A stretch of 64,000 nt of DNA, taken from positions 17,139 through 81,138 of the forward strand of contig JAGAMG010000024.1 of NCBI GenBank assembly GCA_017624835.1. The letters are read 5' to 3'. This document shows, piece after piece, positions 1-64,000 of the stretch. The stretch comes from Lachnospiraceae bacterium. GTDB lineage: Bacteria; Bacillota; Clostridia; Lachnospirales; Lachnospiraceae. The first letter of the stretch is position 1. Each line of letters opens with the position of its first letter. Position numbers and translations under genes: made by a program. The notes below the pieces were generated by a model that saw only the letters and a list, made by a program, of their open reading frames with translations, was not told where the DNA came from and made no database searches.

Positions 1-290
1 AGCTTGGAGGTCAGACTTCTTGCATATAGACTGCTGCCGGTAGAATAACCGCCGCCGTGACAATGCAAAATCACATGCTTTTTCATATGGGCACGATTCA
101 GGCTAATCCATTCCCCATACATGCCATCAATCTCAAGCTCCCGATAACTTAATTCCTTGGTATTTCCAAGCAGCATTCCAATCTGATCCTGGGATTGTCT
201 GTGTTTTTCCAAATCTGTATTTTCCACTAATCCATGCACCCGTTTTACCAGCTGCATGAGACTCTGGTTCCTCTTACTGATTTTCGCCAT
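1..290 (-). CDS. alpha/beta hydrolase (esterase/lipase-like), N-terminal part only
   Basis: The gene runs off the left edge; about 96 N-terminal residues are present, beginning MAKISKRNQ at 290. A beta-strand (HVILHCH) leads into HGGGYSTGSS near residues 79-88. This HGGG motif is the oxyanion-hole signature of the hormone-sensitive-lipase branch of alpha/beta hydrolases. The nucleophile and the rest of the catalytic triad lie outside the window. It is the last visible gene of a minus-strand group with the zinc-ribbon membrane protein and the acyltransferase upstream, separated by only 9 bp from the former. A role in hydrolysing a small ester is inferred; the substrate is unknown. Confidence 0.7.
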   Translation of the reverse strand, partial: MAKISKRNQSLMQLVKRVHGLVENTDLEKHRQSQDQIGMLLGNTKELSYRELEIDGMYGEWISLNRAHMKKHVILHCHGGGYSTGSSLYARSLTSK

Positions 291-299
291 AACTTCTCC

Positions 300-1004
300 T
301 TAAAAGTGTAATCTCCTGCGCACTGCATTGCGGACTCTTCGTAACGATAGCATTGTAATAATTGCAATATCAATTACCGTGCAGATAGTCATTACCACTG
401 CTGCCCATCGAATATGCACCTCTCCTGCAAGATACCTGTCAATCATAAACTCCAGACCACCGCAAAGCAATCCAATTGCCGTAATGACATACAAGCCAAT
501 GGTCAAAAAAGACTTGGGCAGCTTACGGATGCAAAGCGTCAGCAATTCCAAAATCACTGTAATATATATCACTATGGGTAATCCCAATCCCCAAAACCAT
601 TTATCACTTTCTATCATATAGGCCAACATATACAAATATCCGCTTACTGCAATTCCGTCAAACAGTATGGACACATAAACCGGCTGCTTGGTATAAATCA
701 CAAAGGGAATCAAGGTTACCCATAAAATTACACATACACCGATTACCGCCAAGGACCATAAGGCTCCTGTAAATACAAAGGCATTTAACAAACCGCAGGT
801 AATTGCAGTAGCCAGACACACTATTGTCACAAAAATACCCATATCCTTGCTTTTTACAACCTCTACCTGTCCCTTTTCCTCCGGAAATGGGGTTTTAGCA
901 TTTTGAGCTATCACCTCTCTGGGATTCATAACCGGTGTATTGCACAGAGCACATTCCTTTGCTGTTTTATCCAATTCCACACCGCAGTTCACACAATATG
1001 ACAT
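300..1004 (-). CDS. zinc-ribbon membrane protein (DUF6320-like)
   Basis: This is a protein of about 234 residues. The N-terminus is a zinc ribbon with two CxxC pairs (CVNCG and CALCN). A short linker follows and then roughly five to six hydrophobic membrane segments. The chosen start (MSYCVNCG) puts the zinc ribbon at the extreme N-terminus; an upstream in-frame ATG at 1037 is possible but adds a basic leader without clear homology. The arrangement resembles the DUF6320 family, of unknown function. It sits between the acyltransferase and the alpha/beta hydrolase genes, so a joint role in lipid or cell-envelope ester metabolism is plausible but unproven. Confidence 0.65.
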   Translation of the reverse strand: MSYCVNCGVELDKTAKECALCNTPVMNPREVIAQNAKTPFPEEKGQVEVVKSKDMGIFVTIVCLATAITCGLLNAFVFTGALWSLAVIGVCVILWVTLIPFVIYTKQPVYVSILFDGIAVSGYLYMLAYMIESDKWFWGLGLPIVIYITVILELLTLCIRKLPKSFLTIGLYVITAIGLLCGGLEFMIDRYLAGEVHIRWAAVVMTICTVIDIAIITMLSLRRVRNAVRRRLHF

Positions 1005-1052
1005 AGTTTCCCTTTCCATGCGACCTTTACAACGCATTTTCTTTTTTCATTT

Positions 1053-2387
1053 TTATTCCATTACATCCAAAGTACGGTTGCTCTCTATCTTTACATGAAT
1101 TCCGTCCTTTACCAGCTTACGGAAAAAGTAGCGCTCCACATCCGCTTCAATAATACTGCTGGCAAAATTAATGGTCAGAATATCCCCAAAGCTGATAATA
1201 GCGCAATTGGTTCTGCTGGAAAAGGGCTGACCCATGCAAATATCAAAACGCTCAATATAGGGCTTCATTGCCTCCGGCACCTTCATAGCTCCCATATTGG
1301 TAAGCCCCGCAGAAGAATTTCGATCCTGTACCTTGGTATAAAACTGTCTCACCACAAAATCTTTAATAAACAATGGCACCACGCGAATCAAGGGATGGCG
1401 CTGGGTTGCCGCATTGGTGGTAATATCCCCTCGCAAGAACTTTTCATTGATATAATAACGCATATAATTATGCACCTGAACCACAATTTCCTCAAAGGTA
1501 TAATCCCCAAGCCTTGGGTCAATGCCCGGATATATCATGGTAATAAAATTCCGCAAAGTATTGGAAGGAAAGAAACGCCGCAGGTTTACCGGCATGGCTA
1601 TCTTTACGGGCTTTAATCTGATATGCCAATCCTTCTGCTGTTTTTCCAGCAAGGCATACAAAAGCACTGCATTCAGATACTCGGTAATGGTGGCATTGTA
1701 TTTTTTTGCCACTTCCATAACTTGGGAAACGGACATAATACCATCAATAATATTCAGGGTATAAAAAGGCTCCTTGGTACCGCGAACACGGTAGGTTTTC
1801 TCCCCCGGTCTGGGAGGACAAACCTTGGCATTGGCATATTTCATATAGGCATCTTCCAATTCCCCGGAATCCGGTTCCTGCGTAATATCCAATACAAAGC
1901 CTTCATTGGGAATTTCCTCATGCCCCAACAGCCGTAAATAAACTGCCGCTACTGTCATCAGCACACACATACCTCCGGTACCGTCTCCCAGACTGTGATG
2001 TGCCTCTAAGGAAATTCTGCTTCCATAATAATAAAACCGGATTAAATACCTGTTATTCGCCTTAAAATACATGGGCTGGCAGGGATTCTTTACATCCGCC
2101 TGCACAAAGGGACCGGGGCGGTTATTAGGCTCCAGATAACGCCAAAAAAGCCCCTTTCGGATAGCCGCCTTGTAGGTAGGAAATCGCGGCATGGTCATAT
2201 CCACCGCCTTTTGCAATACATCCGGCTTAATTTCCTCCTTCAAAAGCACTGACAACCGATATACTGAAGAAAAGTCCCGCCTCTGCAACGTGGGATAAAC
2301 AATTGCAGATAAATCCAGCTTATACCAATCCTTATGAGTAGATTTTTTCTTTATGCTGTTTTCTTGTGTTTTTTCTTTTTTTGACAT
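1053..2387 (-). CDS. condensation-domain-like acyltransferase (alcohol acetyltransferase/PapA family type)
   Basis: This 444-residue protein has the HHxxxDG motif (HHSLGDG, residues 130-136) of the CoA-dependent acyltransferase superfamily, which includes condensation domains, PapA5, WS/DGAT and alcohol acetyltransferases. The first His of the second position acts as general base in that superfamily. A Lys-rich N-terminal segment (about 20 residues) precedes the fold. No membrane segment or carrier domain is visible, so it is a stand-alone transferase rather than part of an NRPS. It is the first gene of a three-gene minus-strand cluster with a zinc-ribbon membrane protein and an alpha/beta hydrolase. 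The acceptor is not predictable from sequence. Confidence 0.65.
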   Translation of the reverse strand: MSKKEKTQENSIKKKSTHKDWYKLDLSAIVYPTLQRRDFSSVYRLSVLLKEEIKPDVLQKAVDMTMPRFPTYKAAIRKGLFWRYLEPNNRPGPFVQADVKNPCQPMYFKANNRYLIRFYYYGSRISLEAHHSLGDGTGGMCVLMTVAAVYLRLLGHEEIPNEGFVLDITQEPDSGELEDAYMKYANAKVCPPRPGEKTYRVRGTKEPFYTLNIIDGIMSVSQVMEVAKKYNATITEYLNAVLLYALLEKQQKDWHIRLKPVKIAMPVNLRRFFPSNTLRNFITMIYPGIDPRLGDYTFEEIVVQVHNYMRYYINEKFLRGDITTNAATQRHPLIRVVPLFIKDFVVRQFYTKVQDRNSSAGLTNMGAMKVPEAMKPYIERFDICMGQPFSSRTNCAIISFGDILTINFASSIIEADVERYFFRKLVKDGIHVKIESNRTLDVME

Positions 2388-2506
2388 ATATTTACTTCCT
2401 GATTACATCCCTTTTTACATTTAAATTATATTCCACATTTTTGTCTACTTCTCTTACTTTATATTTTACTTCCTTTCTCTCAAAAATACAACTTGTTATG
2501 CACGAC

Positions 2507-2531
2507 AAAAAAAGCCTAGTAAAAACTAGAC
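2507..2531 (-). terminator. rho-independent terminator after tRNA-Leu(CAG)
   Basis: On the minus strand, GTCTAG and CTAGGC form a 6-bp stem with one G-T pair around a 6-nt loop. A run of seven Ts follows directly. It lies 9 nt past the 3' end of the tRNA. Confidence 0.7.
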
Positions 2532-2539
2532 TTTTAAGA

Positions 2540-2623
2540 TGCAGGAAAAGAGACTTGAACTCTCATGGTATTGCTACCACACGGACCTGAACCGTGCGCG
2601 TCTGCCAATTCCGCCATTCCTGC
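2540..2623 (-). tRNA. tRNA-Leu, anticodon CAG
   Basis: On the minus strand a 7-bp acceptor stem (GCAGGAA/TTCCTGC) closes an 84-nt class II tRNA. The D-arm contains GGCGGAATTGGCAGACG. The anticodon stem CACGG/CCGTG encloses the loop TTCAGGT, giving anticodon CAG. A long variable arm and a TTCAAGT T-loop follow. CCA is not encoded. It lies between the acyltransferase gene and the end of the cobalamin operon. Confidence 0.95.
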
Positions 2624-2693
2624 GAACAAAATATATTTTATATCCTTTCCAGAAAAATGTCAATAGAATTTTCGCAATTTTTTACACAATTTT

Positions 2694-2930
2694 TTATCTT
2701 TTTAAAATACCTATTATCACATCGTAATTTTCCGGTTGGTGAGGGAAACTACAGTTAGTGCAAACCTTGATTTTCCGCCCCTCCTTTTCAATATAGTTGG
2801 GATTCCCCGGACAATTCTCCCGATTATATAAGGGACAATAGCAGAATAAACAGTTAAACTCATTTAGCCCCTTATGGCAGGGAAAATATTTGCACTCTCT
2901 GTTTTCAAAAAAACGATGGGAATTTTCCAT
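2694..2930 (-). CDS. cysteine-rich small domain protein at the end of the cobalamin operon
   Basis: This 78-residue protein has nine or so cysteines arranged as CKYFPCH, CLFCYCPLY, CPGN and CTNC, plus His residues, which suggests bound zinc or an Fe-S cluster. The pattern matches the small cysteine-rich domain (PF04071 type) that often travels with cobalamin biosynthesis genes as a free protein or fused domain; its biochemical role is not established. It starts 5 bp after the cbiA stop codon, so it is the last gene of the cobalamin operon. Confidence 0.75.
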   Translation of the reverse strand: MENSHRFFENRECKYFPCHKGLNEFNCLFCYCPLYNRENCPGNPNYIEKEGRKIKVCTNCSFPHQPENYDVIIGILKR

Positions 2931-2935
2931 AGAAT

Positions 2936-4327
2936 CTACTTTTCCTTTCGTTCCCGATATCTCCTTGCCTTATCCACAAAGCTTTGAGCAAATGCCGGAT
3001 TGGAGGGGTAATAAAGATGAGGAAAGCCAAGCCAGAAATGTTCTCCGGCAAGAACACAGGGATAATTTTTTCCGGTAACAGGCTTCACTGCCAGACAATC
3101 ACTTCCATTACATTCACTGTCAAAATAATGAAACTCATGACCTCTGATTCTCTCCCCTTCCGGCAAAAACCAGCTCTGCTTTTCTTCCAGCTCAATATAT
3201 CCAAAACGCACCAGCTTTTGAGTATCACGGCAGGAAAAGGGAAGCACCCCCGCCATTTTCCTGCTCTTTCCTTCTTTATCTATCATAGCAGAATGTAAAT
3301 ACAAAAATCCACCACATTCTGCTACTACAGGCATTTTATTTTCAAATGCCTGCTTTATTTCTGCCAACATCCCTGTATTACTGCTAAACGCTTCCCCATG
3401 TAATTCCGGGTAACCTCCTCCTAAAAGAAGTCCATCACAGCCCTCCGGCAGCTTCTTATCGTGAAGTGGGGAAAAATATACTAATCTAGCGCCATTCTCC
3501 TGTAGCAATAGCAGATTGTCTTCATAGTAAAAACAAAAAGCCTCATCCCTTGCAACCGCAATTATGGGCTTGTCTGTAGACACCTTTTCCCCTTCCTGTA
3601 CCCCGTTATGTTCTTGATAATCATAGCCTGCCAACACTTCCGCACATTCTGCAATCTCCAAAATACGCTCCAGAGAAACCGTCTTTTCTAATTCACAAGC
3701 ACTTTCCCGGAGCTGTTCCCTTACATTGGCTATTTCATCAGGCATCATTAATCCCAGATGTCGGCTTTCCAGATGCAGCTTTTTATTTTCCGGGAAATAA
3801 CCCACCACAGATATTTGACATTCCTCTTCTATCAAAGGCTTGACTACCTCATAATAAGACTTTGACATTCGGTTCAAGAGAACTCCGGCAATCAAATGCT
3901 CCCTATCGTATGCCAAAAATCCTGCAATCATAGGTATTACAGAACGCCCCATGCCTTTGGCATCCACCACCAGAATAATGGGAGTTTTGGTTACCTTTGC
4001 CAAATGATAAGAGGAACCTTCCTCACGGATACCGCCCAGACCGTCAAAAAGTCCCATAACGCCTTCCAACACTGCAAAATCCTCTTCTCGACTGTTTTTC
4101 AGGAAAAGTGCTCTGGTCTTCTCTTCCCCTGTAAAAAAAGTGTCCAGATTTTTTGAGGGAATATCAAGAACCTTTGCATGAAACATAGGGTCAATATAGT
4201 CCGGTCCACATTTATAGGAAATAACCTGTTGTCCCTGCTTTTTCAATGCCTGTAGCAGCGCACAGGTAATTGTGGTCTTCCCGCTTCCGCTTTTAGGAGC
4301 AGCTATCATCACTCGTTTTCTGTTCAT
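2936..4327 (-). CDS. cbiA: cobyrinate a,c-diamide synthase
   Basis: CbiA uses ATP and glutamine to amidate the a and c carboxylates of cob(II)yrinate. The N-terminal ATPase half has a P-loop (SGSGKTT, about residues 13-19), followed by DYIDPMFH, typical of this family. The C-terminal half is a class-I-like glutamine amidotransferase with nucleophile Cys338 (VAECGGFLYLH) and catalytic His437 (GFPHLYYPSNP). At 463 residues the length is normal. It lies 27 bp downstream of the cbiJ-E-T fusion and 5 bp upstream of the cysteine-rich gene, inside the riboswitch-controlled operon. Confidence 0.95.
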   Translation of the reverse strand: MNRKRVMIAAPKSGSGKTTITCALLQALKKQGQQVISYKCGPDYIDPMFHAKVLDIPSKNLDTFFTGEEKTRALFLKNSREEDFAVLEGVMGLFDGLGGIREEGSSYHLAKVTKTPIILVVDAKGMGRSVIPMIAGFLAYDREHLIAGVLLNRMSKSYYEVVKPLIEEECQISVVGYFPENKKLHLESRHLGLMMPDEIANVREQLRESACELEKTVSLERILEIAECAEVLAGYDYQEHNGVQEGEKVSTDKPIIAVARDEAFCFYYEDNLLLLQENGARLVYFSPLHDKKLPEGCDGLLLGGGYPELHGEAFSSNTGMLAEIKQAFENKMPVVAECGGFLYLHSAMIDKEGKSRKMAGVLPFSCRDTQKLVRFGYIELEEKQSWFLPEGERIRGHEFHYFDSECNGSDCLAVKPVTGKNYPCVLAGEHFWLGFPHLYYPSNPAFAQSFVDKARRYRERKEK

Positions 4328-4354
4328 TGTTTTCTCACTCTATTTCCTCAACTT

Positions 4355-6385
4355 TTACTTCTTACATAGGTCAAAGGCACATATCCAAACAGGATTCTCC
4401 GCCTGCATCAAATGATATTCTCCTACCTTCTTTGCTCTACTGACCTGCAGCTGTACTATCTCCGGGGTTTCCATAGGGAACCGGGATATTACTTCTTTGA
4501 TTTCACAGATAGTCTCCATGCTAATGGCATTTATTACCACTCTCATTCCCGGATTTCGTTGATACAAAGTTTCCAATATTTCCTTCATTCTGCCACCGCT
4601 TCCACCGATAAAGGCATGGGTGGGCATGGGTAATTCTTCCAGTCCCTCCGGTGCTTCTGCGGATACCACTGAGATATTTTCCAATTGGAATTTCTCTTTG
4701 TTTTTTTCTATCAAAGCTAGCGCTTCTTCCTTGCGTTCTATGGCATATACCTGTATTTCCTCCGAAAGCCCTGCAATTTCTATGGCAATGGAACCGCTTC
4801 CACTGCCGATATCATAGACCACGGCATTTTTATGGAGCTTTAATTTGCAGATACTGACCTCTCTGACCTCTTCCTTGGTCATAGGAACCTTATCCCGAAT
4901 AAATTCTGTATCTGCCACTCCATGAGTTACCTTCTTGCCTACAGCAAGAGGATTTCTGATAAAACAGGTATATAAGCCTTCTTCCCTTACTTCACAGCAC
5001 TGCGCCGGAGTCAATATTTTTATCTGTTGCTCCGGGTAGGATAGCTGATAGCCTGCCACAATCTCACAGGCAGTCATACCTGCTGCCACCAGAATATTTC
5101 CCAGCTTATTTACATCCTTTACCCCGGACATCAGTAGAAAAGTCTTTTTCTCACACCTGATTCTTTGAACTAAATTCACCAGTTCCTTTCCATGCATACT
5201 GCATATTGCAGCATCCTGATAGCTTTCCCCAATACAGGAAGCAAGGTAAGAAATCGAAGAAATTCCCGGCAACACACGAAAAGACGCCTCTAAGCCACCC
5301 TCTGTTATCCCCTGTTGCAACACCCTGTACAAAGCCTGACAACCACTATAAAATCCACTATCCCCGGAAAACAGTATAACCACCTTCCCTGATTCCAGAA
5401 TATCCCCTTTTTGCTGTATTTCCTTTAGATAAGATAGAATCTGTTCCCCTCTATAATAGGGCTTCTTTTCTACTTTAGGTTGGTAGGGAGCAATCATCCG
5501 TTCTGCCCCTAACAAAATATCCGCTGTTTCGATTGCCTGAGAAACCTCTTTTGTCAAAGTATTCCTGCTGCCCATGCCTACCCCGGCCAACAAAATCTCC
5601 ATTTTTTTCTTCTGCTTTATCTGTTGCCCACAAAGCTTTTCTAATTCCCGGCAGACTTCTGCAAAAGAATAGCCTTTGTCCGTTTGTGGCTGACCAATCA
5701 CAAATACCGGAATCCCCGTGTTTTTCGCCGCTTCCAGCTTTTCCTGATAGCCACCGTTTCTGCCGCTTGCCTTGGTTACCAAGCATTTTATCTGATACTG
5801 CCGGATAATTGCCTCATTCATTTCTACGGAAAAGGGCCCCTGCAAGGCCAGAATCTGCTTCCCATTGATTCCATTTTTAATACACAGCTCCAGACTTTCC
5901 ATTCCCGGCAGCACCCGCACATAAAGCCTGCTTTTCAACTCTTCTGAAACACAGTATTTCCCAAGCTCCTTGCTGCCTGTGGTCAGTAATACATTGCCCT
6001 CCACAGCTTCCAATGCCTTTGCACAGACTTCGTTAGAATCAAACCAGCTAATTTCCCCGATATCCTCTTCTATGCCAACTTCCCGCTGCAGGCGTAAGTA
6101 AGGAATGTTCAGTCCCTCCATTGCTGCTTTTATATTTTCTGTCACAAGCTCCGCATAGGGATGAGTTGCATCCACTACTGCAACAAAATCACCTTCCACA
6201 ATGTATTGCCGTATCTCTTCCCGATTCATTCTGCCCCGGTGTATCTTTGCCAGGGGATGCTCCTTTAGAACAATTTCCCCATATTCCGTGGCAACACAAA
6301 TCACTTGACGGATTCCCGCCTCCGCCAGACACTCCGACAATTTTCTTCCTTCAGTTGTTCCTGCAAATATCAGTATTTCTTTCAA
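4355..6385 (-). CDS. cbiJET: trifunctional CbiJ-CbiE-CbiT fusion (cobalt-precorrin-6A reductase / C5,C15-methyltransferase-decarboxylase)
   Basis: Three corrin-ring enzymes are joined in one 676-residue chain. Residues 1-250 are a CbiJ/CobK reductase (MKEILIFAGTTEGRKL, DATHPYAE, ALQGPFS). Residues 262-470 form a CbiE methyltransferase (MEILLAGVGMGSRNTL, LFSGDSGFYSG). Residues 480-676 are CbiT (VTHGVADTEFIRDKVPMTK, then the SAM site YDIGSGSGSIAIE and GGSGGRMKEIL). A lysine-rich linker (QIKQKKK) marks the first junction. CbiE-CbiT fusion is known as CobL; the added N-terminal CbiJ makes this an extended fusion. The start overlaps the 3' end of cbiH by 35 bp, so translation is probably coupled. 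Confidence 0.93.
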   Translation of the reverse strand: MKEILIFAGTTEGRKLSECLAEAGIRQVICVATEYGEIVLKEHPLAKIHRGRMNREEIRQYIVEGDFVAVVDATHPYAELVTENIKAAMEGLNIPYLRLQREVGIEEDIGEISWFDSNEVCAKALEAVEGNVLLTTGSKELGKYCVSEELKSRLYVRVLPGMESLELCIKNGINGKQILALQGPFSVEMNEAIIRQYQIKCLVTKASGRNGGYQEKLEAAKNTGIPVFVIGQPQTDKGYSFAEVCRELEKLCGQQIKQKKKMEILLAGVGMGSRNTLTKEVSQAIETADILLGAERMIAPYQPKVEKKPYYRGEQILSYLKEIQQKGDILESGKVVILFSGDSGFYSGCQALYRVLQQGITEGGLEASFRVLPGISSISYLASCIGESYQDAAICSMHGKELVNLVQRIRCEKKTFLLMSGVKDVNKLGNILVAAGMTACEIVAGYQLSYPEQQIKILTPAQCCEVREEGLYTCFIRNPLAVGKKVTHGVADTEFIRDKVPMTKEEVREVSICKLKLHKNAVVYDIGSGSGSIAIEIAGLSEEIQVYAIERKEEALALIEKNKEKFQLENISVVSAEAPEGLEELPMPTHAFIGGSGGRMKEILETLYQRNPGMRVVINAISMETICEIKEVISRFPMETPEIVQLQVSRAKKVGEYHLMQAENPVWICAFDLCKK

Positions 6386-7112
6386 TTTGATATCCTCGCT
6401 TTGTAATCAGCTTTCCATTGACAATCTCAGAACCTTCATTTCCCACGAACACTGTGGTAAACATATTCACCTCTGCTTCCCGCAGCTCCTTCAAGGTACA
6501 GGTCACCACTTTGGTACCCTCCCTGCCGATATTCTCCACATAGCCACAGGGTCTGTCTTCCTCCATACTGCGAAGCAGAATATCACAGGCTCTCATCAAA
6601 TAATCCTTTCTCTTATGGCTGGAAGGATTATAAATAGCAATGGCAAAATCTCCCTCTGCTGCCGCCATGAGCCTTTTTTCAATTTTCTCCCAAGGGGTCA
6701 GCAAATCACTTAAACTAATAACACAGAAATCGTGATTCAAAGGCGCTCCCAAAACCGCTGCGCCACTGTTTGCCGCCGTAATTCCGGGAATCACCAAAAG
6801 CTCCGTATCCGGATGTGTCTTACCCATTTCAAACATCAGGGATGCCAGACCATAGACTCCCGCATCTCCACTGCAAATCAATGCTACCTGTTTCCCTTTT
6901 TCCGCCTCTTCAAAACAAAGGACACATCGCTCCTGTTCCTGACGCATAGGAGTGGACAGCATTTCTTTTCCGACAAAACGCTCTCCCAGCAATTTTATAT
7001 AAACCGTATAGCCAATAATCACATCGGACTGCTCCAATGCCTGTATGGCTTCCAAAGTCATCATTTCTTCTTTTCCCGGACCCATTCCTATGATATAAAT
7101 TCTATTCTTCAT
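6351..7112 (-). CDS. cbiH: cobalt-precorrin-3B C17-methyltransferase
   Basis: CbiH transfers a methyl group from SAM to C17 and drives ring contraction in the anaerobic corrin pathway. The N-terminal strand with IIGMGPG and the SAM-binding ICSGDAGVYGLASL motif are diagnostic of the tetrapyrrole methylases. YNPSSHKRKDYL is typical of the CbiH/CobJ subgroup. The ATG at 7112 lies inside the cbiG stop region (11-bp overlap); a TTG three bases upstream is an alternative start with better Shine-Dalgarno spacing. The 3' end overlaps the cbiJ-E-T start. Confidence 0.92.
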   Translation of the reverse strand: MKNRIYIIGMGPGKEEMMTLEAIQALEQSDVIIGYTVYIKLLGERFVGKEMLSTPMRQEQERCVLCFEEAEKGKQVALICSGDAGVYGLASLMFEMGKTHPDTELLVIPGITAANSGAAVLGAPLNHDFCVISLSDLLTPWEKIEKRLMAAAEGDFAIAIYNPSSHKRKDYLMRACDILLRSMEEDRPCGYVENIGREGTKVVTCTLKELREAEVNMFTTVFVGNEGSEIVNGKLITKRGYQIERNTDICRNN

Positions 7113-8205
7113 CAAATACTACACTCCATTCTCTTTTTGCAATGGCTATGGTCATTCCGTCCTCTGCATGCTTTTCGTAAATCAATTCTCCATGGGGTTC
7201 ACAGACCTTTAACGCTGCACGTTCACACACATTATCCACTCCTACCTTACCCTCCACAAAAACAGAAGAATGAAAGCTTCCTTTTACCTTCTGTAATTCT
7301 TCTGCTGTATAGGTTATAAAAGGAATATTGTGCTTCCGGCTCCATGCAAGAAGCCCTCGCTCCTCCTTTTTCTGTTCAATAGATGCAAGCGCCAGAAGCT
7401 GTGTTTTATCAATTCCGACTTCCACCATGCTTCTTTGAATAAAAGCTTCTATTTTTTCCAATTCCTTACCTTTTCTACAGCCCATTCCTATCACATATTC
7501 TCTGGGCTTCAGTAAAATTGCCCCATCAAAATCCTGATTCCGGGTGGTTACCACAATATCAACTGACTGCTTAGGCGGAAAAGAAACTATCTGTATTCCC
7601 TCCGGAATCCTACAAGCCGCTTTAAAATGCTCCGGTTCTATGGACAGTGTAATCCTTTTCCCAGCCAATACCTTAGAGGAAACCTTGGCAATGCCACATC
7701 TATTTACAATATGTAATTCATTTTTCTTCGCAAATAAATCTACTGCGAACTTTCCATTGATATCCGTAGCCGTGGTAATAACAGGAACTGCTCCCGTTTT
7801 CCGGGAAATAAGATATGCCAGTTCATTGGCACCACCCACATGTCCGGAAAGAATAGGAATCACATACTCGCCCTTTTCATCCATTACCAGCACCGGACTA
7901 TCCTGAAGCTTATTTGTAATATGGGGCGCAATTGCTCTCACTGCAATCCCGCAGGCACCAATAAAAAGTAGTGCATTCTTCTCTTCCATCTGATGCTTCG
8001 CCCATTCTCCGATAGGTTCTTCTACAAATTCTTCTCCCAATAAGAGATTGTGCTCATGCATCGGTATATCATCTCTACCCATGGTCTCCTGTGAGCATTG
8101 GCTACACTTAGTAAACAAAGTGACTTCCATTTCCTCCAAAACTCTTGCAATTTTCCCAGCTAAAGTCATTCCATTTTGGGTAAAACTAATGACACTTAAT
8201 CTCAT
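7102..8205 (-). CDS. cbiG: cobalt-precorrin-5A hydrolase
   Basis: CbiG opens the delta-lactone of cobalt-precorrin-5A and releases the C20 fragment as acetaldehyde. The protein starts at MRLSVISFTQNG (8205), after the cbiF stop; an upstream in-frame ATG would create an overlap with cbiF and a non-homologous leader. The central region GACGIAVRAIAPHITNKLQDSPVLV, of which GACGIAVRAIAPH is the most conserved part, and GHVGGANELA are family hallmarks. The C-terminal third (VIGMGCRKGKELEKIEAFI, LALASIEQKKEE) is the CbiG C-terminal domain. Length (about 367 aa) is normal for a stand-alone CbiG. Confidence 0.93.
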   Translation of the reverse strand: MRLSVISFTQNGMTLAGKIARVLEEMEVTLFTKCSQCSQETMGRDDIPMHEHNLLLGEEFVEEPIGEWAKHQMEEKNALLFIGACGIAVRAIAPHITNKLQDSPVLVMDEKGEYVIPILSGHVGGANELAYLISRKTGAVPVITTATDINGKFAVDLFAKKNELHIVNRCGIAKVSSKVLAGKRITLSIEPEHFKAACRIPEGIQIVSFPPKQSVDIVVTTRNQDFDGAILLKPREYVIGMGCRKGKELEKIEAFIQRSMVEVGIDKTQLLALASIEQKKEERGLLAWSRKHNIPFITYTAEELQKVKGSFHSSVFVEGKVGVDNVCERAALKVCEPHGELIYEKHAEDGMTIAIAKREWSVVFDEE

Positions 8206-8224
8206 GGTTCCGTCCTCGTATTTT

Positions 8225-9001
8225 CTAAATGCTCTCCCTTTCTTTGCCTTTGGCACTGCGAAATTCTGTGGAAAAATCCGGTGCATATAACCGGGATTTC
8301 TTATAATTCTGATGGGTAATCACGTCCCCCACCAACACCAATGCAGTCTTGGTAATCCCATGGGTTGCTGCTGTCTCCCGTAGAGTTTCCAGGGTACAGA
8401 TATATGCCTCTTCTTCCGGCCAGGTTGCTTTATATACAAGTGCCGCCGGAGTTTCCTTGGAATACCCTCCTGCAATCAGTCGCCTGCTTAATTCTTCCAG
8501 CATTCCCGTACTCAGGTAAATTGCCATGGATGCCTGATGGGCAGCAAAGCTTTCTATACTTTCCTTGGGCGGAACCTTTGTTTCTCCTTCCATTCTGGTA
8601 ATAATCAATGATTGGGAAATTCCCGGCAGGGTATATTCCAGATTTAAGGATGCCGCTGCTCCAAAACAGGCACTGACACCGGGACAACTCTCATAAGCAA
8701 TTCCCAGCTTGTCCAATTCCTCCATCTGTTCTCTGACAGCTCCATAAATGCTGGGGTCACCGGTATGAAGCCGAACGATTACTTTCCCCTGTGCTTCTCC
8801 CTGCTTCATAAGGTCTATCACCTCATCCAAGGTCAATTTTGCACTGTTATATATCCGGCAGTCATCCCTTGCATATCCCAGAAGCTCGGGATTTACCAGA
8901 GAACCTGCATAAATAATGATATCCGCCTGCTTAAGCAAACGCATTCCCCTTACAGTTATCAAATCTACCGCCCCTGTTCCTGCGCCAACAAAGTAAACCA
9001 T
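8225..9001 (-). CDS. cbiF: cobalt-precorrin-4 C11-methyltransferase
   Basis: CbiF methylates C11 of cobalt-precorrin-4 using SAM. The N-terminal MVYFVGAGTGAVDLITVRG motif, LHTGDPSIYGAVREQM (SAM binding) and the PGVSACFGAAASLNLEYTLP segment place it in the CbiF/CobM branch. At 258 residues its length is typical. Its start overlaps the end of cbiD by 37 bp, in keeping with the compact operon. Confidence 0.94.
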   Translation of the reverse strand: MVYFVGAGTGAVDLITVRGMRLLKQADIIIYAGSLVNPELLGYARDDCRIYNSAKLTLDEVIDLMKQGEAQGKVIVRLHTGDPSIYGAVREQMEELDKLGIAYESCPGVSACFGAAASLNLEYTLPGISQSLIITRMEGETKVPPKESIESFAAHQASMAIYLSTGMLEELSRRLIAGGYSKETPAALVYKATWPEEEAYICTLETLRETAATHGITKTALVLVGDVITHQNYKKSRLYAPDFSTEFRSAKGKERESI

Positions 9002-10128
9002 TCTGCTGCCTCCTTACTTTTTGCTAATTCTCCAAATTCATTTGCATACAAAATACAGTCAATCTGCATTTTTCCCTTTGCACGCTTATTCAGATAGTAA
9101 CATATTCGCTTCATGGCATAATTCATCACTTCTCTCAGCCTTCCGCTTTCCTCCAAAATGCGTACTGCTTCCTCGGTAGTAACACATTCCAATATCCTTT
9201 GTATATGCTCCACTTCTACGCCATGCTTAATAGAAAAAGCTGCCAACAGCTCCATACGGCAATCCCCTTCCCCGGAATGGGTGTTCATAATTCCTCCTGC
9301 AACCTTAATCAGCTTTCCGATATGTCCCGTCAAAAGCATTTTTTGAAAGCCCATTTCCACCGCCATATCAATGGTTTCTCCAATAAAATTGCTGCACTTT
9401 ACACTTCTGTCCAAATCATAGCCATAGGTCTTTTTTATAAAATCCAGGCCGTAATTTCCCGGGGAAACTGCCACATAATCAAATCCTTGAGCTTTCCGCT
9501 GGTTCAATTCCACCTTAATGGTGTCCACTATTGCCTGACTGCTCATGGGCTCCACAATTCCGCTGGTTCCCAAGATGGAAATACCGCCCACAATACCAAG
9601 TCTGGGATTAAAGGTATGCTCCGCCAGCTTTTCTCCCTCCGGCACAAAAATCTCAACCTGTAAGCAGCCTTTATAATCTGTAATACTGCAAACCTGCTGC
9701 ACCTCTCTGGTTATCATTTCCCTAGGCACATGATTGATGGCCGCATTTCCCACAGGCTGGTCAAGACCGGGCTTGGTTACTCTTCCCACACCCTTGCCCC
9801 CGTCAATTACTATCTGCGGAAATTGACTTTCTCCCCGTGTTTCAATTATCGTCCCATAAACCTGCTTTCTATCTTTCTGCTTTCCATAGGAAACCTTTGC
9901 ATAAATCAAAGCCCCTGTGGTAATATCCGGGTCATCCCCACCATCCTTTTCCACAGCACAGCTGACCTCCTGCTCTTTCCGGTGAATATCCTGAATTTGT
10001 GCTGTATATGGAATTCCCTTTGGTGTCTCTATGGTAATTTCTGTTTTTTGCTTTCCTGTTAACAGCATATAGGCTGCTGCTTTTGCAGCCGCAGCCGCAC
10101 AGCTTCCTGTGGTAAAACCATACCGCAT
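8965..10128 (-). CDS. cbiD: cobalt-precorrin-5B C1-methyltransferase
   Basis: CbiD is the unusual, non-tetrapyrrole-methylase enzyme that methylates C1 of cobalt-precorrin-5B. The N-terminus MRYGFTTGSCAAAAAKAA is the family signature, followed by KDGGDDPDITTGALI and GGKGVGRVTKPGL. The C-terminal segment LLTGHIGKLIKVAGGIMNTHS is also diagnostic. A GAGG ribosome site lies about 9 bases before the ATG. At 387 residues it is full length. It follows cbiC by 33 bp. Confidence 0.95.
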   Translation of the reverse strand: MRYGFTTGSCAAAAAKAAAYMLLTGKQKTEITIETPKGIPYTAQIQDIHRKEQEVSCAVEKDGGDDPDITTGALIYAKVSYGKQKDRKQVYGTIIETRGESQFPQIVIDGGKGVGRVTKPGLDQPVGNAAINHVPREMITREVQQVCSITDYKGCLQVEIFVPEGEKLAEHTFNPRLGIVGGISILGTSGIVEPMSSQAIVDTIKVELNQRKAQGFDYVAVSPGNYGLDFIKKTYGYDLDRSVKCSNFIGETIDMAVEMGFQKMLLTGHIGKLIKVAGGIMNTHSGEGDCRMELLAAFSIKHGVEVEHIQRILECVTTEEAVRILEESGRLREVMNYAMKRICYYLNKRAKGKMQIDCILYANEFGELAKSKEAAEWFTLLAQEQGR

Positions 10129-10161
10129 TTTTCAGCACCTCTTCCGTCAAACGTAACATCA

Positions 10162-10821
10162 TTACCTTCTGCCGAGCTCATACAACAAAGCATTGCAGAT
10201 AGCTGCTGCCACATTACTGCCACCCTTTCTGCCACGATTGACAATATAGGGCACATCCGTTTCCATAATGATTTCCTTGGCAACCTCCACATTCACAAAG
10301 CCTACCGGTACACCAATCACAAAGGCCGGCTTCCAGGCTCCCTCCTGTATCATTTCATATAATTGTATTAAGGCAGTGGGGGCATTCCCAATCACAAAAA
10401 TAATCGGCTTTGGAATCTTTGCCGCCCTCTCCATACTGACAGCCGCCCGGGTGGTCTTCCTCTCCTTTGCCAGACGTGCCACCTCTTCCTCTGCCATAAA
10501 GCAATGGGGCTCTCCACCAAATTTGGCAAGCATCCGCTTATTGATTCCGGCAAGTGCCATATTGGTATCCGTCACAATATCCGCACCATTCAGAATTAAG
10601 TTTTTTGCAATTTTAACTGCATCCCGGGAAAAACAAAGAGTTTCCGTATATTCAAAATCCGCGGTGGTATGTATCACTCTCTTGGTTATCATTTCCTGCT
10701 CTTTGGGAAGCAGAATCCCTCTTCTGGTAAGCTCCTCTGAAATGATTTCAAAGCTTCTATTTTCAATTTCCTCCGGCAATAAATGCTCTATTTTTTTCTG
10801 TTCTATTCTAATTTGTTCCAT
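10162..10821 (-). CDS. cbiC: cobalt-precorrin-8 methylmutase
   Basis: CbiC moves the methyl group from C11 to C12 and gives cobyrinate. The catalytic His is at residue 51 in RVIHTTADFEY. The glycine-rich PVGFVNVEVAKE and the C-terminal VNRGRKGGSNVAAAICNAL are conserved in CbiC/CobH. The N-terminus carries about 15 extra residues, which is common in Clostridia. Its start overlaps the end of cobD by 19 bp. Confidence 0.94.
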   Translation of the reverse strand: MEQIRIEQKKIEHLLPEEIENRSFEIISEELTRRGILLPKEQEMITKRVIHTTADFEYTETLCFSRDAVKIAKNLILNGADIVTDTNMALAGINKRMLAKFGGEPHCFMAEEEVARLAKERKTTRAAVSMERAAKIPKPIIFVIGNAPTALIQLYEMIQEGAWKPAFVIGVPVGFVNVEVAKEIIMETDVPYIVNRGRKGGSNVAAAICNALLYELGRR

Positions 10822-11864
10822 GCTGCTTCCCTTATTTCTCCTATGGCTTTCAATAGCTTCTCATTGTCCTGTCGGTTTCTCACGGCAATCCGGTAATAAC
10901 CATCCTGCAAGCCACGGAAATTCCTACAATCCCGGATTAGGATTCCCTGTGCAAGCAATAACTCATATAATGGCAAATCACTTTGAAAGAAAATAAAATT
11001 TGCCTCCCCGATAAATACCCGAAATCCCAGTTTGCTTAAGCCCTCTTCTAAAAACTGTCTTTCTTTTTTTACAAAAGCAACCGTCTGTTCCACAAAATCT
11101 AGTTGTTTGACACAGACACCTCCTGCTGCCTGAGCAAATACAGAAAGATTCCACTCCGGCATCTGCCGTCCGACTTTCTTAAGTAGCTCCTGATTGCTGC
11201 AAACCAAATACCCTAAGCGTACTCCCGGGATGGCAAATATTTTGGTAAAAGCCCGTACCAATATCAAATTCTCATATTCCTCTATTTCAGACAACATAGA
11301 AGCCCCTCTGCCACAAAATTCTATAAAACATTCATCCAATACCACTGTGATGCTTTTTTCCTTGCAATGTTTTAAAAGTCTTTTCAAATATCCTCTGTCT
11401 ATCAGCTTCCCTGTTGGATTATTGGGATTTGCCAGAAATAGTAGTGCTGTATCTTCTGACAACACATGAAAGAAATCTTCTCCCAATGCAAACTGTGCCT
11501 CTTCCTTCATAGGATAATAAATAATCTCTCCGTGCACTGCTCCTGCTGCATATTCATAGCCATAAAAGGCGGGAACCGGTATCACAGTCTTTCCAGGCTG
11601 TATGCCATGAACAATTGCCATAAAAAGCTCTGACGCACCATTTCCGAAAAGCAAAAACTCCTGTGGAACCGACAGCATCTCACTGACTGCGCATTTCACT
11701 TTTTCTGCTGTAATATCAGGATACTCACCTGAAGAACCAACTGCATCCTTAAGCGCCTCCATTACCGCCTCAGGCATTCCTAAAGGATTTACATTCACTG
11801 AAAAATCTATTTTCACTTGATTTCTATATATATCACCGCCGTGTATTCCCTGCACTACTGCCAT
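10803..11864 (-). CDS. cobD: threonine-phosphate decarboxylase, PLP-dependent (CobD type)
   Basis: This 353-residue fold-type I PLP enzyme resembles histidinol-phosphate aminotransferase, and in the cobalamin context it is threonine-O-3-phosphate decarboxylase, which makes aminopropanol phosphate. HGGDIYRN and DFSVNVNPLGMP at the N-terminus are typical of CobD rather than HisC. LANPNNPTGKL and the PLP-lysine region RAFTKIFAIPGVRLGYL are clear. It follows cbiB by 6 bp, and CbiB uses its product, which supports the assignment. Confidence 0.92.
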   Translation of the reverse strand: MAVVQGIHGGDIYRNQVKIDFSVNVNPLGMPEAVMEALKDAVGSSGEYPDITAEKVKCAVSEMLSVPQEFLLFGNGASELFMAIVHGIQPGKTVIPVPAFYGYEYAAGAVHGEIIYYPMKEEAQFALGEDFFHVLSEDTALLFLANPNNPTGKLIDRGYLKRLLKHCKEKSITVVLDECFIEFCGRGASMLSEIEEYENLILVRAFTKIFAIPGVRLGYLVCSNQELLKKVGRQMPEWNLSVFAQAAGGVCVKQLDFVEQTVAFVKKERQFLEEGLSKLGFRVFIGEANFIFFQSDLPLYELLLAQGILIRDCRNFRGLQDGYYRIAVRNRQDNEKLLKAIGEIREAAWNKLE

Positions 11865-11870
11865 CTCCCT

Positions 11871-12848
11871 CTATACCATTGCCATCAAAACCAGACATAA
11901 AGCTTCACCCATCCATGCAGTCAAATACAATAAATAATTGACTCGCTTAATGTCCTCATAATCAACCTTTCGCAGCCTATCACCGATATAAGGCTTTTTC
12001 ACTATTTTGCCAAAATAGCTGGCATCTCCTGCAAGCTGAATTCCCAATGCTCCCGCACATACGGATTCCGTCTGGGCAGAATTGGGACTGGCGTGGTTCC
12101 GGTTATCCCTTTTATAGATAAAAAAGGCTCTCTTTCCCGAAAAGCTCTTTCCACCGCAAAATGCTGCCAAAATCATCAGATAGGCACTGATTCTTGCAGG
12201 AATATAGTTTACCAAATCATCCAACTTGGCTGCCGCTCTTCCAAAATACAAATATTTATCATTTTTATATCCCACCATGGAATCCATGGTATTGATTGCT
12301 TTGTAAAAGAATCCTAATACAGGCCCCCCAAGAGCAATGTATAACATGGGAGCAATCACTCCATCCGAAGTGTTCTCTGCCACAGTCTCTATAGCCGCTT
12401 TGGCTACACCCTCTTCATCCAGCACTGCCGTGTCCCTGCCTACAATCATGGAAACCGCCTTTCTGGCCTCCTCCAGATTCCGGTCTTTCAGGCAATGATA
12501 TACCTTCATACTTTCCACCTTTAGACATTTTGTGGCAAGAATTTGATAGGTCATTATGGTTTCTGCCAAAATCCCCAGATAGGGATGTATCATGTATGCT
12601 CCCAACAAAACGGCAGCCGCAACCGAAACAGTAATCAACAACACCAAAACTACAAGCACAATTCCTTTTTTGCATTCCTGCTCTGAATTCCTATTTTGCA
12701 TTCCTTCATCCGTCTGCTTTAACAACCTTTTTTCCAGCTTTGCTATCAGATTTCCAATGAAACGGATGGGATGTGGCAAACAGTAGGGATCGCCCAGAAG
12801 CAAATCCAACAAAAACCCTAAAAAAAATGCCAACATGTGATATTTCAT
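11871..12848 (-). CDS. cbiB: adenosylcobinamide-phosphate synthase (membrane)
   Basis: CbiB joins aminopropanol phosphate to adenosylcobyric acid. The polytopic membrane protein begins MKYHMLAFFLGFLLDLLLGDP with PHPIRFIG following, which is the family N-terminus. The ATG at 12848 has GGGAG 9 bases upstream, and I prefer it to the in-frame ATG at 12884 that would overlap cobC. The conserved cytoplasmic region AAIETVAENTSDGVIAP and the KAINTMDSMVGY segment are present. It is full length at about 325 residues. Confidence 0.93.
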   Translation of the reverse strand: MKYHMLAFFLGFLLDLLLGDPYCLPHPIRFIGNLIAKLEKRLLKQTDEGMQNRNSEQECKKGIVLVVLVLLITVSVAAAVLLGAYMIHPYLGILAETIMTYQILATKCLKVESMKVYHCLKDRNLEEARKAVSMIVGRDTAVLDEEGVAKAAIETVAENTSDGVIAPMLYIALGGPVLGFFYKAINTMDSMVGYKNDKYLYFGRAAAKLDDLVNYIPARISAYLMILAAFCGGKSFSGKRAFFIYKRDNRNHASPNSAQTESVCAGALGIQLAGDASYFGKIVKKPYIGDRLRKVDYEDIKRVNYLLYLTAWMGEALCLVLMAMV

Positions 12849-12867
12849 GTCCTTATTCTCCCAATAT

Positions 12868-13491
12868 TCAAAACTTTTCCACATCCACTATGGCAGGTGC
12901 ACCACCGCGTTCTTTAAACACCCCCAGATACCCACCACCATTGGCTACCTGATAATCAAAATAATCTCCTCCGGAATATTGACTTAACAGGGACATAATA
13001 GTCCCCCCATGTACAATCATTCCCACCACAAGACTCCTCTGATTCCATGCTCCTGATTCGGAAAGGTACGCCAGCATTCTGCGAAAACCGCCGTCACATC
13101 GAAGTGTAAATGCTTCCCTGCTTTCCCCTTCCGGAAAAGGCAGTGTTCCATTACTGTCAATCCATGCCTGATAGCGTCTATCTTTCTGCAATTCCATATA
13201 ATTCTTTCCTTCAAAGGCTCCAAAATCCATTTCCGCCCATTCGGGAATGATAATGGGCGCAATCTCCGGATAAAGAATCTGCGCCGTTTCCAAGCAACGC
13301 TTCATGGGGCTAATAAAAAGTTGGGTAACTTGTGGGTAACGCTCTTCTTTTTTTGCTTGTAGCAATTCCCTTTTTCCGGCTTCCCAAAGACCTTCCTCAG
13401 TTCTTCCCAGATAACGATGTTCTTTATTGGATTTTGTAGCTCCATGCCGGATGAAAACCAGCTTTACTTGATTCTCTGCCCTATTCCGCAT
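12868..13491 (-). CDS. cobC: alpha-ribazole phosphatase / histidine phosphatase
   Basis: This 207-residue histidine phosphatase has the catalytic FIRHGATKSN (phospho-His in RHG) and a second His in IVHGGTIMSLL. In this operon the natural substrate is alpha-ribazole-5'-phosphate or adenosylcobalamin-5'-phosphate. GGAG lies 8 bases before the ATG. The reading frame overlaps the upstream CobU-like gene by 28 bp and the next gene begins 20 bp after it. A generic phosphoglycerate-mutase-like role cannot be excluded from sequence, but the position argues for CobC. Confidence 0.82.
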   Translation of the reverse strand: MRNRAENQVKLVFIRHGATKSNKEHRYLGRTEEGLWEAGKRELLQAKKEERYPQVTQLFISPMKRCLETAQILYPEIAPIIIPEWAEMDFGAFEGKNYMELQKDRRYQAWIDSNGTLPFPEGESREAFTLRCDGGFRRMLAYLSESGAWNQRSLVVGMIVHGGTIMSLLSQYSGGDYFDYQVANGGGYLGVFKERGGAPAIVDVEKF

Positions 13492-13898
13492 ATTACACGC
13501 TCCACTTCTTCTGCCTGCTTTGCAAGCTCCACAAGGATTCTTCCGGTACGCTCTCTATATTCTCTTTCAAAGGCATCCATGGGGACAATCCCATTGCCGA
13601 TTTCATCACTGATAATGATGCAGTCAGGATATCGCTCCAACAATCCCATAATTTCCTTCTCCGGGCAGCCACCTTGTTGAATGCAATTTTTTATCCATTG
13701 ATGAAAATTATTGAAAATGATAGTCTTACTCTGGGACATTGTATCTACCTGTGTTGCTGCTTCCTTTACAAGCTCTCCATCCGGTATCGCACCATCCCAT
13801 ACCATACAGCTTTCCTGCTGCTTACCATTTTCCTGCATAATCCTCTGTAGAACAAATTTTAATTTTCCCTGGGCATAACCACCCACATATAACTTCAT
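13464..13898 (-). CDS. degenerate CobU-like paralogue
   Basis: This protein of about 144 residues resembles the CobU kinase/guanylyltransferase fold. The C-terminal half matches CobU closely (IISDEIGNGIVPMDAFERE, like the CobU EVGWGIVP motif, then the RILVELAKQAEEVERVICG helix). The P-loop is altered: GGYAQGKL replaces GGxxSGKS, so the Ser/Thr that binds Mg is Leu, and no RH guanylylation motif is visible. A second, intact cobU lies 0.8 kb away. The start at 13898 has GAGG 9 bases upstream. It may be a regulatory or half-active partner of CobU. Confidence 0.7.
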   Translation of the reverse strand: MKLYVGGYAQGKLKFVLQRIMQENGKQQESCMVWDGAIPDGELVKEAATQVDTMSQSKTIIFNNFHQWIKNCIQQGGCPEKEIMGLLERYPDCIIISDEIGNGIVPMDAFEREYRERTGRILVELAKQAEEVERVICGIGQRIK

Positions 13899-13910
13899 GC
13901 TTTCCATCCT

Positions 13911-14675
13911 CTATTTCAAAAGATTTAACAATGCTGCGGCTACCACCATGCCGCCCTCACAAAGCAGTACAAAGTACCCTGCAGTATCTCCGGTAATTCC
14001 GCCTAATTCTTTTTTGGTGCGATAATAATAGTAACCAAATACCCCAAAGGCAACTGCCACAATCATAGCTCCTGCCGTAAGCGACTGCCACAACATTAAA
14101 CCCATACAGATAACACCTTGCAGACACAATAGGACTCTCACAATTTTTCTCCGGGCATGATTGGCAAACAAATAGAGCATTCCTTCCTTTTTGGCAGAAG
14201 GAAAAGAAACCACACTGATTCCGCTGAGGCAGCGAGCCAAAAAGAAGCCCGCACATACAATGCCCAATAGATTCTCATCCTGAAGCTCCGAAAAGGCTCC
14301 CAAATAAACCAATCCATAGGTACCCAGCATAATTACCGCAAAGGCTCCAATATGGGAATCCTTCAAAATCTCCAATTTCTTTTCCCTGGGCTGATAGGAA
14401 TGAAAGGCATCCATGGTATCCATAAAGCCATCCACATGGAATCCCCCTGTAATAAGCAGGGGAATTGCTGCGCCAATCAGCGTGGCACACAGCCTTCCGA
14501 TTTCATATTGCCTGCAAAACATGCTCCAAAGATAAAGGCAGCCACCTATCACGGCTCCCACCCATGGGAAAAAGCACAGCATATATTTCATATCCTCTTC
14601 CTTCCACTCAAATTGGGGAACAGGAATCTTGGAATACAGGGAAAATGCAATAAAAAAAGCCTTTATGATATGCAT
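13911..14675 (-). CDS. cobS: adenosylcobinamide-GDP ribazoletransferase (cobalamin synthase)
   Basis: CobS is the membrane enzyme that couples adenosylcobinamide-GDP to alpha-ribazole. It has 254 residues and about six membrane segments. FHVDGFMDTMDAFHSYQPREKKLEILKDSHIGA includes the acidic DGxxDxxDA motif (the DGFMDTMDAF core) and KDSHIG, both diagnostic. The gene ends 12 bp upstream of the CobU-like paralogue and starts 1 bp after the end of cobU, so the three are tightly packed. Confidence 0.94.
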   Translation of the reverse strand: MHIIKAFFIAFSLYSKIPVPQFEWKEEDMKYMLCFFPWVGAVIGGCLYLWSMFCRQYEIGRLCATLIGAAIPLLITGGFHVDGFMDTMDAFHSYQPREKKLEILKDSHIGAFAVIMLGTYGLVYLGAFSELQDENLLGIVCAGFFLARCLSGISVVSFPSAKKEGMLYLFANHARRKIVRVLLCLQGVICMGLMLWQSLTAGAMIVAVAFGVFGYYYYRTKKELGGITGDTAGYFVLLCEGGMVVAAALLNLLK

Positions 14676-14676
14676 A

Positions 14677-15210
14677 TTATTTTCCTTCCTTTATGGTCAG
14701 CGGAATCCCTACCACTACCTCTATTACTGTATCTGCCATAACAGCCATTTTCTCATTAATGCTTCCCAATGCTTGAATGTACTCCATGGTAGTTTCATCG
14801 TAGACATTACCATCCTCAAACACATTGTTTGTGACAATTACCAGATGCTTCAAACCATTTCTCAGCAGGTTTATTTCCTGTACAATCTTTTCTGAAACCT
14901 CTTCTGCCCTTTTGGGCTCTTTCTCAGAAAACATTTCGTTGGCAACAAGATTAGACATGCATTCCAACAAGGCGGACTGCTCCTCCATCTTCTCCAAGGC
15001 TTCCAAAATATCTGTGGGCTGCTCTATGGTAACAAATTCCTTTCCTGCTCTCAGCCTCCGGTGTCTTTCAATTTTGGTTTGTCCCTCTTTATCAAAAACC
15101 TGCATGGTGGCAAGATAATATTTTCTACTTCCCCGGGCGAGTCTGACAAGGTATTCCTCCGCATAAGCAGATTTACCACTGCCGCTTCCGCCCATAATTA
15201 AAATCATCAT
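14677..15210 (-). CDS. cobU: adenosylcobinamide kinase / adenosylcobinamide-phosphate guanylyltransferase
   Basis: This 177-residue enzyme phosphorylates adenosylcobinamide and then transfers GMP to it. The P-loop GGSGSGKS spans residues 7-14, and KIERHRRLRAGKEF holds His50, the residue matching the guanylylated His of CobU. LECMSNLVANEMF and VIVTNNVFEDG follow. The C-terminal EVGxGIVP motif of standard CobU is changed to NNVFEDGNVYDETTMEY, while the neighbouring paralogue keeps it, so the two genes look complementary. Confidence 0.88.
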   Translation of the reverse strand: MMILIMGGSGSGKSAYAEEYLVRLARGSRKYYLATMQVFDKEGQTKIERHRRLRAGKEFVTIEQPTDILEALEKMEEQSALLECMSNLVANEMFSEKEPKRAEEVSEKIVQEINLLRNGLKHLVIVTNNVFEDGNVYDETTMEYIQALGSINEKMAVMADTVIEVVVGIPLTIKEGK

Positions 15211-15235
15211 TTTCTATCAGCTTCCTCTTTCCACA

Positions 15236-16327
15236 CTAGAATCTTTTGTACTGCTCTATTTCAATATCCGCAAAGGTTGTCCTGTCACTATAAACCTTTA
15301 ATACCATATCCAATAAGGCAAACATCATCACTGCACCGGTTCCCTCGCCTAAAGCCAATCTGCCGTCAATAACCGGCTCCAGCCCCAAAGCCCGCATCAG
15401 TCTTTCTACAGCCGGCTCCTTTCCCTTATGGGAAGGAAGCAGGAATGCCTTGGTACCGGGCAGAAGATGTTCTGCAACCAACGCTGCTACCATGCTGATT
15501 ACACCATCTAACACTATGGGCACATGAAAAAGAGCTCCGCCCATACAGACCCCTGCCAACCCTGCAATATCCAATCCTCCCACGGTGGCTAAAACAGTCA
15601 GGGCATCCGCCTTATCTAAATGGTATTTCAAGATTGCCTCTCCAATTACCTGCCGTTTCCGGGAAAGTCCCGCATCATCAAGCCCTGCTCCTCTGCCGGT
15701 AACCTGCCCCACCTCACATGGCAGCAGTGCTGCCGCAACAGCGCTGCTGGTAGTGGTATTTCCAATCCCCATTTCACCGGTGGCAAGGATGTGATATCCC
15801 GCCTCTTTACAGGAAGCTACCATATCAATTCCCACTGCAATGGCACGGATGGCTTCCTCCTCCGTCATAGCCGGTTCTTTCCTAAAATTCCCGGTGCCAC
15901 ATCTTATTTTCCGATTTAATACCCCTTCTATAGATTCTTCTCTATTGATACCAATGTCTACAGGAATGGTGTCCGCCCCAATCAGGGCTGCCATTTTCCC
16001 TACAGCAGATTGCTTTTCTGCCATTTTCCCGGCAACGGCTGCCGTAACCTCCTGACCGGACTGGCTGATTCCCTCTGTCACAATTCCATTGTCCGCGCAC
16101 ATGATAATAACTGCTTTTCTGGAAATATCTATTTTGTCCGTGCCAATAATGGCTCCTATCTGTGCCGTCAGGGTTTCAAATCTGCCCATTCCGTCAATGG
16201 GCTTGGCAACTCCATCCCAATTTTTGCAAATCTGCTTTCGCACCGCTTCCTCCGGTGCCTCTATACTCAATCCATTTAGTTCCTCTCTGGTAAATTTATT
16301 CCAAATGGGCTTCTGTAAGCATCCCAT
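15236..16327 (-). CDS. cobT: nicotinate-nucleotide-dimethylbenzimidazole phosphoribosyltransferase
   Basis: CobT makes alpha-ribazole phosphate by swapping the base of nicotinate mononucleotide. [35 protein letters not shown] and the catalytic Glu region [12 protein letters not shown] (Glu328) are all present. At 363 residues it is full length. Its start overlaps the cobQ end by 32 bp. The lower ligand base cannot be read from CobT alone, and no bza genes for anaerobic benzimidazole synthesis are in the window. Confidence 0.95.
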
Positions 16328-17819
16328 AAATTTCCTCCATATTCAGATACTGCCTCAAGGTATCCGCCAATTTATCATACTGCTTTTCCTTAAAGGTCTG
16401 ATAATCCTCAAACACGCCCTCTTCTATTTCAATTCCCTTTTTCTCTGCCAATACCTGAACAATGGCAGCTGCCATATTTCCTAAATCAAATAATCCATGA
16501 ACATAGGAACCGTATACATTGGGATTGCTGCCGGAAACTACAGTGGAGTTATCCGGATTAACACATTCCTGTGCCCTGCTGCCTGCCTCTTGCATCAAGT
16601 CCTCGCAGCCTACAAAGCCTGTCTCACCCATATGAATCTCATATCCGTTATAGGCACAGCCTGAAATAGCAGCAAGGCTTCCTGCCAGTCCATTGACTAC
16701 GCCCTCTACCTGACAACGTTTCTTTTCTTTCTTCAAAACTGTGGAAACAGGCAACAGCTCCATTCCCCTGATACTGCCTCCTTCTTCTACCCTATCCGGG
16801 TCTGCTATCTCACAGCCCAGCATCTGATATCCGCCACAGATACCAAAAACAGGAATTTTCTCTGCCAGCTTCTTTATTGCTGCCTCCAATCCATTCTGGC
16901 GCATCCACTTTAAATCCCCCATGGTATTTTTACTGCCGGGCAGGAAAACCATGTCCGGATGCTGCAACTCACCCACGGAAGTTACATAACGGACTGTCAC
17001 ATCCTCCATCTGTTCAAACACATTAAAATCAGTAAAATTAGAAATTCTGGGATAACGGATTACTGCAATGTCAATCAGTCCCGCCCCCTTTTTGTTAAAA
17101 CGTTCCGTGAGACTATCCTCATCCTCCAGCTTAAGCTCCATATAAGGAACCACCCCGGTTACCGGAACCTTCCCCTTTTCCTCCAGCATTTCAATACCGG
17201 GGTCAAGTATGCTCTTGTCTCCTCGGAATTTATTGATAATTAACCCCTTTACCCTTTTCTTTTCGTCTTCCTCTAATAGCATCAAAGTACCCAGAAGCTG
17301 TGCAAACACACCGCCCCTGTCAATGTCCCCCACCAAAAGCACGGGCGCATCCACCAGCTTTGCCAAGCCCATGTTCACAATATCATTCTGCTTTAAATTG
17401 ATTTCCGCAGGACTCCCCGCCCCTTCAATGACTATGATATCTGCATATTCTTCCAGCTTCCGAAAGGCCTTTTTAATGTCCGGTATGAGTTGCTTTTTGT
17501 AGGCAAAGTATTCTCTCGCCGGCATGTTGCCCAACACCTCTCCATTGACAATGACCTGGGAACCAATATGATTGGTAGGCTTTAATAAAATCGGATTCAT
17601 ACAGACCATGGGCTTAATCCCTGCTGCCTCTGCCTGCATTACCTGGGCTCTTCCCATTTCAAGCCCCTCCTCCGTAATAAAGGAGTTTAATGCCATGTTC
17701 TGGGATTTAAAGGGTGCAACCCGGTAGCCATCCTGTTTAAAAATTCTGCAAAGTCCTGCCACCAAAAGGCTCTTTCCCGCATTGGACATTGTGCCCTGAA
17801 TCATAATTACTTTTGCCAT
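16296..17819 (-). CDS. cobQ: cobyric acid synthase
   Basis: CobQ/CbiP amidates the b, d, e and g carboxylates of adenosylcobyrinate a,c-diamide. The N-terminal ATPase half starts [23 protein letters not shown] with [10 protein letters not shown], hallmarks of CobQ. The amidotransferase half has the nucleophile in [14 protein letters not shown] and a catalytic His in GSYVHGLFD. Length (507 aa) is normal. It is the first enzyme gene after the importer genes and overlaps cobT by 32 bp. Confidence 0.95.
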
Positions 17820-17848
17820 GTATTACTACCTCTTCCAACCTTCCACCA

Positions 17849-18958
17849 TCACACTATAACCTTTGTCTCAATTCTTTTTCCTGCTGCCTGTGCATATGCA
17901 AGCAACGCCCCATTCGCTACCTCTAAGGTTCCAAATTTTTCCTTGCAGCAAACCACACGCTCACAAGCATCTATTTTTTGCTTTGCCCTCTCCAAAACTT
18001 CCTCCGGAATAGGTTCAAATGCCTCTGTCCCAATTACCTCTGCTGCCAACGCCTTCGCCACAGGATAATCCACATCATTTTCAAATAAAATCCCCGCAAT
18101 AAAGGCAATACCTTCTCGCTGTAATCTACGATAGGCATTCCTTCCGGTACCCCCACCGGCTATTACAAAAACCTTTGCATCTTCCCTAATGGCTTCCAGC
18201 TCCATATTGCTGTTTTCCTCATCAAAGCATCCGGAAGCAATTCCAAATAATTGGTTAATATAACCCGGTACAAAAATCTCCTCGGGCGTTCCAAAACGGT
18301 CAACATATGCCCCGTTCACGCATAAAATTTTATCCGCTACTCTTGCTGCCAGCTCCAGCTCATGCAGGGACATAATCACAGTAAGTCCCTTTTTTCTGCG
18401 CATCTCCTGCAATATGGACAAAAACTCCAATTTATATTTCACATCCAGATAGGAGGTTGGCTCATCCAATATAATAATTTCCGGTTCCTGACAAATTGCT
18501 CTGGCAAGCATAACCCTTTGTCTTTGTCCATCACTGATTTGGGTATAATCCCGGTCTTTGATTTCTGTTACATGCACCAGTTCCATTGCTTCTTCTACCA
18601 TTCGGTAGTCTTCTTTGGATAAAATTCCAAAATGTCCTGTGTAGGGGTAGCGTCCGGTGGCAACAACCTCCTCACAGGTCATCATTTCCGTCTTAAGCTT
18701 GTCCGTTAATACTACTGCCATTTTCCGGGACAATTCTGTGCCGGACATTTGACTAAGACTTTGCTTATCCAGATAAACCACACCACTGATTAGCTCCAAC
18801 TGCTTTGCAATACTTTTTAAAATGGTGGACTTGCCGGCCCCGTTGGGACCTATCAGTGTCAATATATCCCCCTTTTTTAACCCAATCTCAATATCTTTAA
18901 TCAAAGGGCGTTTCTGATATCCAACACACATTTTCTTTGTGGAAAAATAATACTCCAT
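17849..18958 (-). CDS. btuD: cobalamin/corrinoid ABC transporter ATPase with extra C-terminal domain
   Basis: Residues 1-255 form a FepC/BtuD-type ATPase: Walker A GPNGAGKST (about 37-45), the signature ISDGQRQRVMLARA and Walker B EIIILDEPTSYLDV. Residues 260-369 form an additional domain with a glycine-rich loop (VIAGGGTGRNAYRRL), FENDVDYPVAKAL and CCKEKFGTLEVANGALL, absent from ordinary BtuD. It overlaps the permease gene at one base. Riboswitch control and the cobalamin neighbours indicate corrinoid import; iron-complex import is the alternative for this family. Confidence 0.85.
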   Translation of the reverse strand: MEYYFSTKKMCVGYQKRPLIKDIEIGLKKGDILTLIGPNGAGKSTILKSIAKQLELISGVVYLDKQSLSQMSGTELSRKMAVVLTDKLKTEMMTCEEVVATGRYPYTGHFGILSKEDYRMVEEAMELVHVTEIKDRDYTQISDGQRQRVMLARAICQEPEIIILDEPTSYLDVKYKLEFLSILQEMRRKKGLTVIMSLHELELAARVADKILCVNGAYVDRFGTPEEIFVPGYINQLFGIASGCFDEENSNMELEAIREDAKVFVIAGGGTGRNAYRRLQREGIAFIAGILFENDVDYPVAKALAAEVIGTEAFEPIPEEVLERAKQKIDACERVVCCKEKFGTLEVANGALLAYAQAAGKRIETKVIV

Positions 18959-19986
18959 TACACAGCCCTCTCCTTCTTACGTCTCACCATAATCCACAGT
19001 ACAATGGGCGCTCCAAATACTGCTGTTACCGTACTAATACTGAGCTCTGTAGGAGCAAACAGGGTTCTCGCCAGTAAATCACAAAACAGGCAAAAAACGC
19101 TGCCTCCCAGAAAGCATGCCGGTATCATAAGAATGGGCTTGGTAGTACCAAGCATCCCTTTTACCAGATGGGGCACTGCCACTCCCACAAAGGATATGGG
19201 TCCTGCAAAAGCTACAATACAGGCAGATAACAGGCTGGACAAAACCACCATTGCTCCTCGCAGGAATTTGATGTTTACCCCCATGTTCCTTGCATACGCT
19301 TCCCCCAATTGATAGGCACCGAGGGGCTTGGACAAGAAAAAAACAATCAAAGAAGTCACCAATACCACAGCAGCCATAACCACCACATGATCCCAGGTCG
19401 TTCCCGAAAAACTTCCCCTGGACCAATTATGAAGATTCACAATATCTGCATCATTGGCAAAGGTCACTACAAACTCCGTCACTGCCGAACAAATATATCC
19501 AATCATGACACCACTGATAATCAGCATGGACATTTTACTTACCTTCCGGGACATCAACAGCACAAAGCCCATGGATAAAAGGGCTCCCAGAAATGCTGAG
19601 GAAATAAGCATGGTGGAACTGACACGTACAGATTTCCCTAAAAGGAACACCATTACCAATGCCACCACCATTTTTGCTCCCGAAGAAATTCCCAAGGTAA
19701 AGGGACCGGCAATGGGATTGTGGAAAAAGGTCTGTAAAAGATAACCTGCCAATGCCAAAGCACCCCCAAGAATCATAGCCGCAACAGCTCTGGGAAAACG
19801 GATATCCCAGAGAATCCTCTGTATGGTCTGCTCCATTTCCAAGCCTACAAGACATTTCCCAATATCCGATAGGGAAATCTCCACACTTCCAATACAGATA
19901 TTGCAGACTAAGAATACTAACACACCGATTCCAAGCAGTAAAAAAGATGCTATGTGTCTAATTTTCCGATTCCCCTGCCTCTGCAT
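18958..19986 (-). CDS. btuC: FecCD-family permease, corrinoid importer
   Basis: This 342-residue protein has about nine to ten membrane segments of the BtuC/FecCD/FhuB type. Hallmarks include RFPRAVAAMILGGALALAGYLLQTFFHNPIAGPFTLGISSGA (a family-defining stretch around residues 60-100) and GPISFVGVAVPHLVKGMLG near the C-terminus. The 3' end touches the ATPase gene and the 5' end lies 31 bp after the solute-binding protein gene, which gives a BtuF-C-D order. Confidence 0.9.
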   Translation of the reverse strand: MQRQGNRKIRHIASFLLLGIGVLVFLVCNICIGSVEISLSDIGKCLVGLEMEQTIQRILWDIRFPRAVAAMILGGALALAGYLLQTFFHNPIAGPFTLGISSGAKMVVALVMVFLLGKSVRVSSTMLISSAFLGALLSMGFVLLMSRKVSKMSMLIISGVMIGYICSAVTEFVVTFANDADIVNLHNWSRGSFSGTTWDHVVVMAAVVLVTSLIVFFLSKPLGAYQLGEAYARNMGVNIKFLRGAMVVLSSLLSACIVAFAGPISFVGVAVPHLVKGMLGTTKPILMIPACFLGGSVFCLFCDLLARTLFAPTELSISTVTAVFGAPIVLWIMVRRKKERAV

Positions 19987-20016
19987 TTTTTCCTCCTGCT
20001 CCTATACTAAAATGTA

Positions 20017-21201
20017 CTACTCTAAACGGAAAAGATATTCCATTTCCGCTGTTTCTTCCTCCATAAGCATGCTATGCATATCCTCAATTAAGTAACCAAT
20101 TGACATGGACTGCTGATACATGTCATTGGTGGTACACCAGACATTTCCCTCCTGCACCGCTTTAAAATCCTTTAAGAGCTCACTTTTTTCCAGCAAGGTC
20201 TCCACAGATGTAACGCTTCCGTCAATGGTACTGTTGTAAATTAGGAAATCCGCATCCTTAGCTGTATGATAAAACTCTTCCATCTGGATATTCATGGTAG
20301 AACGTTTGGTATCATCCTCCCCAAGGTTCTCAAAAACATATCTGCCACCCGCCAATTCTATCATTTTAGGCACATAATCAGATGGTCTCCGCACTTGAAC
20401 CATGCCATTTGATGTGATATAAAAAAAGGCCACAGTCTTGTCCGTCTTTTCATCAGCAGTTACACGTTCCAGAATATCTGTCTGTTCTGCAAACACTCTC
20501 TCCGCCAACTCTTCTTTTCCCAACAGGGCACCAAAGAATTTTATCCATTCTACTCTGCCCAGAGGATGGGACTCGTAGCTGGAATAATCTATCATTACCG
20601 GAATCCCAAAGCCCTCCAGTTGTTCAATTACCTCCGGCGAATGGGAAATCATATTGTTTTCGATTGCAAGTAAGCAGCCCTTGGATAATATCAGCTCATA
20701 ATCCGGCTTATTATATTTTCCGGCATAAACCAGATCTCCATTTGCCATTGCTGTTCTTGCTTCTTCAATGTACCAGCCATCCTCCTTTTGTCCGGATAGG
20801 CTAATGGTATCCAAGGCATCCAGTTCGCAGAACATATTCATAGCGGCGGTGGCAACCAGATAAATATCCTTGATAGGCCGCTGTAATATCACAGCCTTTT
20901 CCAGTTCCTTAGGTAAGTCTGCACCTTGGGGTACTTCTTTATCTTCCGGCACTACCAGCAATTGCGTTCCATCGGTAATGGTCAGCAGGATGTAATCTCC
21001 GGTATAATAGTCCACCTTAAAGTTCTCTGCATATTGTAGCTCCATCGTGCTTTCGTAAAGCAAATCAGCGGTCTCCGCTTCCATGCTTCCGATGCTTGCC
21101 TCTAAATTAGAATTAGAAGCAGGACTGCTGCAGCCACACAGTCCCAACAGTCCTATACAAACAACAAAACATAGAGTTAATATGTTCCTACTTCGGTTCA
21201 T
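20017..21201 (-). CDS. btuF: solute-binding lipoprotein of corrinoid ABC importer
   Basis: This 394-residue protein has a signal peptide ending in the lipobox LLGLCGC, so it is anchored outside the membrane. The rest resembles periplasmic-binding class III proteins (BtuF/FhuD): PVMIDYSSYESHPLGRVEWIKFFGALLGKEELAE in the central helix region, and YRFVFENLGEDD-like features at the end. It lies between the secreted CbiK-like gene and the permease. Corrinoid is the inferred ligand, with heme or siderophore as lesser alternatives. Confidence 0.82.
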   Translation of the reverse strand: MNRSRNILTLCFVVCIGLLGLCGCSSPASNSNLEASIGSMEAETADLLYESTMELQYAENFKVDYYTGDYILLTITDGTQLLVVPEDKEVPQGADLPKELEKAVILQRPIKDIYLVATAAMNMFCELDALDTISLSGQKEDGWYIEEARTAMANGDLVYAGKYNKPDYELILSKGCLLAIENNMISHSPEVIEQLEGFGIPVMIDYSSYESHPLGRVEWIKFFGALLGKEELAERVFAEQTDILERVTADEKTDKTVAFFYITSNGMVQVRRPSDYVPKMIELAGGRYVFENLGEDDTKRSTMNIQMEEFYHTAKDADFLIYNSTIDGSVTSVETLLEKSELLKDFKAVQEGNVWCTTNDMYQQSMSIGYLIEDMHSMLMEEETAEMEYLFRLE

Positions 21202-21232
21202 TCATAATCCTCTTATTTCAAGTTTTCTTTTT

Positions 21233-22921
21233 CTATTCCACAGCCTTCATACTTTCAGAATGGAAGGTAAGTGTATATTCAACCTCGTGAGGCTTACTCA
21301 TTGCAACGGTATCACCGATTACAGGCATTTCTGCATCATATACCAATACCGGAATTTCAAAGGTAGAATTTCCTTCCGTATTAGTCGGAAGATACTTTTC
21401 CCCCTCTACCAGCATGTAATCATAATTGGGACTGCTCCACTCAATAGTTGCTACCGCTTTTCCCTCAGTTACTGTAATGGTTGCTGGTGAAATAACTGTG
21501 GTCTTACCACTTCCGCCACTTAAGGTTACATCAATTGTGTAGGTACCATCTTCTACAGCAGCCTCACCAATAGATGCTGACAGGAAGGTAAGCTGACGGT
21601 CATACCACTCTTCTTTTTTCTTACTAAAGGCTGCACAGTCAATGGGCGCGTCTAACTCTGCTACAGGAATTGTATATGTATAAGCCCCATTTGCATCCTC
21701 AACAAAAGGAATACAGTCAGCTTCCTCCGCGGATGCAGCCTGCTCTCCCGTTCCCATATAAAGCTTAGTATATCCGGTGCCACTCAGTGTAATTACCGCA
21801 GTCATATTACCTTCAGCCACTGTCAGCTCAGCCTTTTCAATCTTAAACATGGAGGAGCTTGATTCTACTTCTATTGCATAGGTACCATCCTTGATATCCC
21901 TAACAGTCTGATTTTCCACCTCTGATTCCACCACACCTGTAAAACTTGTACCTCGAGAAATCGCCTCCTGTAAATGTGCTACATAAATATCCTGAATTGC
22001 CGGAATTTGTCCAAGTCCTTCCAGAATACACTCCACTTCGTAGCCTTCTTTTTCCAAAACAGTTTTCCAGGAATCCTCTTCCGCTCCCGCCATATCGTTA
22101 TTAGCATGGTCTCCGGCAACCACCATCAAAGGCTCCAATACCACCTTCTTGTAGGTTCCCTTTGCTTTCAATGCAGCAACCACATCATCCAGAGTAGGTG
22201 CTGCTTCTACGGTACCAATAAAGTAGTTCTCATAACCACCTTCACTGAGCTTGTCCTGAAGCCTTGCATATACTGCATTGGAGTCTGCCTCTGTTCCATG
22301 TCCCATAAAACAGATAGCTGTCTCACCATTATCATAGGATGCCGTCTTTTCTGTGATTGCTTTTACAACTGCATCAAAATCAGTTTCATCCATCAGCAAA
22401 GGCTCTGCCAATACAATCTTCTCAAATTTATCCAGATAATCCGTCAAAGTCTTAGCAAGATCATTATATTCAAAACCATTCATCAAATGAGTGGGCTGCA
22501 CCGTCAATTCCCTAATGCCATCTGCCACTGCTCTGTCCAATGCTTTCTCTACATTATCAATTTCCAAGCCATCCCGTTCTTTCAGAACATCTATAATAAT
22601 CTGGCTGGTAAATGCTCTGCGAACTTCATAATCGGGACATACTTTCGAAACAGAATTTTCAATAGCCCCGATTGTAATATCACGACTATCGTTATAGCTG
22701 GTTCCAAAGCTCACTACTAAAATTGCCTTATCATTTTTTTCCGCTTCCTGTTCAGCAATAGATGCTGCCGTTCCTGCTTGGGATACTTCTACGCTGGGAG
22801 TTACGCTTTCTTGCTGTACCACTCCACTCACCTCTTTCTGCTGGGTTTCTGCACTACCGCAGCCGCCAAGACAGCATATACTTAACATAGCTGCCAACAT
22901 CATTACCAATTGTTTTTTCAT
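21233..22921 (-). CDS. cbiK: secreted CbiK-type sirohydrochlorin cobaltochelatase lipoprotein with two C-terminal domains
   Basis: The N-terminus is a lipoprotein signal (LSICCLGGCGS). Residues about 65-330 match the anaerobic cobaltochelatase CbiK: ILVVSFGTSYNDSRD, QPTHLMNGFEYND, CFMGHGTEADSNAVY and PLMVVAGDHANNDM, which supply the usual His/Glu metal ligands. Two tandem domains of about 95-110 residues follow, each opening with a DGTYxI motif and ending in a Tyr-rich strand (YTKLYMGTG; NYDYMLVEGEKY), resembling NEAT-like metal/heme-binding folds. It is the first gene behind the riboswitch. A surface chelatase is odd because CbiK normally works in the cytoplasm; periplasmic CbiK is known in Desulfovibrio. 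Confidence 0.85.
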   Translation of the reverse strand: MKKQLVMMLAAMLSICCLGGCGSAETQQKEVSGVVQQESVTPSVEVSQAGTAASIAEQEAEKNDKAILVVSFGTSYNDSRDITIGAIENSVSKVCPDYEVRRAFTSQIIIDVLKERDGLEIDNVEKALDRAVADGIRELTVQPTHLMNGFEYNDLAKTLTDYLDKFEKIVLAEPLLMDETDFDAVVKAITEKTASYDNGETAICFMGHGTEADSNAVYARLQDKLSEGGYENYFIGTVEAAPTLDDVVAALKAKGTYKKVVLEPLMVVAGDHANNDMAGAEEDSWKTVLEKEGYEVECILEGLGQIPAIQDIYVAHLQEAISRGTSFTGVVESEVENQTVRDIKDGTYAIEVESSSSMFKIEKAELTVAEGNMTAVITLSGTGYTKLYMGTGEQAASAEEADCIPFVEDANGAYTYTIPVAELDAPIDCAAFSKKKEEWYDRQLTFLSASIGEAAVEDGTYTIDVTLSGGSGKTTVISPATITVTEGKAVATIEWSSPNYDYMLVEGEKYLPTNTEGNSTFEIPVLVYDAEMPVIGDTVAMSKPHEVEYTLTFHSESMKAVE

Positions 22922-23026
22922 ATTTTCCTCATTTCTGCAGTTCTACTGCGTTTTATTGATTCATTAAATATGTCGCTATTGTCAAAAAACGCACCTGCAA
23001 ACCGCATATCGAGAAAAACTGCTCAC

Positions 23027-23065
23027 AAAAAGAAAAACCCTTTCCTAGTTACAGGTAAAGGGTTT
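23027..23065 (-). terminator. riboswitch-linked rho-independent terminator
   Basis: On the minus strand AAACCCTTT and AAAGGGTTT form a 9-bp stem (arms 23057-23065 and 23035-23043) followed by a T-rich tail. It lies between the cobalamin riboswitch and the CbiK gene, so it is the probable expression platform that ends transcription when cobalamin is bound. Confidence 0.8.
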
Positions 23066-23171
23066 GTACACAAAAGGAATCTGCCCGAGCATACTTTTCC
23101 CCAAAAAGCAAGGCTCCAGCAAATACACACGTACAACCAGTTACTCGTGGTCTGAAACAAACGTTTCTGTA

Positions 23172-23345
23172 CAGCATTCAGGCAGGTCTCCCGGCTTAAA
23201 GATCATCGCATTGGCCATCTTCCCAGTTTCCCAGTGATATAGCGGCTTCTACTCCCTAATTACGGTGACGAGTTCGTACAGGATTTGCACCTGTTTCCCT
23301 TTTCACCGGAGCCAATCCTATTCAAGATTGCTCCGACACCTGATT
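23172..23345 (-). promoter_or_regulatory. cobalamin riboswitch
   Basis: The minus-strand RNA holds the ordered cobalamin-aptamer elements: an outer P1 pairing region (CAGGTG...), GGTGAAAAGGGAA, CAGGTGCAAATCCTGTACG, the B12-box-like region GCCGCTATATCACTGGGAA and the closing GCCGGGAGACCTGCCTG. These match the class of riboswitches upstream of cob/btu operons. A terminator follows about 105 nt downstream, which favours transcriptional control. It regulates CbiK and, by read-through, the whole operon down to about 2.7 kb. Confidence 0.93.
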
Positions 23346-23384
23346 ACTACATATTCAATTCAATTTAATATAACATATGTGCAC

Positions 23385-23416
23385 AAAAAAAGAAAGGGCA
23401 TTTCTCCCTTTCTTTT
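23385..23416 (-). terminator. rho-independent terminator downstream of FliD-like gene
   Basis: On the minus strand GAAAGGG and CCCTTTC pair around a short loop, with A-rich and T-rich flanks (seven Ts). It lies about 50 bp past the stop of the FliD-like gene and before the cobalamin riboswitch, so it separates the two transcription units. Confidence 0.75.
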
Positions 23417-23464
23417 ACTGTTTTTTATTTCACTGTTTCTTATTGATAGAATCATCTACCACAA

Positions 23465-24244
23465 TTAGAATAAAGTATTAAACAAGCTACCGCTGTCATA
23501 AACATTATTCACTGTACCATTGGTGTTGTACATGCTGCTCTTGGAAGCTTCGTTATCAGCTGTGGCATTAATCCTGGAAGCCTGTGCAGAAACACGATAG
23601 CCATAGGAACCAACTCCGTTAAACATACTCTTAGCGGTATTCATATTAGCCTTCATAAAGGTATCCTTATTAAGAGATAAGGTACTGTCCTCATTCATGG
23701 TAATACCAAGCTTATTTAAGGTCTTAATGTTAGCAGCTGTAGCATTTGCCATGGTTACCGCTTTATCGGTAACTCTCTCATTACCGGCATCATCCACTGC
23801 ACTAATTACGGAATTATAATTATTTACAAAACTATTTACAGCCTTATAAATTGCCTCAGTATCATATTCTTCCGAGGTCTTCTCCACACCGTTTTCATCC
23901 TTGGTGGTAATTTCCTTTTTATTAAATACGGATTTTTTACCGGTCTCTACCAATGCATCTGCAGACTCTTTTAATGCATCAGTGGCAGTATCCACCTTTG
24001 CAAGACTCTTCTTTTCTTCCTCTGTAGCAGTGGTAGTATTGGCATTATTATTCTTATTTGTCTGATTTTTTACAGAATCACTGCCTGTCTCTCTATAATA
24101 AGCCTTCATCAGCTTACCATAGCTACCATTCTTAATAGCTGCATAATCAGAAAGGAAATTTAAGTTTGCTCCACTTGAATTTTTCGTTCCTAAATTGGAA
24201 AATAAATATGAATAATCTGTCTTAGAAAAAATATTAATTGCCAT
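23465..24244 (-). CDS. FliD-like (flagellar cap-like) protein of unknown role
   Basis: This 259-residue protein has no signal peptide. It is rich in Asn, Ser and Thr. Its central and C-terminal parts resemble the FliD C-terminal domain: FVNNYNSVISAVDDAG, then LNKLGITMNEDSTLSLNKDTF, and a closing helical part (GYRVSAQASRINATADNEAS). The N-terminal hook-binding domain of true FliD is missing and no flagellar genes are nearby. A strong AGGAGG-like site precedes the ATG. It appears monocistronic, with a terminator after it. Function is unknown; a secreted or cell-surface fibre-related role is only a guess. Confidence 0.5.
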   Translation of the reverse strand: MAINIFSKTDYSYLFSNLGTKNSSGANLNFLSDYAAIKNGSYGKLMKAYYRETGSDSVKNQTNKNNNANTTTATEEEKKSLAKVDTATDALKESADALVETGKKSVFNKKEITTKDENGVEKTSEEYDTEAIYKAVNSFVNNYNSVISAVDDAGNERVTDKAVTMANATAANIKTLNKLGITMNEDSTLSLNKDTFMKANMNTAKSMFNGVGSYGYRVSAQASRINATADNEASKSSMYNTNGTVNNVYDSGSLFNTLF

Positions 24245-24336
24245 AGTCTACCTCCTTGTATTCTACGCATCCTTGCAAAAGTACCTTTTTCCTACTTCTA
24301 TGGTATCATATATTTCGTCAAATGAACAGCAAATAT

Positions 24337-26250
24337 TTAGTTTTTTTCCAAAATTTGCTGTAGCATGACTACTCTGTTGAAGGGGAAGGAGAAATAATAG
24401 CCATCCACGAAATCCTCTGTCAGTGCAATAATCTCCTTTGCCAGTTGGATTCCTGCCTGTTCTCCCTCTTCCCTGGTCATATCCTCACGATATCTGGCAA
24501 GAACCTCCTCCGTTACCTCAATACCTGTCATTTCATTTTTCATAAAGGTGGCATTTTTCAAACTCACAAAGGGCATGATCCCACACAAAATACGGGCTCC
24601 GGTTTCTTCCTTTACTCTTCTGAGACGTTCCACACCTTGCTTTGTAGAAACAGGCTGTGTCAGGAAAAAGGTTGCTCCTGCTGCCATCTTTTTCTTGACT
24701 CTTCCTATTTCCACATCCAAATTTCTGCGGGTTTGATTGATAGCTCCACCAAAACATATGGGTGCATCTGCAAACTGCTCCTCATTCATATCATTGGCAA
24801 TCTGCATTAACCCTACTGAGTCAAAGTTGAACACACTCTTCACACTGCTTCTTACCATCATGGGAATGGGGTCGCCTGTTACAATCAGGAAATTATGAAT
24901 GCCATTGATATGTGCCCCCAACAGCTGGGAACGCATTGCTATAGCGTTTTTATCCCTACAGCAAAGATGGGGCATTACACACATTCCTGTTTCTCTGGCA
25001 ACCTTTTCTGCCATGAGAATGGAATCTGCCCTGGTACGTCCCGAGGGGGAATCCGGAAAAGTAAGCACATCCACACCACTTTTCAAAAGCAGATGCGCCG
25101 CATCCATCAGCTTTTCATCATCACTGCCAAGGGGTGGGGCTAATTCTACGGCGATGAGCTTTTTACCTGTTTTTCCGGCAAAGAAAGAGTGGTTAATGAT
25201 GGTTCTTTGTTCCTTGCCATCTGCCCCTTCTGTTCTTCCTGCATCATCCTCTCTAACATTTCCGTCTCTTACATTTTCTGCATTTGCTGCTTCTGTCTCT
25301 CCTGCTTCGTTATTCTCCTGCTCCCACTTTTTCTTTTTTTCTTCTAACAACACATTCATCCTGCTGATATACTCCGGCGTAGTACCGCAGCAGCCGCCAA
25401 GGATTGTCACACCATCCTCTGCCAAATCCCCTGTTTTCGCCACAAAGTAATTGATATTTTCATTGGAGAAAATCATACGGTTGCTGACATTTTGAGGATA
25501 CCCTGCATTGGGAAATGCAGTTAACGGCTTATTAATGGGCATTTTTAATCCTCGGATAATCTGCTGCATATGGGCAGGACCCACACCACAATTAAAGCCA
25601 ACCGCATCTATCCATTCTATACTTTCTGCTTTACCAATCAGCTTCCGTGCACTTAACCCCAAATTACTATAGCCAAACTGATTTATCGCAAACTGAACAA
25701 TTATAAATGCCTTATTTCCGATAAATTCTATGGCAGGACGGATGTCTTCTATATCCGCAAAGGTTTCAAATACAAAAACCTCTGCCCCTTCCTCCAAAAA
25801 TACCCGGCAGATATCTATGTATTCCTGAACAACAGTTTCTTTTGCTGCCGGATTCTCATTGGGTATCTGACCGATATCTGCCGCAACAAATACGGATTCC
25901 CGGCATGTTTCCACGTTATCTCCGGCAGTTTCCACGTTGTCTTTCGCCATATTTTCTACAGCCTGTTTTGCCAAACGGTATCCGCTACGCAGATTTTCTT
26001 CTACCTCTTCCCATGCATTCTGTAACATTACTGTATTGCTGGCATAAGTATTGGCACGAAGAAGTCTCGCCCCCGCTGCAATATATTCCTTATGTATCTC
26101 TACAACTCTTTCCGGATGCAGCTTATTGGCAAACTCCGGTAGCTCCTTTGTGTCGTATTTCAATGCATAATAGGTACCAAAGGCACCATCACAGAGCAAA
26201 TGGTTTTGTTTGATTTGGTTTTTAATTTCTTCTTTACTGTATTGTTTCAC
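24337..26250 (-). CDS. homocysteine S-methyltransferase fused to methylenetetrahydrofolate reductase
   Basis: This 637-residue protein has two enzyme parts. Residues 1-300 are a zinc-dependent S-methyltransferase (LLCDGAFGTYY; VGFNCGVGP and ILGGCCGTTPEYI carry the Zn-binding cysteines). After a Glu/Asn-rich linker (about 305-350), residues 355-637 are a MetF-type flavin reductase (LIAVELAPPLGSDDEKL, FLIVTGDPIP, FLTQPVSTKQG, GIMPFVSLKNA). The order equals the YitJ-like bifunctional proteins. It could feed methionine synthesis, with methyl-THF or S-methyl donors as substrate. It begins at GTG with GAGGAAA upstream and stands alone. Confidence 0.88.
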   Translation of the reverse strand: MKQYSKEEIKNQIKQNHLLCDGAFGTYYALKYDTKELPEFANKLHPERVVEIHKEYIAAGARLLRANTYASNTVMLQNAWEEVEENLRSGYRLAKQAVENMAKDNVETAGDNVETCRESVFVAADIGQIPNENPAAKETVVQEYIDICRVFLEEGAEVFVFETFADIEDIRPAIEFIGNKAFIIVQFAINQFGYSNLGLSARKLIGKAESIEWIDAVGFNCGVGPAHMQQIIRGLKMPINKPLTAFPNAGYPQNVSNRMIFSNENINYFVAKTGDLAEDGVTILGGCCGTTPEYISRMNVLLEEKKKKWEQENNEAGETEAANAENVRDGNVREDDAGRTEGADGKEQRTIINHSFFAGKTGKKLIAVELAPPLGSDDEKLMDAAHLLLKSGVDVLTFPDSPSGRTRADSILMAEKVARETGMCVMPHLCCRDKNAIAMRSQLLGAHINGIHNFLIVTGDPIPMMVRSSVKSVFNFDSVGLMQIANDMNEEQFADAPICFGGAINQTRRNLDVEIGRVKKKMAAGATFFLTQPVSTKQGVERLRRVKEETGARILCGIMPFVSLKNATFMKNEMTGIEVTEEVLARYREDMTREEGEQAGIQLAKEIIALTEDFVDGYYFSFPFNRVVMLQQILEKN

Positions 26251-26378
26251 TGTAATTTCCTCATAACTATTCTCATTTATCCCAGCATTCCACCCTAAAC
26301 TACACTTTTATCCCTCTTCCACTCATATACATTTCTTCCCCAAAGTAAGACATTTAAATGAAACATCATTATCTGCCC

Positions 26379-27110
26379 CTACTTACTCTCATCCGTAATT
26401 GCCTCATTAGACACAAACATCCAGATTTCTGAATTCTCCGGAAGCTGTAAGGTCACACGACAAATTTCCCCTGTCATCTCTGATAAACAGTCCAAAACCA
26501 CCTGATTGCCCATCTGACTTCCTGCTATACATGTAAAATTCTGTGCATTCGTATCCCCATGCTGCATCACATAAGCGTCACTGTTGTTCAAATAGCACCA
26601 TTCTAAAGGCTTCTCCATATCTTCCATCGTCAGCCCAAGACGCGACTTTAGTACAGACGCAACCTGTTTTCCGGTAACACGGGTAATATCCGTGAAGATT
26701 TCATCCATCTCTGCCCATTCCAAATATTCCTGCACTTCTTCGTCCGTCAGCTTTTCCATATCCAGCCCGCAGCCGGTATAAAAGAGCTCATTCAAATCAA
26801 TCTGCTTAGGCTCGTCATAATAGCTTAGTAAAAAGGCGTTATTCTCCCGGCTGTTAACATAATCCGTCCATTGTGCCAGTTCCTGCTCTGTCAAAGCCAC
26901 TGTTTCTGCTACGGCATCAGAAGTAACCGTTTCCGTTAGTTCCACTATACTCTCCTGCTGTGTTTCTACTGCCACATTAGAATCAGACGTTTCCGTTGGA
27001 GCCGCAGTGTTATCGTTCTGTATTTCTACGGCTCTGTTACCACAGCCCAAAAGGACAGTGACACAGAAAGCACAGAGCAACCATATGCTGATTTTTTTCT
27101 TTTTTTTCAT
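26379..27110 (-). CDS. uncharacterised lipoprotein
   Basis: This 243-residue protein begins with a basic signal (MKKKKKISIWLL) and a lipobox (VTVLLGC). A Thr/Glu/Val-rich low-complexity spacer of about 50 residues (repeated ETQQESIVELTET-type runs) tethers a C-terminal globular part of about 160 residues that includes DEVQEYLEWAEMDEIFTDI, GKQVASVLKSRLGLTMEDMEKPLEW and a final hydrophobic strand. I recognise no catalytic motif. It lies alone between metF and a tRNA gene and is probably surface exposed. Confidence 0.6.
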   Translation of the reverse strand: MKKKKKISIWLLCAFCVTVLLGCGNRAVEIQNDNTAAPTETSDSNVAVETQQESIVELTETVTSDAVAETVALTEQELAQWTDYVNSRENNAFLLSYYDEPKQIDLNELFYTGCGLDMEKLTDEEVQEYLEWAEMDEIFTDITRVTGKQVASVLKSRLGLTMEDMEKPLEWCYLNNSDAYVMQHGDTNAQNFTCIAGSQMGNQVVLDCLSEMTGEICRVTLQLPENSEIWMFVSNEAITDESK

Positions 27111-27200
27111 CTATGTACTCCTCAATACCCGCCTATATACCTTAATATCGTTACTTTATTTCAAAATTCAATAAAATACAAACTTCATACAGAAAAAAGA

Positions 27201-27228
27201 AAAAAGCCTTGAAATTTCAAGGCTTTTT
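27201..27228. terminator. bidirectional hairpin terminator
   Basis: AAAAAGCCTTGAAA and its exact reverse complement form a perfect 14-bp palindrome with A-rich and T-rich flanks on either side. It lies 13 bp past the 3' end of the tRNA-Leu gene, so it ends that transcript and insulates the lipoprotein gene. Confidence 0.8.
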
Positions 27229-27241
27229 CTTAAAAGGTTAC

Positions 27242-27325
27242 TGCGGAAGATGGGACTTGAACCCACACGGTGTAACCACCACAAGATCCTTAGTCTTGCT
27301 CGTCTGCCAATTCCGACACTTCCGC
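27242..27325 (-). tRNA. tRNA-Leu, anticodon AAG
   Basis: On the minus strand GCGGAAG and CTTCCGC form the acceptor stem of an 84-nt class II tRNA with a GGAATTGGCAGACG D-arm, long variable arm and GGTTCAAGTCC T-arm. The anticodon stem CAAGA/TCTTG holds the loop CTAAGGA, so position 34 is A and the anticodon is AAG. A34 in bacterial tRNA-Leu is uncommon and would need conversion to inosine by TadA. Confidence 0.93.
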
Positions 27326-27472
27326 ATTTACGCACCGCGCAAATATGATATTAGCACCTTTATAGAAAAAAGTCAATTGTTTTTTTGAAAAATTTGTAGG
27401 AATTTTTCAAACAATTACAAATTCTATTATAGATTGCTATTTTGCTGATGACTTCACAACTAAAATCAAATA

Positions 27473-27515
27473 TTGACAAATTCTCATTAATAATATAATA
27501 TTAGTTATATAACAA
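27473..27515 (+). promoter_or_regulatory. promoter and palindromic operator of the TetR gene
   Basis: TTGACA (27473-27478) and TATAAT (27494-27499) are spaced by 15 bp, shorter than ideal. A 10-bp palindrome GTTATATAAC (27504-27513), within the looser palindrome TTAGTTATATAACAA, sits where a TetR repressor would block transcription. GAAAGGAGG follows before the ATG at 27546. Confidence 0.5.
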
Positions 27516-27545
27516 TCATTATATTTCATAGAAAGGAGGATACAC

Positions 27546-28130
27546 ATGCCACCAAAAGCAAAAATTACAAAAGAAATGATCGTGGATGTGGCTTTTGGTA
27601 TTATTCAAAGTGATGGTGTAGATAAAGTTACTGCCCGTAATATTTCTGAGCAATTGAACTGCTCTACCCAACCGGTATTATATCATTTTGCAACCGTAGA
27701 GGATATCAAAAAGGCTGCCTATGAAAAAGCAGACGCATATCACTCAAATTATATCATGAACATGGAAAAGGACTACGAAAATCCCATGCTTACAATTGGA
27801 ATGAATTATATTCATTTTGCAATGGAGGAAAAAAATCTGTTTCGTTTTCTATTTCAATCAAATGAATTTTCAGGAGCAAGTATACCGGACTTGTTGAATT
27901 TAGAAGCATTATTACCACTCTTCACGGTTCTGCAACAGGAAGCAGATGTATCCTTGGAGGAAGCCAAGGAGATTTTTAGTACCTTGTTTATTTTTGCTCA
28001 CGGATATGCAAGTCTGTATGCAAATAATACTATGATTTATGATGAGGCCAAGATAATATCAGAATTGGAAAAAGTATTTTACGGAACACTTTATGTGATG
28101 AAAGGAGATACGGATGAAAAAAACATTTGA
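27546..28130 (+). CDS. TetR-family transcriptional regulator
   Basis: This 194-residue protein has the N-terminal helix-turn-helix of TetR regulators (IVDVAFGIIQSDGVDKVTARNISEQLNCSTQPVLYHF, about residues 12-50). A ligand-binding helical domain follows. It has a strong AGGAGG site. The downstream CPBP protease gene begins within its last 17 bp, so the pair is co-translated. A palindromic operator lies at its own promoter, consistent with autoregulation. The effector is unknown. Confidence 0.85.
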   Translation: MPPKAKITKEMIVDVAFGIIQSDGVDKVTARNISEQLNCSTQPVLYHFATVEDIKKAAYEKADAYHSNYIMNMEKDYENPMLTIGMNYIHFAMEEKNLFRFLFQSNEFSGASIPDLLNLEALLPLFTVLQQEADVSLEEAKEIFSTLFIFAHGYASLYANNTMIYDEAKIISELEKVFYGTLYVMKGDTDEKNI

Positions 28131-28809
28131 AAAGCATGAATCTTTAATCAGCATTTTATTAATCATTTTATATGTAGTAATCAATTCCTACTGTATGCAA
28201 AACTTTGGATTGGAAGACTATAGAAGCACAATTATAAATACCATTTTTTCAATCGCTTTACTGCTTTTAATAATCACGATTAAAAGAACAGCCTATTATG
28301 GATTAACCAAGGTAACTGATTATAAAAAATATTTATATTTCATTCCTTTAGTATTAATTATATCCGTTAATATATGGAACGGATTTAATATTGTCCATAC
28401 TCCAACTGAGATTCTCTTTTATATTCTATCCATGCTCAACATTGGTTTTATAGAAGAAATTATCTTTCGAGGCTTCTTGTTTAAAATGATGGCAAAGGAT
28501 AACCTTAAAAGTGCCATCATAGTAAGCTCCGTTACTTTTGGACTGGGACATATTGTCAATCTGCTTAATGGAGCAGATTTCGTTCCTACTTTATTACAGA
28601 TGTGTTATGCAATCGCTTTAGGATATCTGTTTGTCATTATATTTTATAAGAGCAAATCACTTATTCCCTGCATAATAGCACATTCTCTTATTAATTCCTT
28701 TTCAATATTTAATATTGAGAACAACGTATCTTTATACATAAGATCTGCATTTTTAATTGTTGTGCCGCTTGCTTATGCGTTCTATATAAATAAAACGATT
28801 AAAGAATAG
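28114..28809 (+). CDS. CPBP-family intramembrane metalloprotease
   Basis: This 231-residue protein has about six membrane segments and the CPBP (CAAX protease and bacteriocin-processing) motifs EEIIFRG (about residue 117), FGLGH and AHSLIN, which carry the catalytic Glu-Glu, Arg and His residues. The ATG at 28114 has AAAGGAG 7 bases upstream and overlaps the TetR gene. This family acts in membrane-protein processing and, in some Gram-positives, in bacteriocin self-immunity, but no bacteriocin gene is seen here. Confidence 0.85.
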   Translation: MKKTFEKHESLISILLIILYVVINSYCMQNFGLEDYRSTIINTIFSIALLLLIITIKRTAYYGLTKVTDYKKYLYFIPLVLIISVNIWNGFNIVHTPTEILFYILSMLNIGFIEEIIFRGFLFKMMAKDNLKSAIIVSSVTFGLGHIVNLLNGADFVPTLLQMCYAIALGYLFVIIFYKSKSLIPCIIAHSLINSFSIFNIENNVSLYIRSAFLIVVPLAYAFYINKTIKE

Positions 28810-28886
28810 AAATGCGTGAAATATAATGATATAATGGTTGTCTAAAGCGACTTATTAAAATACATAATAAACAAACGAGGCAATCC

Positions 28887-30416
28887 ATGAAAAAAACAGG
28901 ACAATTAATAGAACTCATTTCAGAAAAAGGCATAAAGGTTTTGGCAATCATCATTTTAGGATGGCTCACCTTTTGGCAGGCAATCCGTACCTTCCGCCTG
29001 CCCTTTGATTATATTGAAGAATATGTCCGGGAGTATCCCGACTCTCCTATAAAAAATCTATTATTCCTACTCTTCTGTATCATATTCTTCTTCCTGATAC
29101 AGAAGGTAATCCTTCGGGGCGATACTGCCAGACAAAAGAAAACGGTATTTGTTATTGCCCTAATTGATATTTTTATAGTTGGAATCCTTTTATCAGCCTG
29201 GGTATCCATCTGTGATATTTCACCCTATTGGGATCAGTTGGAGGTTTTGAATGCTGCCTCCGGCTTCCGCCAGGGTGACTTCGGAAATATGGAATATAAT
29301 TACTTACAGATGTATACCCAGCACTACGGACTTATCTTTTTTGAAGAATTCTTCTTAGGTATTTGGAACAATTACCGAATTTTCCAATACCTGAATGTCC
29401 TTTTCATTATGATGATAATTTTTCTGTTTTACCGGGTTACCGATTTATTTTTTGACAGCCCCAGAATCAGCCTTTATAGCTTGATGAGCGTTACCGTCTT
29501 TATTCCCATGCACGTTTACGTGGTGTATGTGTACGGTGATTTAGGTTCAATCGCATTGTGTATGCTCTGTCTTTGGGCATTATTGAAATGGAACATTACA
29601 TCAAAACTTCGATATGTTTTGATTGCTTTATTCAGTGCTTCTATTGCAACTCTAATCCGGCAAAACAGTCTGATTATTCTGTTAGCTATTTTAATTGGCA
29701 TGGTTATCCATGCTTGGAAAACCTGGAATTGGAAAAAGTTTGTTGTTGCAATTGCAGTACTTGTACTTCCTCTGCTATCCGTTCAGCTTGTGGAAGGAAT
29801 TTATGAAATCCGCTCCGGTCGTGAAATTGGTGCCGGACTTCCTGCGGTTGTGTGGTTTTCCATGGGGATTCAGCAGGATTCCAACGGTGTAGGCTTTGAT
29901 ACTGCCTATGACGAGTCTATTTGGTGGCACAGCGACTGTGACCCTGAAAAAACCGCAGAAGCTGCCATAAAGGATATTAAGCACAGGTGGGAGGAGATAA
30001 AGGGAGACCCAGCCCTAATCAGAGAATTAATCCGCTATAAGGCATTGGAGCAATGGATCGAACCCACCTTTACCAGCTTTACCATGACCGGCAAATTTGA
30101 AGAGCCTGCCAATGCAGTGGTAGAAACCCTTTATTTTGGAACTTTGCCGGACTATATTTGCCGCTTTATGAATTTTTATCTTTTTGTAATCTATGCATGT
30201 GCTTTCCTATGGGCTATTAGGGGCGTGTTCCGTAAGGAGGGAATGCTTACTTCTATTATGTTAATTGCCTTTGTAGGCGGTTTCCTGTTTGGTATGATAT
30301 GGGAAGCCAAGGGACGCTATATGATGCCCTATGCCATGATGCTGATACCCTATATGGCGTGCGGTTTATCACAAACGCAGGAAAAGCTACTTTCCCTTTT
30401 TCAAAAAGGAAAGTAG
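28887..30416 (+). CDS. GT-C-like multipass membrane glycosyltransferase, copy 1
   Basis: This 509-residue protein has about ten to twelve hydrophobic segments and the general layout of GT39/ArnT-type (GT-C) transferases. The first extracellular loop carries acidic residues (CDISPYWDQLEVLNAASGF, about residues 110-128), as expected for a lipid-linked sugar donor. A paralogue of 510 residues is encoded on the opposite strand and the two converge. Shared features are the N-terminal EKGxKVxA segment, the EYNYLQ/EYNYIQ region and the C-terminal QEKLLS. Its last codons form one arm of the palindrome at 30378-30425. Donor and acceptor are unknown. Confidence 0.7.
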   Translation: MKKTGQLIELISEKGIKVLAIIILGWLTFWQAIRTFRLPFDYIEEYVREYPDSPIKNLLFLLFCIIFFFLIQKVILRGDTARQKKTVFVIALIDIFIVGILLSAWVSICDISPYWDQLEVLNAASGFRQGDFGNMEYNYLQMYTQHYGLIFFEEFFLGIWNNYRIFQYLNVLFIMMIIFLFYRVTDLFFDSPRISLYSLMSVTVFIPMHVYVVYVYGDLGSIALCMLCLWALLKWNITSKLRYVLIALFSASIATLIRQNSLIILLAILIGMVIHAWKTWNWKKFVVAIAVLVLPLLSVQLVEGIYEIRSGREIGAGLPAVVWFSMGIQQDSNGVGFDTAYDESIWWHSDCDPEKTAEAAIKDIKHRWEEIKGDPALIRELIRYKALEQWIEPTFTSFTMTGKFEEPANAVVETLYFGTLPDYICRFMNFYLFVIYACAFLWAIRGVFRKEGMLTSIMLIAFVGGFLFGMIWEAKGRYMMPYAMMLIPYMACGLSQTQEKLLSLFQKGK

Positions 30417-30425
30417 CTTTTCCTG
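30378..30425. terminator. palindromic bidirectional terminator inside both coding ends
   Basis: An 18-bp perfect inverted repeat (arms 30378-30395 and 30408-30425) is extended by a T5/A5 pair around the centre. Its two arms encode the C-terminal Gln-Glu-Lys-Leu-Leu-Ser stretch and the stop codons of the two convergent paralogues (plus-strand stop at 30414-30416, minus-strand stop at 30387-30389). The palindrome is likely to serve as terminator for both genes. Confidence 0.75.
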
Positions 30426-31919
30426 TATTACCCATACCCCATATGCCATATAGGGTATCATGCAAATCACATATCCAAACACATATCTGCTTTTTGTTTC
30501 CCAGATAATACTGAACAAAATTCCTCCTACCACAATTACCAGAGGTAATAGCTGCCAAATATGATTCCGCTTCCTAATACTCATTATTAGGAACAAAAGC
30601 ACCCCAAAGTAAATTACAAAGGCATAGTAATTTTGAAGATTTACAAGCATTCCCTGTAAACCGCCTTTATAAACTGCTTCCACCAGTCCCGTCACATCCT
30701 TGGAATCATCAAAGGTAAGTGTCATGCTTCCATAGGTGGTTTCTCCCCATTGCTCCAGCATTTTATTTTTATAAAAATCCTGTGCCATAGCCGGGTCTTC
30801 TGCAAATTCCTGTAGTCTTGCCTTGATATCCACCAGCGCATATTCCGTTGCCTTTTGGGCATCATTTCCCGCCGCCCAAAAGATGGACTCATTATAAGCA
30901 TTATACACACCATGACCGCCCCAATTACCCTGCATTCCCATTCCTACCCAAAGAATTGCCGGCATGGAGTCACCAAGTTCTATTCCTGAGCGTTTCTCAT
31001 AAATGGTAGGAATTATCTGCATACTGCCAAACATTACAGCAGTTACCAAGGCTCCAATTAAAATCGCTCGCCATTCCCATTCTCTCCAGGCATAAATCGC
31101 CAAACAGATAAAGATTGCCACCACTATAATCAGGGTATTCTTTCTGGCCAATGCAGCTATCGTCAGCGCCAGCACTATGATTGGAATATAACGCTTCTGC
31201 TTGGTATCACACCAGTTAAGCAGCGCCCAGATAGCTACAAGACTTAATGCAATGGAACAGATATCCCCATACACCAAATTCACATACAGATGCATGGGCA
31301 GAAATCCCGCCACAGTTACCAGACAGTAAAAATTTACAATCTGATTCTGAAATAATTTATCCGTAATCCGATACAAAAAGAATACAATTGCCATAATAAA
31401 GATTACATTTAAGTACTGGAATACACGATAATCGCCACCGATTCTCAGTACCAGTTCCTCCAAAAACACCAAATTTAACTGCTGCTGAAAGCCCTGTATG
31501 TAATTGTATTCCATATGGGAGTAATCTCCCTCTAAAAAACTTAAGGTAGTTTGATACACCTGCTGTGCATCTCTGCTTTGCCTAAATTGGGTAACTGTAA
31601 CCCACGTAGTTAAAGTTATTCCTACCATAAGAGTTTCCGCAATTGCAAAGTACCGGACAATTTTTTTCTTTTGTTCTTCGTTCTTATTCCTAAACAATAC
31701 CCATGACAATACTCCATATAATACAAATATTGCTAAAAATACAAGCACATTTTTAATCACACTGTCCTCATAAACAGTTAAAATTTCCTCCGAGTAATCC
31801 AAGGGATAACAGCAAGTATAAGCAGCCGTCCACCAGGTAATTACTGCCATTAAGATAAAAGCAATTACCTTTACACCTTTTTCACTTATATTTTCTATGA
31901 TAATACCTGCTTTTTTCAT
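30387..31919 (-). CDS. GT-C-like multipass membrane glycosyltransferase, copy 2
   Basis: This 510-residue paralogue of the plus-strand neighbour keeps the same domain layout: a short cytoplasmic N-terminus, about ten to twelve membrane segments, and the acidic loop with Gln/Glu/Asp residues (TQFRQSRDAQQVYQTTLSFLE). LWVGMGMQGNWGGHGVYNAYNE corresponds to the region WFSMGIQQDSNGVGFDTAYDE of copy 1. The two genes meet tail to tail with a 30-bp overlap. An origin by inverted duplication is inferred from this symmetry. The substrate is unknown. Confidence 0.7.
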   Translation of the reverse strand: MKKAGIIIENISEKGVKVIAFILMAVITWWTAAYTCCYPLDYSEEILTVYEDSVIKNVLVFLAIFVLYGVLSWVLFRNKNEEQKKKIVRYFAIAETLMVGITLTTWVTVTQFRQSRDAQQVYQTTLSFLEGDYSHMEYNYIQGFQQQLNLVFLEELVLRIGGDYRVFQYLNVIFIMAIVFFLYRITDKLFQNQIVNFYCLVTVAGFLPMHLYVNLVYGDICSIALSLVAIWALLNWCDTKQKRYIPIIVLALTIAALARKNTLIIVVAIFICLAIYAWREWEWRAILIGALVTAVMFGSMQIIPTIYEKRSGIELGDSMPAILWVGMGMQGNWGGHGVYNAYNESIFWAAGNDAQKATEYALVDIKARLQEFAEDPAMAQDFYKNKMLEQWGETTYGSMTLTFDDSKDVTGLVEAVYKGGLQGMLVNLQNYYAFVIYFGVLLFLIMSIRKRNHIWQLLPLVIVVGGILFSIIWETKSRYVFGYVICMIPYMAYGVWVIQEKLLSFLKKGK

Positions 31920-32034
31920 TTTTGTCCCTACTTTTTTCTACTTTTCTTTTTGTTTTTCATACTTCTACTTTTCTGTCAAGCTTCTCTTACAAAGACCTTA
32001 TTATCCTATCATATTTTCCCTCTTTTGTCACATT

Positions 32035-32077
32035 AAAAAATGCCCCACCCACCCCCAAGGGCGGATGAGACATTTTC
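32035..32077 (-). terminator. terminator at the end of the kdu operon
   Basis: On the minus strand two GC-rich arms (AAAATGTCTC... and ...GTGGGGCATTTT) pair with several G-T wobbles around a short loop and end in a T run. It lies about 30 bp past the kdgK stop codon. Confidence 0.65.
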
Positions 32078-32103
32078 TTTTTATTTTTATTCTACAGAAA
32101 CAA

Positions 32104-33135
32104 TTATCTCTGTACACGTCCGGAAGCGTCACCGCCAGCCAGAGTCTCAACTTCTTTTCTGGATACCAGGTTGAAGTCGCCGGGGATGGTGTGCTTTAAT
32201 GCAGAAGCAGCTACACCATACTCAAGAGCATCCTTGAAGTTCTTGCCATCAAGCATACCGCAGATAACACCACCAGCGAAGGAGTCACCACCACCTACAC
32301 GGTCAACGATAGGATGAATGCTGTACTCTTTGGAGTGATAGAATTCCTTGGTATCTCTGGAGTAGATACATGCAGACCAACCGTTATCGGAAGCGGAACG
32401 GCTTACACGTAAGGAAGATACACAGTACTCGAAGTTGAACTTCTCTACCATCTGCTCAAAGATGGACTTGTAACCAGCAAGCTCAAGCTCACCACTGGTA
32501 ACATCGGTATCGCCGGGCTTGAAGCCAAGTACTAACTCAGCATCTTCCTCATTACCGATACATACATCAACGTACTGCATCAGGTTGGTCATAACCTTCT
32601 GTGCCTTCTCGGAAGACCACAGTTTCTTACGGAAGTTAAGGTCTACAGAAACCTTTACGCCGTGCTTCTTAGCTGCCTTTAAAGCTTCCTCGGTAAGAAC
32701 TGCTGCGCTGTCAGATACAGCGGGAGTAATACCGGTGAAGTGGAACCAGTCTGCACCTTCGAAGATAGCATCGAAATCAAAATCTGCTGCAGTTGCAGTA
32801 GAGATAGAGGAATGAGCTCTATCATAAACAACCTTGGAAGGTCTCATGGAAGAACCGGACTCAAGGAAGTAGATACCAAGTCTCTCACCACATTTAGCGA
32901 TGTTCTTGGTTCCTACATTGTATTTTCTCAAAGCAGCTACTGCACACTCACCGATTTCGTTGTTAGGAACTGCAGTAACGAATTCAGCGTCATGTCCATA
33001 GTTTGCAAGAGATACTGCAACGTTAGCTTCACCGCCGCCGTAGCATACATCAAACTCGTCTGCCTGGATAAATTTCTCATTGTTGGGGGTGGATAATCTA
33101 AGCATGATTTCACCCATGGTAATAACTTTTGCCAT
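32104..33135 (-). CDS. kdgK: 2-keto-3-deoxygluconate kinase (PfkB family)
   Basis: KdgK phosphorylates 2-keto-3-deoxygluconate to KDPG. The 343-residue protein has the PfkB motifs: substrate-binding GGGEANVAVSLANYG near residue 35 and the anion-hole DRVGGGDSFAGGVI near residue 285. It lies downstream of eda, whose aldolase uses its product, and in the same operon as kduI and kduD. The order kduI-kduD-rpiB-eda-kdgK gives the assignment strong support. Confidence 0.88.
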   Translation of the reverse strand: MAKVITMGEIMLRLSTPNNEKFIQADEFDVCYGGGEANVAVSLANYGHDAEFVTAVPNNEIGECAVAALRKYNVGTKNIAKCGERLGIYFLESGSSMRPSKVVYDRAHSSISTATAADFDFDAIFEGADWFHFTGITPAVSDSAAVLTEEALKAAKKHGVKVSVDLNFRKKLWSSEKAQKVMTNLMQYVDVCIGNEEDAELVLGFKPGDTDVTSGELELAGYKSIFEQMVEKFNFEYCVSSLRVSRSASDNGWSACIYSRDTKEFYHSKEYSIHPIVDRVGGGDSFAGGVICGMLDGKNFKDALEYGVAASALKHTIPGDFNLVSRKEVETLAGGDASGRVQR

Positions 33136-33180
33136 TTTAATAAATTCCTTTCGTTTTTAATATTTTTTCGTCTTCTCGAC

Positions 33181-33327
33181 GCGGGCACTCGCATACTTCT
33201 TTTTGTTCATGTCATACATGCACAAAAGTATGCTCGTGATACGTTGCTGTCGCAACTAGGTATAAAAGTATATATCTGCATGCTCTTGCAAGCAAGGCAT
33301 GAAGATAATACTTTCATACCTGCCCGC
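33181..33327. repeat. multibranched stem-loop element between eda and kdgK
   Basis: An outer stem (GCGGGCA at 33181-33187 with TGCCCGC at 33321-33327) encloses three hairpins: one built from CGCATACTTC and CATACTTTTG-type arms, a GTTGC/GCAAC hairpin, and a long one from GGTATAAAAGTATA and TACTTTCATACC arms. The arrangement is like a cloverleaf. It fills most of the 209-bp gap inside the kdu operon. Confidence 0.6.
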
Positions 33328-33344
33328 TACAAGCTTATGCGCTT

Positions 33345-34310
33345 CTATTTCTGTACCAAATGTACTGCAAATCCGCCGATTTCTTCCTGAAGATAGATAG
33401 CCTTCAAAGCACCCTTTGCATCTCTCTTAGCAGATTCCTCGTTGAACTCAACACCAAGAACAGTGCTTAAGTAGTTAACTGCTCTCTCAATGTAGTTGGT
33501 TCTGATAGCGATGTGACCATTCTTACCAAGGTAAGGAGTCTTCATAACTTCAAGTGCGGTACCGGCGAAGATGGAGCTGTTGCCAACCTTTGCAGGCATA
33601 CCAAAGATAAATGCAAAACGGTTAGCAGCCTTAAGAGCCTCTTCCTCGTTCTCTGCATTTACACCAACATGAGCTAATTCAAAGCCAAGCATGGTCTGAA
33701 CTGCTTCTCTGGTTAACTGCTCAATCTTGTCCCACTCACCGGCATTGATTAAGTCGCCGGGAACCATCCAGGAACCACCACAAGCGATAATCTTGGGGAA
33801 GTCAAGGTAAGAAGTAAGATTCTTAGCACTAACACCACCGGTAGGCATAAACTTCATGTTTACATAAGGAGCTGCCATAGCCTTAATCTTTGCAAGACCA
33901 CCGGACTGCTCAGCAGGGAAGAACTTAACAACATCAAGACCAAGCTCAATAGCCTGCTCGATATCGCTGGGGCTGGAAGTACCGGGAGTAATAGGTACAT
34001 TCTTCTCGATACAATATTTAACAGTCTTAGGATTTAAACCGGGGCTAACGATGAATTTAGCACCAGCCTCTACTGCTGCATCAACCTGTGCTGCATTTAA
34101 AACAGTTCCTGCACCTACACACATGTTAGGGAAGTTATCGGTCATAATCTTGATAGCTTCTGCTGCTGCATCTGTACGGAAGGTTACCTCTGCACAAGGA
34201 AGACCACCTGCACATAATGCCTTTGCCAAAGGAAGTGCATCCTCTGCTCTGTCAATTTTTACAACCGGTACAATACCGATTTTGCTGATTTGCTCTAATA
34301 CTGCGTTCAT
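33345..34310 (-). CDS. eda: KDPG aldolase fused to a VOC-like domain
   Basis: Residues 1-205 are a KDPG/KHG aldolase: GIVPVVKID, EVTFRTDAA, GAGTVLNAAQVD, the Schiff-base Lys in VVKFFPAEQSGG and FMPTGGVSAKNL. Residues 215-321 form a second domain (FELAHVGVN, IFGMPAKVGNSSIFAG, HIAIRTNYIERAVNYL) of the VOC/glyoxalase-like type. The start MNAVLEQ at 34310 follows AGAGG; an upstream in-frame ATG at 34328 lacks such a site. The fused form is common in Lachnospiraceae; the VOC part has no assigned activity. It cleaves KDPG to pyruvate and glyceraldehyde-3-phosphate. Confidence 0.88.
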   Translation of the reverse strand: MNAVLEQISKIGIVPVVKIDRAEDALPLAKALCAGGLPCAEVTFRTDAAAEAIKIMTDNFPNMCVGAGTVLNAAQVDAAVEAGAKFIVSPGLNPKTVKYCIEKNVPITPGTSSPSDIEQAIELGLDVVKFFPAEQSGGLAKIKAMAAPYVNMKFMPTGGVSAKNLTSYLDFPKIIACGGSWMVPGDLINAGEWDKIEQLTREAVQTMLGFELAHVGVNAENEEEALKAANRFAFIFGMPAKVGNSSIFAGTALEVMKTPYLGKNGHIAIRTNYIERAVNYLSTVLGVEFNEESAKRDAKGALKAIYLQEEIGGFAVHLVQK

Positions 34311-34354
34311 TTTTTCCTCTTTCTGCATGATTTCACATGCTTTTATATAATTCC

Positions 34355-34438
34355 GAAGAATCGCTGCGCGATTCTTCTCGACGAAACTTAGAAAATCTTA
34401 GATGCAGTATTATAGCATCTTAGATTTTCTTTTCGTCG
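34355..34438. repeat. double-hairpin intercistronic element (family copy 1)
   Basis: Hairpin one is GAAGAATCGC with GCGATTCTTC (34355-34377). Hairpin two has arms beginning CGACGAAA and ending TTTCGTCG with inner CTTAGATGC/GCATCTTAG (34379-34438). It lies between rpiB and eda. The same layout, with related sequences, recurs at 54434-54517 in the BMC operon. Confidence 0.65.
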
Positions 34439-34440
34439 TT

Positions 34441-35079
34441 TTACGCCAATAATTCTCTTACGGCCTCTGCAATAGCATCATCCTTGCAGTTTGCAAAGAA
34501 GTATTCCTGGAACTTAGCACCGGACAAAGCACCCTTTGCCAAATCCTGGTCAATGTTCTTCAGAATAGTAACCATATCTACATGGGTTACTTCTTTTACC
34601 TTATCCAGAATCTTCTTGTTGCGCTGTTCAGGTTCAACTCTCTCCTTAGGATATCCGCCGCCACCGGGAGCACAGAATAATTTCTCGAAGGTATACTCAA
34701 GATTTAATTCTCCACCCCAGCCGAAGCCCTGTGCAAAAGGAAGTGCTACACAGTTACCATCGTTTACCTGAGAGAACAGATATGCATCCAGGGGAGAGGT
34801 TACATGTCCGCACAATACCTTGGGGAAGGAGTTGCAAGCAAGCATAGCACCCTCACCGGTACCACAACCGGTAATTACAAAGTCAGCTGCACCGGAGTTA
34901 ATCAGAACTGCTGCCAGAATACCGTTCTGTACATAGGTCAGGGAATTGGAATCCTCAGCACCGTACATACCGTAATTAAACACCTCATGTCCCATGGGCT
35001 CTACTACTTTTTTTAGGGTAGCACAGATTAATTCATTCTTTGCTGCCTGACTGTTTTCATTAATTAAAGCGATTTTCAT
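34441..35079 (-). CDS. RpiB/LacAB-family sugar isomerase (DhuI-like)
   Basis: This 212-residue protein belongs to the RpiB/LacA/LacB fold: MKIALINENSQAAKN, FNYGMYGAED, ITGCGTGEGAMLACNSFP (the conserved GTGxG loop near residue 72) and GHVTSPLDAYLFSQVND. In this operon the best fit is the isomerase for 4-deoxy-5-threo-hexosulose-uronate described as DhuI in streptococci, which belongs to the same fold. Because kduI, which does the same reaction, is also present, an alternative substrate is possible. It lies between kduD and eda. Confidence 0.75.
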   Translation of the reverse strand: MKIALINENSQAAKNELICATLKKVVEPMGHEVFNYGMYGAEDSNSLTYVQNGILAAVLINSGAADFVITGCGTGEGAMLACNSFPKVLCGHVTSPLDAYLFSQVNDGNCVALPFAQGFGWGGELNLEYTFEKLFCAPGGGGYPKERVEPEQRNKKILDKVKEVTHVDMVTILKNIDQDLAKGALSGAKFQEYFFANCKDDAIAEAVRELLA

Positions 35080-35146
35080 GAAAATAACGCTGCCTTTCTG
35101 CCTCTAAAAAGGCTATTTATAAGTATGATACATTAAACGCCACAAT

Positions 35147-35179
35147 AGTCAGCCACCAAAAATCTTTTGGTGACTGACT
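35147..35179. repeat. stem-loop in the rpiB-kduD gap
   Basis: AGTCAGCCACCAAAA and TTTTGGTGACTGACT form a 15-bp imperfect stem with one mismatch and a 3-nt loop. There is no strong T run, so it is more likely a processing or stabilising stem than a terminator. It is one of three stem-loops in the gaps of this operon. Confidence 0.6.
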
Positions 35180-35219
35180 TGTGTATGCATTTCTTATTTT
35201 TAATTCTATACGTCAGTTA

Positions 35220-36023
35220 TTAGCTGGGCTGCTTACCGATGTATGCAAGGATACCACCGTCAACATAGAGAATATGTCCGTTTACACCGTTAGAAGCTTC
35301 GGAAGCAAGGAATACTGCAGGTCCGGTAAGCTCTTCAGGCTGTAACCATCTGTTAGCAGGAGTCTTAGCACAGATGAACTGATCGAAAGGATGTCTGCTT
35401 CCATCAGGCTGAACCTCACGAAGAGGAGCGGTCTGAGGAGTCTCAATGTAACCGGGTCCAAGGCCGTTACACTGAATGTTGTACTGACCATATTCGGAAC
35501 AGATATTTCTGGTGAGCATCTTTAAGCCACCCTTTGCAGCTGCGTATGCAGATACAGTCTCACGACCAAGCTCGGACATCATGGAGCAGATGTTGATAAT
35601 CTTACCAGCACCCTTCTTCATCATAGAAGGAATAACAGCCTTAGCCATGATGAAAGGTCCGTTCAAGTCGATATCGATAACCTGTCTGAACTGAGCAGCG
35701 GTCATCTCATGCATAGGAATTCTCTTAATGATACCTGCGTTGTTAACAAGGATATCAATTACACCAACTTCCTTTTCAATCTGTGCAACCATATCGTTAA
35801 CTGCATCCTCATTGGTTACGTCACAAACATAACCGTGAGCCTTGATGCCTTTTTCAGCGTATGCTGCAAGTCCCTTATCAACCAGCTCCTGATTGATATC
35901 GTTGAAGCAGATGGTTGCTCCGTTCTCTGCATATGCAGAAGCGATAGCAAAACCAATACCATAGGATGCACCGGTAACAAGTGCTACTTTACCCTCAAGT
36001 GAGAAGTTTGTAAAATTAGACAT
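35220..36023 (-). CDS. kduD: 2-dehydro-3-deoxy-D-gluconate 5-dehydrogenase (SDR)
   Basis: This 267-residue short-chain dehydrogenase reduces 2,5-diketo-3-deoxygluconate to 2-keto-3-deoxygluconate. It has GASYGIGFAIA (nucleotide binding), NNAGI, the catalytic Ser in NICSMMSELGRETVSAYAAAKGG with Tyr-x3-Lys (YAAAK). NGLGPGYIET and PANRWLQPEELTGPAVFLASEAS are usual for KduD/gluconate 5-dehydrogenases. It is 51 bp downstream of kduI. Confidence 0.9.
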   Translation of the reverse strand: MSNFTNFSLEGKVALVTGASYGIGFAIASAYAENGATICFNDINQELVDKGLAAYAEKGIKAHGYVCDVTNEDAVNDMVAQIEKEVGVIDILVNNAGIIKRIPMHEMTAAQFRQVIDIDLNGPFIMAKAVIPSMMKKGAGKIINICSMMSELGRETVSAYAAAKGGLKMLTRNICSEYGQYNIQCNGLGPGYIETPQTAPLREVQPDGSRHPFDQFICAKTPANRWLQPEELTGPAVFLASEASNGVNGHILYVDGGILAYIGKQPS

Positions 36024-36074
36024 TTCTTTATCTCCTTTTCTTTATATATTATGTTTTGTATATTATGTTTTTAA

Positions 36075-36956
36075 TTACATAAGATCCTTCATTGCAACGC
36101 CGTCCATGTCGTCGAAGTCCTGATTCTCTCCAACCATACCCCAGATAAAGGTATATGCTCTGGAACCGCATCCTGAATGGATGGACCAGCTGGGAGAAAT
36201 AACAGCTTCTTCATTTCTCATAACGATGTGACGGGTCTCTGTAGGCTCACCCATATAATGCATAACAAATGCATCCTCAGGCATCTCAAAGTAGAGATAA
36301 ACCTCCATACGTCTGTCATGTGTATGACAGGGCATGGTGTTCCATACGCTACCGGGCTCCAGCTTAGTCATACCCATAACCAGCTGACAGCTCTCTACCT
36401 GACCGGGTAAAATATACTTACAGATTACTCTGTGGTTGGCATCCTCTAAGGAACCAAGCTCCACTTTATTCTCATCCTTTACAATCACAACACCCTCTTC
36501 AGGAGTTCCGTTAGGCTTAATAACCACGGTAGGGTAGGTCTTGTGTGCAGGAGCGGAATTCAAATAAAATTTTGCAGGATTGGAAGCATCGTCACTTGCA
36601 AAAACAATGTCCTTGGAACCCATTCCGATATACATAGCCTCCTTGAAGCCGATATTGTATACCTTGCCATCAATGGAAATGGTACCTGCTCCTCCGATAT
36701 TAATAACACCCAGCTCTCTTCTCTGGCAGAAATATTCTGCACGAAGCTCGTCTCCGGCTGTAAGAGCAATAGGCTCTGTAGGTACTGCTGCACCTGTAAT
36801 AATTCTGTCGATGTGGCTGTATACCAATTTAATCTCACCGGGCACGAAAAGATTCTGAATCAGAAACTCTTCTCTCAGACGGTCTGTGGTATAGTGCTTC
36901 ACATCTCTTGGGGATACTGCTGTTCTAAGTTCCACCTTGCGCCTCTCTTTCTCCAA
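36075..36956 (-). CDS. kduI: 5-dehydro-4-deoxy-D-glucuronate isomerase
   Basis: KduI isomerises 4-deoxy-5-threo-hexosulose-uronate, the open form of unsaturated uronates from pectin or glycosaminoglycans. MVYSHIDR-like LVYSHIDRIITGAAVP, GAGTISIDGKVY, and the zinc-binding region MPCHTHDRRMEVYLYFEMPE (His/Glu ligands) are present. The protein is 293 residues, slightly longer than the E. coli enzyme at the N-terminus. It is the first gene of the operon and diverges from the AraC gene; a cre-like site overlaps its promoter. Confidence 0.93.
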   Translation of the reverse strand: MEKERRKVELRTAVSPRDVKHYTTDRLREEFLIQNLFVPGEIKLVYSHIDRIITGAAVPTEPIALTAGDELRAEYFCQRRELGVINIGGAGTISIDGKVYNIGFKEAMYIGMGSKDIVFASDDASNPAKFYLNSAPAHKTYPTVVIKPNGTPEEGVVIVKDENKVELGSLEDANHRVICKYILPGQVESCQLVMGMTKLEPGSVWNTMPCHTHDRRMEVYLYFEMPEDAFVMHYMGEPTETRHIVMRNEEAVISPSWSIHSGCGSRAYTFIWGMVGENQDFDDMDGVAMKDLM

Positions 36957-36992
36957 TGTACGCTCTCTTATGACATTGGCTGATACCTTTTA

Positions 36993-37012
36993 ATGAAAGT
37001 GCTTACATTATA
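36993..37012 (-). promoter_or_regulatory. cre-like operator at the kduI promoter
   Basis: On the minus strand a TATAAT -10 box (37007-37012) is followed at once by ATGTAAGCACTTTCAT (36993-37008). This differs from the CcpA cre consensus WTGNNARCGNWWWCAW at one position (A in place of G). A good -35 box is missing, which would fit activation by the divergent AraC regulator. Placement just past the -10 box implies catabolite repression of the kdu operon. Confidence 0.55.
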
Positions 37013-37236
37013 CCATATTTCAACAAGCATTTCCATTAAAATTTTCTCAAAATTTTTACGAGCATATCTCGTTCTGAAATAAAGTATACTAGAAAAAATT
37101 CTCCAAGTCTATTCATATATTAATCAAAACATTGCAAATCTTGAACTTTTTTATTATACTAAATTTAATGTTGCCAAAATACATGTTATCTCAATTCCCA
37201 AACAGGCAGCAAAATTTACTTAGAAAAGGATTATTT

Positions 37237-38094
37237 ATGGAAAAGCTTACCTCCTGTAAAACCGCAATTGAAAATTGTAAATCATCAAAAACCTTTGCCA
37301 TTGCCCATCTCTATAAAGAAGAAAAAGCCATGGATATGCATATCCATGACTGTTATGAGCTTTATTATTCCATTTCCGGCGGCAGACAGTTTTTGATAGA
37401 CAATTGCTTTTACAGCATTGCTCCGGGAGATTTATTTATTATTAACCAATACGAAAGCCATAAGCTGACCCAGATTGACAGTTGTGTTCATGAGCGCATT
37501 GTGTTGTCCATCCATCCGGATTTTGTAAAGCAGCTTTCCACTCCGGAAACCAATCTGGATTACTGCTTCAGTAATCGTAACGAACACTTTCAACACAAGC
37601 TTTCCCTAAATAAGGAACAGCAGAAGCGTTTTTTGTACTTTATCAATAAAATCACCTCCGCAAATGGCTTTGCCCACGATATTACCGAGTGCGCTGCCTT
37701 CATGGAGCTATTGGTTATGATTAACAAAATGTCCACTCAAAACGCCACTGCCACCGCCAATGCGGGCTATAAATACAATCATCAGGTGGATGATATTCTT
37801 GCCTTTATCAATCAGAATATCTCCCAGCCCATTACCGTGGAACAGCTTGCAGGACATTTTTACTTAAGCGAATCCTATATCTGTCGGATTTTTAAGGCAG
37901 CTACCGGAACCACCATCAATAAATACATTACCGCACGGCGCATCAGTATCGCCAAATCCCACTTAAATGAGGGACTGAGTGTATCCGAAGCCTTTGAGCG
38001 AAGCGGTTTTAATGATTACAGTAATTTCTTTAAATCCTTTACCAAGGCTGTAGGCGTATCTCCCAAAAAATATGCCAATTTAAGCATCAGTTAA
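37237..38094 (+). CDS. AraC-family regulator of the kdu operon
   Basis: This protein of about 285 residues has an N-terminal cupin (MDMHIHDCYELYYSISG with HxHxxxE-like ligands near residue 35) and a C-terminal AraC double helix-turn-helix (ITVEQLAGHFYLSESYICRIFKAATGTTINKYITARRIS, then AKSHLNEGLSVSEAFERSGFNDYSNFFKSFTKAVGVSPKKY). ATG at 37237 follows an AAAAGGA site; an upstream in-frame ATG at 37132 adds a low-quality leader. It faces away from kduI, so it is the probable activator of the operon, with unsaturated uronate intermediates as likely inducers. Confidence 0.85.
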   Translation: MEKLTSCKTAIENCKSSKTFAIAHLYKEEKAMDMHIHDCYELYYSISGGRQFLIDNCFYSIAPGDLFIINQYESHKLTQIDSCVHERIVLSIHPDFVKQLSTPETNLDYCFSNRNEHFQHKLSLNKEQQKRFLYFINKITSANGFAHDITECAAFMELLVMINKMSTQNATATANAGYKYNHQVDDILAFINQNISQPITVEQLAGHFYLSESYICRIFKAATGTTINKYITARRISIAKSHLNEGLSVSEAFERSGFNDYSNFFKSFTKAVGVSPKKYANLSIS

Positions 38095-38105
38095 CAGCTA
38101 CTTTC

Positions 38106-38972
38106 CTAATCATTCGGTCTTTGATAAAACCTTCCCGACAGACTCTCCGTCCGAATCATATTGATAAAGGCGTCAGGGTCTGTTTCTTTTACAAATTTAA
38201 GCACATGACGCACTTCATCCCTTCCCACTACGGAATAGAGAATATTACATTCCTTTTTCCGATAACAGCCAATGCCCTTTATCAAAGTGGCATCATGATT
38301 GGTAATCTCCCTGATGCCCTCATAAATTTCATCGGGCTTACCTGTTACAATGAGCAGGGTCTGCTTCTGATACCGCTTATACAGAGTCTGTAACACCTGA
38401 GTGGAGGTAAATTGAAAAATAATGGAATACAGCGCCTTATCCCATCCAAACAATGCACCTGCAATTGCCAAAATCACTACATTCCCTGCAAAAATATAAT
38501 TCCAAGAATCAATGCCGAATTTTTCTGACAAAAAGATGGCAATAAAATCCGTTCCACCGCTGGTAGCCCCGGAAAAGAGACATATACTGATTGCCAATGC
38601 CTGAAACAGTCCGCCAAATACCGCCACCAATAACGGGTCGGTAGTAACCACATAAACAGGCACCAAATCCGTTACCAAACCGGTTAACACAATCATCAGA
38701 CAAGAATACAGGGTAAATTTCTTGCCGATAAATTTAAAGCTTATCACCACAGGAATAGAGTTCAAAATAAAGTTAATCACACTGAAAGGCGGCTCCACCT
38801 TCCACAGCAGCACACAGATTTCCTGTATCAACACTGTTAAACCGTTAAAGCCTCCGGGCACCAGCCCTCCGGTTCTGACAAAGCTTTTCAGATTGACAGC
38901 CATAATCAGAGATGCTGCAATAATCATCATAGTTCTCTTTATCGTATCTATCACTTGATTTTTTGTTCTCAT
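38106..38972 (-). CDS. YitT-family membrane protein with DUF2179
   Basis: This 288-residue protein has about five to six membrane segments (LKSFVRTGGLVPGGFNGLTVLIQ, GGTDFIAIFLSEKFG) and a C-terminal DUF2179 domain (LLIVTGKPDEIYEGIREITNHDATLIKGIGCYRK) of about 80 residues, the standard YitT organisation. Its function is unknown. Its start overlaps the stop region of the YfhO gene by 4 bp, so the two are co-transcribed. Confidence 0.88.
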   Translation of the reverse strand: MRTKNQVIDTIKRTMMIIAASLIMAVNLKSFVRTGGLVPGGFNGLTVLIQEICVLLWKVEPPFSVINFILNSIPVVISFKFIGKKFTLYSCLMIVLTGLVTDLVPVYVVTTDPLLVAVFGGLFQALAISICLFSGATSGGTDFIAIFLSEKFGIDSWNYIFAGNVVILAIAGALFGWDKALYSIIFQFTSTQVLQTLYKRYQKQTLLIVTGKPDEIYEGIREITNHDATLIKGIGCYRKKECNILYSVVGRDEVRHVLKFVKETDPDAFINMIRTESLSGRFYQRPND

Positions 38973-41446
38973 AGGCGTCTCCGTTTCTTCTCTATAAGCA
39001 TTAATCCGCCAAACAACATCACACTAACTACGGAAACTGCCACACCTGCCCACTTTCCGGTAGGTACATAATGCATTTCCAGCATATATTCTCCCGGCTC
39101 CAAATCAAATGCCATAAGAGTCCCACCAAACAACTGTGGCTCCACCTCTTCTCCATTCACCAACACTTTCCAGCCGGTTTCATAGGGTATGGACAGAATC
39201 AGTCTTCCTGCCTCTGTCAGAGCTAATTTTCCCGACACCGCAGTACTGCTATAGTTTACCTCTGTTAAATGCTGTGCAGACAGCTTTGCCAATGCCTGCT
39301 GCAAAATTTCTTCATTCAATTGGTAAATATCTGCCGAAATCTTCTGGGTAACATCCTCCTTATCCCCGTTTTTCAGGGTAATGGATTCTCCTTCATAAAG
39401 CTGCCCCAGATAGAGAATGGATTCATGCTTTAAATCATTGAAGCTTTGCTCTTCCAGCATTCCTCCGATTGCCTCCACCTTAGAGGTGCCTCCGGCGGTA
39501 AGATAGGCATAATAAATTCCGTTTTCCTTGGCAGTAAATTTGACATCATCACCGCTTGCCTTTGCAGATACCTTTTCCAACAAATTCCCGGCAAGTCCCA
39601 AATCCTTCATCAGCAGATTTTGAATCCTTATACCATTACTGCTGTCTCCTTCCGGCAAATCAAAGCCCGTCGGTGCCACATAGCCAAAGGGCAGGGTTTG
39701 TGTGCTTTCGTATAAATAAATATCCCCACTTTTTTCCAATAACCGATACAGGGAATTTTCATATTTTTCCGACTCCCCAAACATATAATTTACATTGAGA
39801 AGAGCCCCGGTAAACGCGGTAGCACCATCAAATCCATAGTACACCTTACTGTGTCTCATTCCCAACCTTTTGTACATATCCATTACAGCGGAATTCATAG
39901 TGGAGGAAAATACGGAAGCACTGGGATACCCTGTCAGTGTGGCATCATTCTTGGTTTTTCGGGTAAATTTTTCCAGACGATATATGGTATTACCATTCCC
40001 TTCCTTTTCCAATTCCTTCGTATAATCATATAGTGCCTGATAATCCGCCTGCTGTCCCAGATAATCGGAGCGACTGACCGTGCCCACGCTGGTCCATGAG
40101 GTATTGATACTGCACTCTGCAACTACCACCACCAGCGTAACCACCGCCAAAACTATTTTTGTGTACTGCTCTCTCAGCGGTTTGGTTCGATATAAATACA
40201 AAAGTACTGCATAGGCTGATACAAAAACAAGGGTCAGCATTTCTGTGCCAATCTCAAAATCATCACTTTCCACAAACTTTTCACAAAACAGTAAAAAGAC
40301 CACTGTCCCCAAATAACTGTACAAAATATATTTTTCTGAAGTTTTCCCCACATTCCGATATGCCTCATAGCACATTATCAACAGCAGAAAAATGTAAATA
40401 AAGGACTGCCTTGCGGGCAGGGAATCAGGATAATTCATACCATGCCAGATAAAATCCAGCATGTTGGTACTGAATGCCAGCAGCAAAAATCCCGCCAATG
40501 CCATATTGGCAAAGCGTTTTCTGATGGAAATACTCTGATTCAAAACATACATGGGTATCAGCAAAAACACTGCCACGCCGGAATAAATATTGGGCCAATG
40601 GTCAAGTCCCTTGTGGGTGGTAACGCACATACAATGTCTGGTCAGCATGTCCAATACCGAAAAATAGGACTCCAGCTTGGTAGGAAAATCCATATCCCCA
40701 AAATCCGTTACCATAATAGCGCAGACCTCGGGAATCAAAAGAATTGCCGCCATCCCTCCTGCCAACAGGGAATACAGGGCAAAATTGCCCACTATGCGTA
40801 TACTTCGTTTCTCCGTGACAAAGAGGACACAAAAATACAGCACCAAAAAGATACATACCATAATGGAAATATAATAATTAGTGAAAATGGAAAGTGCCAG
40901 CGTAACACAGTAAAGACCGCATTTCCCCTCCTTCACAAGCCGTTCCAACCCTAATACAACCAACGGCAATAAAATTACACAGTCCAGCCACATGATATTC
41001 CAGTTATAGGCTGCCATAAAGCCGGACAGTGCATAAAAACAAGCAAAGAAAAGTACTGCAAAATCCCCATCTCCAAAACGCTTTTGCAAATAATAGGCAG
41101 CTGTCAATCCACATAAGCCGATTTTTGCAATCACCAGATAACTCATAAACTCCATCAAAAAAGCTTCCGGTACCAAAAAAGCCAGCCAATGAAGGGGACT
41201 TGCCAGATAATAAACATAAAGTGCCAAAAAGTTGGAACCAATCCCCACATGATAGGAATAAGCCAGCCCCTCACCTGCTTTGATTTTATTCAAAAACTCA
41301 CTGAAAAAAGGCATGTACTGGTGATACATATCCATATACAAAAAGCTTCTGTCTCCAAAGGGATAAATTCCTCTGATAATAAAAATTGTCAGCATTATCA
41401 CTACCGGCAATAAAAAACAGCACAGCAATGTCTTGCGTTTATTCAT
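38969..41446 (-). CDS. YfhO-family membrane protein
   Basis: This 825-residue protein matches YfhO in Firmicutes. The N-terminal part has about twelve membrane segments. GDRSFLYMDMYHQYMPFFSEF and YHVGIGSNFLALYVYYLASPLHW come from the first extracellular loop of GT-C folds. The extracellular C-terminal domain (residues 480-790) is followed by a last membrane segment and the end KKRRRL. YfhO proteins are implicated in glycosylation of lipoteichoic acid or cell-envelope polymers. It precedes yitT in one unit. Confidence 0.85.
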   Translation of the reverse strand: MNKRKTLLCCFLLPVVIMLTIFIIRGIYPFGDRSFLYMDMYHQYMPFFSEFLNKIKAGEGLAYSYHVGIGSNFLALYVYYLASPLHWLAFLVPEAFLMEFMSYLVIAKIGLCGLTAAYYLQKRFGDGDFAVLFFACFYALSGFMAAYNWNIMWLDCVILLPLVVLGLERLVKEGKCGLYCVTLALSIFTNYYISIMVCIFLVLYFCVLFVTEKRSIRIVGNFALYSLLAGGMAAILLIPEVCAIMVTDFGDMDFPTKLESYFSVLDMLTRHCMCVTTHKGLDHWPNIYSGVAVFLLIPMYVLNQSISIRKRFANMALAGFLLLAFSTNMLDFIWHGMNYPDSLPARQSFIYIFLLLIMCYEAYRNVGKTSEKYILYSYLGTVVFLLFCEKFVESDDFEIGTEMLTLVFVSAYAVLLYLYRTKPLREQYTKIVLAVVTLVVVVAECSINTSWTSVGTVSRSDYLGQQADYQALYDYTKELEKEGNGNTIYRLEKFTRKTKNDATLTGYPSASVFSSTMNSAVMDMYKRLGMRHSKVYYGFDGATAFTGALLNVNYMFGESEKYENSLYRLLEKSGDIYLYESTQTLPFGYVAPTGFDLPEGDSSNGIRIQNLLMKDLGLAGNLLEKVSAKASGDDVKFTAKENGIYYAYLTAGGTSKVEAIGGMLEEQSFNDLKHESILYLGQLYEGESITLKNGDKEDVTQKISADIYQLNEEILQQALAKLSAQHLTEVNYSSTAVSGKLALTEAGRLILSIPYETGWKVLVNGEEVEPQLFGGTLMAFDLEPGEYMLEMHYVPTGKWAGVAVSVVSVMLFGGLMLIEKKRRRL

Positions 41447-41553
41447 AGCGTTGCAATTCCTTTCACATATTTCATCTGTTTTTTTTACAAAAAATGTTTT
41501 ATAATCAATTCAGTTTTGCATATATTAATTAAACCTATTTTTGAGGAAAGAAC

Positions 41554-42195
41554 ATGAAAATAGCCATACTCGGAAGAAAAAAAGACACCACCAATTACGA
41601 AAACTATGTAAAGCGCCTGTCTCAAATCCCCGTTTCCACCCTGAACCCGGTCGAGATTACCAATTGTCAGGCTCTGATTCTTCCCGGTGGCGGTGATATT
41701 ACTCCTGCCTTTTTTGGGGAACACAATAACGGTTCCAAAGATATTGATACGGAGCTTGACATTTTACAGTTCCAGGCATTGGAATATGCCCTGCAAAAAA
41801 ACATTCCCATCCTGGGTATCTGCAAGGGCATGCAGTTAATCAATGTAGCCTTTGGCGGCACCCTGATACAGGATATGCCCGCTACTTCCGCATTTCACCG
41901 TTATATAGAAAAAGACCAATACCACATCACCCATATTCTGGAAGGCTCCGTTCTTCATAAGCTGTATGGCAAGGAAGCCTATGTGAACAGTGCCCATCAT
42001 CAATGTGTCAATGCTTTGGGAAAGGAGCTTGTTCCCATTCAATGGTGCCCACAGGATAACTGTATTGAAGCCATCATTCATGAACAGCTTCCCATTCTGG
42101 GTGTACAGTGGCATCCCGAGCGTTTAAACAAAAGTCTTACTCCGATTGGGGGAGAGTCTCTTCTTGAGCTCTTTTTGGCATGGGTAAATATCTAG
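41554..42195 (+). CDS. gamma-glutamyl-gamma-aminobutyrate hydrolase family protein (class-I glutamine amidotransferase, peptidase C26)
   Basis: This 213-residue protein is a class-I glutamine amidotransferase-like hydrolase. LPGGGDITPAFF, the nucleophile in ILGICKGMQLINVAFGG and the His-x-Glu in GVQWHPER complete the catalytic triad. SAHHQCVNALG also matches PuuD-like enzymes. It is shorter than PuuD by about 40 residues. The last 59 bp overlap the convergent DUF2974 gene. No polyamine genes are near, so the substrate is open. Confidence 0.82.
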   Translation: MKIAILGRKKDTTNYENYVKRLSQIPVSTLNPVEITNCQALILPGGGDITPAFFGEHNNGSKDIDTELDILQFQALEYALQKNIPILGICKGMQLINVAFGGTLIQDMPATSAFHRYIEKDQYHITHILEGSVLHKLYGKEAYVNSAHHQCVNALGKELVPIQWCPQDNCIEAIIHEQLPILGVQWHPERLNKSLTPIGGESLLELFLAWVNI

Positions 42196-43399
42196 CACGT
42201 TTCAGAGGAAAGCCGCGGCTTACCTCTGCTTTCATGCGCTGTCCACCGATTTGAAACAGGGATTTCATAATTTTTTTCAAAACCTCCGCTGTTTCCTCAT
42301 CCACTTCCCCTATGGCATCCTTAATTTTATTCATACTCTTTTTCCAATCTGCCGCAAAATCAATCAAATTATCCGCTTCGGAAGCAGAAACAATTTGGTA
42401 AAAGGTATCTACAAAGGTTCTCAGCTGTTGCTCATCCAGCGATAAAATCCATTCGTTAATGGTTCCGTCCACAAATCGTCTGCTTTCATAAATATCGTTT
42501 GCTTTTATAAACTCCCCATTTTTTACCAGCCATGTATAAGGGTCATGCTGAGCCAAGCCTAAACGGTTACTTTCCACTACCTGATAATGGATACCCGTTT
42601 CAAAAATCATTCCAATTAATGAGGAATGGGGCAAAATCTTTACTACTCTGCTCTCTATTTTATCATAGCCACAGCTTTCTAAGACCTCCGGTCGAAAGCC
42701 GGGTCCGTCCATATTGTAAATTTTAATTATACGCTTCTGCACATCGGGAATACACTTCATAGCGCTGTAAACTGCCAGATTTCCGCCTTTGGAATGCCCA
42801 CCCACATAGAATGGAGCATGTAAACGTCCGGTTACCATGTTTAAGTACTTCACACTATAGCTTTGAGCCGGTATGGGCGACAAATAAGCCATATTAAAAT
42901 CTTCTTTCCAACCTATTATCGTTTCATCCGTTCCCCGAAACGCGATATATATGGTGCCATCCTCCAACAAAAAGGTAACGGCTGAAAACTGGGTTTCCCA
43001 CTCCTTCTCCACCAGATTAATATAGCAATTCAGACGCATATTTCCAAATCTGCAACCCGAAAGTGCAGCAGTAAATAATGCCCTGTTCTGTTTTTCATAT
43101 CTGGTATCTGAAAAGAGCTTATGAAAATCCACATGCTCTGCTATCTCCTTTATGGAAATAGATGCTCCTTCCTTTCGCACATCACACACAATCCCATCAT
43201 ACTTCAGATAGGAAAGCTGACATAATACCAGACTGTCCACATCATTCATGGGCATTTCTGTCAGGGGACAATCACCGTACTTATTCAGATAATCAATTAT
43301 TGTTCCTATCAAGCTTACACTTCCCTTTGTTTTTAGAATTTTCCGCCCCCATTTTCCTGCGCTCATTGTACCACACTTTTCCTTTTTTTGTATAGCCAT
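42137..43399 (-). CDS. DUF2974 lipase-like protein
   Basis: This protein of about 420 residues carries the lipase-type nucleophile elbow GGHSKGGNLAVYSA (Ser near residue 220 in GHSKG). FRGTDETIIGWKEDFNMAYL is an upstream conserved segment. It resembles the DUF2974 family of Firmicutes (Mbeg1-like), with a predicted alpha/beta-hydrolase fold. Start at 43399 has GAGG 6 bases upstream; the earlier ATG at 43411 does not. Its C-terminal 59 bp overlap the convergent amidotransferase gene. No signal peptide is seen, so it is likely cytoplasmic. Confidence 0.75.
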   Translation of the reverse strand: MAIQKKEKCGTMSAGKWGRKILKTKGSVSLIGTIIDYLNKYGDCPLTEMPMNDVDSLVLCQLSYLKYDGIVCDVRKEGASISIKEIAEHVDFHKLFSDTRYEKQNRALFTAALSGCRFGNMRLNCYINLVEKEWETQFSAVTFLLEDGTIYIAFRGTDETIIGWKEDFNMAYLSPIPAQSYSVKYLNMVTGRLHAPFYVGGHSKGGNLAVYSAMKCIPDVQKRIIKIYNMDGPGFRPEVLESCGYDKIESRVVKILPHSSLIGMIFETGIHYQVVESNRLGLAQHDPYTWLVKNGEFIKANDIYESRRFVDGTINEWILSLDEQQLRTFVDTFYQIVSASEADNLIDFAADWKKSMNKIKDAIGEVDEETAEVLKKIMKSLFQIGGQRMKAEVSRGFPLKRARYLPMPKRAQEETLPQSE

Positions 43400-43531
43400 A
43401 TGAAACCTCATTTACCAATTTCACAAGTTGCGTATTTTTCATAAATATGTTACTTTTGTATTATACGTTTGAAAATAAATTTGCATACATTTGCATTTCT
43501 ATTTCTTTGAAAACATGGGAAGGTGATTTTT

Positions 43532-44383
43532 ATGAGTAAAATACGGATTGTTGCAGATTCTACCTGCGATTTATCTCCCGATTTAAGAGAAAAATATGAT
43601 ATCACTATAATTCCTCTATGCATTGTAATGGAGGACAAAAGCTATTATGACGGCGAAGAAATAACTACTGACGAAATTTTTGAATGGTCCGACACCAATC
43701 GAACCACTCCCAAAACCTCCGCAGTATCCTACGAGCGGGCTTTGGAAATTATGAAACCCTTTATGGATGCCGGGGATGAAATTATTTTCTTTGGTATTTC
43801 CGAGCAAATGAGCACCACCTGTAATATCATCCGCCTGATTGCTGAGGATATGGAATATCCCAAACTCCATGTAATTGATTCCATGAATCTCTCCACCGGC
43901 ATCGGACTCCAGATTCTTTATGCGGCAGAACTGGCAGCGGATGGTAAATCCGCCACCGAGATTATAGAGCGGGTGGAACAACGCCGTGGAAAGGTTCGTG
44001 CAAGCTTCGTAGTAGAAACCCTTACTTATCTGGCAAGAGGCGGTCGCTGCACCGCTGTTACGGCATTGCTTGCCAATACCCTAAAGCTGAAACCACAAAT
44101 CATTGTAGAAAGAGGTGCCATGGGTGTTTCAAAAAAATTCCGCGGCAGACAGTCCTCTGTAATCATGAAATATGCAAGGGAATTGGAAGCTGATTTACTG
44201 ATGGCAGACCCTACCTGCGTATTTGTAACCCATGCCCATTGTGATGATGCAATTGTCAAAGAAGTAGTAGACTATTTAGAGGGACTTGATTACTTCGGCA
44301 AGGTCTATGTAACCAATGCAGGCGGAGTTATTTCAAGCCACTGTGGTCCCGGAACCCTGGGTATCTTGTTCTATGCAAATTAA
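43532..44383 (+). CDS. DegV-family fatty-acid-binding protein
   Basis: This protein of about 283 residues matches DegV. The N-terminus (IRIVADSTCDLSPDLREKY) and central YERALEIMKPFMDAGDEIIFFGISEQMSTTCN are characteristic of the fold that binds a fatty acid and hands it to FakA kinase. SHCGPGTLGI near the C-terminus is also conserved. The start ATG (43532) follows AAGGTGA. It is monocistronic, with a strong terminator after it. Confidence 0.88.
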   Translation: MSKIRIVADSTCDLSPDLREKYDITIIPLCIVMEDKSYYDGEEITTDEIFEWSDTNRTTPKTSAVSYERALEIMKPFMDAGDEIIFFGISEQMSTTCNIIRLIAEDMEYPKLHVIDSMNLSTGIGLQILYAAELAADGKSATEIIERVEQRRGKVRASFVVETLTYLARGGRCTAVTALLANTLKLKPQIIVERGAMGVSKKFRGRQSSVIMKYARELEADLLMADPTCVFVTHAHCDDAIVKEVVDYLEGLDYFGKVYVTNAGGVISSHCGPGTLGILFYAN

Positions 44384-44424
44384 TACGGATAAAACCTGCT
44401 TATTCCGTCCCTATTTTATCAAAC

Positions 44425-44494
44425 AAAAAACAGACCATAATTTCACAGCAATATCTGCCTAATTATCTGCTGTGAAAATTATGGTCTGTTTTTT
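44425..44494. terminator. bidirectional terminator between the DegV and citrate synthase genes
   Basis: Arms CAGACCATAATTTCACAGCA and TGCTGTGAAAATTATGGTCTG (one bulge) form a long stem with AAAAAA and TTTTTT on its two sides. The two flanking genes converge, so both can use it. Confidence 0.88.
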
Positions 44495-44531
44495 ATAAAA
44501 TATTTTTTACCTTTTATCTATAAATATATGT

Positions 44532-45899
44532 TTATGAATGTCCTACCAGATAGTCTCTGTCTTCCATATCGATATATTCTCTTTCCTCTGCCACACTCAT
44601 ATAGGCAGGACGAATAATCTTATCCATGTTAATTAATTCTTCAATACGATGTGCGCTCCAGCCAACAATTCTGGCAATAGCAAAAATAGGGGTATACAGC
44701 TCCAAAGGAATCTCCAGCATACTGTAAACAAAGCCACTGTAAAAGTCCACATTTGCACTTACACCCTTGTAAATCTTTGCTTTCTGTGAAATTACCTCAG
44801 GAGCAATTCTCTCAATCATGGAATATAATGCAAAATCCTTTTCTCTTCCCTTTGCAGTTGCCAGCTTCTCTACAAAGCCCTTAAACACCTGCGCTCTGGG
44901 GTCTGACAGGGAATAAACCGCATGACCCATACCATAAATAAGTCCCTTTCTATCAAAGGCCTCCTTATTCAATATCTTCTGGAGATATGCTCTGACTGCC
45001 TCTTCATCCTCCCAATCGGACACATTGGCTTCAATATCACGCATCATTTCCACAACCTTAATATTGGCACCTCCATGCTTTGGTCCCTTTAAGGAAGAAA
45101 GCGCTGCCGCAATAACGGAATAGGTATCGGAACCGGAGGAGGTAACCACACGGGTGGTAAAGGTAGAATTATTACCGCCGCCATGCTCCATATGTAATAC
45201 CAATGCAATATCTAAAACCTTTGCCTCAAGCTCCGTATATTTCTTGTCCGGCCTTAGCATCATCAAGAGATTTTCCGCTGTGGATAATCTCTTTTGAGGG
45301 CGATGGATGTACATACTTTCATCATTGCTGTAATGATTGTAGGAATGATAACCGTACACCGCCATCATGGGGAATACCCCAATCAGTCCGATACACTGAC
45401 AAAGTACATTTTCTATAGAGGTATCACTACAATTTTTATCATAGGACGCCAATGTCAGCACACTTCGAATCATGGAATTCATAATATCGCTGCTGGATGC
45501 CTTCATAATAACATCACGGGTAAAGTTTCTGGGCAATGTCCTGTGAGATGCCAGAATATTATTAAAATGCTTTAACTCTCCTTCATTTGGCAAATCACCA
45601 AACAACAAAAGATATGCCACCTCTTCAAAACCAAATCTCTTATCCCGAAAACCATTTACCAACTCGATACAGTCATATCCACGATACCAGAGCTTTCCAT
45701 CACAGGGTACCTTTTGACCATTTTCCATTTTAAAGGATTCAATACGGGATATATTGGTTAATCCTGCCAATACACCACTGCCGTTTTTATCACGCAGTCC
45801 CCTCTTAACGCCGTACTCATCAAACAAGCTCAAATCCAACTTATCCGCATTCCGGCATAAATCTGCATAATCTGCTAAATAATTGTCACTTCTTCTCAT
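44532..45899 (-). CDS. gltA: citrate synthase
   Basis: This 455-residue enzyme condenses oxaloacetate with acetyl-CoA. It has the catalytic His in EHGGGNNSTFTTR, the GPKHGGANIKVVEMM loop, GMGHAVYSLSDPRAQ with the active His, and a C-terminal region holding the Asp/Arg residues (VNVDFYSGFVYSMLEIP). At 455 residues it is longer than the usual bacterial type I enzyme. Divided neighbours (DegV, MarR) suggest it is a stand-alone gene; glutamate supply is the likely purpose in an anaerobe. Confidence 0.92.
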   Translation of the reverse strand: MRRSDNYLADYADLCRNADKLDLSLFDEYGVKRGLRDKNGSGVLAGLTNISRIESFKMENGQKVPCDGKLWYRGYDCIELVNGFRDKRFGFEEVAYLLLFGDLPNEGELKHFNNILASHRTLPRNFTRDVIMKASSSDIMNSMIRSVLTLASYDKNCSDTSIENVLCQCIGLIGVFPMMAVYGYHSYNHYSNDESMYIHRPQKRLSTAENLLMMLRPDKKYTELEAKVLDIALVLHMEHGGGNNSTFTTRVVTSSGSDTYSVIAAALSSLKGPKHGGANIKVVEMMRDIEANVSDWEDEEAVRAYLQKILNKEAFDRKGLIYGMGHAVYSLSDPRAQVFKGFVEKLATAKGREKDFALYSMIERIAPEVISQKAKIYKGVSANVDFYSGFVYSMLEIPLELYTPIFAIARIVGWSAHRIEELINMDKIIRPAYMSVAEEREYIDMEDRDYLVGHS

Positions 45900-46003
45900 G
45901 GTAGCCCTCCTTGTCCTGTCTTCCTATTTTTTCTACTTCCCTTTTGCTCTATATCATTTGTTACCTGACCCTATTATATAAGCTAATCCTACGCTTTCTT
46001 TTG

Positions 46004-46456
46004 TTATATTTCCTCCCGTTCTGTCTCAGCCAGCTCCCGGGACATATTTTGACACAACAGCTGCATCACCCGGAAGGTTGCTTCCTTATCCTCGGGAGTA
46101 ATTCCCGATGCAAGAGAAGCACCCATATCCTTACGAATCTGTTCCACCTCAATAATAATAGGCTCCGCAGCTTCCGTAGGCTTAATATGGACACATCTTC
46201 TGTCTGTCTTATCCTCATACAATTCCACATAGCCCTTTTGATGCAAATGTTCCACGGACTTGGAAACATTAGCCTTGGACATACCTTCATCCACAATATC
46301 CTTTGACAAATTCTTATCTCCGGCACGGGACACATAATGCAGTACATCAATATCAGCAATTCTCAAATCATACTTTTTCATCACGCCCTGACAGCGTCTT
46401 TCATATAATTTCTTATACTTGTAAACCACTGTCAGCGTATCAAATAAATGGTACAT
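46004..46456 (-). CDS. MarR-family transcriptional regulator
   Basis: This protein of about 150 residues has a winged helix of the MarR type: DIDVLHYVSRAGDKNLSKDIVDEGMSKANVSKSVEHLHQKGYVELYEDKTDRRCVHI with the DRR wing. The ATG at 46456 follows GAGAGG and is preferred to an upstream ATG. It is followed by citrate synthase 104 bp away. A large palindrome lies between its promoter and start, so it is probably autoregulated. The effector is unknown. Confidence 0.85.
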   Translation of the reverse strand: MYHLFDTLTVVYKYKKLYERRCQGVMKKYDLRIADIDVLHYVSRAGDKNLSKDIVDEGMSKANVSKSVEHLHQKGYVELYEDKTDRRCVHIKPTEAAEPIIIEVEQIRKDMGASLASGITPEDKEATFRVMQLLCQNMSRELAETEREEI

Positions 46457-46500
46457 AATTGCCTCTCTTATACAAATAGCTGTCACTCTATTTCAAAATA

Positions 46501-46560
46501 GTTTACTTTGAAACTGTTTCCTTGTAAACAATATTAATATGTATACAACTCACTTGTCAA
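46501..46560 (-). promoter_or_regulatory. marR promoter with overlapping palindromic operator
   Basis: On the minus strand TTGACA (46555-46560) and TAATAT (46531-46536) are spaced 18 bp. Immediately downstream a 29-bp near-perfect palindrome (46501-46529) built from GTTTAC and GTAAAC ends around GGAAACAGTTTC would cover the transcription start, as MarR operators do. Confidence 0.6.
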
Positions 46561-46623
46561 GCACAAACTAATAATCTTTATGACTTCTTTTGATATTTTA
46601 TCTGAAAATTCTTCTTTTCTATC

Positions 46624-46677
46624 AAAAAGGAACCACATTCTTTATTCCATAACCGGATTCAGAACATGGTTCCTTTA
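46624..46677 (-). terminator. terminator after the fucO gene / end of the BMC operon
   Basis: On the minus strand AAAGGAACCA and TGGTTCCTTT form the base of a long stem, extended inward by GTTCT/AGAAT pairs and ending in a T-rich tail. It is about 45 bp past the fucO stop. Confidence 0.75.
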
Positions 46678-46720
46678 TTTAACCTTTATAATTATTTGAT
46701 TTTCTCAAAGAGAAAAACTT

Positions 46721-47869
46721 TTACAGCAGGGACTCATACAGCTTGGTAATATCCTCTACGCTGGTCTCCTTAGGATTGCCGGGACGGCATGCATCATCAT
46801 AAGCGGACTGTGCCAGGAAAGGAATATCCTCTCTCTTTACGATTTCCTTCAAGTCAGCAGGGATTCCTACATCCTCGGACAGCTTCTTAACAGCATCCAC
46901 AGCAGCCTTTCTGTATTCCTCCTGAGTCATGGAGTCAACACCTGCAACGCCCATTGCTCTTGCGATTTCACGGTACTTCTCTCCGGTTGCCTCTGCATTG
47001 TATTCCATAACGGTAGGAAGAATAATTGCATTTGCAACACCGTGAGGAGTATCATAAAGTGCTCCCAAAGGATGAGCCATGGAATGTACAATACCAAGAC
47101 CTACATTGGAGAAGCCCATACCTGCTACATACTGTCCCAAAGCCATACCTTCTCTGCCTTCGGGTGTGTTTGCAACTGCACCACGCAGACTCTTTGCAAT
47201 GATTTCAATTGCCTTAATATGGAACATATCGGAAAGCTCCCATGCGCCTGCGGTAATATAACCCTCGATTGCATGTGTCAAGGCATCCATACCGGTTGCT
47301 GCGGTCAATCCCTTAGGCATGGTACTCATCATTTCCGGGTCAACAAATGCTACAACAGGGATATCATTGGTATCCACGCATACCATCTTACGGTTCTTTT
47401 CCACGTCAGTGATAACGTAATTAATAGTAACCTCTGCTGCGGTTCCTGCGGTAGTAGGTACTGCAAAAATAGGAACGGACTTATTCTTGGTAGGTGCAAC
47501 ACCTTCCAGACTTCTGATATCTGCAAATTCAGGGTTTGCAATTACGATACCAACACCCTTTGCAGTATCCATGGAAGAACCGCCACCGATTGCAATAATA
47601 TAATCTGCTTCCGCTTTCTTGAAAGCCTCCACACCGGACTGTACATTTTCAATGGTGGGATTGGGCTTAATATTGGAATAAATTTCATAAACAAGTCCTG
47701 CATTATCCAATACATCGGTAACCTTCTTGGTTACACCGAATTGAATCAAATCGGGGTCGGAACATACAAGTGCTTTCTTGAAATTTCTTCTTTTTGCCTC
47801 CGCCGCAATCTCCTGAATTGCTCCTGCGCCGTGATAAGAGGTTTCGTTCAGTACAAATCTGTTTGCCAT
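46721..47869 (-). CDS. fucO: lactaldehyde reductase / 1,2-propanediol oxidoreductase (Fe-dependent)
   Basis: This 382-residue iron-type alcohol dehydrogenase has GGGSSMDTAKG (NAD binding) and the metal ligands in DALTHAIEGY and HSMAHPLGALYDTPHG. It reduces lactaldehyde from FucA cleavage to 1,2-propanediol. It is the last gene of the BMC operon, downstream of the ParA and Lys-rich genes, and has no encapsulation-like peptide, so the enzyme may act in the cytosol ahead of the BMC. It has a strong AAGGAG site. Confidence 0.9.
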   Translation of the reverse strand: MANRFVLNETSYHGAGAIQEIAAEAKRRNFKKALVCSDPDLIQFGVTKKVTDVLDNAGLVYEIYSNIKPNPTIENVQSGVEAFKKAEADYIIAIGGGSSMDTAKGVGIVIANPEFADIRSLEGVAPTKNKSVPIFAVPTTAGTAAEVTINYVITDVEKNRKMVCVDTNDIPVVAFVDPEMMSTMPKGLTAATGMDALTHAIEGYITAGAWELSDMFHIKAIEIIAKSLRGAVANTPEGREGMALGQYVAGMGFSNVGLGIVHSMAHPLGALYDTPHGVANAIILPTVMEYNAEATGEKYREIARAMGVAGVDSMTQEEYRKAAVDAVKKLSEDVGIPADLKEIVKREDIPFLAQSAYDDACRPGNPKETSVEDITKLYESLL

Positions 47870-47954
47870 GTTTACTCTCCTTTTCTTTTTGTATTTTGGG
47901 GATAATGTGACATCACAATTATCCTTTGTTTCTGTCTCATAAAAGGACTCTTAC

Positions 47955-48320
47955 TTATAAAAGATGTATGGGCATTTCCTCAGTTAAGTGACATACCGCA
48001 TTTACCGGATTCTGCATTTCCTGTGCTTTCTCTACATTCTTTTCAGGTGATTTTTTCTCAGCGGTAGTCTTTTTTGCTGCTGTTGTTTTCTTAGCTGCGG
48101 TATCCTTCTTTGTGACGTTTGCCTTCTTTGCAGCCACTTTCTTCTCTGCTGCCGGTTTCTTAGGTGCAGTATCCTTCTTTACAGGTGTTTCCTCTACTGC
48201 TTTTACTTCTGCTACCTTTACCTCGGCTTCCTGCTTTGCTACTGCCTTTTCCTGGACTGCTTCCGCTTTCACATTGGATGCCTTTGATGCTCTTTTAATG
48301 CTTCCTGCTCCTACTGCCAT
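47955..48320 (-). CDS. Lys/Ala-rich disordered protein, candidate BMC-positioning partner
   Basis: This 121-residue protein is a low-complexity chain of Lys, Ala, Thr and Val (blocks such as KKTTAAKKTTAEKK), predicted disordered and strongly basic. Only the last residues (NPVNAVCHLTEEMPIHLL) look ordered, resembling a short amphipathic tail. Its ATG lies inside the stop region of the ParA gene (10-bp overlap, ACATGGCAGTAG), implying coupled translation. The pairing of a ParA ATPase with an overlapping small disordered protein recalls the McdA/McdB system that spaces BMCs. Some basic low-complexity Lachnospiraceae proteins (histone-like or DUF6465) look similar at the N-terminus, so a nucleoid role remains possible. 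Confidence 0.55.
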   Translation of the reverse strand: MAVGAGSIKRASKASNVKAEAVQEKAVAKQEAEVKVAEVKAVEETPVKKDTAPKKPAAEKKVAAKKANVTKKDTAAKKTTAAKKTTAEKKSPEKNVEKAQEMQNPVNAVCHLTEEMPIHLL

Positions 48321-49102
48321 GTCTCATCAATCTCCTTTGCCAATTCCATATATTCACCTGCACTTCTGGCACTCTTTTTGTGTACCAGAATGGGTTTACT
48401 GTCATCCTGCGCCCATTCCACTTCACTGTCCACACGGATGATATGTTCAAATACATTTACGCCTTCCGTACTGCGCAGAGTCTCAACAGTCTGCTTATAG
48501 TAATTCTTTCTGGCATCCACCTTGGTAATGGCAATGCCAAGCAGCTCTAAATCTTCATTGATGCCACGTACATCCTCTAAAAACTCAAACATATTCGCCA
48601 CACCAAAAAGACCCCATGGGCTTGCCTCCACCGGCATAATCACATAATCGGAGGCACAAAGAATATTCATCACCCAGCCCCCCAAGGTAGGTGGTGCATC
48701 TATCAAAATATAATCATATTCACCGGAGGCTTTTATTTTTTTCAAACATCCTCTTAAGATAAATTCTCTTTGCCACTTGGTAAAAAGCTCATATTCCATA
48801 CCACTCATCAATGTGGAGGATGGAATCAAATCCAAATTTTCATAGGGAGTAGAAACAATATAATCGGACAAATCCTCCTGTTTTTTGATTGCCTGATATA
48901 AATTCTTTTCCCCTGTGGCAAATTCCAACACCTCATCCTCAGTAAAAAAAGACAGGGATAGATTCAACTGCATATCCCCGTCAATCAAAAGGACCTTTTT
49001 CCCCATGACCGAGAGGGAGTATCCTATGTTGGCGCAGGAAGTGGTCTTCCCGCTGCCACCCTTATTATTTGCAAATGCGATTATTCTAGTTTTCTTCTCC
49101 AT
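48311..49102 (-). CDS. ParA-family ATPase (McdA-like) in the BMC operon
   Basis: This protein of about 263 residues starts MEKKTRIIAFANNKGGSGKTT with the deviant Walker A (KGGxGKTT, signature Lys retained). LLIDGDMQLNLS and the Walker B YILIDAPPTLGG complete the ATPase. PVEASPWGLFGVANMFEFLEDV is typical of chromosome-type ParA. No ParB, centromere or plasmid genes are present, and the gene sits between the DeoR regulator and the Lys-rich protein inside a BMC operon, so cargo positioning (as for McdA on carboxysomes) is a better inference than plasmid partition. Start at 49102 overlaps the DeoR stop. Confidence 0.8.
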   Translation of the reverse strand: MEKKTRIIAFANNKGGSGKTTSCANIGYSLSVMGKKVLLIDGDMQLNLSLSFFTEDEVLEFATGEKNLYQAIKKQEDLSDYIVSTPYENLDLIPSSTLMSGMEYELFTKWQREFILRGCLKKIKASGEYDYILIDAPPTLGGWVMNILCASDYVIMPVEASPWGLFGVANMFEFLEDVRGINEDLELLGIAITKVDARKNYYKQTVETLRSTEGVNVFEHIIRVDSEVEWAQDDSKPILVHKKSARSAGEYMELAKEIDETWQ

Positions 49103-49856
49103 ACAGACAGACAATTCCTTTATCCTTGAAATATTCCATCCACGCATCGGACGGGCGTACATCAGTTACTACCATATCTATCCCACTCACTTCACAGATT
49201 TGTGAAAAAGCAATCTTTTCAAATTTTGTACTGTCCACTGCCAAAATCTTCTGGGAAGCAGAATGCAGCATTGCTTTCTTTACCTGTGAAAACATTTCAT
49301 TGGCATCGGTAATACCCTTTTCCATGTCAATTCCCTTACAGGACAAAATTACCTTATCCACATTAAAGGAATTAATACTTTCCACTGCCTTGGGTCCCAC
49401 CAGCGCCAAATAATTCTCACGAAGGGTGCCGCCTGTAGCTATCACATCCCAACCGGAGGCATCGGACAATTCCACCAAAACCTCTATGGAATTGGTTACA
49501 ACCGTCAGACGCTTTTTGCCCTTAAGGGCTTTCACAATGGATACTGCCGTAGTACTGGGATCCACAATAATATGATCCCCATCCGAAATCAATTCCTGAA
49601 TAATATCCGCAATAATTCGTTTACCCTGCATATTCTTTTTCTTGCGGACATTAAAAGGCATATCTGTATTATTATTTTCTGCAAGGACTGCTCCCCCATA
49701 GGTTTTGGTTGCCAATCCTTCCTTATCCAATCTGTCCAAATCTCTTCGGATAGTTTCCTCAGATACCCCAAATTGCTCACTTAATTCGTTAACAACAACC
49801 CTTTTTTCATCCTGGAGCTTTTCAAGTATCAGGTTCCTTCTCTCTGCTGCTAACAT
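49086..49856 (-). CDS. DeoR-family regulator of the propanediol BMC operon
   Basis: This 256-residue regulator has the DeoR N-terminal helix-turn-helix (RRNLILEKLQDEKRVVVNELSEQFGVSEETIRRDLDRLDKEGL) and a sugar-phosphate-isomerase-like C-terminal sensor domain (ADIIQELISDGDHIIVDPSTTAVSIVKAL). DeoR regulators commonly respond to sugar phosphates, so fuculose- or rhamnulose-phosphate is a reasonable effector. It is inside the operon, after pduT and before parA. A direct/inverted repeat near the operon promoter could be its site. Confidence 0.85.
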   Translation of the reverse strand: MLAAERRNLILEKLQDEKRVVVNELSEQFGVSEETIRRDLDRLDKEGLATKTYGGAVLAENNNTDMPFNVRKKKNMQGKRIIADIIQELISDGDHIIVDPSTTAVSIVKALKGKKRLTVVTNSIEVLVELSDASGWDVIATGGTLRENYLALVGPKAVESINSFNVDKVILSCKGIDMEKGITDANEMFSQVKKAMLHSASQKILAVDSTKFEKIAFSQICEVSGIDMVVTDVRPSDAWMEYFKDKGIVCLYGEEN

Positions 49857-49882
49857 AACCCGGCCCCTTTTCTTTTTACTTT

Positions 49883-50431
49883 CTACATAATAGACTTACA
49901 AATCTGCGGATCAGGATGTGCAATCACGGAGGAATCAAGGAACATTCCCTTCTCACCCACAGATGCCTTAGCCTTTGCAATGGCAGCCTCACAGGCTGCA
50001 ACCTCACCGGTAATCAGCATATAGGACTTACCGCACATACCCTTTGCAATACGAAGCTCAATGAGCTTTACAATAGCTGTCTTGGCTGCAATATCCGCTG
50101 CCACGATAATGGAAGCCGCATCATAGGTTTCTAAGATACCCAATGCATTTACCCCATCAATCTGACTGCTGCCGTAAATAGCCGGGAAGATGGACTCATC
50201 CGGATTGCCAAGTACAAAGCTGTCAATCAATTCATCCGCTCTTGTACTTTCCGCACGCTCAACAGCTGCCTTCACCGCACTCAAATCTCCTGCAATCAAT
50301 GCAATATATTTTCCGGGACATACGGTCTGCGCCTCTAAAAGCTCCACATCCGCTGTTTTTACCATCTGGTCTGCCGCGGTAATACCGGCTGAAACAGTCT
50401 TAAATTCAATCATTCCGATTGCTCTACTCAT
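49883..50431 (-). CDS. pduT: tandem BMC-T shell protein with Fe-S cluster (PduT-like)
   Basis: This protein of about 182 residues has two BMC domains (1-90 and 91-182) and forms trimers with pseudo-hexameric shape. Cys38 (QTVCPGKYIALI) is exactly where PduT binds a [4Fe-4S] cluster at the trimer centre. The start MSRAIGMIEFK at 50431 has GAGGAAG upstream. It follows pduS, and these two may form an electron channel across the shell. Confidence 0.88.
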   Translation of the reverse strand: MSRAIGMIEFKTVSAGITAADQMVKTADVELLEAQTVCPGKYIALIAGDLSAVKAAVERAESTRADELIDSFVLGNPDESIFPAIYGSSQIDGVNALGILETYDAASIIVAADIAAKTAIVKLIELRIAKGMCGKSYMLITGEVAACEAAIAKAKASVGEKGMFLDSSVIAHPDPQICKSIM

Positions 50432-50515
50432 GGTCTTCCTCATTTCTGTGTTTGTCTTTATTGCTACACACTTGGGAGCTCACGTTTTCCAAGCTCCACA
50501 TCATACAAATACAAG

Positions 50516-51841
50516 CTAACCTTCTACCAGCATTACATATCCATCCGCAACTTCCTTTACCGTACCGGTAATAGAAGCATGGATATTCACAGATAATCCG
50601 TCCGCTGCTGTACCAATAATGTCACCGCAGTTCACCTTATCACCAACTGCCACACTAGCCTTTGCCGGAGCACCGATATGCTGGGACAGATTTATTTTTA
50701 CTTCCTTGCTGCTTCTGATTACATCATCCAGCACTGCCGGCTTATCATAGCTGCTAAGTCCCAATCTGGAAAGGAGACGACCTTCCCATACTCTGCGGTA
50801 CTCACGGGAGTCCTTAACAGGAGTTGCCTCCACTACAGGGGGCTTGATGCCAGCCTTACGCAAACCATTCTTATATTCATTAATCATGGTTCTGGGAGAT
50901 AAGCCCTGAGGACAACTAAACATTTCACAAAGTCCACAGGCACTACAGAACATGGTGTCCAGATAGGTTTCTAGATTCTGAAAATCCTTATTCGCTGCCG
51001 CCCGCATAAATAAATGAGGCTGAATGGGATGTCCCAATGCATGTCTGGGGCATAAATCCGTACAGCTCTGGCACTGACAACAGCTGGATGCTGCTCTTGC
51101 CACTGCTGTGGAAAACCGATTGGTCTTTCGCAATACCAATACATGGTCTTCCGGCAACACTATTACTGCATTAGTGGTCTTGGTTACAGGCATATAGTCC
51201 TTCCCAAAATTCCCCATCATAGGACCGCCTAAAAGATAAACAGGCTTATCCGTGGTAATCCTGCCTGCCATGGCAACCACATCACGGATACGGGTTCCGA
51301 TGGGTACCCGGACAGTAATGGGATTTTCTACCTCTCCCACAACCGTTACACATTTATCCGTGACAGGATGGTTTTCCCATACTGCCCGATAAACGTTAAA
51401 TACCGTCTCCACGTTAAATACAGCCACACCACATTCAATGGGCAGCCCCCCGGGACGTACCACTCTTCCGGTTGCCTCATAAATCAAAACAACCTCATCA
51501 CCCATGGGATATGCTCCCGGTAATTTATGTATACGCACCATAGGAAACTCCGAAAGATATTCCTCCAAAGCCTCTATTGTGCTCTCATATTCTTCTTTAA
51601 TTCCGATAATTGCATCTTTTGCACCAACAGTTTCAGCAATTAGTGCAAATGCTTTCAAGATTTCCTGTGCGTGAACCTTCAAAAGCTGTCTGTGCAGCTT
51701 AAGGAGGGGTTCACACTCCGCGCAGTTCATGAGAATGGTATCCGCCTTGTCAGACAGCTTTCCATAAGTAGGAAATCCTGCTCCGCCGGCTCCCACGATA
51801 CCATTCTCTCTTAAGATTTTGCTTAAGTTAGCAATTTCCAT
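50516..51841 (-). CDS. pduS: PduS-like flavin/Fe-S oxidoreductase
   Basis: This 441-residue protein resembles PduS/RnfC. GAGGAGFPTYGKL and NCAECEPLL mark the N-terminal domain, followed by an NADH/FMN-like region and an SLBB-type segment. Two cluster motifs occur: CCQCQSCTDLCP and CSACGLCEMFSCP, which fit two [4Fe-4S] clusters. In Pdu systems PduS reduces cobalamin; here the dehydratase is B12-independent, so its partner must be something else (NADH-quinone-like recycling or activase reduction). It lies between eutN and pduT. Confidence 0.88.
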   Translation of the reverse strand: MEIANLSKILRENGIVGAGGAGFPTYGKLSDKADTILMNCAECEPLLKLHRQLLKVHAQEILKAFALIAETVGAKDAIIGIKEEYESTIEALEEYLSEFPMVRIHKLPGAYPMGDEVVLIYEATGRVVRPGGLPIECGVAVFNVETVFNVYRAVWENHPVTDKCVTVVGEVENPITVRVPIGTRIRDVVAMAGRITTDKPVYLLGGPMMGNFGKDYMPVTKTTNAVIVLPEDHVLVLRKTNRFSTAVARAASSCCQCQSCTDLCPRHALGHPIQPHLFMRAAANKDFQNLETYLDTMFCSACGLCEMFSCPQGLSPRTMINEYKNGLRKAGIKPPVVEATPVKDSREYRRVWEGRLLSRLGLSSYDKPAVLDDVIRSSKEVKINLSQHIGAPAKASVAVGDKVNCGDIIGTAADGLSVNIHASITGTVKEVADGYVMLVEG

Positions 51842-51847
51842 AACCTG

Positions 51848-52114
51848 TTACCCCAGCTTTCCGATATCATCAATAATTCCGACAATAGCGGCATCAATAG
51901 GAGCATCCGGCAATCCACAGCCGATGCGGGCAGCACTGCCCTGTGCCACTAAAACATACTCGCCAATTCCGGCACCAATATTATCAATGGCAACCAACTG
52001 CTTCTGTTCACCATTCATTATGTTTATAGGCTCAATTACCATGAACTTGTTACCAATCAGGTTATCCTGCTTGCGGGTTGAAACGATACTTCCTGTTACT
52101 TTTCCAATAATCAT
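51848..52114 (-). CDS. eutN: EutN/CcmL-type vertex protein (BMC-P)
   Basis: This protein of about 88 residues belongs to the pentameric BMC-P family that caps shell vertices. MIIGKVTGSIVSTRKQDNL, VAIDNIGAGIGEYVLVAQGSAAR and IDAAIVGIID are hallmarks. The ATG at 52114 is preferred to a GTG three codons upstream. It is packed between pduL and pduS. Confidence 0.9.
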   Translation of the reverse strand: MIIGKVTGSIVSTRKQDNLIGNKFMVIEPINIMNGEQKQLVAIDNIGAGIGEYVLVAQGSAARIGCGLPDAPIDAAIVGIIDDIGKLG

Positions 52115-52135
52115 TTCTATCACTCGTTCCCAAAT

Positions 52136-52789
52136 TTATTTAATGATAGCCACCTTGTCACCCTGCTTGATTTCACTTGCATTTGCCTCATCGGTATCAA
52201 TATGCATCTCAAGGGTAAAGCTCTCATCCACACGGATTTTTACATTGTTAAATGTAGTTCCGCGCTCATTTTCTACTTTTACGCTGACATAATCACCGTC
52301 ACTGACGCCGCATGCATTAGCATCTGCGGGAGACATATGAATATGTCTTGCTGCAACAATGCAGCCTTCCTTACAATATACAGCACCCTTAGGTCCTACA
52401 ATTGCAATGGGCGCACTTCCTGCGATGTCGCCGGATTCACGAACCGGTACATTGATTCCCAGCTTTCTGGCATCCGTACTGCTGATTTCCACCTGTGTAC
52501 TCTTACGGGCAGGTCCTAAAACTCTTACATTTTCAATTGCACGGAGCTTCAGTCCAACAATAGTACAGCATTCATTAGAAGCAAACTGACCACCCATCAG
52601 CTCTTTCTTTTTGGTAAGCTGATATCCGGGACCAAACAAAGCCTCCACATGCTCCTGGGACAAATGAATATGCCTATTACTCACACCCACCGGAACCAAA
52701 AATCCGTTGCCCTTTTCCTGCTGATTCTGCATACAGGATATAACCAATCTGGTTAAAGCTTCCAAATCCTTATTTTCCACTTCACTCAC
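52136..52789 (-). CDS. pduL: phosphate propanoyltransferase with encapsulation-like peptide
   Basis: PduL converts propionyl-CoA and phosphate to propionyl-phosphate and CoA. The zinc-binding motifs SNRHIHLS and ARHIHMSP with conserved NVRVLGPARK are present. An amphipathic N-terminal helix (LEALTRLVISCMQNQQ, about residues 9-24) ahead of a linker matches encapsulation peptides of BMC cargo. It starts at GTG with AAGGAAGGG just upstream. It is downstream of the large palindrome at 52874-53024. Confidence 0.92.
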   Translation of the reverse strand: MSEVENKDLEALTRLVISCMQNQQEKGNGFLVPVGVSNRHIHLSQEHVEALFGPGYQLTKKKELMGGQFASNECCTIVGLKLRAIENVRVLGPARKSTQVEISSTDARKLGINVPVRESGDIAGSAPIAIVGPKGAVYCKEGCIVAARHIHMSPADANACGVSDGDYVSVKVENERGTTFNNVKIRVDESFTLEMHIDTDEANASEIKQGDKVAIIK

Positions 52790-52873
52790 CTGTTACCCTT
52801 CCTTGTTTTTAAATAGTCAAATATGACTATTTATGGTCACTTTTACAATAATGATTTGGTTATCGATAACCCA

Positions 52874-53024
52874 GGACTCAGCGCACTATGTTCTGCTAAG
52901 TGTGCCCTTGAAAGACGTCGGTCCTTAGCAAGGAGACGAAATTCATTTCGTCTACGAGCTTAGTACCGCTACGTCTTTCACGGAGCGAAAGCGTGCCACG
53001 TGCAGAATATAGTGCACTGAGTCC
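52874..53024. repeat. 151-bp multibranched palindrome between shell genes and pduL
   Basis: Outer arms of 23 bp (52874-52896 and 53002-53024) match with two mismatches. Inside lie a GAAAGACGT/ACGTCTTTC pair, a GAGACGAAAT/ATTTCGTCT hairpin and a GCGAAAGC mini-hairpin. It fills most of the 298-bp gap in the BMC operon, which otherwise holds no gene. Its composition and shape resemble elements at 33181-33327 and 62995-63152. Confidence 0.65.
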
Positions 53025-53087
53025 GGCAGCTTACGACAAACTCAAACCATTACTGCTATGTAACCATGAATTCATATTTGTCTTACA

Positions 53088-53366
53088 CTATTTGATAACA
53101 GGCAAAATTCCTTCAACATCAGTGTGAGGACGAGGAATTACGTGCTGAGCAACAAGCTCACCAAGTCTCTCTGCATTAGCTGCACCAGCTTCTACTGCAG
53201 ACTTAACAGCGCCTACATCACCACGTACCATAACGGTTACCAGACCGGAACCAATCTTCTCGGTACCTACCAATGCAACGTTTGCTGCCTTACACATAGA
53301 ATCTGCAGCCTCGATTGCTGCGATAAGTCCTCTAGTTTCAACCATTCCTAATGCTTCCTGTGCCAT
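53088..53366 (-). CDS. BMC-H shell protein (PduA/PduJ-like)
   Basis: This 92-residue hexameric shell protein has the BMC-H signature: [38 protein letters not shown] and [14 protein letters not shown]. The gap of about 300 bp after it holds the large palindrome. It is very similar to the protein at 53771-54055. Confidence 0.92.
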
Positions 53367-53464
53367 AATTTTTTCCTCCTAAAATTTGTTTCTTTCTTAT
53401 TATGTTACTTACATTTTACTGCATTTACACAGTAGTTTCTACTTGTTTTTTTCGCTTCCGGATT

Positions 53465-53764
53465 TTATTTTTTCTGAAGGCGTTTTGCGCTTTTTGCTAC
53501 TATCTTGCGAGTTTCCTCACAAGGGGATGCAATCACACCGGATGCCGCCAGAATATGATGATTCGCTTTTGCAATATTGGCTGCCGCTTCTACAGCTGCT
53601 TTCACATCGGAAACGCTGCCTTCCACAATAATGGTTACCAGACGGCCACCCAGCTTACGTTCCCAGGTTACCAGGGAAACATCTGCTGCCTTACACATCG
53701 CATCCAGGGAATCAATCGCAGCAACTACACCGGAAACTTCGATTAATCCGTATGAGCTACCCAT
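53465..53764 (-). CDS. BMC-H shell protein with basic C-terminal tail
   Basis: This 99-residue BMC-H protein has GLIEVSGVVAAIDSLDAMCKAADVSLV and VTIIVEGSVSDVKAAVEAA, and a C-terminal helix rich in Lys (IVAKSAKRLQKK). It is more divergent than its neighbours. It starts 6 bp before the end of the upstream BMC-H gene region, and its tail could bind other shell or cargo parts. Confidence 0.88.
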   Translation of the reverse strand: MGSSYGLIEVSGVVAAIDSLDAMCKAADVSLVTWERKLGGRLVTIIVEGSVSDVKAAVEAAANIAKANHHILAASGVIASPCEETRKIVAKSAKRLQKK

Positions 53765-53770
53765 AATCTA

Positions 53771-54055
53771 TTACGCCTTAGGGAATCCGGGAAGGATCTT
53801 CTCAACGTCATTGTGAGGACGGGGAATTACGTGCTGAGCAACTAACTCTCCAAGACGGCTTGCTGCTGCCGCACCGGATTCAACTGCTGCCTTAACAGCT
53901 CCTACGTCTCCACGAACCATAACGGTTACCAAACCGGAACCAATCTTCTCAGTACCTACTAAAGTAACCTCTGCGGACTTGGTCATTGCATCTGCTGCAT
54001 CAATTGCTGCTGTAAGTCCTCTTGTTTCTACCATTCCTAATGCTTCCTGTGCCAT
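53771..54055 (-). CDS. BMC-H shell protein (PduA/PduJ-like)
   Basis: The protein of about 94 residues starts at [13 protein letters not shown] (54055) with AGAGGAAA upstream. It is nearly identical in its core to the 53088-53366 product, with a changed C-terminal end ([15 protein letters not shown]). The pair probably arose by duplication. It is the main facet hexamer type by analogy with PduA/J. Confidence 0.92.
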
Positions 54056-54086
54056 TTTATTTCCTCTCTTTCTATCCATTCAAAAA

Positions 54087-54404
54087 TTAGTTGGTGTCAA
54101 AACCACATATATTTAACATTTTTAATGTGTCCTGTGTAGGTCTTGGTATTACATGACTCTGCACAACACCGGATACACTCTCTGCCATCTGGATTCCTGC
54201 TTCCACTGCAGCAGTTACATCTTCTACACTGCCACGGAATTTAACGGTTACCAGAAGGGGTACCGGAAGAGCATCTGCATTTGCCGGCTTATTCTTATCG
54301 AAGGGCTCTAATGTTACATTAGCCGCCTTACAGCCTGCATCCGCTGCCATGAAAGCACATACAAGTCCATAAACCTCCAGGATTCCTACTGCTCTCTCGT
54401 CCAT
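54087..54404 (-). CDS. BMC-H shell protein with loop insertion
   Basis: This 105-residue BMC domain protein has GILEVYGLVCAFMAADAGCKAANV and GSVEDVTAAVEAGIQMAESV. An insert of about ten residues (FDKNKPANADALP) sits where PduA-type proteins have a tight turn near the central strand, which may alter the pore. It is the first shell gene after the alcohol dehydrogenase, 114 bp downstream, with an intercistronic double hairpin between. Confidence 0.85.
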   Translation of the reverse strand: MDERAVGILEVYGLVCAFMAADAGCKAANVTLEPFDKNKPANADALPVPLLVTVKFRGSVEDVTAAVEAGIQMAESVSGVVQSHVIPRPTQDTLKMLNICGFDTN

Positions 54405-54433
54405 CCTTACATTCCCTTTCCTTTTTATAGCCT

Positions 54434-54517
54434 GGAAGAATCGCCTGCGATTCTTCCGGATGAAATATAGTGTTTCTTAGGCGGCGTCCTCCGATGCCTT
54501 AGAAATACTTTTCATCC
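54434..54517. repeat. double-hairpin intercistronic element (family copy 2)
   Basis: Hairpin one: GGAAGAATCGC with GCGATTCTTCC (54434-54457). Hairpin two: GGATGAAA...CTTAGGC with GCCTTAGAAA...TTCATCC (54458-54517). It fills the gap between the alcohol dehydrogenase and the shell genes and resembles the element at 34355-34438 in arm content and order. Confidence 0.65.
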
Positions 54518-54518
54518 T

Positions 54519-55724
54519 TTAGTCCGGGAACACTGCAATCTTAAGACCGGTCATTGCAAGATTCTTCTTATAAGCCTCATTAATCTGGCTTAAAGGATAT
54601 CTATCAGAAATTAACTCACTGATAGGAAGACCGATTGCCTTTGCACTCTTTAAGAAATCAAAGGTGGTTGCGTAATCGCGCAGTGTATATACCCAGCTAC
54701 CTACAGTCGTAATTTCCTTGGAGCAGATGTCAAAGTGAGGATTAATGGTTGCATCTCCACCATTGATGAAGAAACCAAGCTCACAAAGTCCACCGCCGTT
54801 GCGAATAAATTTGTAAATATTGGAGTGACCGGCAGGTGAACCTGTACACTGGAAAGCAAAATCAGCAAGATGTCCGCCAAACTTCTCATTAACACCTTCA
54901 GCCATTGCCTCTACACCATTGTAATCATTGAAATTTACAGAATCGGAAGCTCCCAATCTCTTAGCAAACTCAAGTCTTCCCGCATTACCGTCAACTGCAA
55001 TAATATTCATAATACCCATGGTACGCAGAATTGCGATACAAATCAGACCGATAGGTCCACAACCCTGTACTACCACACGGCTGTTGAATTTCAGGATTCC
55101 GGTGCTCTTTGCACGCTCTACTGCGTGAATCAAAACTGCACAGGGCTCAATTAAGATACGGGAATCCAAATCCAGGTCGCTTACATTAAAGAAAGTGGAA
55201 CCCTTACGGATTAAGATATAATCTGCAAACCATCCGTTCAAATGTACATCATCATCGGGAAGCAGACCGTATACATCAGCACCGCCTACATTCTGCTTGT
55301 TCAAGTCGAACATGGTAATGTCCGGGTTATCCTTGAAAATCATACAGGTAACAATCTTGTCACCAAGCTTAACATCCTTACCTGCACTATCCTTCTTAAC
55401 GTTCTTACCCATCTTTACGATTTCGCCTGTTCCCTCATGTCCGAGAGCTACAGGGATAAGTCCGAAAGGATCTCTCTTATATTCGTGAGCATCTGTACCA
55501 CAGATACCACATCCCTCTACTCTTACAAGGATGTCATCATCGCCAACCTCAGGCATGGGATATTCTTTTACTTCAACAGTCTCAAGTGCTGTTAACATAG
55601 CAACATGTGCTGTCTTAGGAATCTCTTTACTTCCAGCGGAAGAAGCAGCTGCAGGAGCAGAACCGGAAAGCTGGCTAAGTACCTGTTTTACAATTGCTTC
55701 TACCTGAGTAGAATTCATCTCCAT
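54519..55724 (-). CDS. zinc alcohol dehydrogenase with encapsulation peptide
   Basis: This 401-residue medium-chain dehydrogenase has the catalytic-zinc motif GCGICGTDAHEY and GHEGTGEIV with QGCGPIGLICIAIL for NAD. The N-terminal STQVEAIVKQVLSQLSG helix with an Ala/Ser linker is an encapsulation peptide, so it lies in the BMC lumen. The structural-zinc Cys cluster of common MDR enzymes is missing between residues 100 and 150. By context it reduces propionaldehyde to propanol and regenerates NAD+. ATG has AGGAGG upstream. Confidence 0.88.
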   Translation of the reverse strand: MEMNSTQVEAIVKQVLSQLSGSAPAAASSAGSKEIPKTAHVAMLTALETVEVKEYPMPEVGDDDILVRVEGCGICGTDAHEYKRDPFGLIPVALGHEGTGEIVKMGKNVKKDSAGKDVKLGDKIVTCMIFKDNPDITMFDLNKQNVGGADVYGLLPDDDVHLNGWFADYILIRKGSTFFNVSDLDLDSRILIEPCAVLIHAVERAKSTGILKFNSRVVVQGCGPIGLICIAILRTMGIMNIIAVDGNAGRLEFAKRLGASDSVNFNDYNGVEAMAEGVNEKFGGHLADFAFQCTGSPAGHSNIYKFIRNGGGLCELGFFINGGDATINPHFDICSKEITTVGSWVYTLRDYATTFDFLKSAKAIGLPISELISDRYPLSQINEAYKKNLAMTGLKIAVFPD

Positions 55725-55736
55725 TTTATTTTCCTC

Positions 55737-57128
55737 CTATCTAATGCAAAGACTGTCAGACATAGTACAACGTCTGCGCTTTGTGAAGGTTGCTGCACTG
55801 GTCAGACCTTCGCCGGTACGGCTTGCAATGGTAAAGGTAGGGAAGCCTTCGCCGCCAAAGCCTAAAGCTGCGTAAGAAGGTCCGTTCTTTACTAAGATTG
55901 CGGTATCCATTGCTCTTGCATACTCAGTAATTCTGTCAACATTCTTGGAATGAATATGTGCAGAGTGGCGGTTGCCATGCTCAAGCCATACAGCCTTTTC
56001 TACAGCATCCTTGAAATCCTTTGCTCTGACAACACCAAGGATTGGCATCATCAGCTCTTCTGCAATCAAGGGATGCTCCTTAGGTCCTTCAAATACGATA
56101 CAACGGATATTGTCAGGTACCTCAACACCTACCATCTTAAGCAGTGCCTTAGCACTTCTTCCTACACACTTACGGTTCAGAGCGCCTTTTTCGGTTAAAA
56201 CTGTCTTAATCAGCTTATCCTGTACCTCAGGAGATGCCAAATAACAGCCCTGCTCTTCCACCATGTATTTCATTAACTGATCACAGATAGCATCCACTGC
56301 TACAACTTCCTTCTCTGCAATACAAGGAAGGTTATTGTCAAAGGTACATCCGTTTACAATGTCCTCTGCAGCCTTTCTGATATCTGCTGTCTCATCAACC
56401 AATGCGGGAGGATTTCCTGCACCTGCACCGATACCGCGCTTACCACTGGATAATACAGCGGTTACAACGCCGGGACCACCGGTAGCTACCAACAAAGGAA
56501 TATCCTTGTGCTTCATCATAATCGCACTGGAGTCCAAGGTGGGTTTTTCCACGGTACATGCAATGTTATCCGGACCGCCAGCTTCCAGGGAAGCCTCGTT
56601 CAACAGATTCACTGCAAAAATGGAGGTGCGGATTGCCTGAGGATGGGGATTGAATACTACGGTATTTCCACCAGCAAGCATTCCCATTGTGTTACAGAGA
56701 ACGGTTTCACTGGGGTTGGTACAAGGAGTAATTGCTCCGATTACACCAAAGGGTCCCATCTCTACCAGAGTCAGTCCTCTGTCACCGGACCAAGCGGTAG
56801 TGGTAATATCTTCTGTTCCGGGAGTCTTTTCAGCTACCAGAATATGCTTCAGAATCTTGTCGCCCACATTACCCATGCCGGTTTCATTTACGCCCATACG
56901 AGCCATTGTTTCTGCATTTTGTTTAATTTTGATACGTATTTTGGAAATAATCTTTTCACGCTGATCCATTGACATCATACGTACCACTTTTTGTGCTTCT
57001 TTTGCCTTTTCGATTGCTGTATTCATGTCAGCGAAAACGCCATGCATTCCTGATACACCACTATCAAGCTGCATCTTTGCCATAACTTCGCCTACAATAC
57101 TTTTGATCTGGCTTTCTGTCATTTCCAA
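55737..57128 (-). CDS. pduP: CoA-acylating propionaldehyde dehydrogenase with encapsulation peptide
   Basis: PduP oxidises propionaldehyde to propionyl-CoA using NAD+. The N-terminal ESQIKSIVGEVMAKMQ helix is the encapsulation peptide. Catalytic Cys lies in CTFDNNLPCIAEKE. TPCTNPSETVLCNTMGMLAGGNTVVFNPHP and ALGFGGEGFPTFTIASRTGEGLT are conserved. The start shown is TTG with AAAGGAAG upstream; an ATG two codons later at 57122 overlaps the previous stop and is an alternative. It ends 12 bp before the dehydrogenase. Confidence 0.92.
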   Translation of the reverse strand: MEMTESQIKSIVGEVMAKMQLDSGVSGMHGVFADMNTAIEKAKEAQKVVRMMSMDQREKIISKIRIKIKQNAETMARMGVNETGMGNVGDKILKHILVAEKTPGTEDITTTAWSGDRGLTLVEMGPFGVIGAITPCTNPSETVLCNTMGMLAGGNTVVFNPHPQAIRTSIFAVNLLNEASLEAGGPDNIACTVEKPTLDSSAIMMKHKDIPLLVATGGPGVVTAVLSSGKRGIGAGAGNPPALVDETADIRKAAEDIVNGCTFDNNLPCIAEKEVVAVDAICDQLMKYMVEEQGCYLASPEVQDKLIKTVLTEKGALNRKCVGRSAKALLKMVGVEVPDNIRCIVFEGPKEHPLIAEELMMPILGVVRAKDFKDAVEKAVWLEHGNRHSAHIHSKNVDRITEYARAMDTAILVKNGPSYAALGFGGEGFPTFTIASRTGEGLTSAATFTKRRRCTMSDSLCIR

Positions 57129-57595
57129 GCTATCACTTCCTTTAATATATTTTTTCCGTACTCACCGAGCTTTGTATCCTGCTCGGCAGTGCCACCGCTT
57201 ACGCCGATTGCACCGATTAACACATCATCCAGATAGAGGGGTTCTCCGCCTCCAAAGATTACTATCTTGCCCTCATTGGTATGCTGAATACCGTACAGGG
57301 AGCCTCCCGGTGCTGCAAGCTCTGCCAGCTTCGCGGTTGACATTTGAAAGGCTACTGAGGTATAGGTTTTGTTTAATGCTACGTCATAGCTGCCGATGTA
57401 TGCACCATCCATACAGTGAATGGCTACGGGTCTGCCGGAGGCATCCGAAACAGCTACCACTGCTTTAACACCCATACGCGCCGCCTCTGCTTCCACTTTT
57501 TCCATTAATCTTAATGCAAGGTCAAGATTCATAGTGGAGGAGGCTTTCATTTTGCGGATAATATCACGGACGGTATTTTCCATGTTTTGCTCCAT
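57119..57595 (-). CDS. GlcG/HbpS-like (PduO C-terminal domain) protein with N-terminal peptide
   Basis: This protein of about 158 residues has the GlcG/HbpS fold seen as the C-terminal domain of PduO: LDLALRLMEKVEAEAARMGVKAVVAVSDASGRPVAIHCMDGAYIGSYDVALNKTYTSVAFQ, and a C-terminal GIGVSGGTAEQD-type loop (GAIGVSGGTAEQD). The family binds heme or cobalamin-like molecules in some members. The N-terminal MEQNMENTVRDIIRKMKAS is an encapsulation-like helix. The adenosyltransferase part of PduO is absent. Role unknown. Confidence 0.85.
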   Translation of the reverse strand: MEQNMENTVRDIIRKMKASSTMNLDLALRLMEKVEAEAARMGVKAVVAVSDASGRPVAIHCMDGAYIGSYDVALNKTYTSVAFQMSTAKLAELAAPGGSLYGIQHTNEGKIVIFGGGEPLYLDDVLIGAIGVSGGTAEQDTKLGEYGKNILKEVIAWK

Positions 57596-57633
57596 TGGAA
57601 TAACCTCCTTCCCAAAGCTTTCTTTCAAAGAAA

Positions 57634-58479
57634 CTATTTCATTTCAGAAATAACCTTCTTAACGATTGCAGCAATTGCATCAGCATCTACGCCCTTGTTG
57701 CTGTCACAGTCACAACCGAAGTTGTACTCATAACCGGGGAACTTGCTGTAATCCATGCTACCGCAGCTTCCGCCACAGTTATGGCAGTTGTCGCCACCCT
57801 TATTTAAGCAAACGTTTGCAGGATGCTTACCGGGCATACCGAATTTACGACGGATTTCGTACAGCTTCTTAATATTCTCTTTATCAAATTCCTTAGGACC
57901 GCCAAGCATTTTGGACTTGTACAGAAGCTCTGCATAGAACTCCAAGCTTTCCATCTTGTGGTAAGCAGCCATCAAATCAGTACTCCAGGATAATGCACCA
58001 TGGCTCTCAAGCAGTACTGCATCGAAGTAAGGAAGATACTTCTCAAGATTATCAGGAATCTCCATAGTAGAAGGAGTACCATACTCAGCGATGGGCACAC
58101 AACCTAAAGAGATAACTGCTTCAGGCATGATGGGCTGGGTCAAAGGAATACCTGCAATTGCAAAAGCGGTTGCGAAGGTAGGATGTGCATGAACTACTGC
58201 TCCTACATCGGGACGCTTCTCATATACTCTCATATGCATTTTAATTTCGGATGAAGGCTTGAAGCCCTTGTTAGCCTGGATTACATTACCCTTTGCGTCT
58301 ACCTTACAGATAAATTCAGGGGTCATGAAGCCCTTAGAAACACCGGTAGGGGTGCAAAGGAATTCATTGTCGTTGAGCTTTACGGAGATGTTACCGTCAT
58401 TAGCTGCTACCATGTTGCGGTTGTAAATTCTTTTACCAACCTCACAAATTTGTTTTTTGATTTCCATTTCGTTCATCAT
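57634..58479 (-). CDS. fucA: L-fuculose-phosphate aldolase with Cys-rich linker and C-terminal encapsulation peptide
   Basis: This 281-residue class II aldolase cleaves fuculose-1-P or rhamnulose-1-P to DHAP and lactaldehyde. NDGNISVKL, SKGFMTPEFI and the zinc His-x-His in VVHAHPTFATAFA are typical. The C-terminus is extended by about 60 residues: a cysteine-rich part (residues about 223-262: CLNKGG, CHNCGGSC, CDCDS), then DADAIAAIVKKVISEMK, an encapsulation peptide. This matches FucA of BMC loci (GRM5 and PVM types). AAGGAGG lies before the start. Confidence 0.93.
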   Translation of the reverse strand: MMNEMEIKKQICEVGKRIYNRNMVAANDGNISVKLNDNEFLCTPTGVSKGFMTPEFICKVDAKGNVIQANKGFKPSSEIKMHMRVYEKRPDVGAVVHAHPTFATAFAIAGIPLTQPIMPEAVISLGCVPIAEYGTPSTMEIPDNLEKYLPYFDAVLLESHGALSWSTDLMAAYHKMESLEFYAELLYKSKMLGGPKEFDKENIKKLYEIRRKFGMPGKHPANVCLNKGGDNCHNCGGSCGSMDYSKFPGYEYNFGCDCDSNKGVDADAIAAIVKKVISEMK

Positions 58480-58566
58480 GAATGGTTCCTCCTTAAACTT
58501 TAATAGGTTTTTATTATGAAAATGATTGCCATTTAAGTATCATTTATCAATCATTTATCAATCTGG

Positions 58567-59028
58567 TTATTTTGTTAATTCAGAAGCCTTAATTTTTTCC
58601 GGCTCCTCCATAAGATAATTTAGTATTTCAGGTACCCCTTCCCCTTTTAGGGAATTTACATGGAATATTCTTGTACAACCTGCTACCTGCAGCCACCTGT
58701 CTGCCAATGGAACATTTGCGTTTGGCAGGTCTATCTTGGTTACAATTCCGATGCATTCACGGTTTGCCTGACTGGTTACATTGGGTGGAAACAGGGAATA
58801 GGGTTCATTTGCCGCCACTAAGATTCCCACCACATCTGCTTCATAGGTATATAAAGCAAGGGCTTTTCCAAGTCTGTGACTCTGGGCATATTCACCGGGA
58901 GTATCAATTACACTTTCGTAATAATGCACATCCTGGGTTTTATAATAATGGATTTCCTCTCCCCGAAGCGCCTGGGTCAGTGTGGTCTTACCGGCCTCGC
59001 TCCGCCCCATCAAAATCAGCTTTCTCAT
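58567..59028 (-). CDS. EutP/PduV-type small GTPase
   Basis: This 153-residue GTPase-like protein has the P-loop GRSEAGKTTL (residues 8-17), the DTPGEYA switch and TKIDLPNAN (NKxD-like TKID). It matches EutP/PduV proteins of BMC loci, which have been linked to shell attachment or organelle positioning; the function is not settled. It overlaps the end of the PduU-like gene by 4 bp. Confidence 0.85.
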   Translation of the reverse strand: MRKLILMGRSEAGKTTLTQALRGEEIHYYKTQDVHYYESVIDTPGEYAQSHRLGKALALYTYEADVVGILVAANEPYSLFPPNVTSQANRECIGIVTKIDLPNANVPLADRWLQVAGCTRIFHVNSLKGEGVPEILNYLMEEPEKIKASELTK

Positions 59029-59411
59029 GTCTTTGTAATGGTGCAGACTGTGTAATTTAATTTATCTTTTACATATTCCAAAGCCGCTTCCATTGCTGCC
59101 TGTACCTCACTTACGGTACCTGTGATAATCATGGAACCGCTGAAACGGTCTACAAAGCCAAGAGTAATACCGCTGGCTTTCAAGGCAACATCCGCCATGA
59201 TAATTGCAGTTTCGGAAGGTGTAACTGTGGTTACACCAATGGCAGCCTTTTCATAGTCCACCTTAGGATCCAAGCCCAGCTTCTGATAAAGAATTTTATC
59301 AGGACTTGCAATAATGTGCGCAAGTGTTACCTGACAGCCGGGAACATATTCCTGAATAATTCGCATATGCTCTTCATTATTCAGCATTGATACGTCAAAA
59401 TTTCCTCTCAT
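59025..59411 (-). CDS. EutS/PduU-type shell protein (permuted BMC-H)
   Basis: This 128-residue protein is a circularly permuted BMC domain: IIQEYVPGCQVTLAHIIASPDKILYQKLGL and VTPSETAIIMADVALKASG with GFVDRFSGSMIITGTVSEV. It closely resembles PduU, forming hexamers with a small beta-barrel on the pore. It sits just after the activase gene. Confidence 0.92.
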   Translation of the reverse strand: MRGNFDVSMLNNEEHMRIIQEYVPGCQVTLAHIIASPDKILYQKLGLDPKVDYEKAAIGVTTVTPSETAIIMADVALKASGITLGFVDRFSGSMIITGTVSEVQAAMEAALEYVKDKLNYTVCTITKT

Positions 59412-59439
59412 TTTGCACCTCCATGGAAATTGTTTTTAG

Positions 59440-60234
59440 TTAACCGCCTATCTGACAATTTAACCTTGATACATTTTCCACTACTTTTTTTAGCATATCC
59501 ATATGCTCGTTTTCCGGGGGCAGGATACCATCCATCAGGTATTCCCTGCCAAGCCCCTCATATTTGTCCTGCCCTAATCTGTGATAAGGCAACAAGTGTA
59601 TCTTATCCACACCGGGCAGCTTATCTGCAAACTGTGCAATTCCTGCGATTTCCTCCGGTGTAGCATTAAAGGTAGGAATCACAGGCACCCGGATTACTAA
59701 CCGGGTCTTTCCTGATGCCGCAATCTTTCTAGCGTTTTCCAGCATCATCTCATTGCTCATTCCTGTAAATTCTTTATGCTTTGCTGGATTGGTATGCTTG
59801 ATATCCATCAAATAAGTATCCAGATAGGGAAGAATTTCTTCTATCACCTCGAATGGTGCGCAGCCCATACTCTCCATAGCTGTGGAAATCCCCTTAGCTT
59901 TCGCTGTCTGCAAAAGAGCTTTTGCAAACTTTGGCTGACAAAGACTTTCTCCTCCGGAAAGGGTAATACCACCACCACTTCTGCGATAATAGGCTCTGTC
60001 CTTCTCTACAACCTCCATAACCTCTGCAACCGTCACATCCCGTCCGATAACCTTGGGCTTGCCGTCCACCATCATGGTCTGAATGACATATTCCTGAGAC
60101 TCGGGGTTACAGCACCAGCGGCATCGTAACACACAGCCTTTCAGGAATACGATGGTTCTTATGCCCATTCCGTCATGGATGGAATATCGCTGGATATCAA
60201 AAATACGACCTTTTGTCTGTAATAAATCTTCCAT
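59440..60234 (-). CDS. glycyl radical enzyme activating protein (radical SAM), short form
   Basis: This protein of about 264 residues has the radical SAM motif CVLRCRWCCNP (Cys34, Cys38, Cys41) and the glycine-rich GGGITLSGGESL. It activates the adjacent dehydratase by forming the glycyl radical. Most activases of this type have a ferredoxin-like insert with eight cysteines after the CxxxCxxC motif; here no such cysteines follow (YVIQTMMVDGKPKVIGRDVTV). The start at 60234 overlaps the dehydratase stop region; an earlier in-frame ATG at 60306 would lie inside the dehydratase gene. Confidence 0.88.
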   Translation of the reverse strand: MEDLLQTKGRIFDIQRYSIHDGMGIRTIVFLKGCVLRCRWCCNPESQEYVIQTMMVDGKPKVIGRDVTVAEVMEVVEKDRAYYRRSGGGITLSGGESLCQPKFAKALLQTAKAKGISTAMESMGCAPFEVIEEILPYLDTYLMDIKHTNPAKHKEFTGMSNEMMLENARKIAASGKTRLVIRVPVIPTFNATPEEIAGIAQFADKLPGVDKIHLLPYHRLGQDKYEGLGREYLMDGILPPENEHMDMLKKVVENVSRLNCQIGG

Positions 60235-60235
60235 A

Positions 60236-62761
60236 TTAAAATCCCTGTTCTGTTCTACGGATGATATCATCCTGCAAGCTCTTGGAAAGTGTGGTAAACA
60301 GTGCACTGTAGCCTGCTACACGAACTACCAGATGCTTGTAGTTTTCGGGATGCTTCTGTGCATCAAGCAAGGTCTCTCTGGACACTACATTAAACTGCAC
60401 ATGACTTCCCTTTCTGTCAAAGTAGCTGCGAATCAGATTTACAAAATTATCAAGTCCTGCTTCTCCGCTTAAAGCAGAAGGATGGAATTTCTGGTTATAC
60501 AAGGTACCGTTGGAAGCAATACCGTGATCCAATTTGGATACGGAATTGGCTGCTGCGGTAGGTCCGTTTACATCCTTTCCTGCGGAAGGAGAAACACCAT
60601 CCGCCATAGGAGTACCGGCAAGTCTGCCGTCGGGAGTTGCTCCGGTCTGTGCACCAAGGGGAACGTTAGCAGATACGGGATAAAGACCTGCCTGGAACTG
60701 TCCTCCTCTGGGGTTATAATACTGAAGTAACGGTTTGGTGTATGTATAGGCAGCCTCTCTTGCCATCATATCCACTTCTTCTTCGTCATTTCCGAATTTT
60801 GCAAGATTATCAATCATTGCCAAAAGCTCTTCAAATTTCTTTTTATCTTCTGCAGTTACGGACTGCTTAATAATTTCCTGGCTGGCTCTTGCCACAGTAT
60901 CTGAGTTGGGCTCTATGCCCTTCTGCGCCATTTCTCTTGCCACATTTCCTGCCACCTGGGCAACTACCAGAGGACTTACCTCCTGTCCGTAATTGAACAT
61001 TAATGCTTTTTTGTATTCCGCTAAAGTAACCTTCTTTTCCTCAAAGACAAGCTTCTTAATTGCATAAAGGGAATCTGCCACGTTTGCGATACCAAAGCCC
61101 TGAGGTCCGGTAAAGTTGTAAACACAACCGCCCTGCTCACAGGTCTTGCCTCTTGCCATACAGTCATCCACCATACTTGCTAAGTAAGGCAGAGGCATAC
61201 GCTCTGTATGAGCCTGGTCAATGGCATTATCCGCATTTACCAAAAGAGCAATAAAGTAATTCATTTGCTCCTGATATGCTGCATAGAACTCATCAAAGGT
61301 TCTCATCTGCTCCACCGGCTGGGTCTTGGGTCCAATCTGCTCGCCACAATCCATACCGCTGGTAAATACCAGTTCCAAAGGACGGCACATATTATAAAAT
61401 GCTGCATCATGCCACCCCATGGTTTTGCCGGGAACCTGAGGCTCCACACAACCAATGATATTATAGCTTCTTGCTTCCTCCAAAGTCAGTCCTCTGCTCA
61501 TTAGGGAAGGAATAATCACTTCGTCATTGTAATATGCCGGAAGTCCGATACCGGTTCTGGTAAGCTCTGCTGCACGAATCAACAAATCGTGGGGAGAGCC
61601 GTTCCATACACGGATGGATAAGGAAGGCATGGGAAGGAATACATGGAAGGAAGCCTCTATACACATAAAGGACAAATCATTAGTTACATCCTGTCCTGCC
61701 TCATTCTGTCCACCTACTATCAGGTTCTGGAATAAGCTATATCCCGCAAAGCCCTTTGCACTTTCTGCATCCCTGCATTTATTCAAATCATTTAATTTTA
61801 CCCAGATACAGTCAATCAACTCCTGCGCCTGTTCTCTGGTAATTTTTCCTGCATCAATATCCTTCTTATAATAAGGATACATATATTGGTCAAAACGACC
61901 GGGAGAAATGGAATGTCCTGAGGACTCCATCTGTAATAACTGCTGTACAAACCAAAAGCTCTGGCATGCCTCATGGAAGGTGGTTGCACCCTCAGCAGGT
62001 ACCTTACGGCAATTGGAAGCAATGGTCTCAAGCTCTGCCTTACGAACTGCATCATTACATTCCTTTGCCATCTTGGCAGCAAGCTCTGCATATCTGTTGG
62101 CATACAGGATAACTGCCTCACAGCTGATAATCACTGCCTCTAAGAAACGGCTCTTGGTAGCATAATCCGCATCACCCACACCGCATTTGGCAAGCTCCGC
62201 CTTCGCCTCAGCAATAATTCCCTCATAACCGATAGCTAACACCTTATCGTACTGTACGGTAATATGTCCTACACCATTGTAAAAATAATTACCCGGTGTG
62301 AAAATATTATGTTCCATAGCCTTCAAGGCTTCCGGTGCCATATAAGCAGTTGCCAACTCACTGGTGGTCTTGCCCTTCCAATAGCTGTTTGCTTCCTTTA
62401 TTTCCTTCTTTGCCTTATCGGAAATATAGAAGGGGTCTGCTTCTCTGGTTGCCACCGTCTCAAACTCCTGCTCCAGCCATTCATAGGAAAATTCCGGGAA
62501 AGTCTGACAGCCTCTGGGAGCGATTGTGGAGCTTCCTACAATCAACTCATCCTCTCTAATAATAATAGGAATATTCTTTAAAATATGCTCGAACGCCTTA
62601 GCACGTCTTATAATCAGCGGCTCATTTTCCGTCTGCTTATAGCTCTCTGTCACAAGCACCGCTCTGGCAGATTCAATCTCAGGCATCTTAGCATAAAGAT
62701 GCTCAACCAATCTGGTAATTCTTTCTGTTTTTGGAATTCTGGAACTATTGTACTTCGCCAT
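60236..62761 (-). CDS. B12-independent propanediol dehydratase (glycyl radical enzyme)
   Basis: This 841-residue enzyme removes water from 1,2-propanediol without cobalamin. It has the thiyl Cys438 and Glu440 (NIIGCVEPQ), His166 and His283, and the glycyl radical Gly817 (RVAGYSALF), as in the Roseburia inulinivorans-type enzyme. No encapsulation peptide extension is visible at the N-terminus, which begins directly with the catalytic fold (MAKYNSSRIPKTERI). It is the first gene of the BMC operon, with a 5' leader of about 175 nt and a strong promoter. Confidence 0.93.
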   Translation of the reverse strand: MAKYNSSRIPKTERITRLVEHLYAKMPEIESARAVLVTESYKQTENEPLIIRRAKAFEHILKNIPIIIREDELIVGSSTIAPRGCQTFPEFSYEWLEQEFETVATREADPFYISDKAKKEIKEANSYWKGKTTSELATAYMAPEALKAMEHNIFTPGNYFYNGVGHITVQYDKVLAIGYEGIIAEAKAELAKCGVGDADYATKSRFLEAVIISCEAVILYANRYAELAAKMAKECNDAVRKAELETIASNCRKVPAEGATTFHEACQSFWFVQQLLQMESSGHSISPGRFDQYMYPYYKKDIDAGKITREQAQELIDCIWVKLNDLNKCRDAESAKGFAGYSLFQNLIVGGQNEAGQDVTNDLSFMCIEASFHVFLPMPSLSIRVWNGSPHDLLIRAAELTRTGIGLPAYYNDEVIIPSLMSRGLTLEEARSYNIIGCVEPQVPGKTMGWHDAAFYNMCRPLELVFTSGMDCGEQIGPKTQPVEQMRTFDEFYAAYQEQMNYFIALLVNADNAIDQAHTERMPLPYLASMVDDCMARGKTCEQGGCVYNFTGPQGFGIANVADSLYAIKKLVFEEKKVTLAEYKKALMFNYGQEVSPLVVAQVAGNVAREMAQKGIEPNSDTVARASQEIIKQSVTAEDKKKFEELLAMIDNLAKFGNDEEEVDMMAREAAYTYTKPLLQYYNPRGGQFQAGLYPVSANVPLGAQTGATPDGRLAGTPMADGVSPSAGKDVNGPTAAANSVSKLDHGIASNGTLYNQKFHPSALSGEAGLDNFVNLIRSYFDRKGSHVQFNVVSRETLLDAQKHPENYKHLVVRVAGYSALFTTLSKSLQDDIIRRTEQGF

Positions 62762-62819
62762 CTCGAAACCTGCCCTTCTGCAAATCTAACTGACAAAAAA
62801 TGTCAAAAACAAACATATG

Positions 62820-62970
62820 TGTGAAAAAATTCACATTCTCAATTTGTCAATATGCATATCTCACATTTTTAAGGGGTTAAAAATGTGAACTTTTCACAAA
62901 GTTTTTATTTGAAATCAACACGAAACCACAACTTTAAATTCATTATATGACTGTTCCTGTGGTTTGTCAA
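62820..62970 (-). promoter_or_regulatory. promoter and leader operators of the BMC operon
   Basis: On the minus strand TTGACA (62965-62970) and TATAAT (62942-62947) have an ideal 17-bp spacer. The leader carries TGTGAAAAAATTCACA (62820-62835), matching a Rex-like TGTGAA-N4-TTCACA or CRP-like TGTGA-N6-TCACA palindrome. A second related site, TGTGAACTTTTCACA (62884-62898), and a CACATTTTTAA/TTAAAAATGTG stem-loop (62862-62887) follow. An inverted pair AAACCACA/TGTGGTTT flanks the -10 region and could be a DeoR site. Confidence 0.6.
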
Positions 62971-62994
62971 TGGGAATATGTGTTGTTTTCGTTG

Positions 62995-63152
62995 GTTTTA
63001 AGCCATGCGATAAAAAGTGAGAGAAGGGCGATGGGGAGCTCGCTCACCGCTCGCACTTCTTTCGCTTTTTATCATAGGGCGCATGCCCGTAATGAAATAA
63101 ACTCAGGGACACCGGCGGTGTCCCTGAGTTTATGAATGTGCATGGCTTAAAC
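62995..63152. repeat. 158-bp palindromic element with perfect inner hairpin
   Basis: Terminal arms of 13 bp (TTTAAGCCATGC-type at 62996-63008 and GCATGGCTTAAAC at 63140-63152) enclose a GATAAAAAG.../...CTTTTTATC stem (63009-63026 with 63056-63073). A separate perfect 17-bp hairpin (63097-63113 and 63117-63133) follows. It lies between the BMC promoter and the YehR-like gene. I see no gene in this stretch. Confidence 0.65.
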
Positions 63153-63192
63153 ATGTGTAACATGGCTTAAACATGTGTAACATGGCTTAAAC
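63141..63192 (+). repeat. 20-bp tandem repeat, 2.6 copies
   Basis: The unit catggcttaaacatgtgtaa occurs twice in full at 63141-63180 and then a 12-bp partial copy follows. Its start is the same sequence as the end of the palindromic element. It is not a CRISPR array: there are no spacers. Confidence 0.85.
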
Positions 63193-63213
63193 ACTCTCAC
63201 CACACCCCGCAAC

Positions 63214-63260
63214 AAAAAGCATCGTCCCATAACCCACAGTTACAAGACGATGCTCTTTTT
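63214..63260. terminator. terminator after the YehR-like gene
   Basis: GCATCGTC and GACGATGC pair around an 18-nt loop with AAAAA and TTTTT on the two sides. It lies 25 bp past the lipoprotein stop codon and can stop transcription in both directions. Confidence 0.8.
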
Positions 63261-63284
63261 ACTTATAATAATATAACCAATCCC

Positions 63285-63752
63285 TTATTCCACAATAGTA
63301 TAACCACTTGCTTCAAAGCCTGCCTGACTTGCCTTCAAAGAAATTCCATTTCCCATTCCATCTAATTCAAGAAGACCTAATTCAGTCAATTCCTCAACAG
63401 CGGAGCCTGTAGCATCAATTACGATATCCATTGTGTAATTATTGTCTCCGGCAACACCGGTACACTCCACACCTTCTACTGCCTGATACATAGCTACCAC
63501 TTCACCATAAATTGCAACAATCTGCTCTTTCTGTGTAGCATCCAATACAGAGGTATCTACTTCAATCTTCTCAATCATCTTCTGAACAACATCACCCTTT
63601 GCTTCCAGAGTAATCTCATCTGTAATTGCAAGACCACTTTCCTCCTGTACCATACGATAAGTTACAGACTGCTCCTTACCGCCACATGCTGTCATGGCAA
63701 ATGCCATTACAAGTGCCAAGATTCCTACTACTACTTTTCTTACGTTCTTCAT
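63285..63752 (-). CDS. YehR-like lipoprotein (DUF1307)
   Basis: This protein of about 155 residues has a signal peptide and lipobox (FAMTACGG). The mature part resembles DUF1307/YehR: TYRMVQEESGLAITDEITLEAKGDVVQKM and the C-terminal ASQAGFEASGYTIVE. The ATG at 63752 follows GAGGAGG. A promoter TTGACA (63828-63833) with TAGAAT (63805-63810) and a 17-bp spacer lies upstream. Function is unknown. Confidence 0.8.
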   Translation of the reverse strand: MKNVRKVVVGILALVMAFAMTACGGKEQSVTYRMVQEESGLAITDEITLEAKGDVVQKMIEKIEVDTSVLDATQKEQIVAIYGEVVAMYQAVEGVECTGVAGDNNYTMDIVIDATGSAVEELTELGLLELDGMGNGISLKASQAGFEASGYTIVE

Positions 63753-63804
63753 CTTATTTATCCTCCTCATTTGTCAAGGTTTCCTTTCCGAAAACCCACA
63801 AGGG

Positions 63805-63833
63805 ATTCTATACCTCAAAAACAGAATTGTCAA
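63805..63833 (-). promoter_or_regulatory. promoter of the YehR-like gene
   Basis: On the minus strand TTGACA at 63828-63833 and TAGAAT at 63805-63810 are separated by 17 bp. The transcript leader is about 45 nt long. Confidence 0.6.
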
Positions 63834-63947
63834 TACAAAACCCCACTTGAGTTTCCGCAGTATAAATCATTTTTGATAATGTCACTATATACCACAAAGG
63901 AAAATGTCACAGATGTGGTATGATACCCTCCTATAAAGGAGGTTGAT

Positions 63948-64000
63948 ATTATCAGAAAGGTTAATTTGAACATGGATGAACAGAAGAAATATGAAGTAAT
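63948..64000 (+). mobile_element. start of a probable IS transposase gene
   Basis: AAGGAGG at 63936-63942 is followed by ATT ATC AGA AAG..., or an in-frame ATG at 63972, giving NLNMDEQKKYEVI at the edge. This N-terminus is like that of ISNCY-type transposases in Clostridia. Upstream an inverted ATACCACA/TGTGGTAT pair and an AATGTCAC direct repeat look like an IS end. Only about 18 codons are visible. Confidence 0.4.

Follow-up and report, generated by a model that had tools for sequence, protein, structure and literature searches.

A ParA-type ATPase and a two-ended adaptor as a candidate positioning module for the GRM5 microcompartments of Lachnospiraceae

A GRM5 locus ending in a ParA gene pair

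The stretch of DNA analysed, 64 kb from the genome of a Lachnospiraceae bacterium (GCA_017624835.1) and referred to here as the window, holds on its minus strand a bacterial microcompartment (BMC) locus that profile matches and gene content place in the GRM5 (fucose/rhamnose) type. Read from its far end, the locus opens with a glycyl-radical enzyme and its activase, an extra BMC-domain gene, PduV and a class II aldolase. It continues with an HbpS-like (DUF336) protein, an aldehyde dehydrogenase, a Zn-type alcohol dehydrogenase, four single-BMC-domain genes and PduL, and it closes with an EutN/CcmL-type vertex protein, a PduS-like protein, BMC-T and a DeoR regulator, followed by parA and the gene of a small protein termed here the adaptor. 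Downstream of the adaptor lie genes for lactaldehyde reductase, a MarR-type regulator and citrate synthase. The first-pass annotation had placed the pair in a glycyl-radical BMC operon, and the GRM5 gene set around it confirmed this: glycyl-radical enzyme and activase, class II aldolase, PduS, DUF336 protein, DeoR and shell genes are all present. The features of the locus are as follows.

47955..48320, minus strand: adaptor, 121 aa, with a low-complexity Lys/Ala-rich middle and both end motifs common to its family
47958..47987, minus strand: C-terminal motif of the adaptor, LTEEMPIHLL, a tail predicted to touch the shell
48288..48320, minus strand: N-terminal motif of the adaptor, MAVGAGSIKRA, the end predicted to contact ParA
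48311..49102, minus strand: ParA/MinD-family ATPase, 263 aa (AAA_31, 1.5e-53), with motifs KGGSGKTT, IDGDMQ and LIDAPPT
49086..49856, minus strand: DeoR-family regulator, overlapping parA by 17 bp
49883..50443, minus strand: BMC-T shell protein (PduT-like)
50516..51841, minus strand: PduS/RnfC-like flavoprotein
51848..52123, minus strand: BMC-P vertex protein (EutN/CcmL)
52136..52789, minus strand: PduL phosphotransacylase
53088-53366, 53465-53764, 53771-54079 and 54087-54404, minus strand: four single-BMC-domain shell genes
57634..58479, minus strand: class II aldolase, GRM5 marker
58567..59028, minus strand: PduV/EutP-like GTPase (PF10662, 1.3e-48), an independent positioning candidate
59440..62761, minus strand: glycyl-radical enzyme (60236-62761) and activase (59440-60306)

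The overlap between parA and the small basic gene is 10 bp (48311-48320), as had been reported at first pass. The seven BMC-domain matches in the genome all fall at this locus, on contig C18, and the two further ParA-like places of the genome are far weaker than the window ParA. Elsewhere in the locus, a BMC-domain protein at 59025-59411 carries about 56 residues ahead of its domain. Rfam searches at gathering scores gave no matches between 42 and 64 kb of the window, and promoter and terminator scans of the window stayed at chance level. The earlier statement that neither ParB nor a centromere accompanies the pair held to this extent: the gene adjoining parA has no ParB match, and the canonical parS sequence gave 0 matches at up to 3 mismatches in the 64 kb, a scan that covers the canonical consensus and not divergent centromeres.

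The ATPase

That the larger protein is a ParA-type ATPase was confirmed by its Walker motif (KGGSGKTT, within NNKGGSGKTT) and by its AAA_31 match, which was accompanied by a match to CbiA (5.8e-20); the motif is the deviant Walker A of ParA/MinD ATPases, one of the marks of McdAB systems. Its start was taken as the ATG at 49102, which fits the homologues; an in-frame ATG lies upstream at 49162. Twenty aligned homologues are 60-84% identical to it, and across the 21-sequence alignment the ATPase motifs and two basic residues, R198 and R246, are invariant. In the closest solved ParA, 8ray, an arginine aligns to R198 and a lysine to R246, in regions that presumably bind DNA. By structure matches, the window protein is closer to ParA/Soj (8ray, 4.9e-34; 1wcv, 2.2e-27) than to the McdA-named chain 6noo (3.8e-14). 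The nearest ParAs outside its clade, among the matches listed from a plasmid collection, have 39-44% identity and ParB genes alongside. A recent plasmid or phage source of the gene was considered and rejected, since the best listed matches reached 43.5% (plasmid, among the 5,000 best records) and 36.3% (phage) identity.

An adaptor with near-fixed ends

The window adaptor is rich in lysine and alanine (K25 A24 V14 E14), with 26 K+R against 16 D+E and a pI of 9.7, and it gave no match to Pfam or NCBIfam at E<=0.001. Its relatives were sought at 125 ParA loci, the window included and with duplicates between sets retained. An ORF with the N-terminal motif stands directly behind parA in 102 of these, 101 of them complete and 84 distinct, the window adaptor being one. 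Among the 23 loci that have no such ORF are a mini-form, loci with RNase G and NUDIX genes, and a clade with AraC-type neighbours.

Both ends of the adaptor are near-fixed, VGxGSIxRA at the N-terminus and LPx[Y/H/F/W]L[L/M] at the C-terminus, and the middle is unconserved. As the adaptors were chosen by the N-terminal motif alone, its conservation (R10 in 83/84, K or R at position 5 or 9 in 82/84) is partly by construction, and it is the C-terminus that provides an independent test. There, proline at -5 and leucine at -2 occur in 84/84 proteins, L, M or I at -6 in all 84, and L or M at -1 in 83. Residue -3 is tyrosine in 63, histidine in 17 (among them the window copy), phenylalanine in three and tryptophan in one. 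The pattern [LMI]Px[YHFW]L[LMR] ends 101/101 complete adaptors, compared with 1 of 6,354 other ORFs of the same loci, these being six-frame ORFs of at least 60 aa of which many are likely not genes. Across the 84, the shortest protein has 61 aa and the longest 232, and net charge per residue spans -0.06 to +0.16, so that both length and basicity vary between ends that are kept. The description of a strongly basic, low-complexity protein therefore suits the window copy, which is Lys/Ala-rich, and does not extend to the family, where basicity varies.

Two of the marks by which McdB-like partners are recognised can be read from these ends. A basic N-terminal motif in an adjacent small low-complexity partner is present, in a set that was selected by that motif; a C-terminal aromatic within the last five residues is found in 67/84 (Y, F or W) and is missing from the window copy, which ends in PIHLL. 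For the short tail that the first-pass annotation had described as ordered, what the comparison shows is conservation of sequence. A separate, 51-aa mini-adaptor (MSVSKKSISR...TLPIHLL; L024; L053:8104-8259, genome G061) was seen in another family behind a 60% identical ParA, and no homologues of the window shell genes were found around it in the 17-kb stretch of L053.

Distribution with microcompartments

The first-pass annotation had proposed a survey of related genomes for conservation of the pair and its co-occurrence with BMCs; in the searches made here the pair is conserved, and the ParA carriers have shell genes. Among 99 relatives searched, a ParA at E<=2.7e-100 (59-100% identity) was found in 16 genomes, that of the window included, and the next match below them stood at 2.2e-39. 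Of the 14 next-best ParA loci that were fetched (L026-L039), 11 had a Spo0J-like ORF, as expected for Soj. BMC domains were present in 30/99 relatives, with all 16 ParA carriers among them. Within the genus of the window, ParA occurs in 15/19 BMC-bearing genomes, 13 of the 15 with the adaptor, and in 0/42 genomes lacking BMC genes. The four BMC-bearing genus-mates without ParA are G041, G050, G012 and G052. G041 has a complete-looking GRM5-like locus (L055) in which DeoR is followed by citrate synthase, with parA and adaptor absent between them; the loci of G050 and G012 end at contig ends, and G052 has no ParA within the fetched stretch.

A family-wide draw of 396 genomes, again with the window genome included and with the ParA and BMC searches taken as the same draw, gave a close ParA (E<=1e-55) in 40, one of which (G445) was a partial match. 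Shell genes were found in 40/40 of these and in 76/356 of the remainder (Fisher 1.7e-24, kinship ignored), and none of the 280 genomes lacking BMC genes had a close ParA. Three genera of the draw (g81, g86, g137) each had one member with both BMC genes and ParA and one with neither. Across a class-wide draw of 391 genomes, the four ParA matches at E<=1e-48 were that of the window genome and three from one other family, all three BMC-bearing. In the sets searched, ParA is confined to BMC-bearing genomes.

It is also tied to a compartment type. The GRM5 aldolase was found at E<=1e-100 in 74 of the 116 BMC-bearing genomes, and ParA in 37 of those 74 versus 3 of the 42 without it. Two of these three have a distant aldolase on the contig with the shell genes; in the third, G134, which has a single BMC match, the aldolase was not found.

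A second collection, which overlaps the first, took the best 80 of 501 ParA loci, each with at most 10 kb on either side, and distant ParA members are under-sampled as a result. Linkage was judged by tblastn with the window shell proteins, in genomes of which many are draft MAGs. A shell gene lay within the fetched stretch at 42 of the best 80 loci (40 with the adaptor) and not at the other 38 (30 with the adaptor), the adaptor thus being present at 70. All 38 genomes of the unlinked loci are BMC-bearing (33, a further four, and that of L120, taken to be G026; G904 by a single match at 1.2e-12), so the co-occurrence is more than hitch-hiking in an operon. Named carriers of an unlinked pair are Blautia massiliensis (L147), Blautia wexlerae (L150), Robinsoniella peoriensis (L122) and Konateibacter massiliensis (L163). 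Read by eye, the pair of B. massiliensis stands alone between genes that are not BMC-like, and in G026 (L048) DeoR, ParA and adaptor occur as a trio on a contig separate from the shell genes. Faecalicatena (L139, L155) has ParA without the adaptor. An equal frequency of the pair outside BMC loci had been named in advance as evidence against a BMC role; by location this came half true, with 30 of the 70 pairs unlinked, and by genome content it did not.

ParAs without an adaptor

On the ParA tree, a well-supported clade without a recognisable adaptor is made up of 13 rows with AraC-type neighbours and three others. The genomes of the AraC-neighbour clade are all BMC-bearing, the AraC-type gene behind parA having been read by eye. 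AraC-neighbour loci with no adaptor in the stretch are L132, L137, L139, L146, L148, L155, L160 and L164, and also L066, L069, L074, L076, L084, L086 and L088. In another setting, a ParA lies between RNase G and a NUDIX hydrolase (names by eye) in two BMC-bearing genus-mates, at L052:7608-8414 in G039 and L054:5461-6291 in G023; at these loci (also L023 and L025) the adaptor and nearby shell genes are absent.

Displaced adaptors were searched for with a DNA pattern for the N-terminal motif, which recovered 83 of the 102 known adaptors and so misses about one in five. Applied to 38 genome labels, at least two pairs of which are one genome each judging by identical BMC positions (G237/G501 and G297/G508), it recovered the adaptor in 4/4 positive controls. 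The listed matches, 24 in number, were all checked, and the remaining 34 labels yielded no ORF resembling an adaptor. In the 37 GRM5-like genomes without ParA, none of 21 matches was an adaptor. As these searches gave no adaptor, the AraC-neighbour ParAs seem to have no partner, and where ParA is absent the adaptor seems to be absent too.

Adaptors with a ParB domain

Six adaptors have both family ends with, between them, what Pfam and matches to sequences in the PDB identify as a ParB_N domain, in each case above the Pfam gathering score.

L065, 2273-2803: ParB_N adaptor, Pfam 1.1e-13
L078, 2276-2821: ParB_N adaptor, Pfam 5.8e-10
L144, 10220-10660: ParB_N adaptor, Pfam 1.2e-10
L145, 10776-11423: ParB_N adaptor, Pfam 9.1e-10
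L170, 1001-1501, minus strand: ParB_N adaptor from another bacterial family, Pfam 6e-11
L171, 2274-2894: ParB_N adaptor from another bacterial family, Pfam 6.2e-9

The best solved-structure match of L065 is Noc (1.5e-10), the GxxR motif aligns in 6/6, and all six genomes are BMC-bearing. The ParB HTH model gave no match at E<=1 in any of the six. By comparison, the outgroup ParA L172 has next to it a ParB with both domains above cut-off, and the partner at L173, annotated as ParB, fell under both cut-offs. An AlphaFold2 model of L145 (with L144 only) had a mean pLDDT of 47.7, too low to inform on the fold.

On the ParA tree the ParB_N label occurs in at least three separate places and requires four changes, at least three of them forced by starred branches, a pattern compatible with repeated loss, repeated gain or partner swapping; once the outgroups are set apart, L170/L171 branch off first, with support (85/89) under the star threshold. 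Descent from the ParB beside the outgroup ParAs was considered and not supported: Spo0J-like proteins are the best-scoring matches of all six adaptors, and L145 is the one adaptor with an outgroup ParB, in third place, within the six top matches listed. Tentatively, organelle-positioning adaptors and ParB could be evolutionarily connected, the ParB_N forms, with a CTPase-fold domain and its GxxR nucleotide motif but no DNA-binding domain, being nucleotide-switched adaptors that grip an organelle rather than a centromere, and the window form, which lost or never had the domain, using a disordered linker; we hold this to be a possibility that is somewhat doubtful. The main text of a 2025 survey of the ParB fold does not mention microcompartment, carboxysome, organelle or McdB (PMC12704722), and the literature matches listed include none that describes a BMC adaptor with a ParB domain.

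A positioning model and its alternatives

Our preferred reading, to which we give a probability of roughly 0.7, is that the pair works like McdAB and positions the GRM5 microcompartment, probably spreading these sugar-degrading organelles through the cell; nucleoid binding, ATPase stimulation, shell docking and spacing are the inferred parts of it. ATP-bound ParA dimers would coat the nucleoid and the adaptor would act as a tether. Its N-terminal VGxGSIxRA, with the near-invariant Arg10, would touch the ParA dimer and trigger its release, the flexible middle would bridge the gap between ParA and shell, and the C-terminal motif (hydrophobic-x-x-acidic-L-P-x-Y/H-L-L) would dock on the shell. Release of ParA would leave a depleted zone, and the compartments would move apart and be shared between daughter cells. 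The conserved ends of the adaptor would fit these two contact tasks. Counting against a two-part machine is the ParA clade without a recognisable adaptor. Also weighing against the positioning model are the histidine at -3 of the window adaptor, the adaptor-free ParAs of G023 and G039, and PduV as a competing candidate. ParA is absent in 37/74 GRM5-like genomes and the locus of G041 lacks the pair, so the pair is dispensable.

An effect on position could also be secondary to one on biogenesis, with the pair controlling shell assembly, condensation or fission as a ParA-driven assembly chaperone. The co-occurrence with BMCs fits this equally, McdB proteins form condensates (PMC10554743, PMC11321042), and a Lys/Ala/Pro-rich low-complexity middle would suit such a role. 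However, the absence of ParA from half of the GRM5-like genomes points to assembly that proceeds without need of it, partners with basic N-terminal motifs join ParA/MinD ATPases to cargo in the named systems (PMC12204374), and we consider biogenesis unlikely as the primary role. It is highly improbable, in our estimate, that the compartment is positioned by the PduV of the locus while the ParA pair has another BMC-linked task: PduV has been proposed as the positioner of Pdu compartments (PMC8262871), but the two are not exclusive, and it is the ParA-adaptor design that has experimental backing, in carboxysome systems.

The AKKPAAKK-like repeats of the Lys/Ala-rich protein, the overlap of parA with the DeoR gene and the trio in G026 would suit a histone-H1-like DNA binder, with ParA as co-regulator of BMC transcription alongside DeoR, i.e., a regulatory or nucleoid-tethering role. 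Set against this, the basicity of the adaptor is not conserved among the 84 distinct proteins and both of its ends are, and, among the unlinked loci listed, the fetched stretches contained no homologue of the window DeoR; we regard regulation as quite improbable. The least probable of these readings is that the pair was left behind in a BMC locus by a ParAB partition system, of a plasmid or of a chromosome. The ParB genes that adjoin the nearest out-of-clade ParAs and the ParB N-domain in six relatives of the adaptor would be its traces, yet parS is lacking at up to 3 mismatches, ParA tracks BMC genomes even where it is unlinked, and the ends of the adaptor are strongly constrained.

Significance

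A positioning module of this kind touches on how catabolic microcompartments are placed and inherited, and a 2025 review expected that directed studies on non-carboxysome BMCs would reveal new strategies (PMC13052382). With its small size, its two defined ends and its presence as a pair in named strains, the module lends itself to direct tests. The C-terminal 10-mer of the adaptor may serve as a portable tag for addressing proteins to GRM5 shells. Should the ParB-domain forms prove to be true intermediates, the partition of DNA and that of organelles would be connected at the adaptor, and not only at the ATPase.

Comparison with known systems

The locus itself is a familiar one. Axen et al. 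(2014) described GRM5 by a near-same gene set, with glycyl-radical enzyme, class II aldolase, PduS, DUF336 protein and DeoR, as here; ParA is not among the ancillary genes given in their GRM5 passage, and is named for carboxysome loci and in their general summary (PMC4207490). With ParABS the pair shares the ParA fold and, at the N-terminus of the partner, a motif for ParA contact, predicted here: VG[K/A]GSI resembles the LG-R/K-GL through which canonical ParB contacts ParA (PMC12704722). It differs in that no parS was found in the window at the mismatches allowed, that the partner, which matched no Pfam family at E<=0.001, is not a ParB of the kind that has an HTH and a dimerisation domain, and that its end motif is BMC-linked.

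McdA/McdB had been put forward as the closest known design. What stood of this is the conserved pair, its BMC-bearing carriers and the two-ended adaptor. As in the McdAB of alpha- and beta-carboxysomes, a ParA-type ATPase and a small partner go with a BMC cargo. The partner is of low complexity here and largely disordered in McdAB, and it has a basic N-terminal motif and a short C-terminal one in which one residue is conserved and mostly aromatic. In Halothiobacillus, the first 20 residues of McdB are enough to bind McdA (PMC12204374), and the C-terminal aromatic mediates carboxysome binding, with Y or F in McdB-like proteins of other BMCs (PMC11321042). What did not stand is the strict McdB label: the cargo is a catabolic GRM5 compartment and not a carboxysome, and the window copy lacks the C-terminal aromatic, so the likeness proposed for it is one of function. 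In place of the invariant Trp of McdB are Tyr, His or Phe (His in the window), and some relatives have a ParB N-domain.

Nor is the idea of McdAB-like positioning of metabolosomes itself new. Such genes have been predicted in print near PDU and GRM loci (PMC11321042), for EUT and PDU (PMC13052382) and for "several BMC operons" (PMC8262871), in passages that do not describe experiments on such a system. Like these predictions, the pair described here has McdA/B-like genes at metabolosome loci, with Tyr or Phe in the last five residues; unlike them, it has His in 17/84, unlinked co-occurrence, a link to the aldolase-type GRM5 and ParB-domain forms. As far as we have checked, the unlinked co-occurrence, the GRM5 link, the two-motif signature and the six relatives with a ParB N-domain are what is new.
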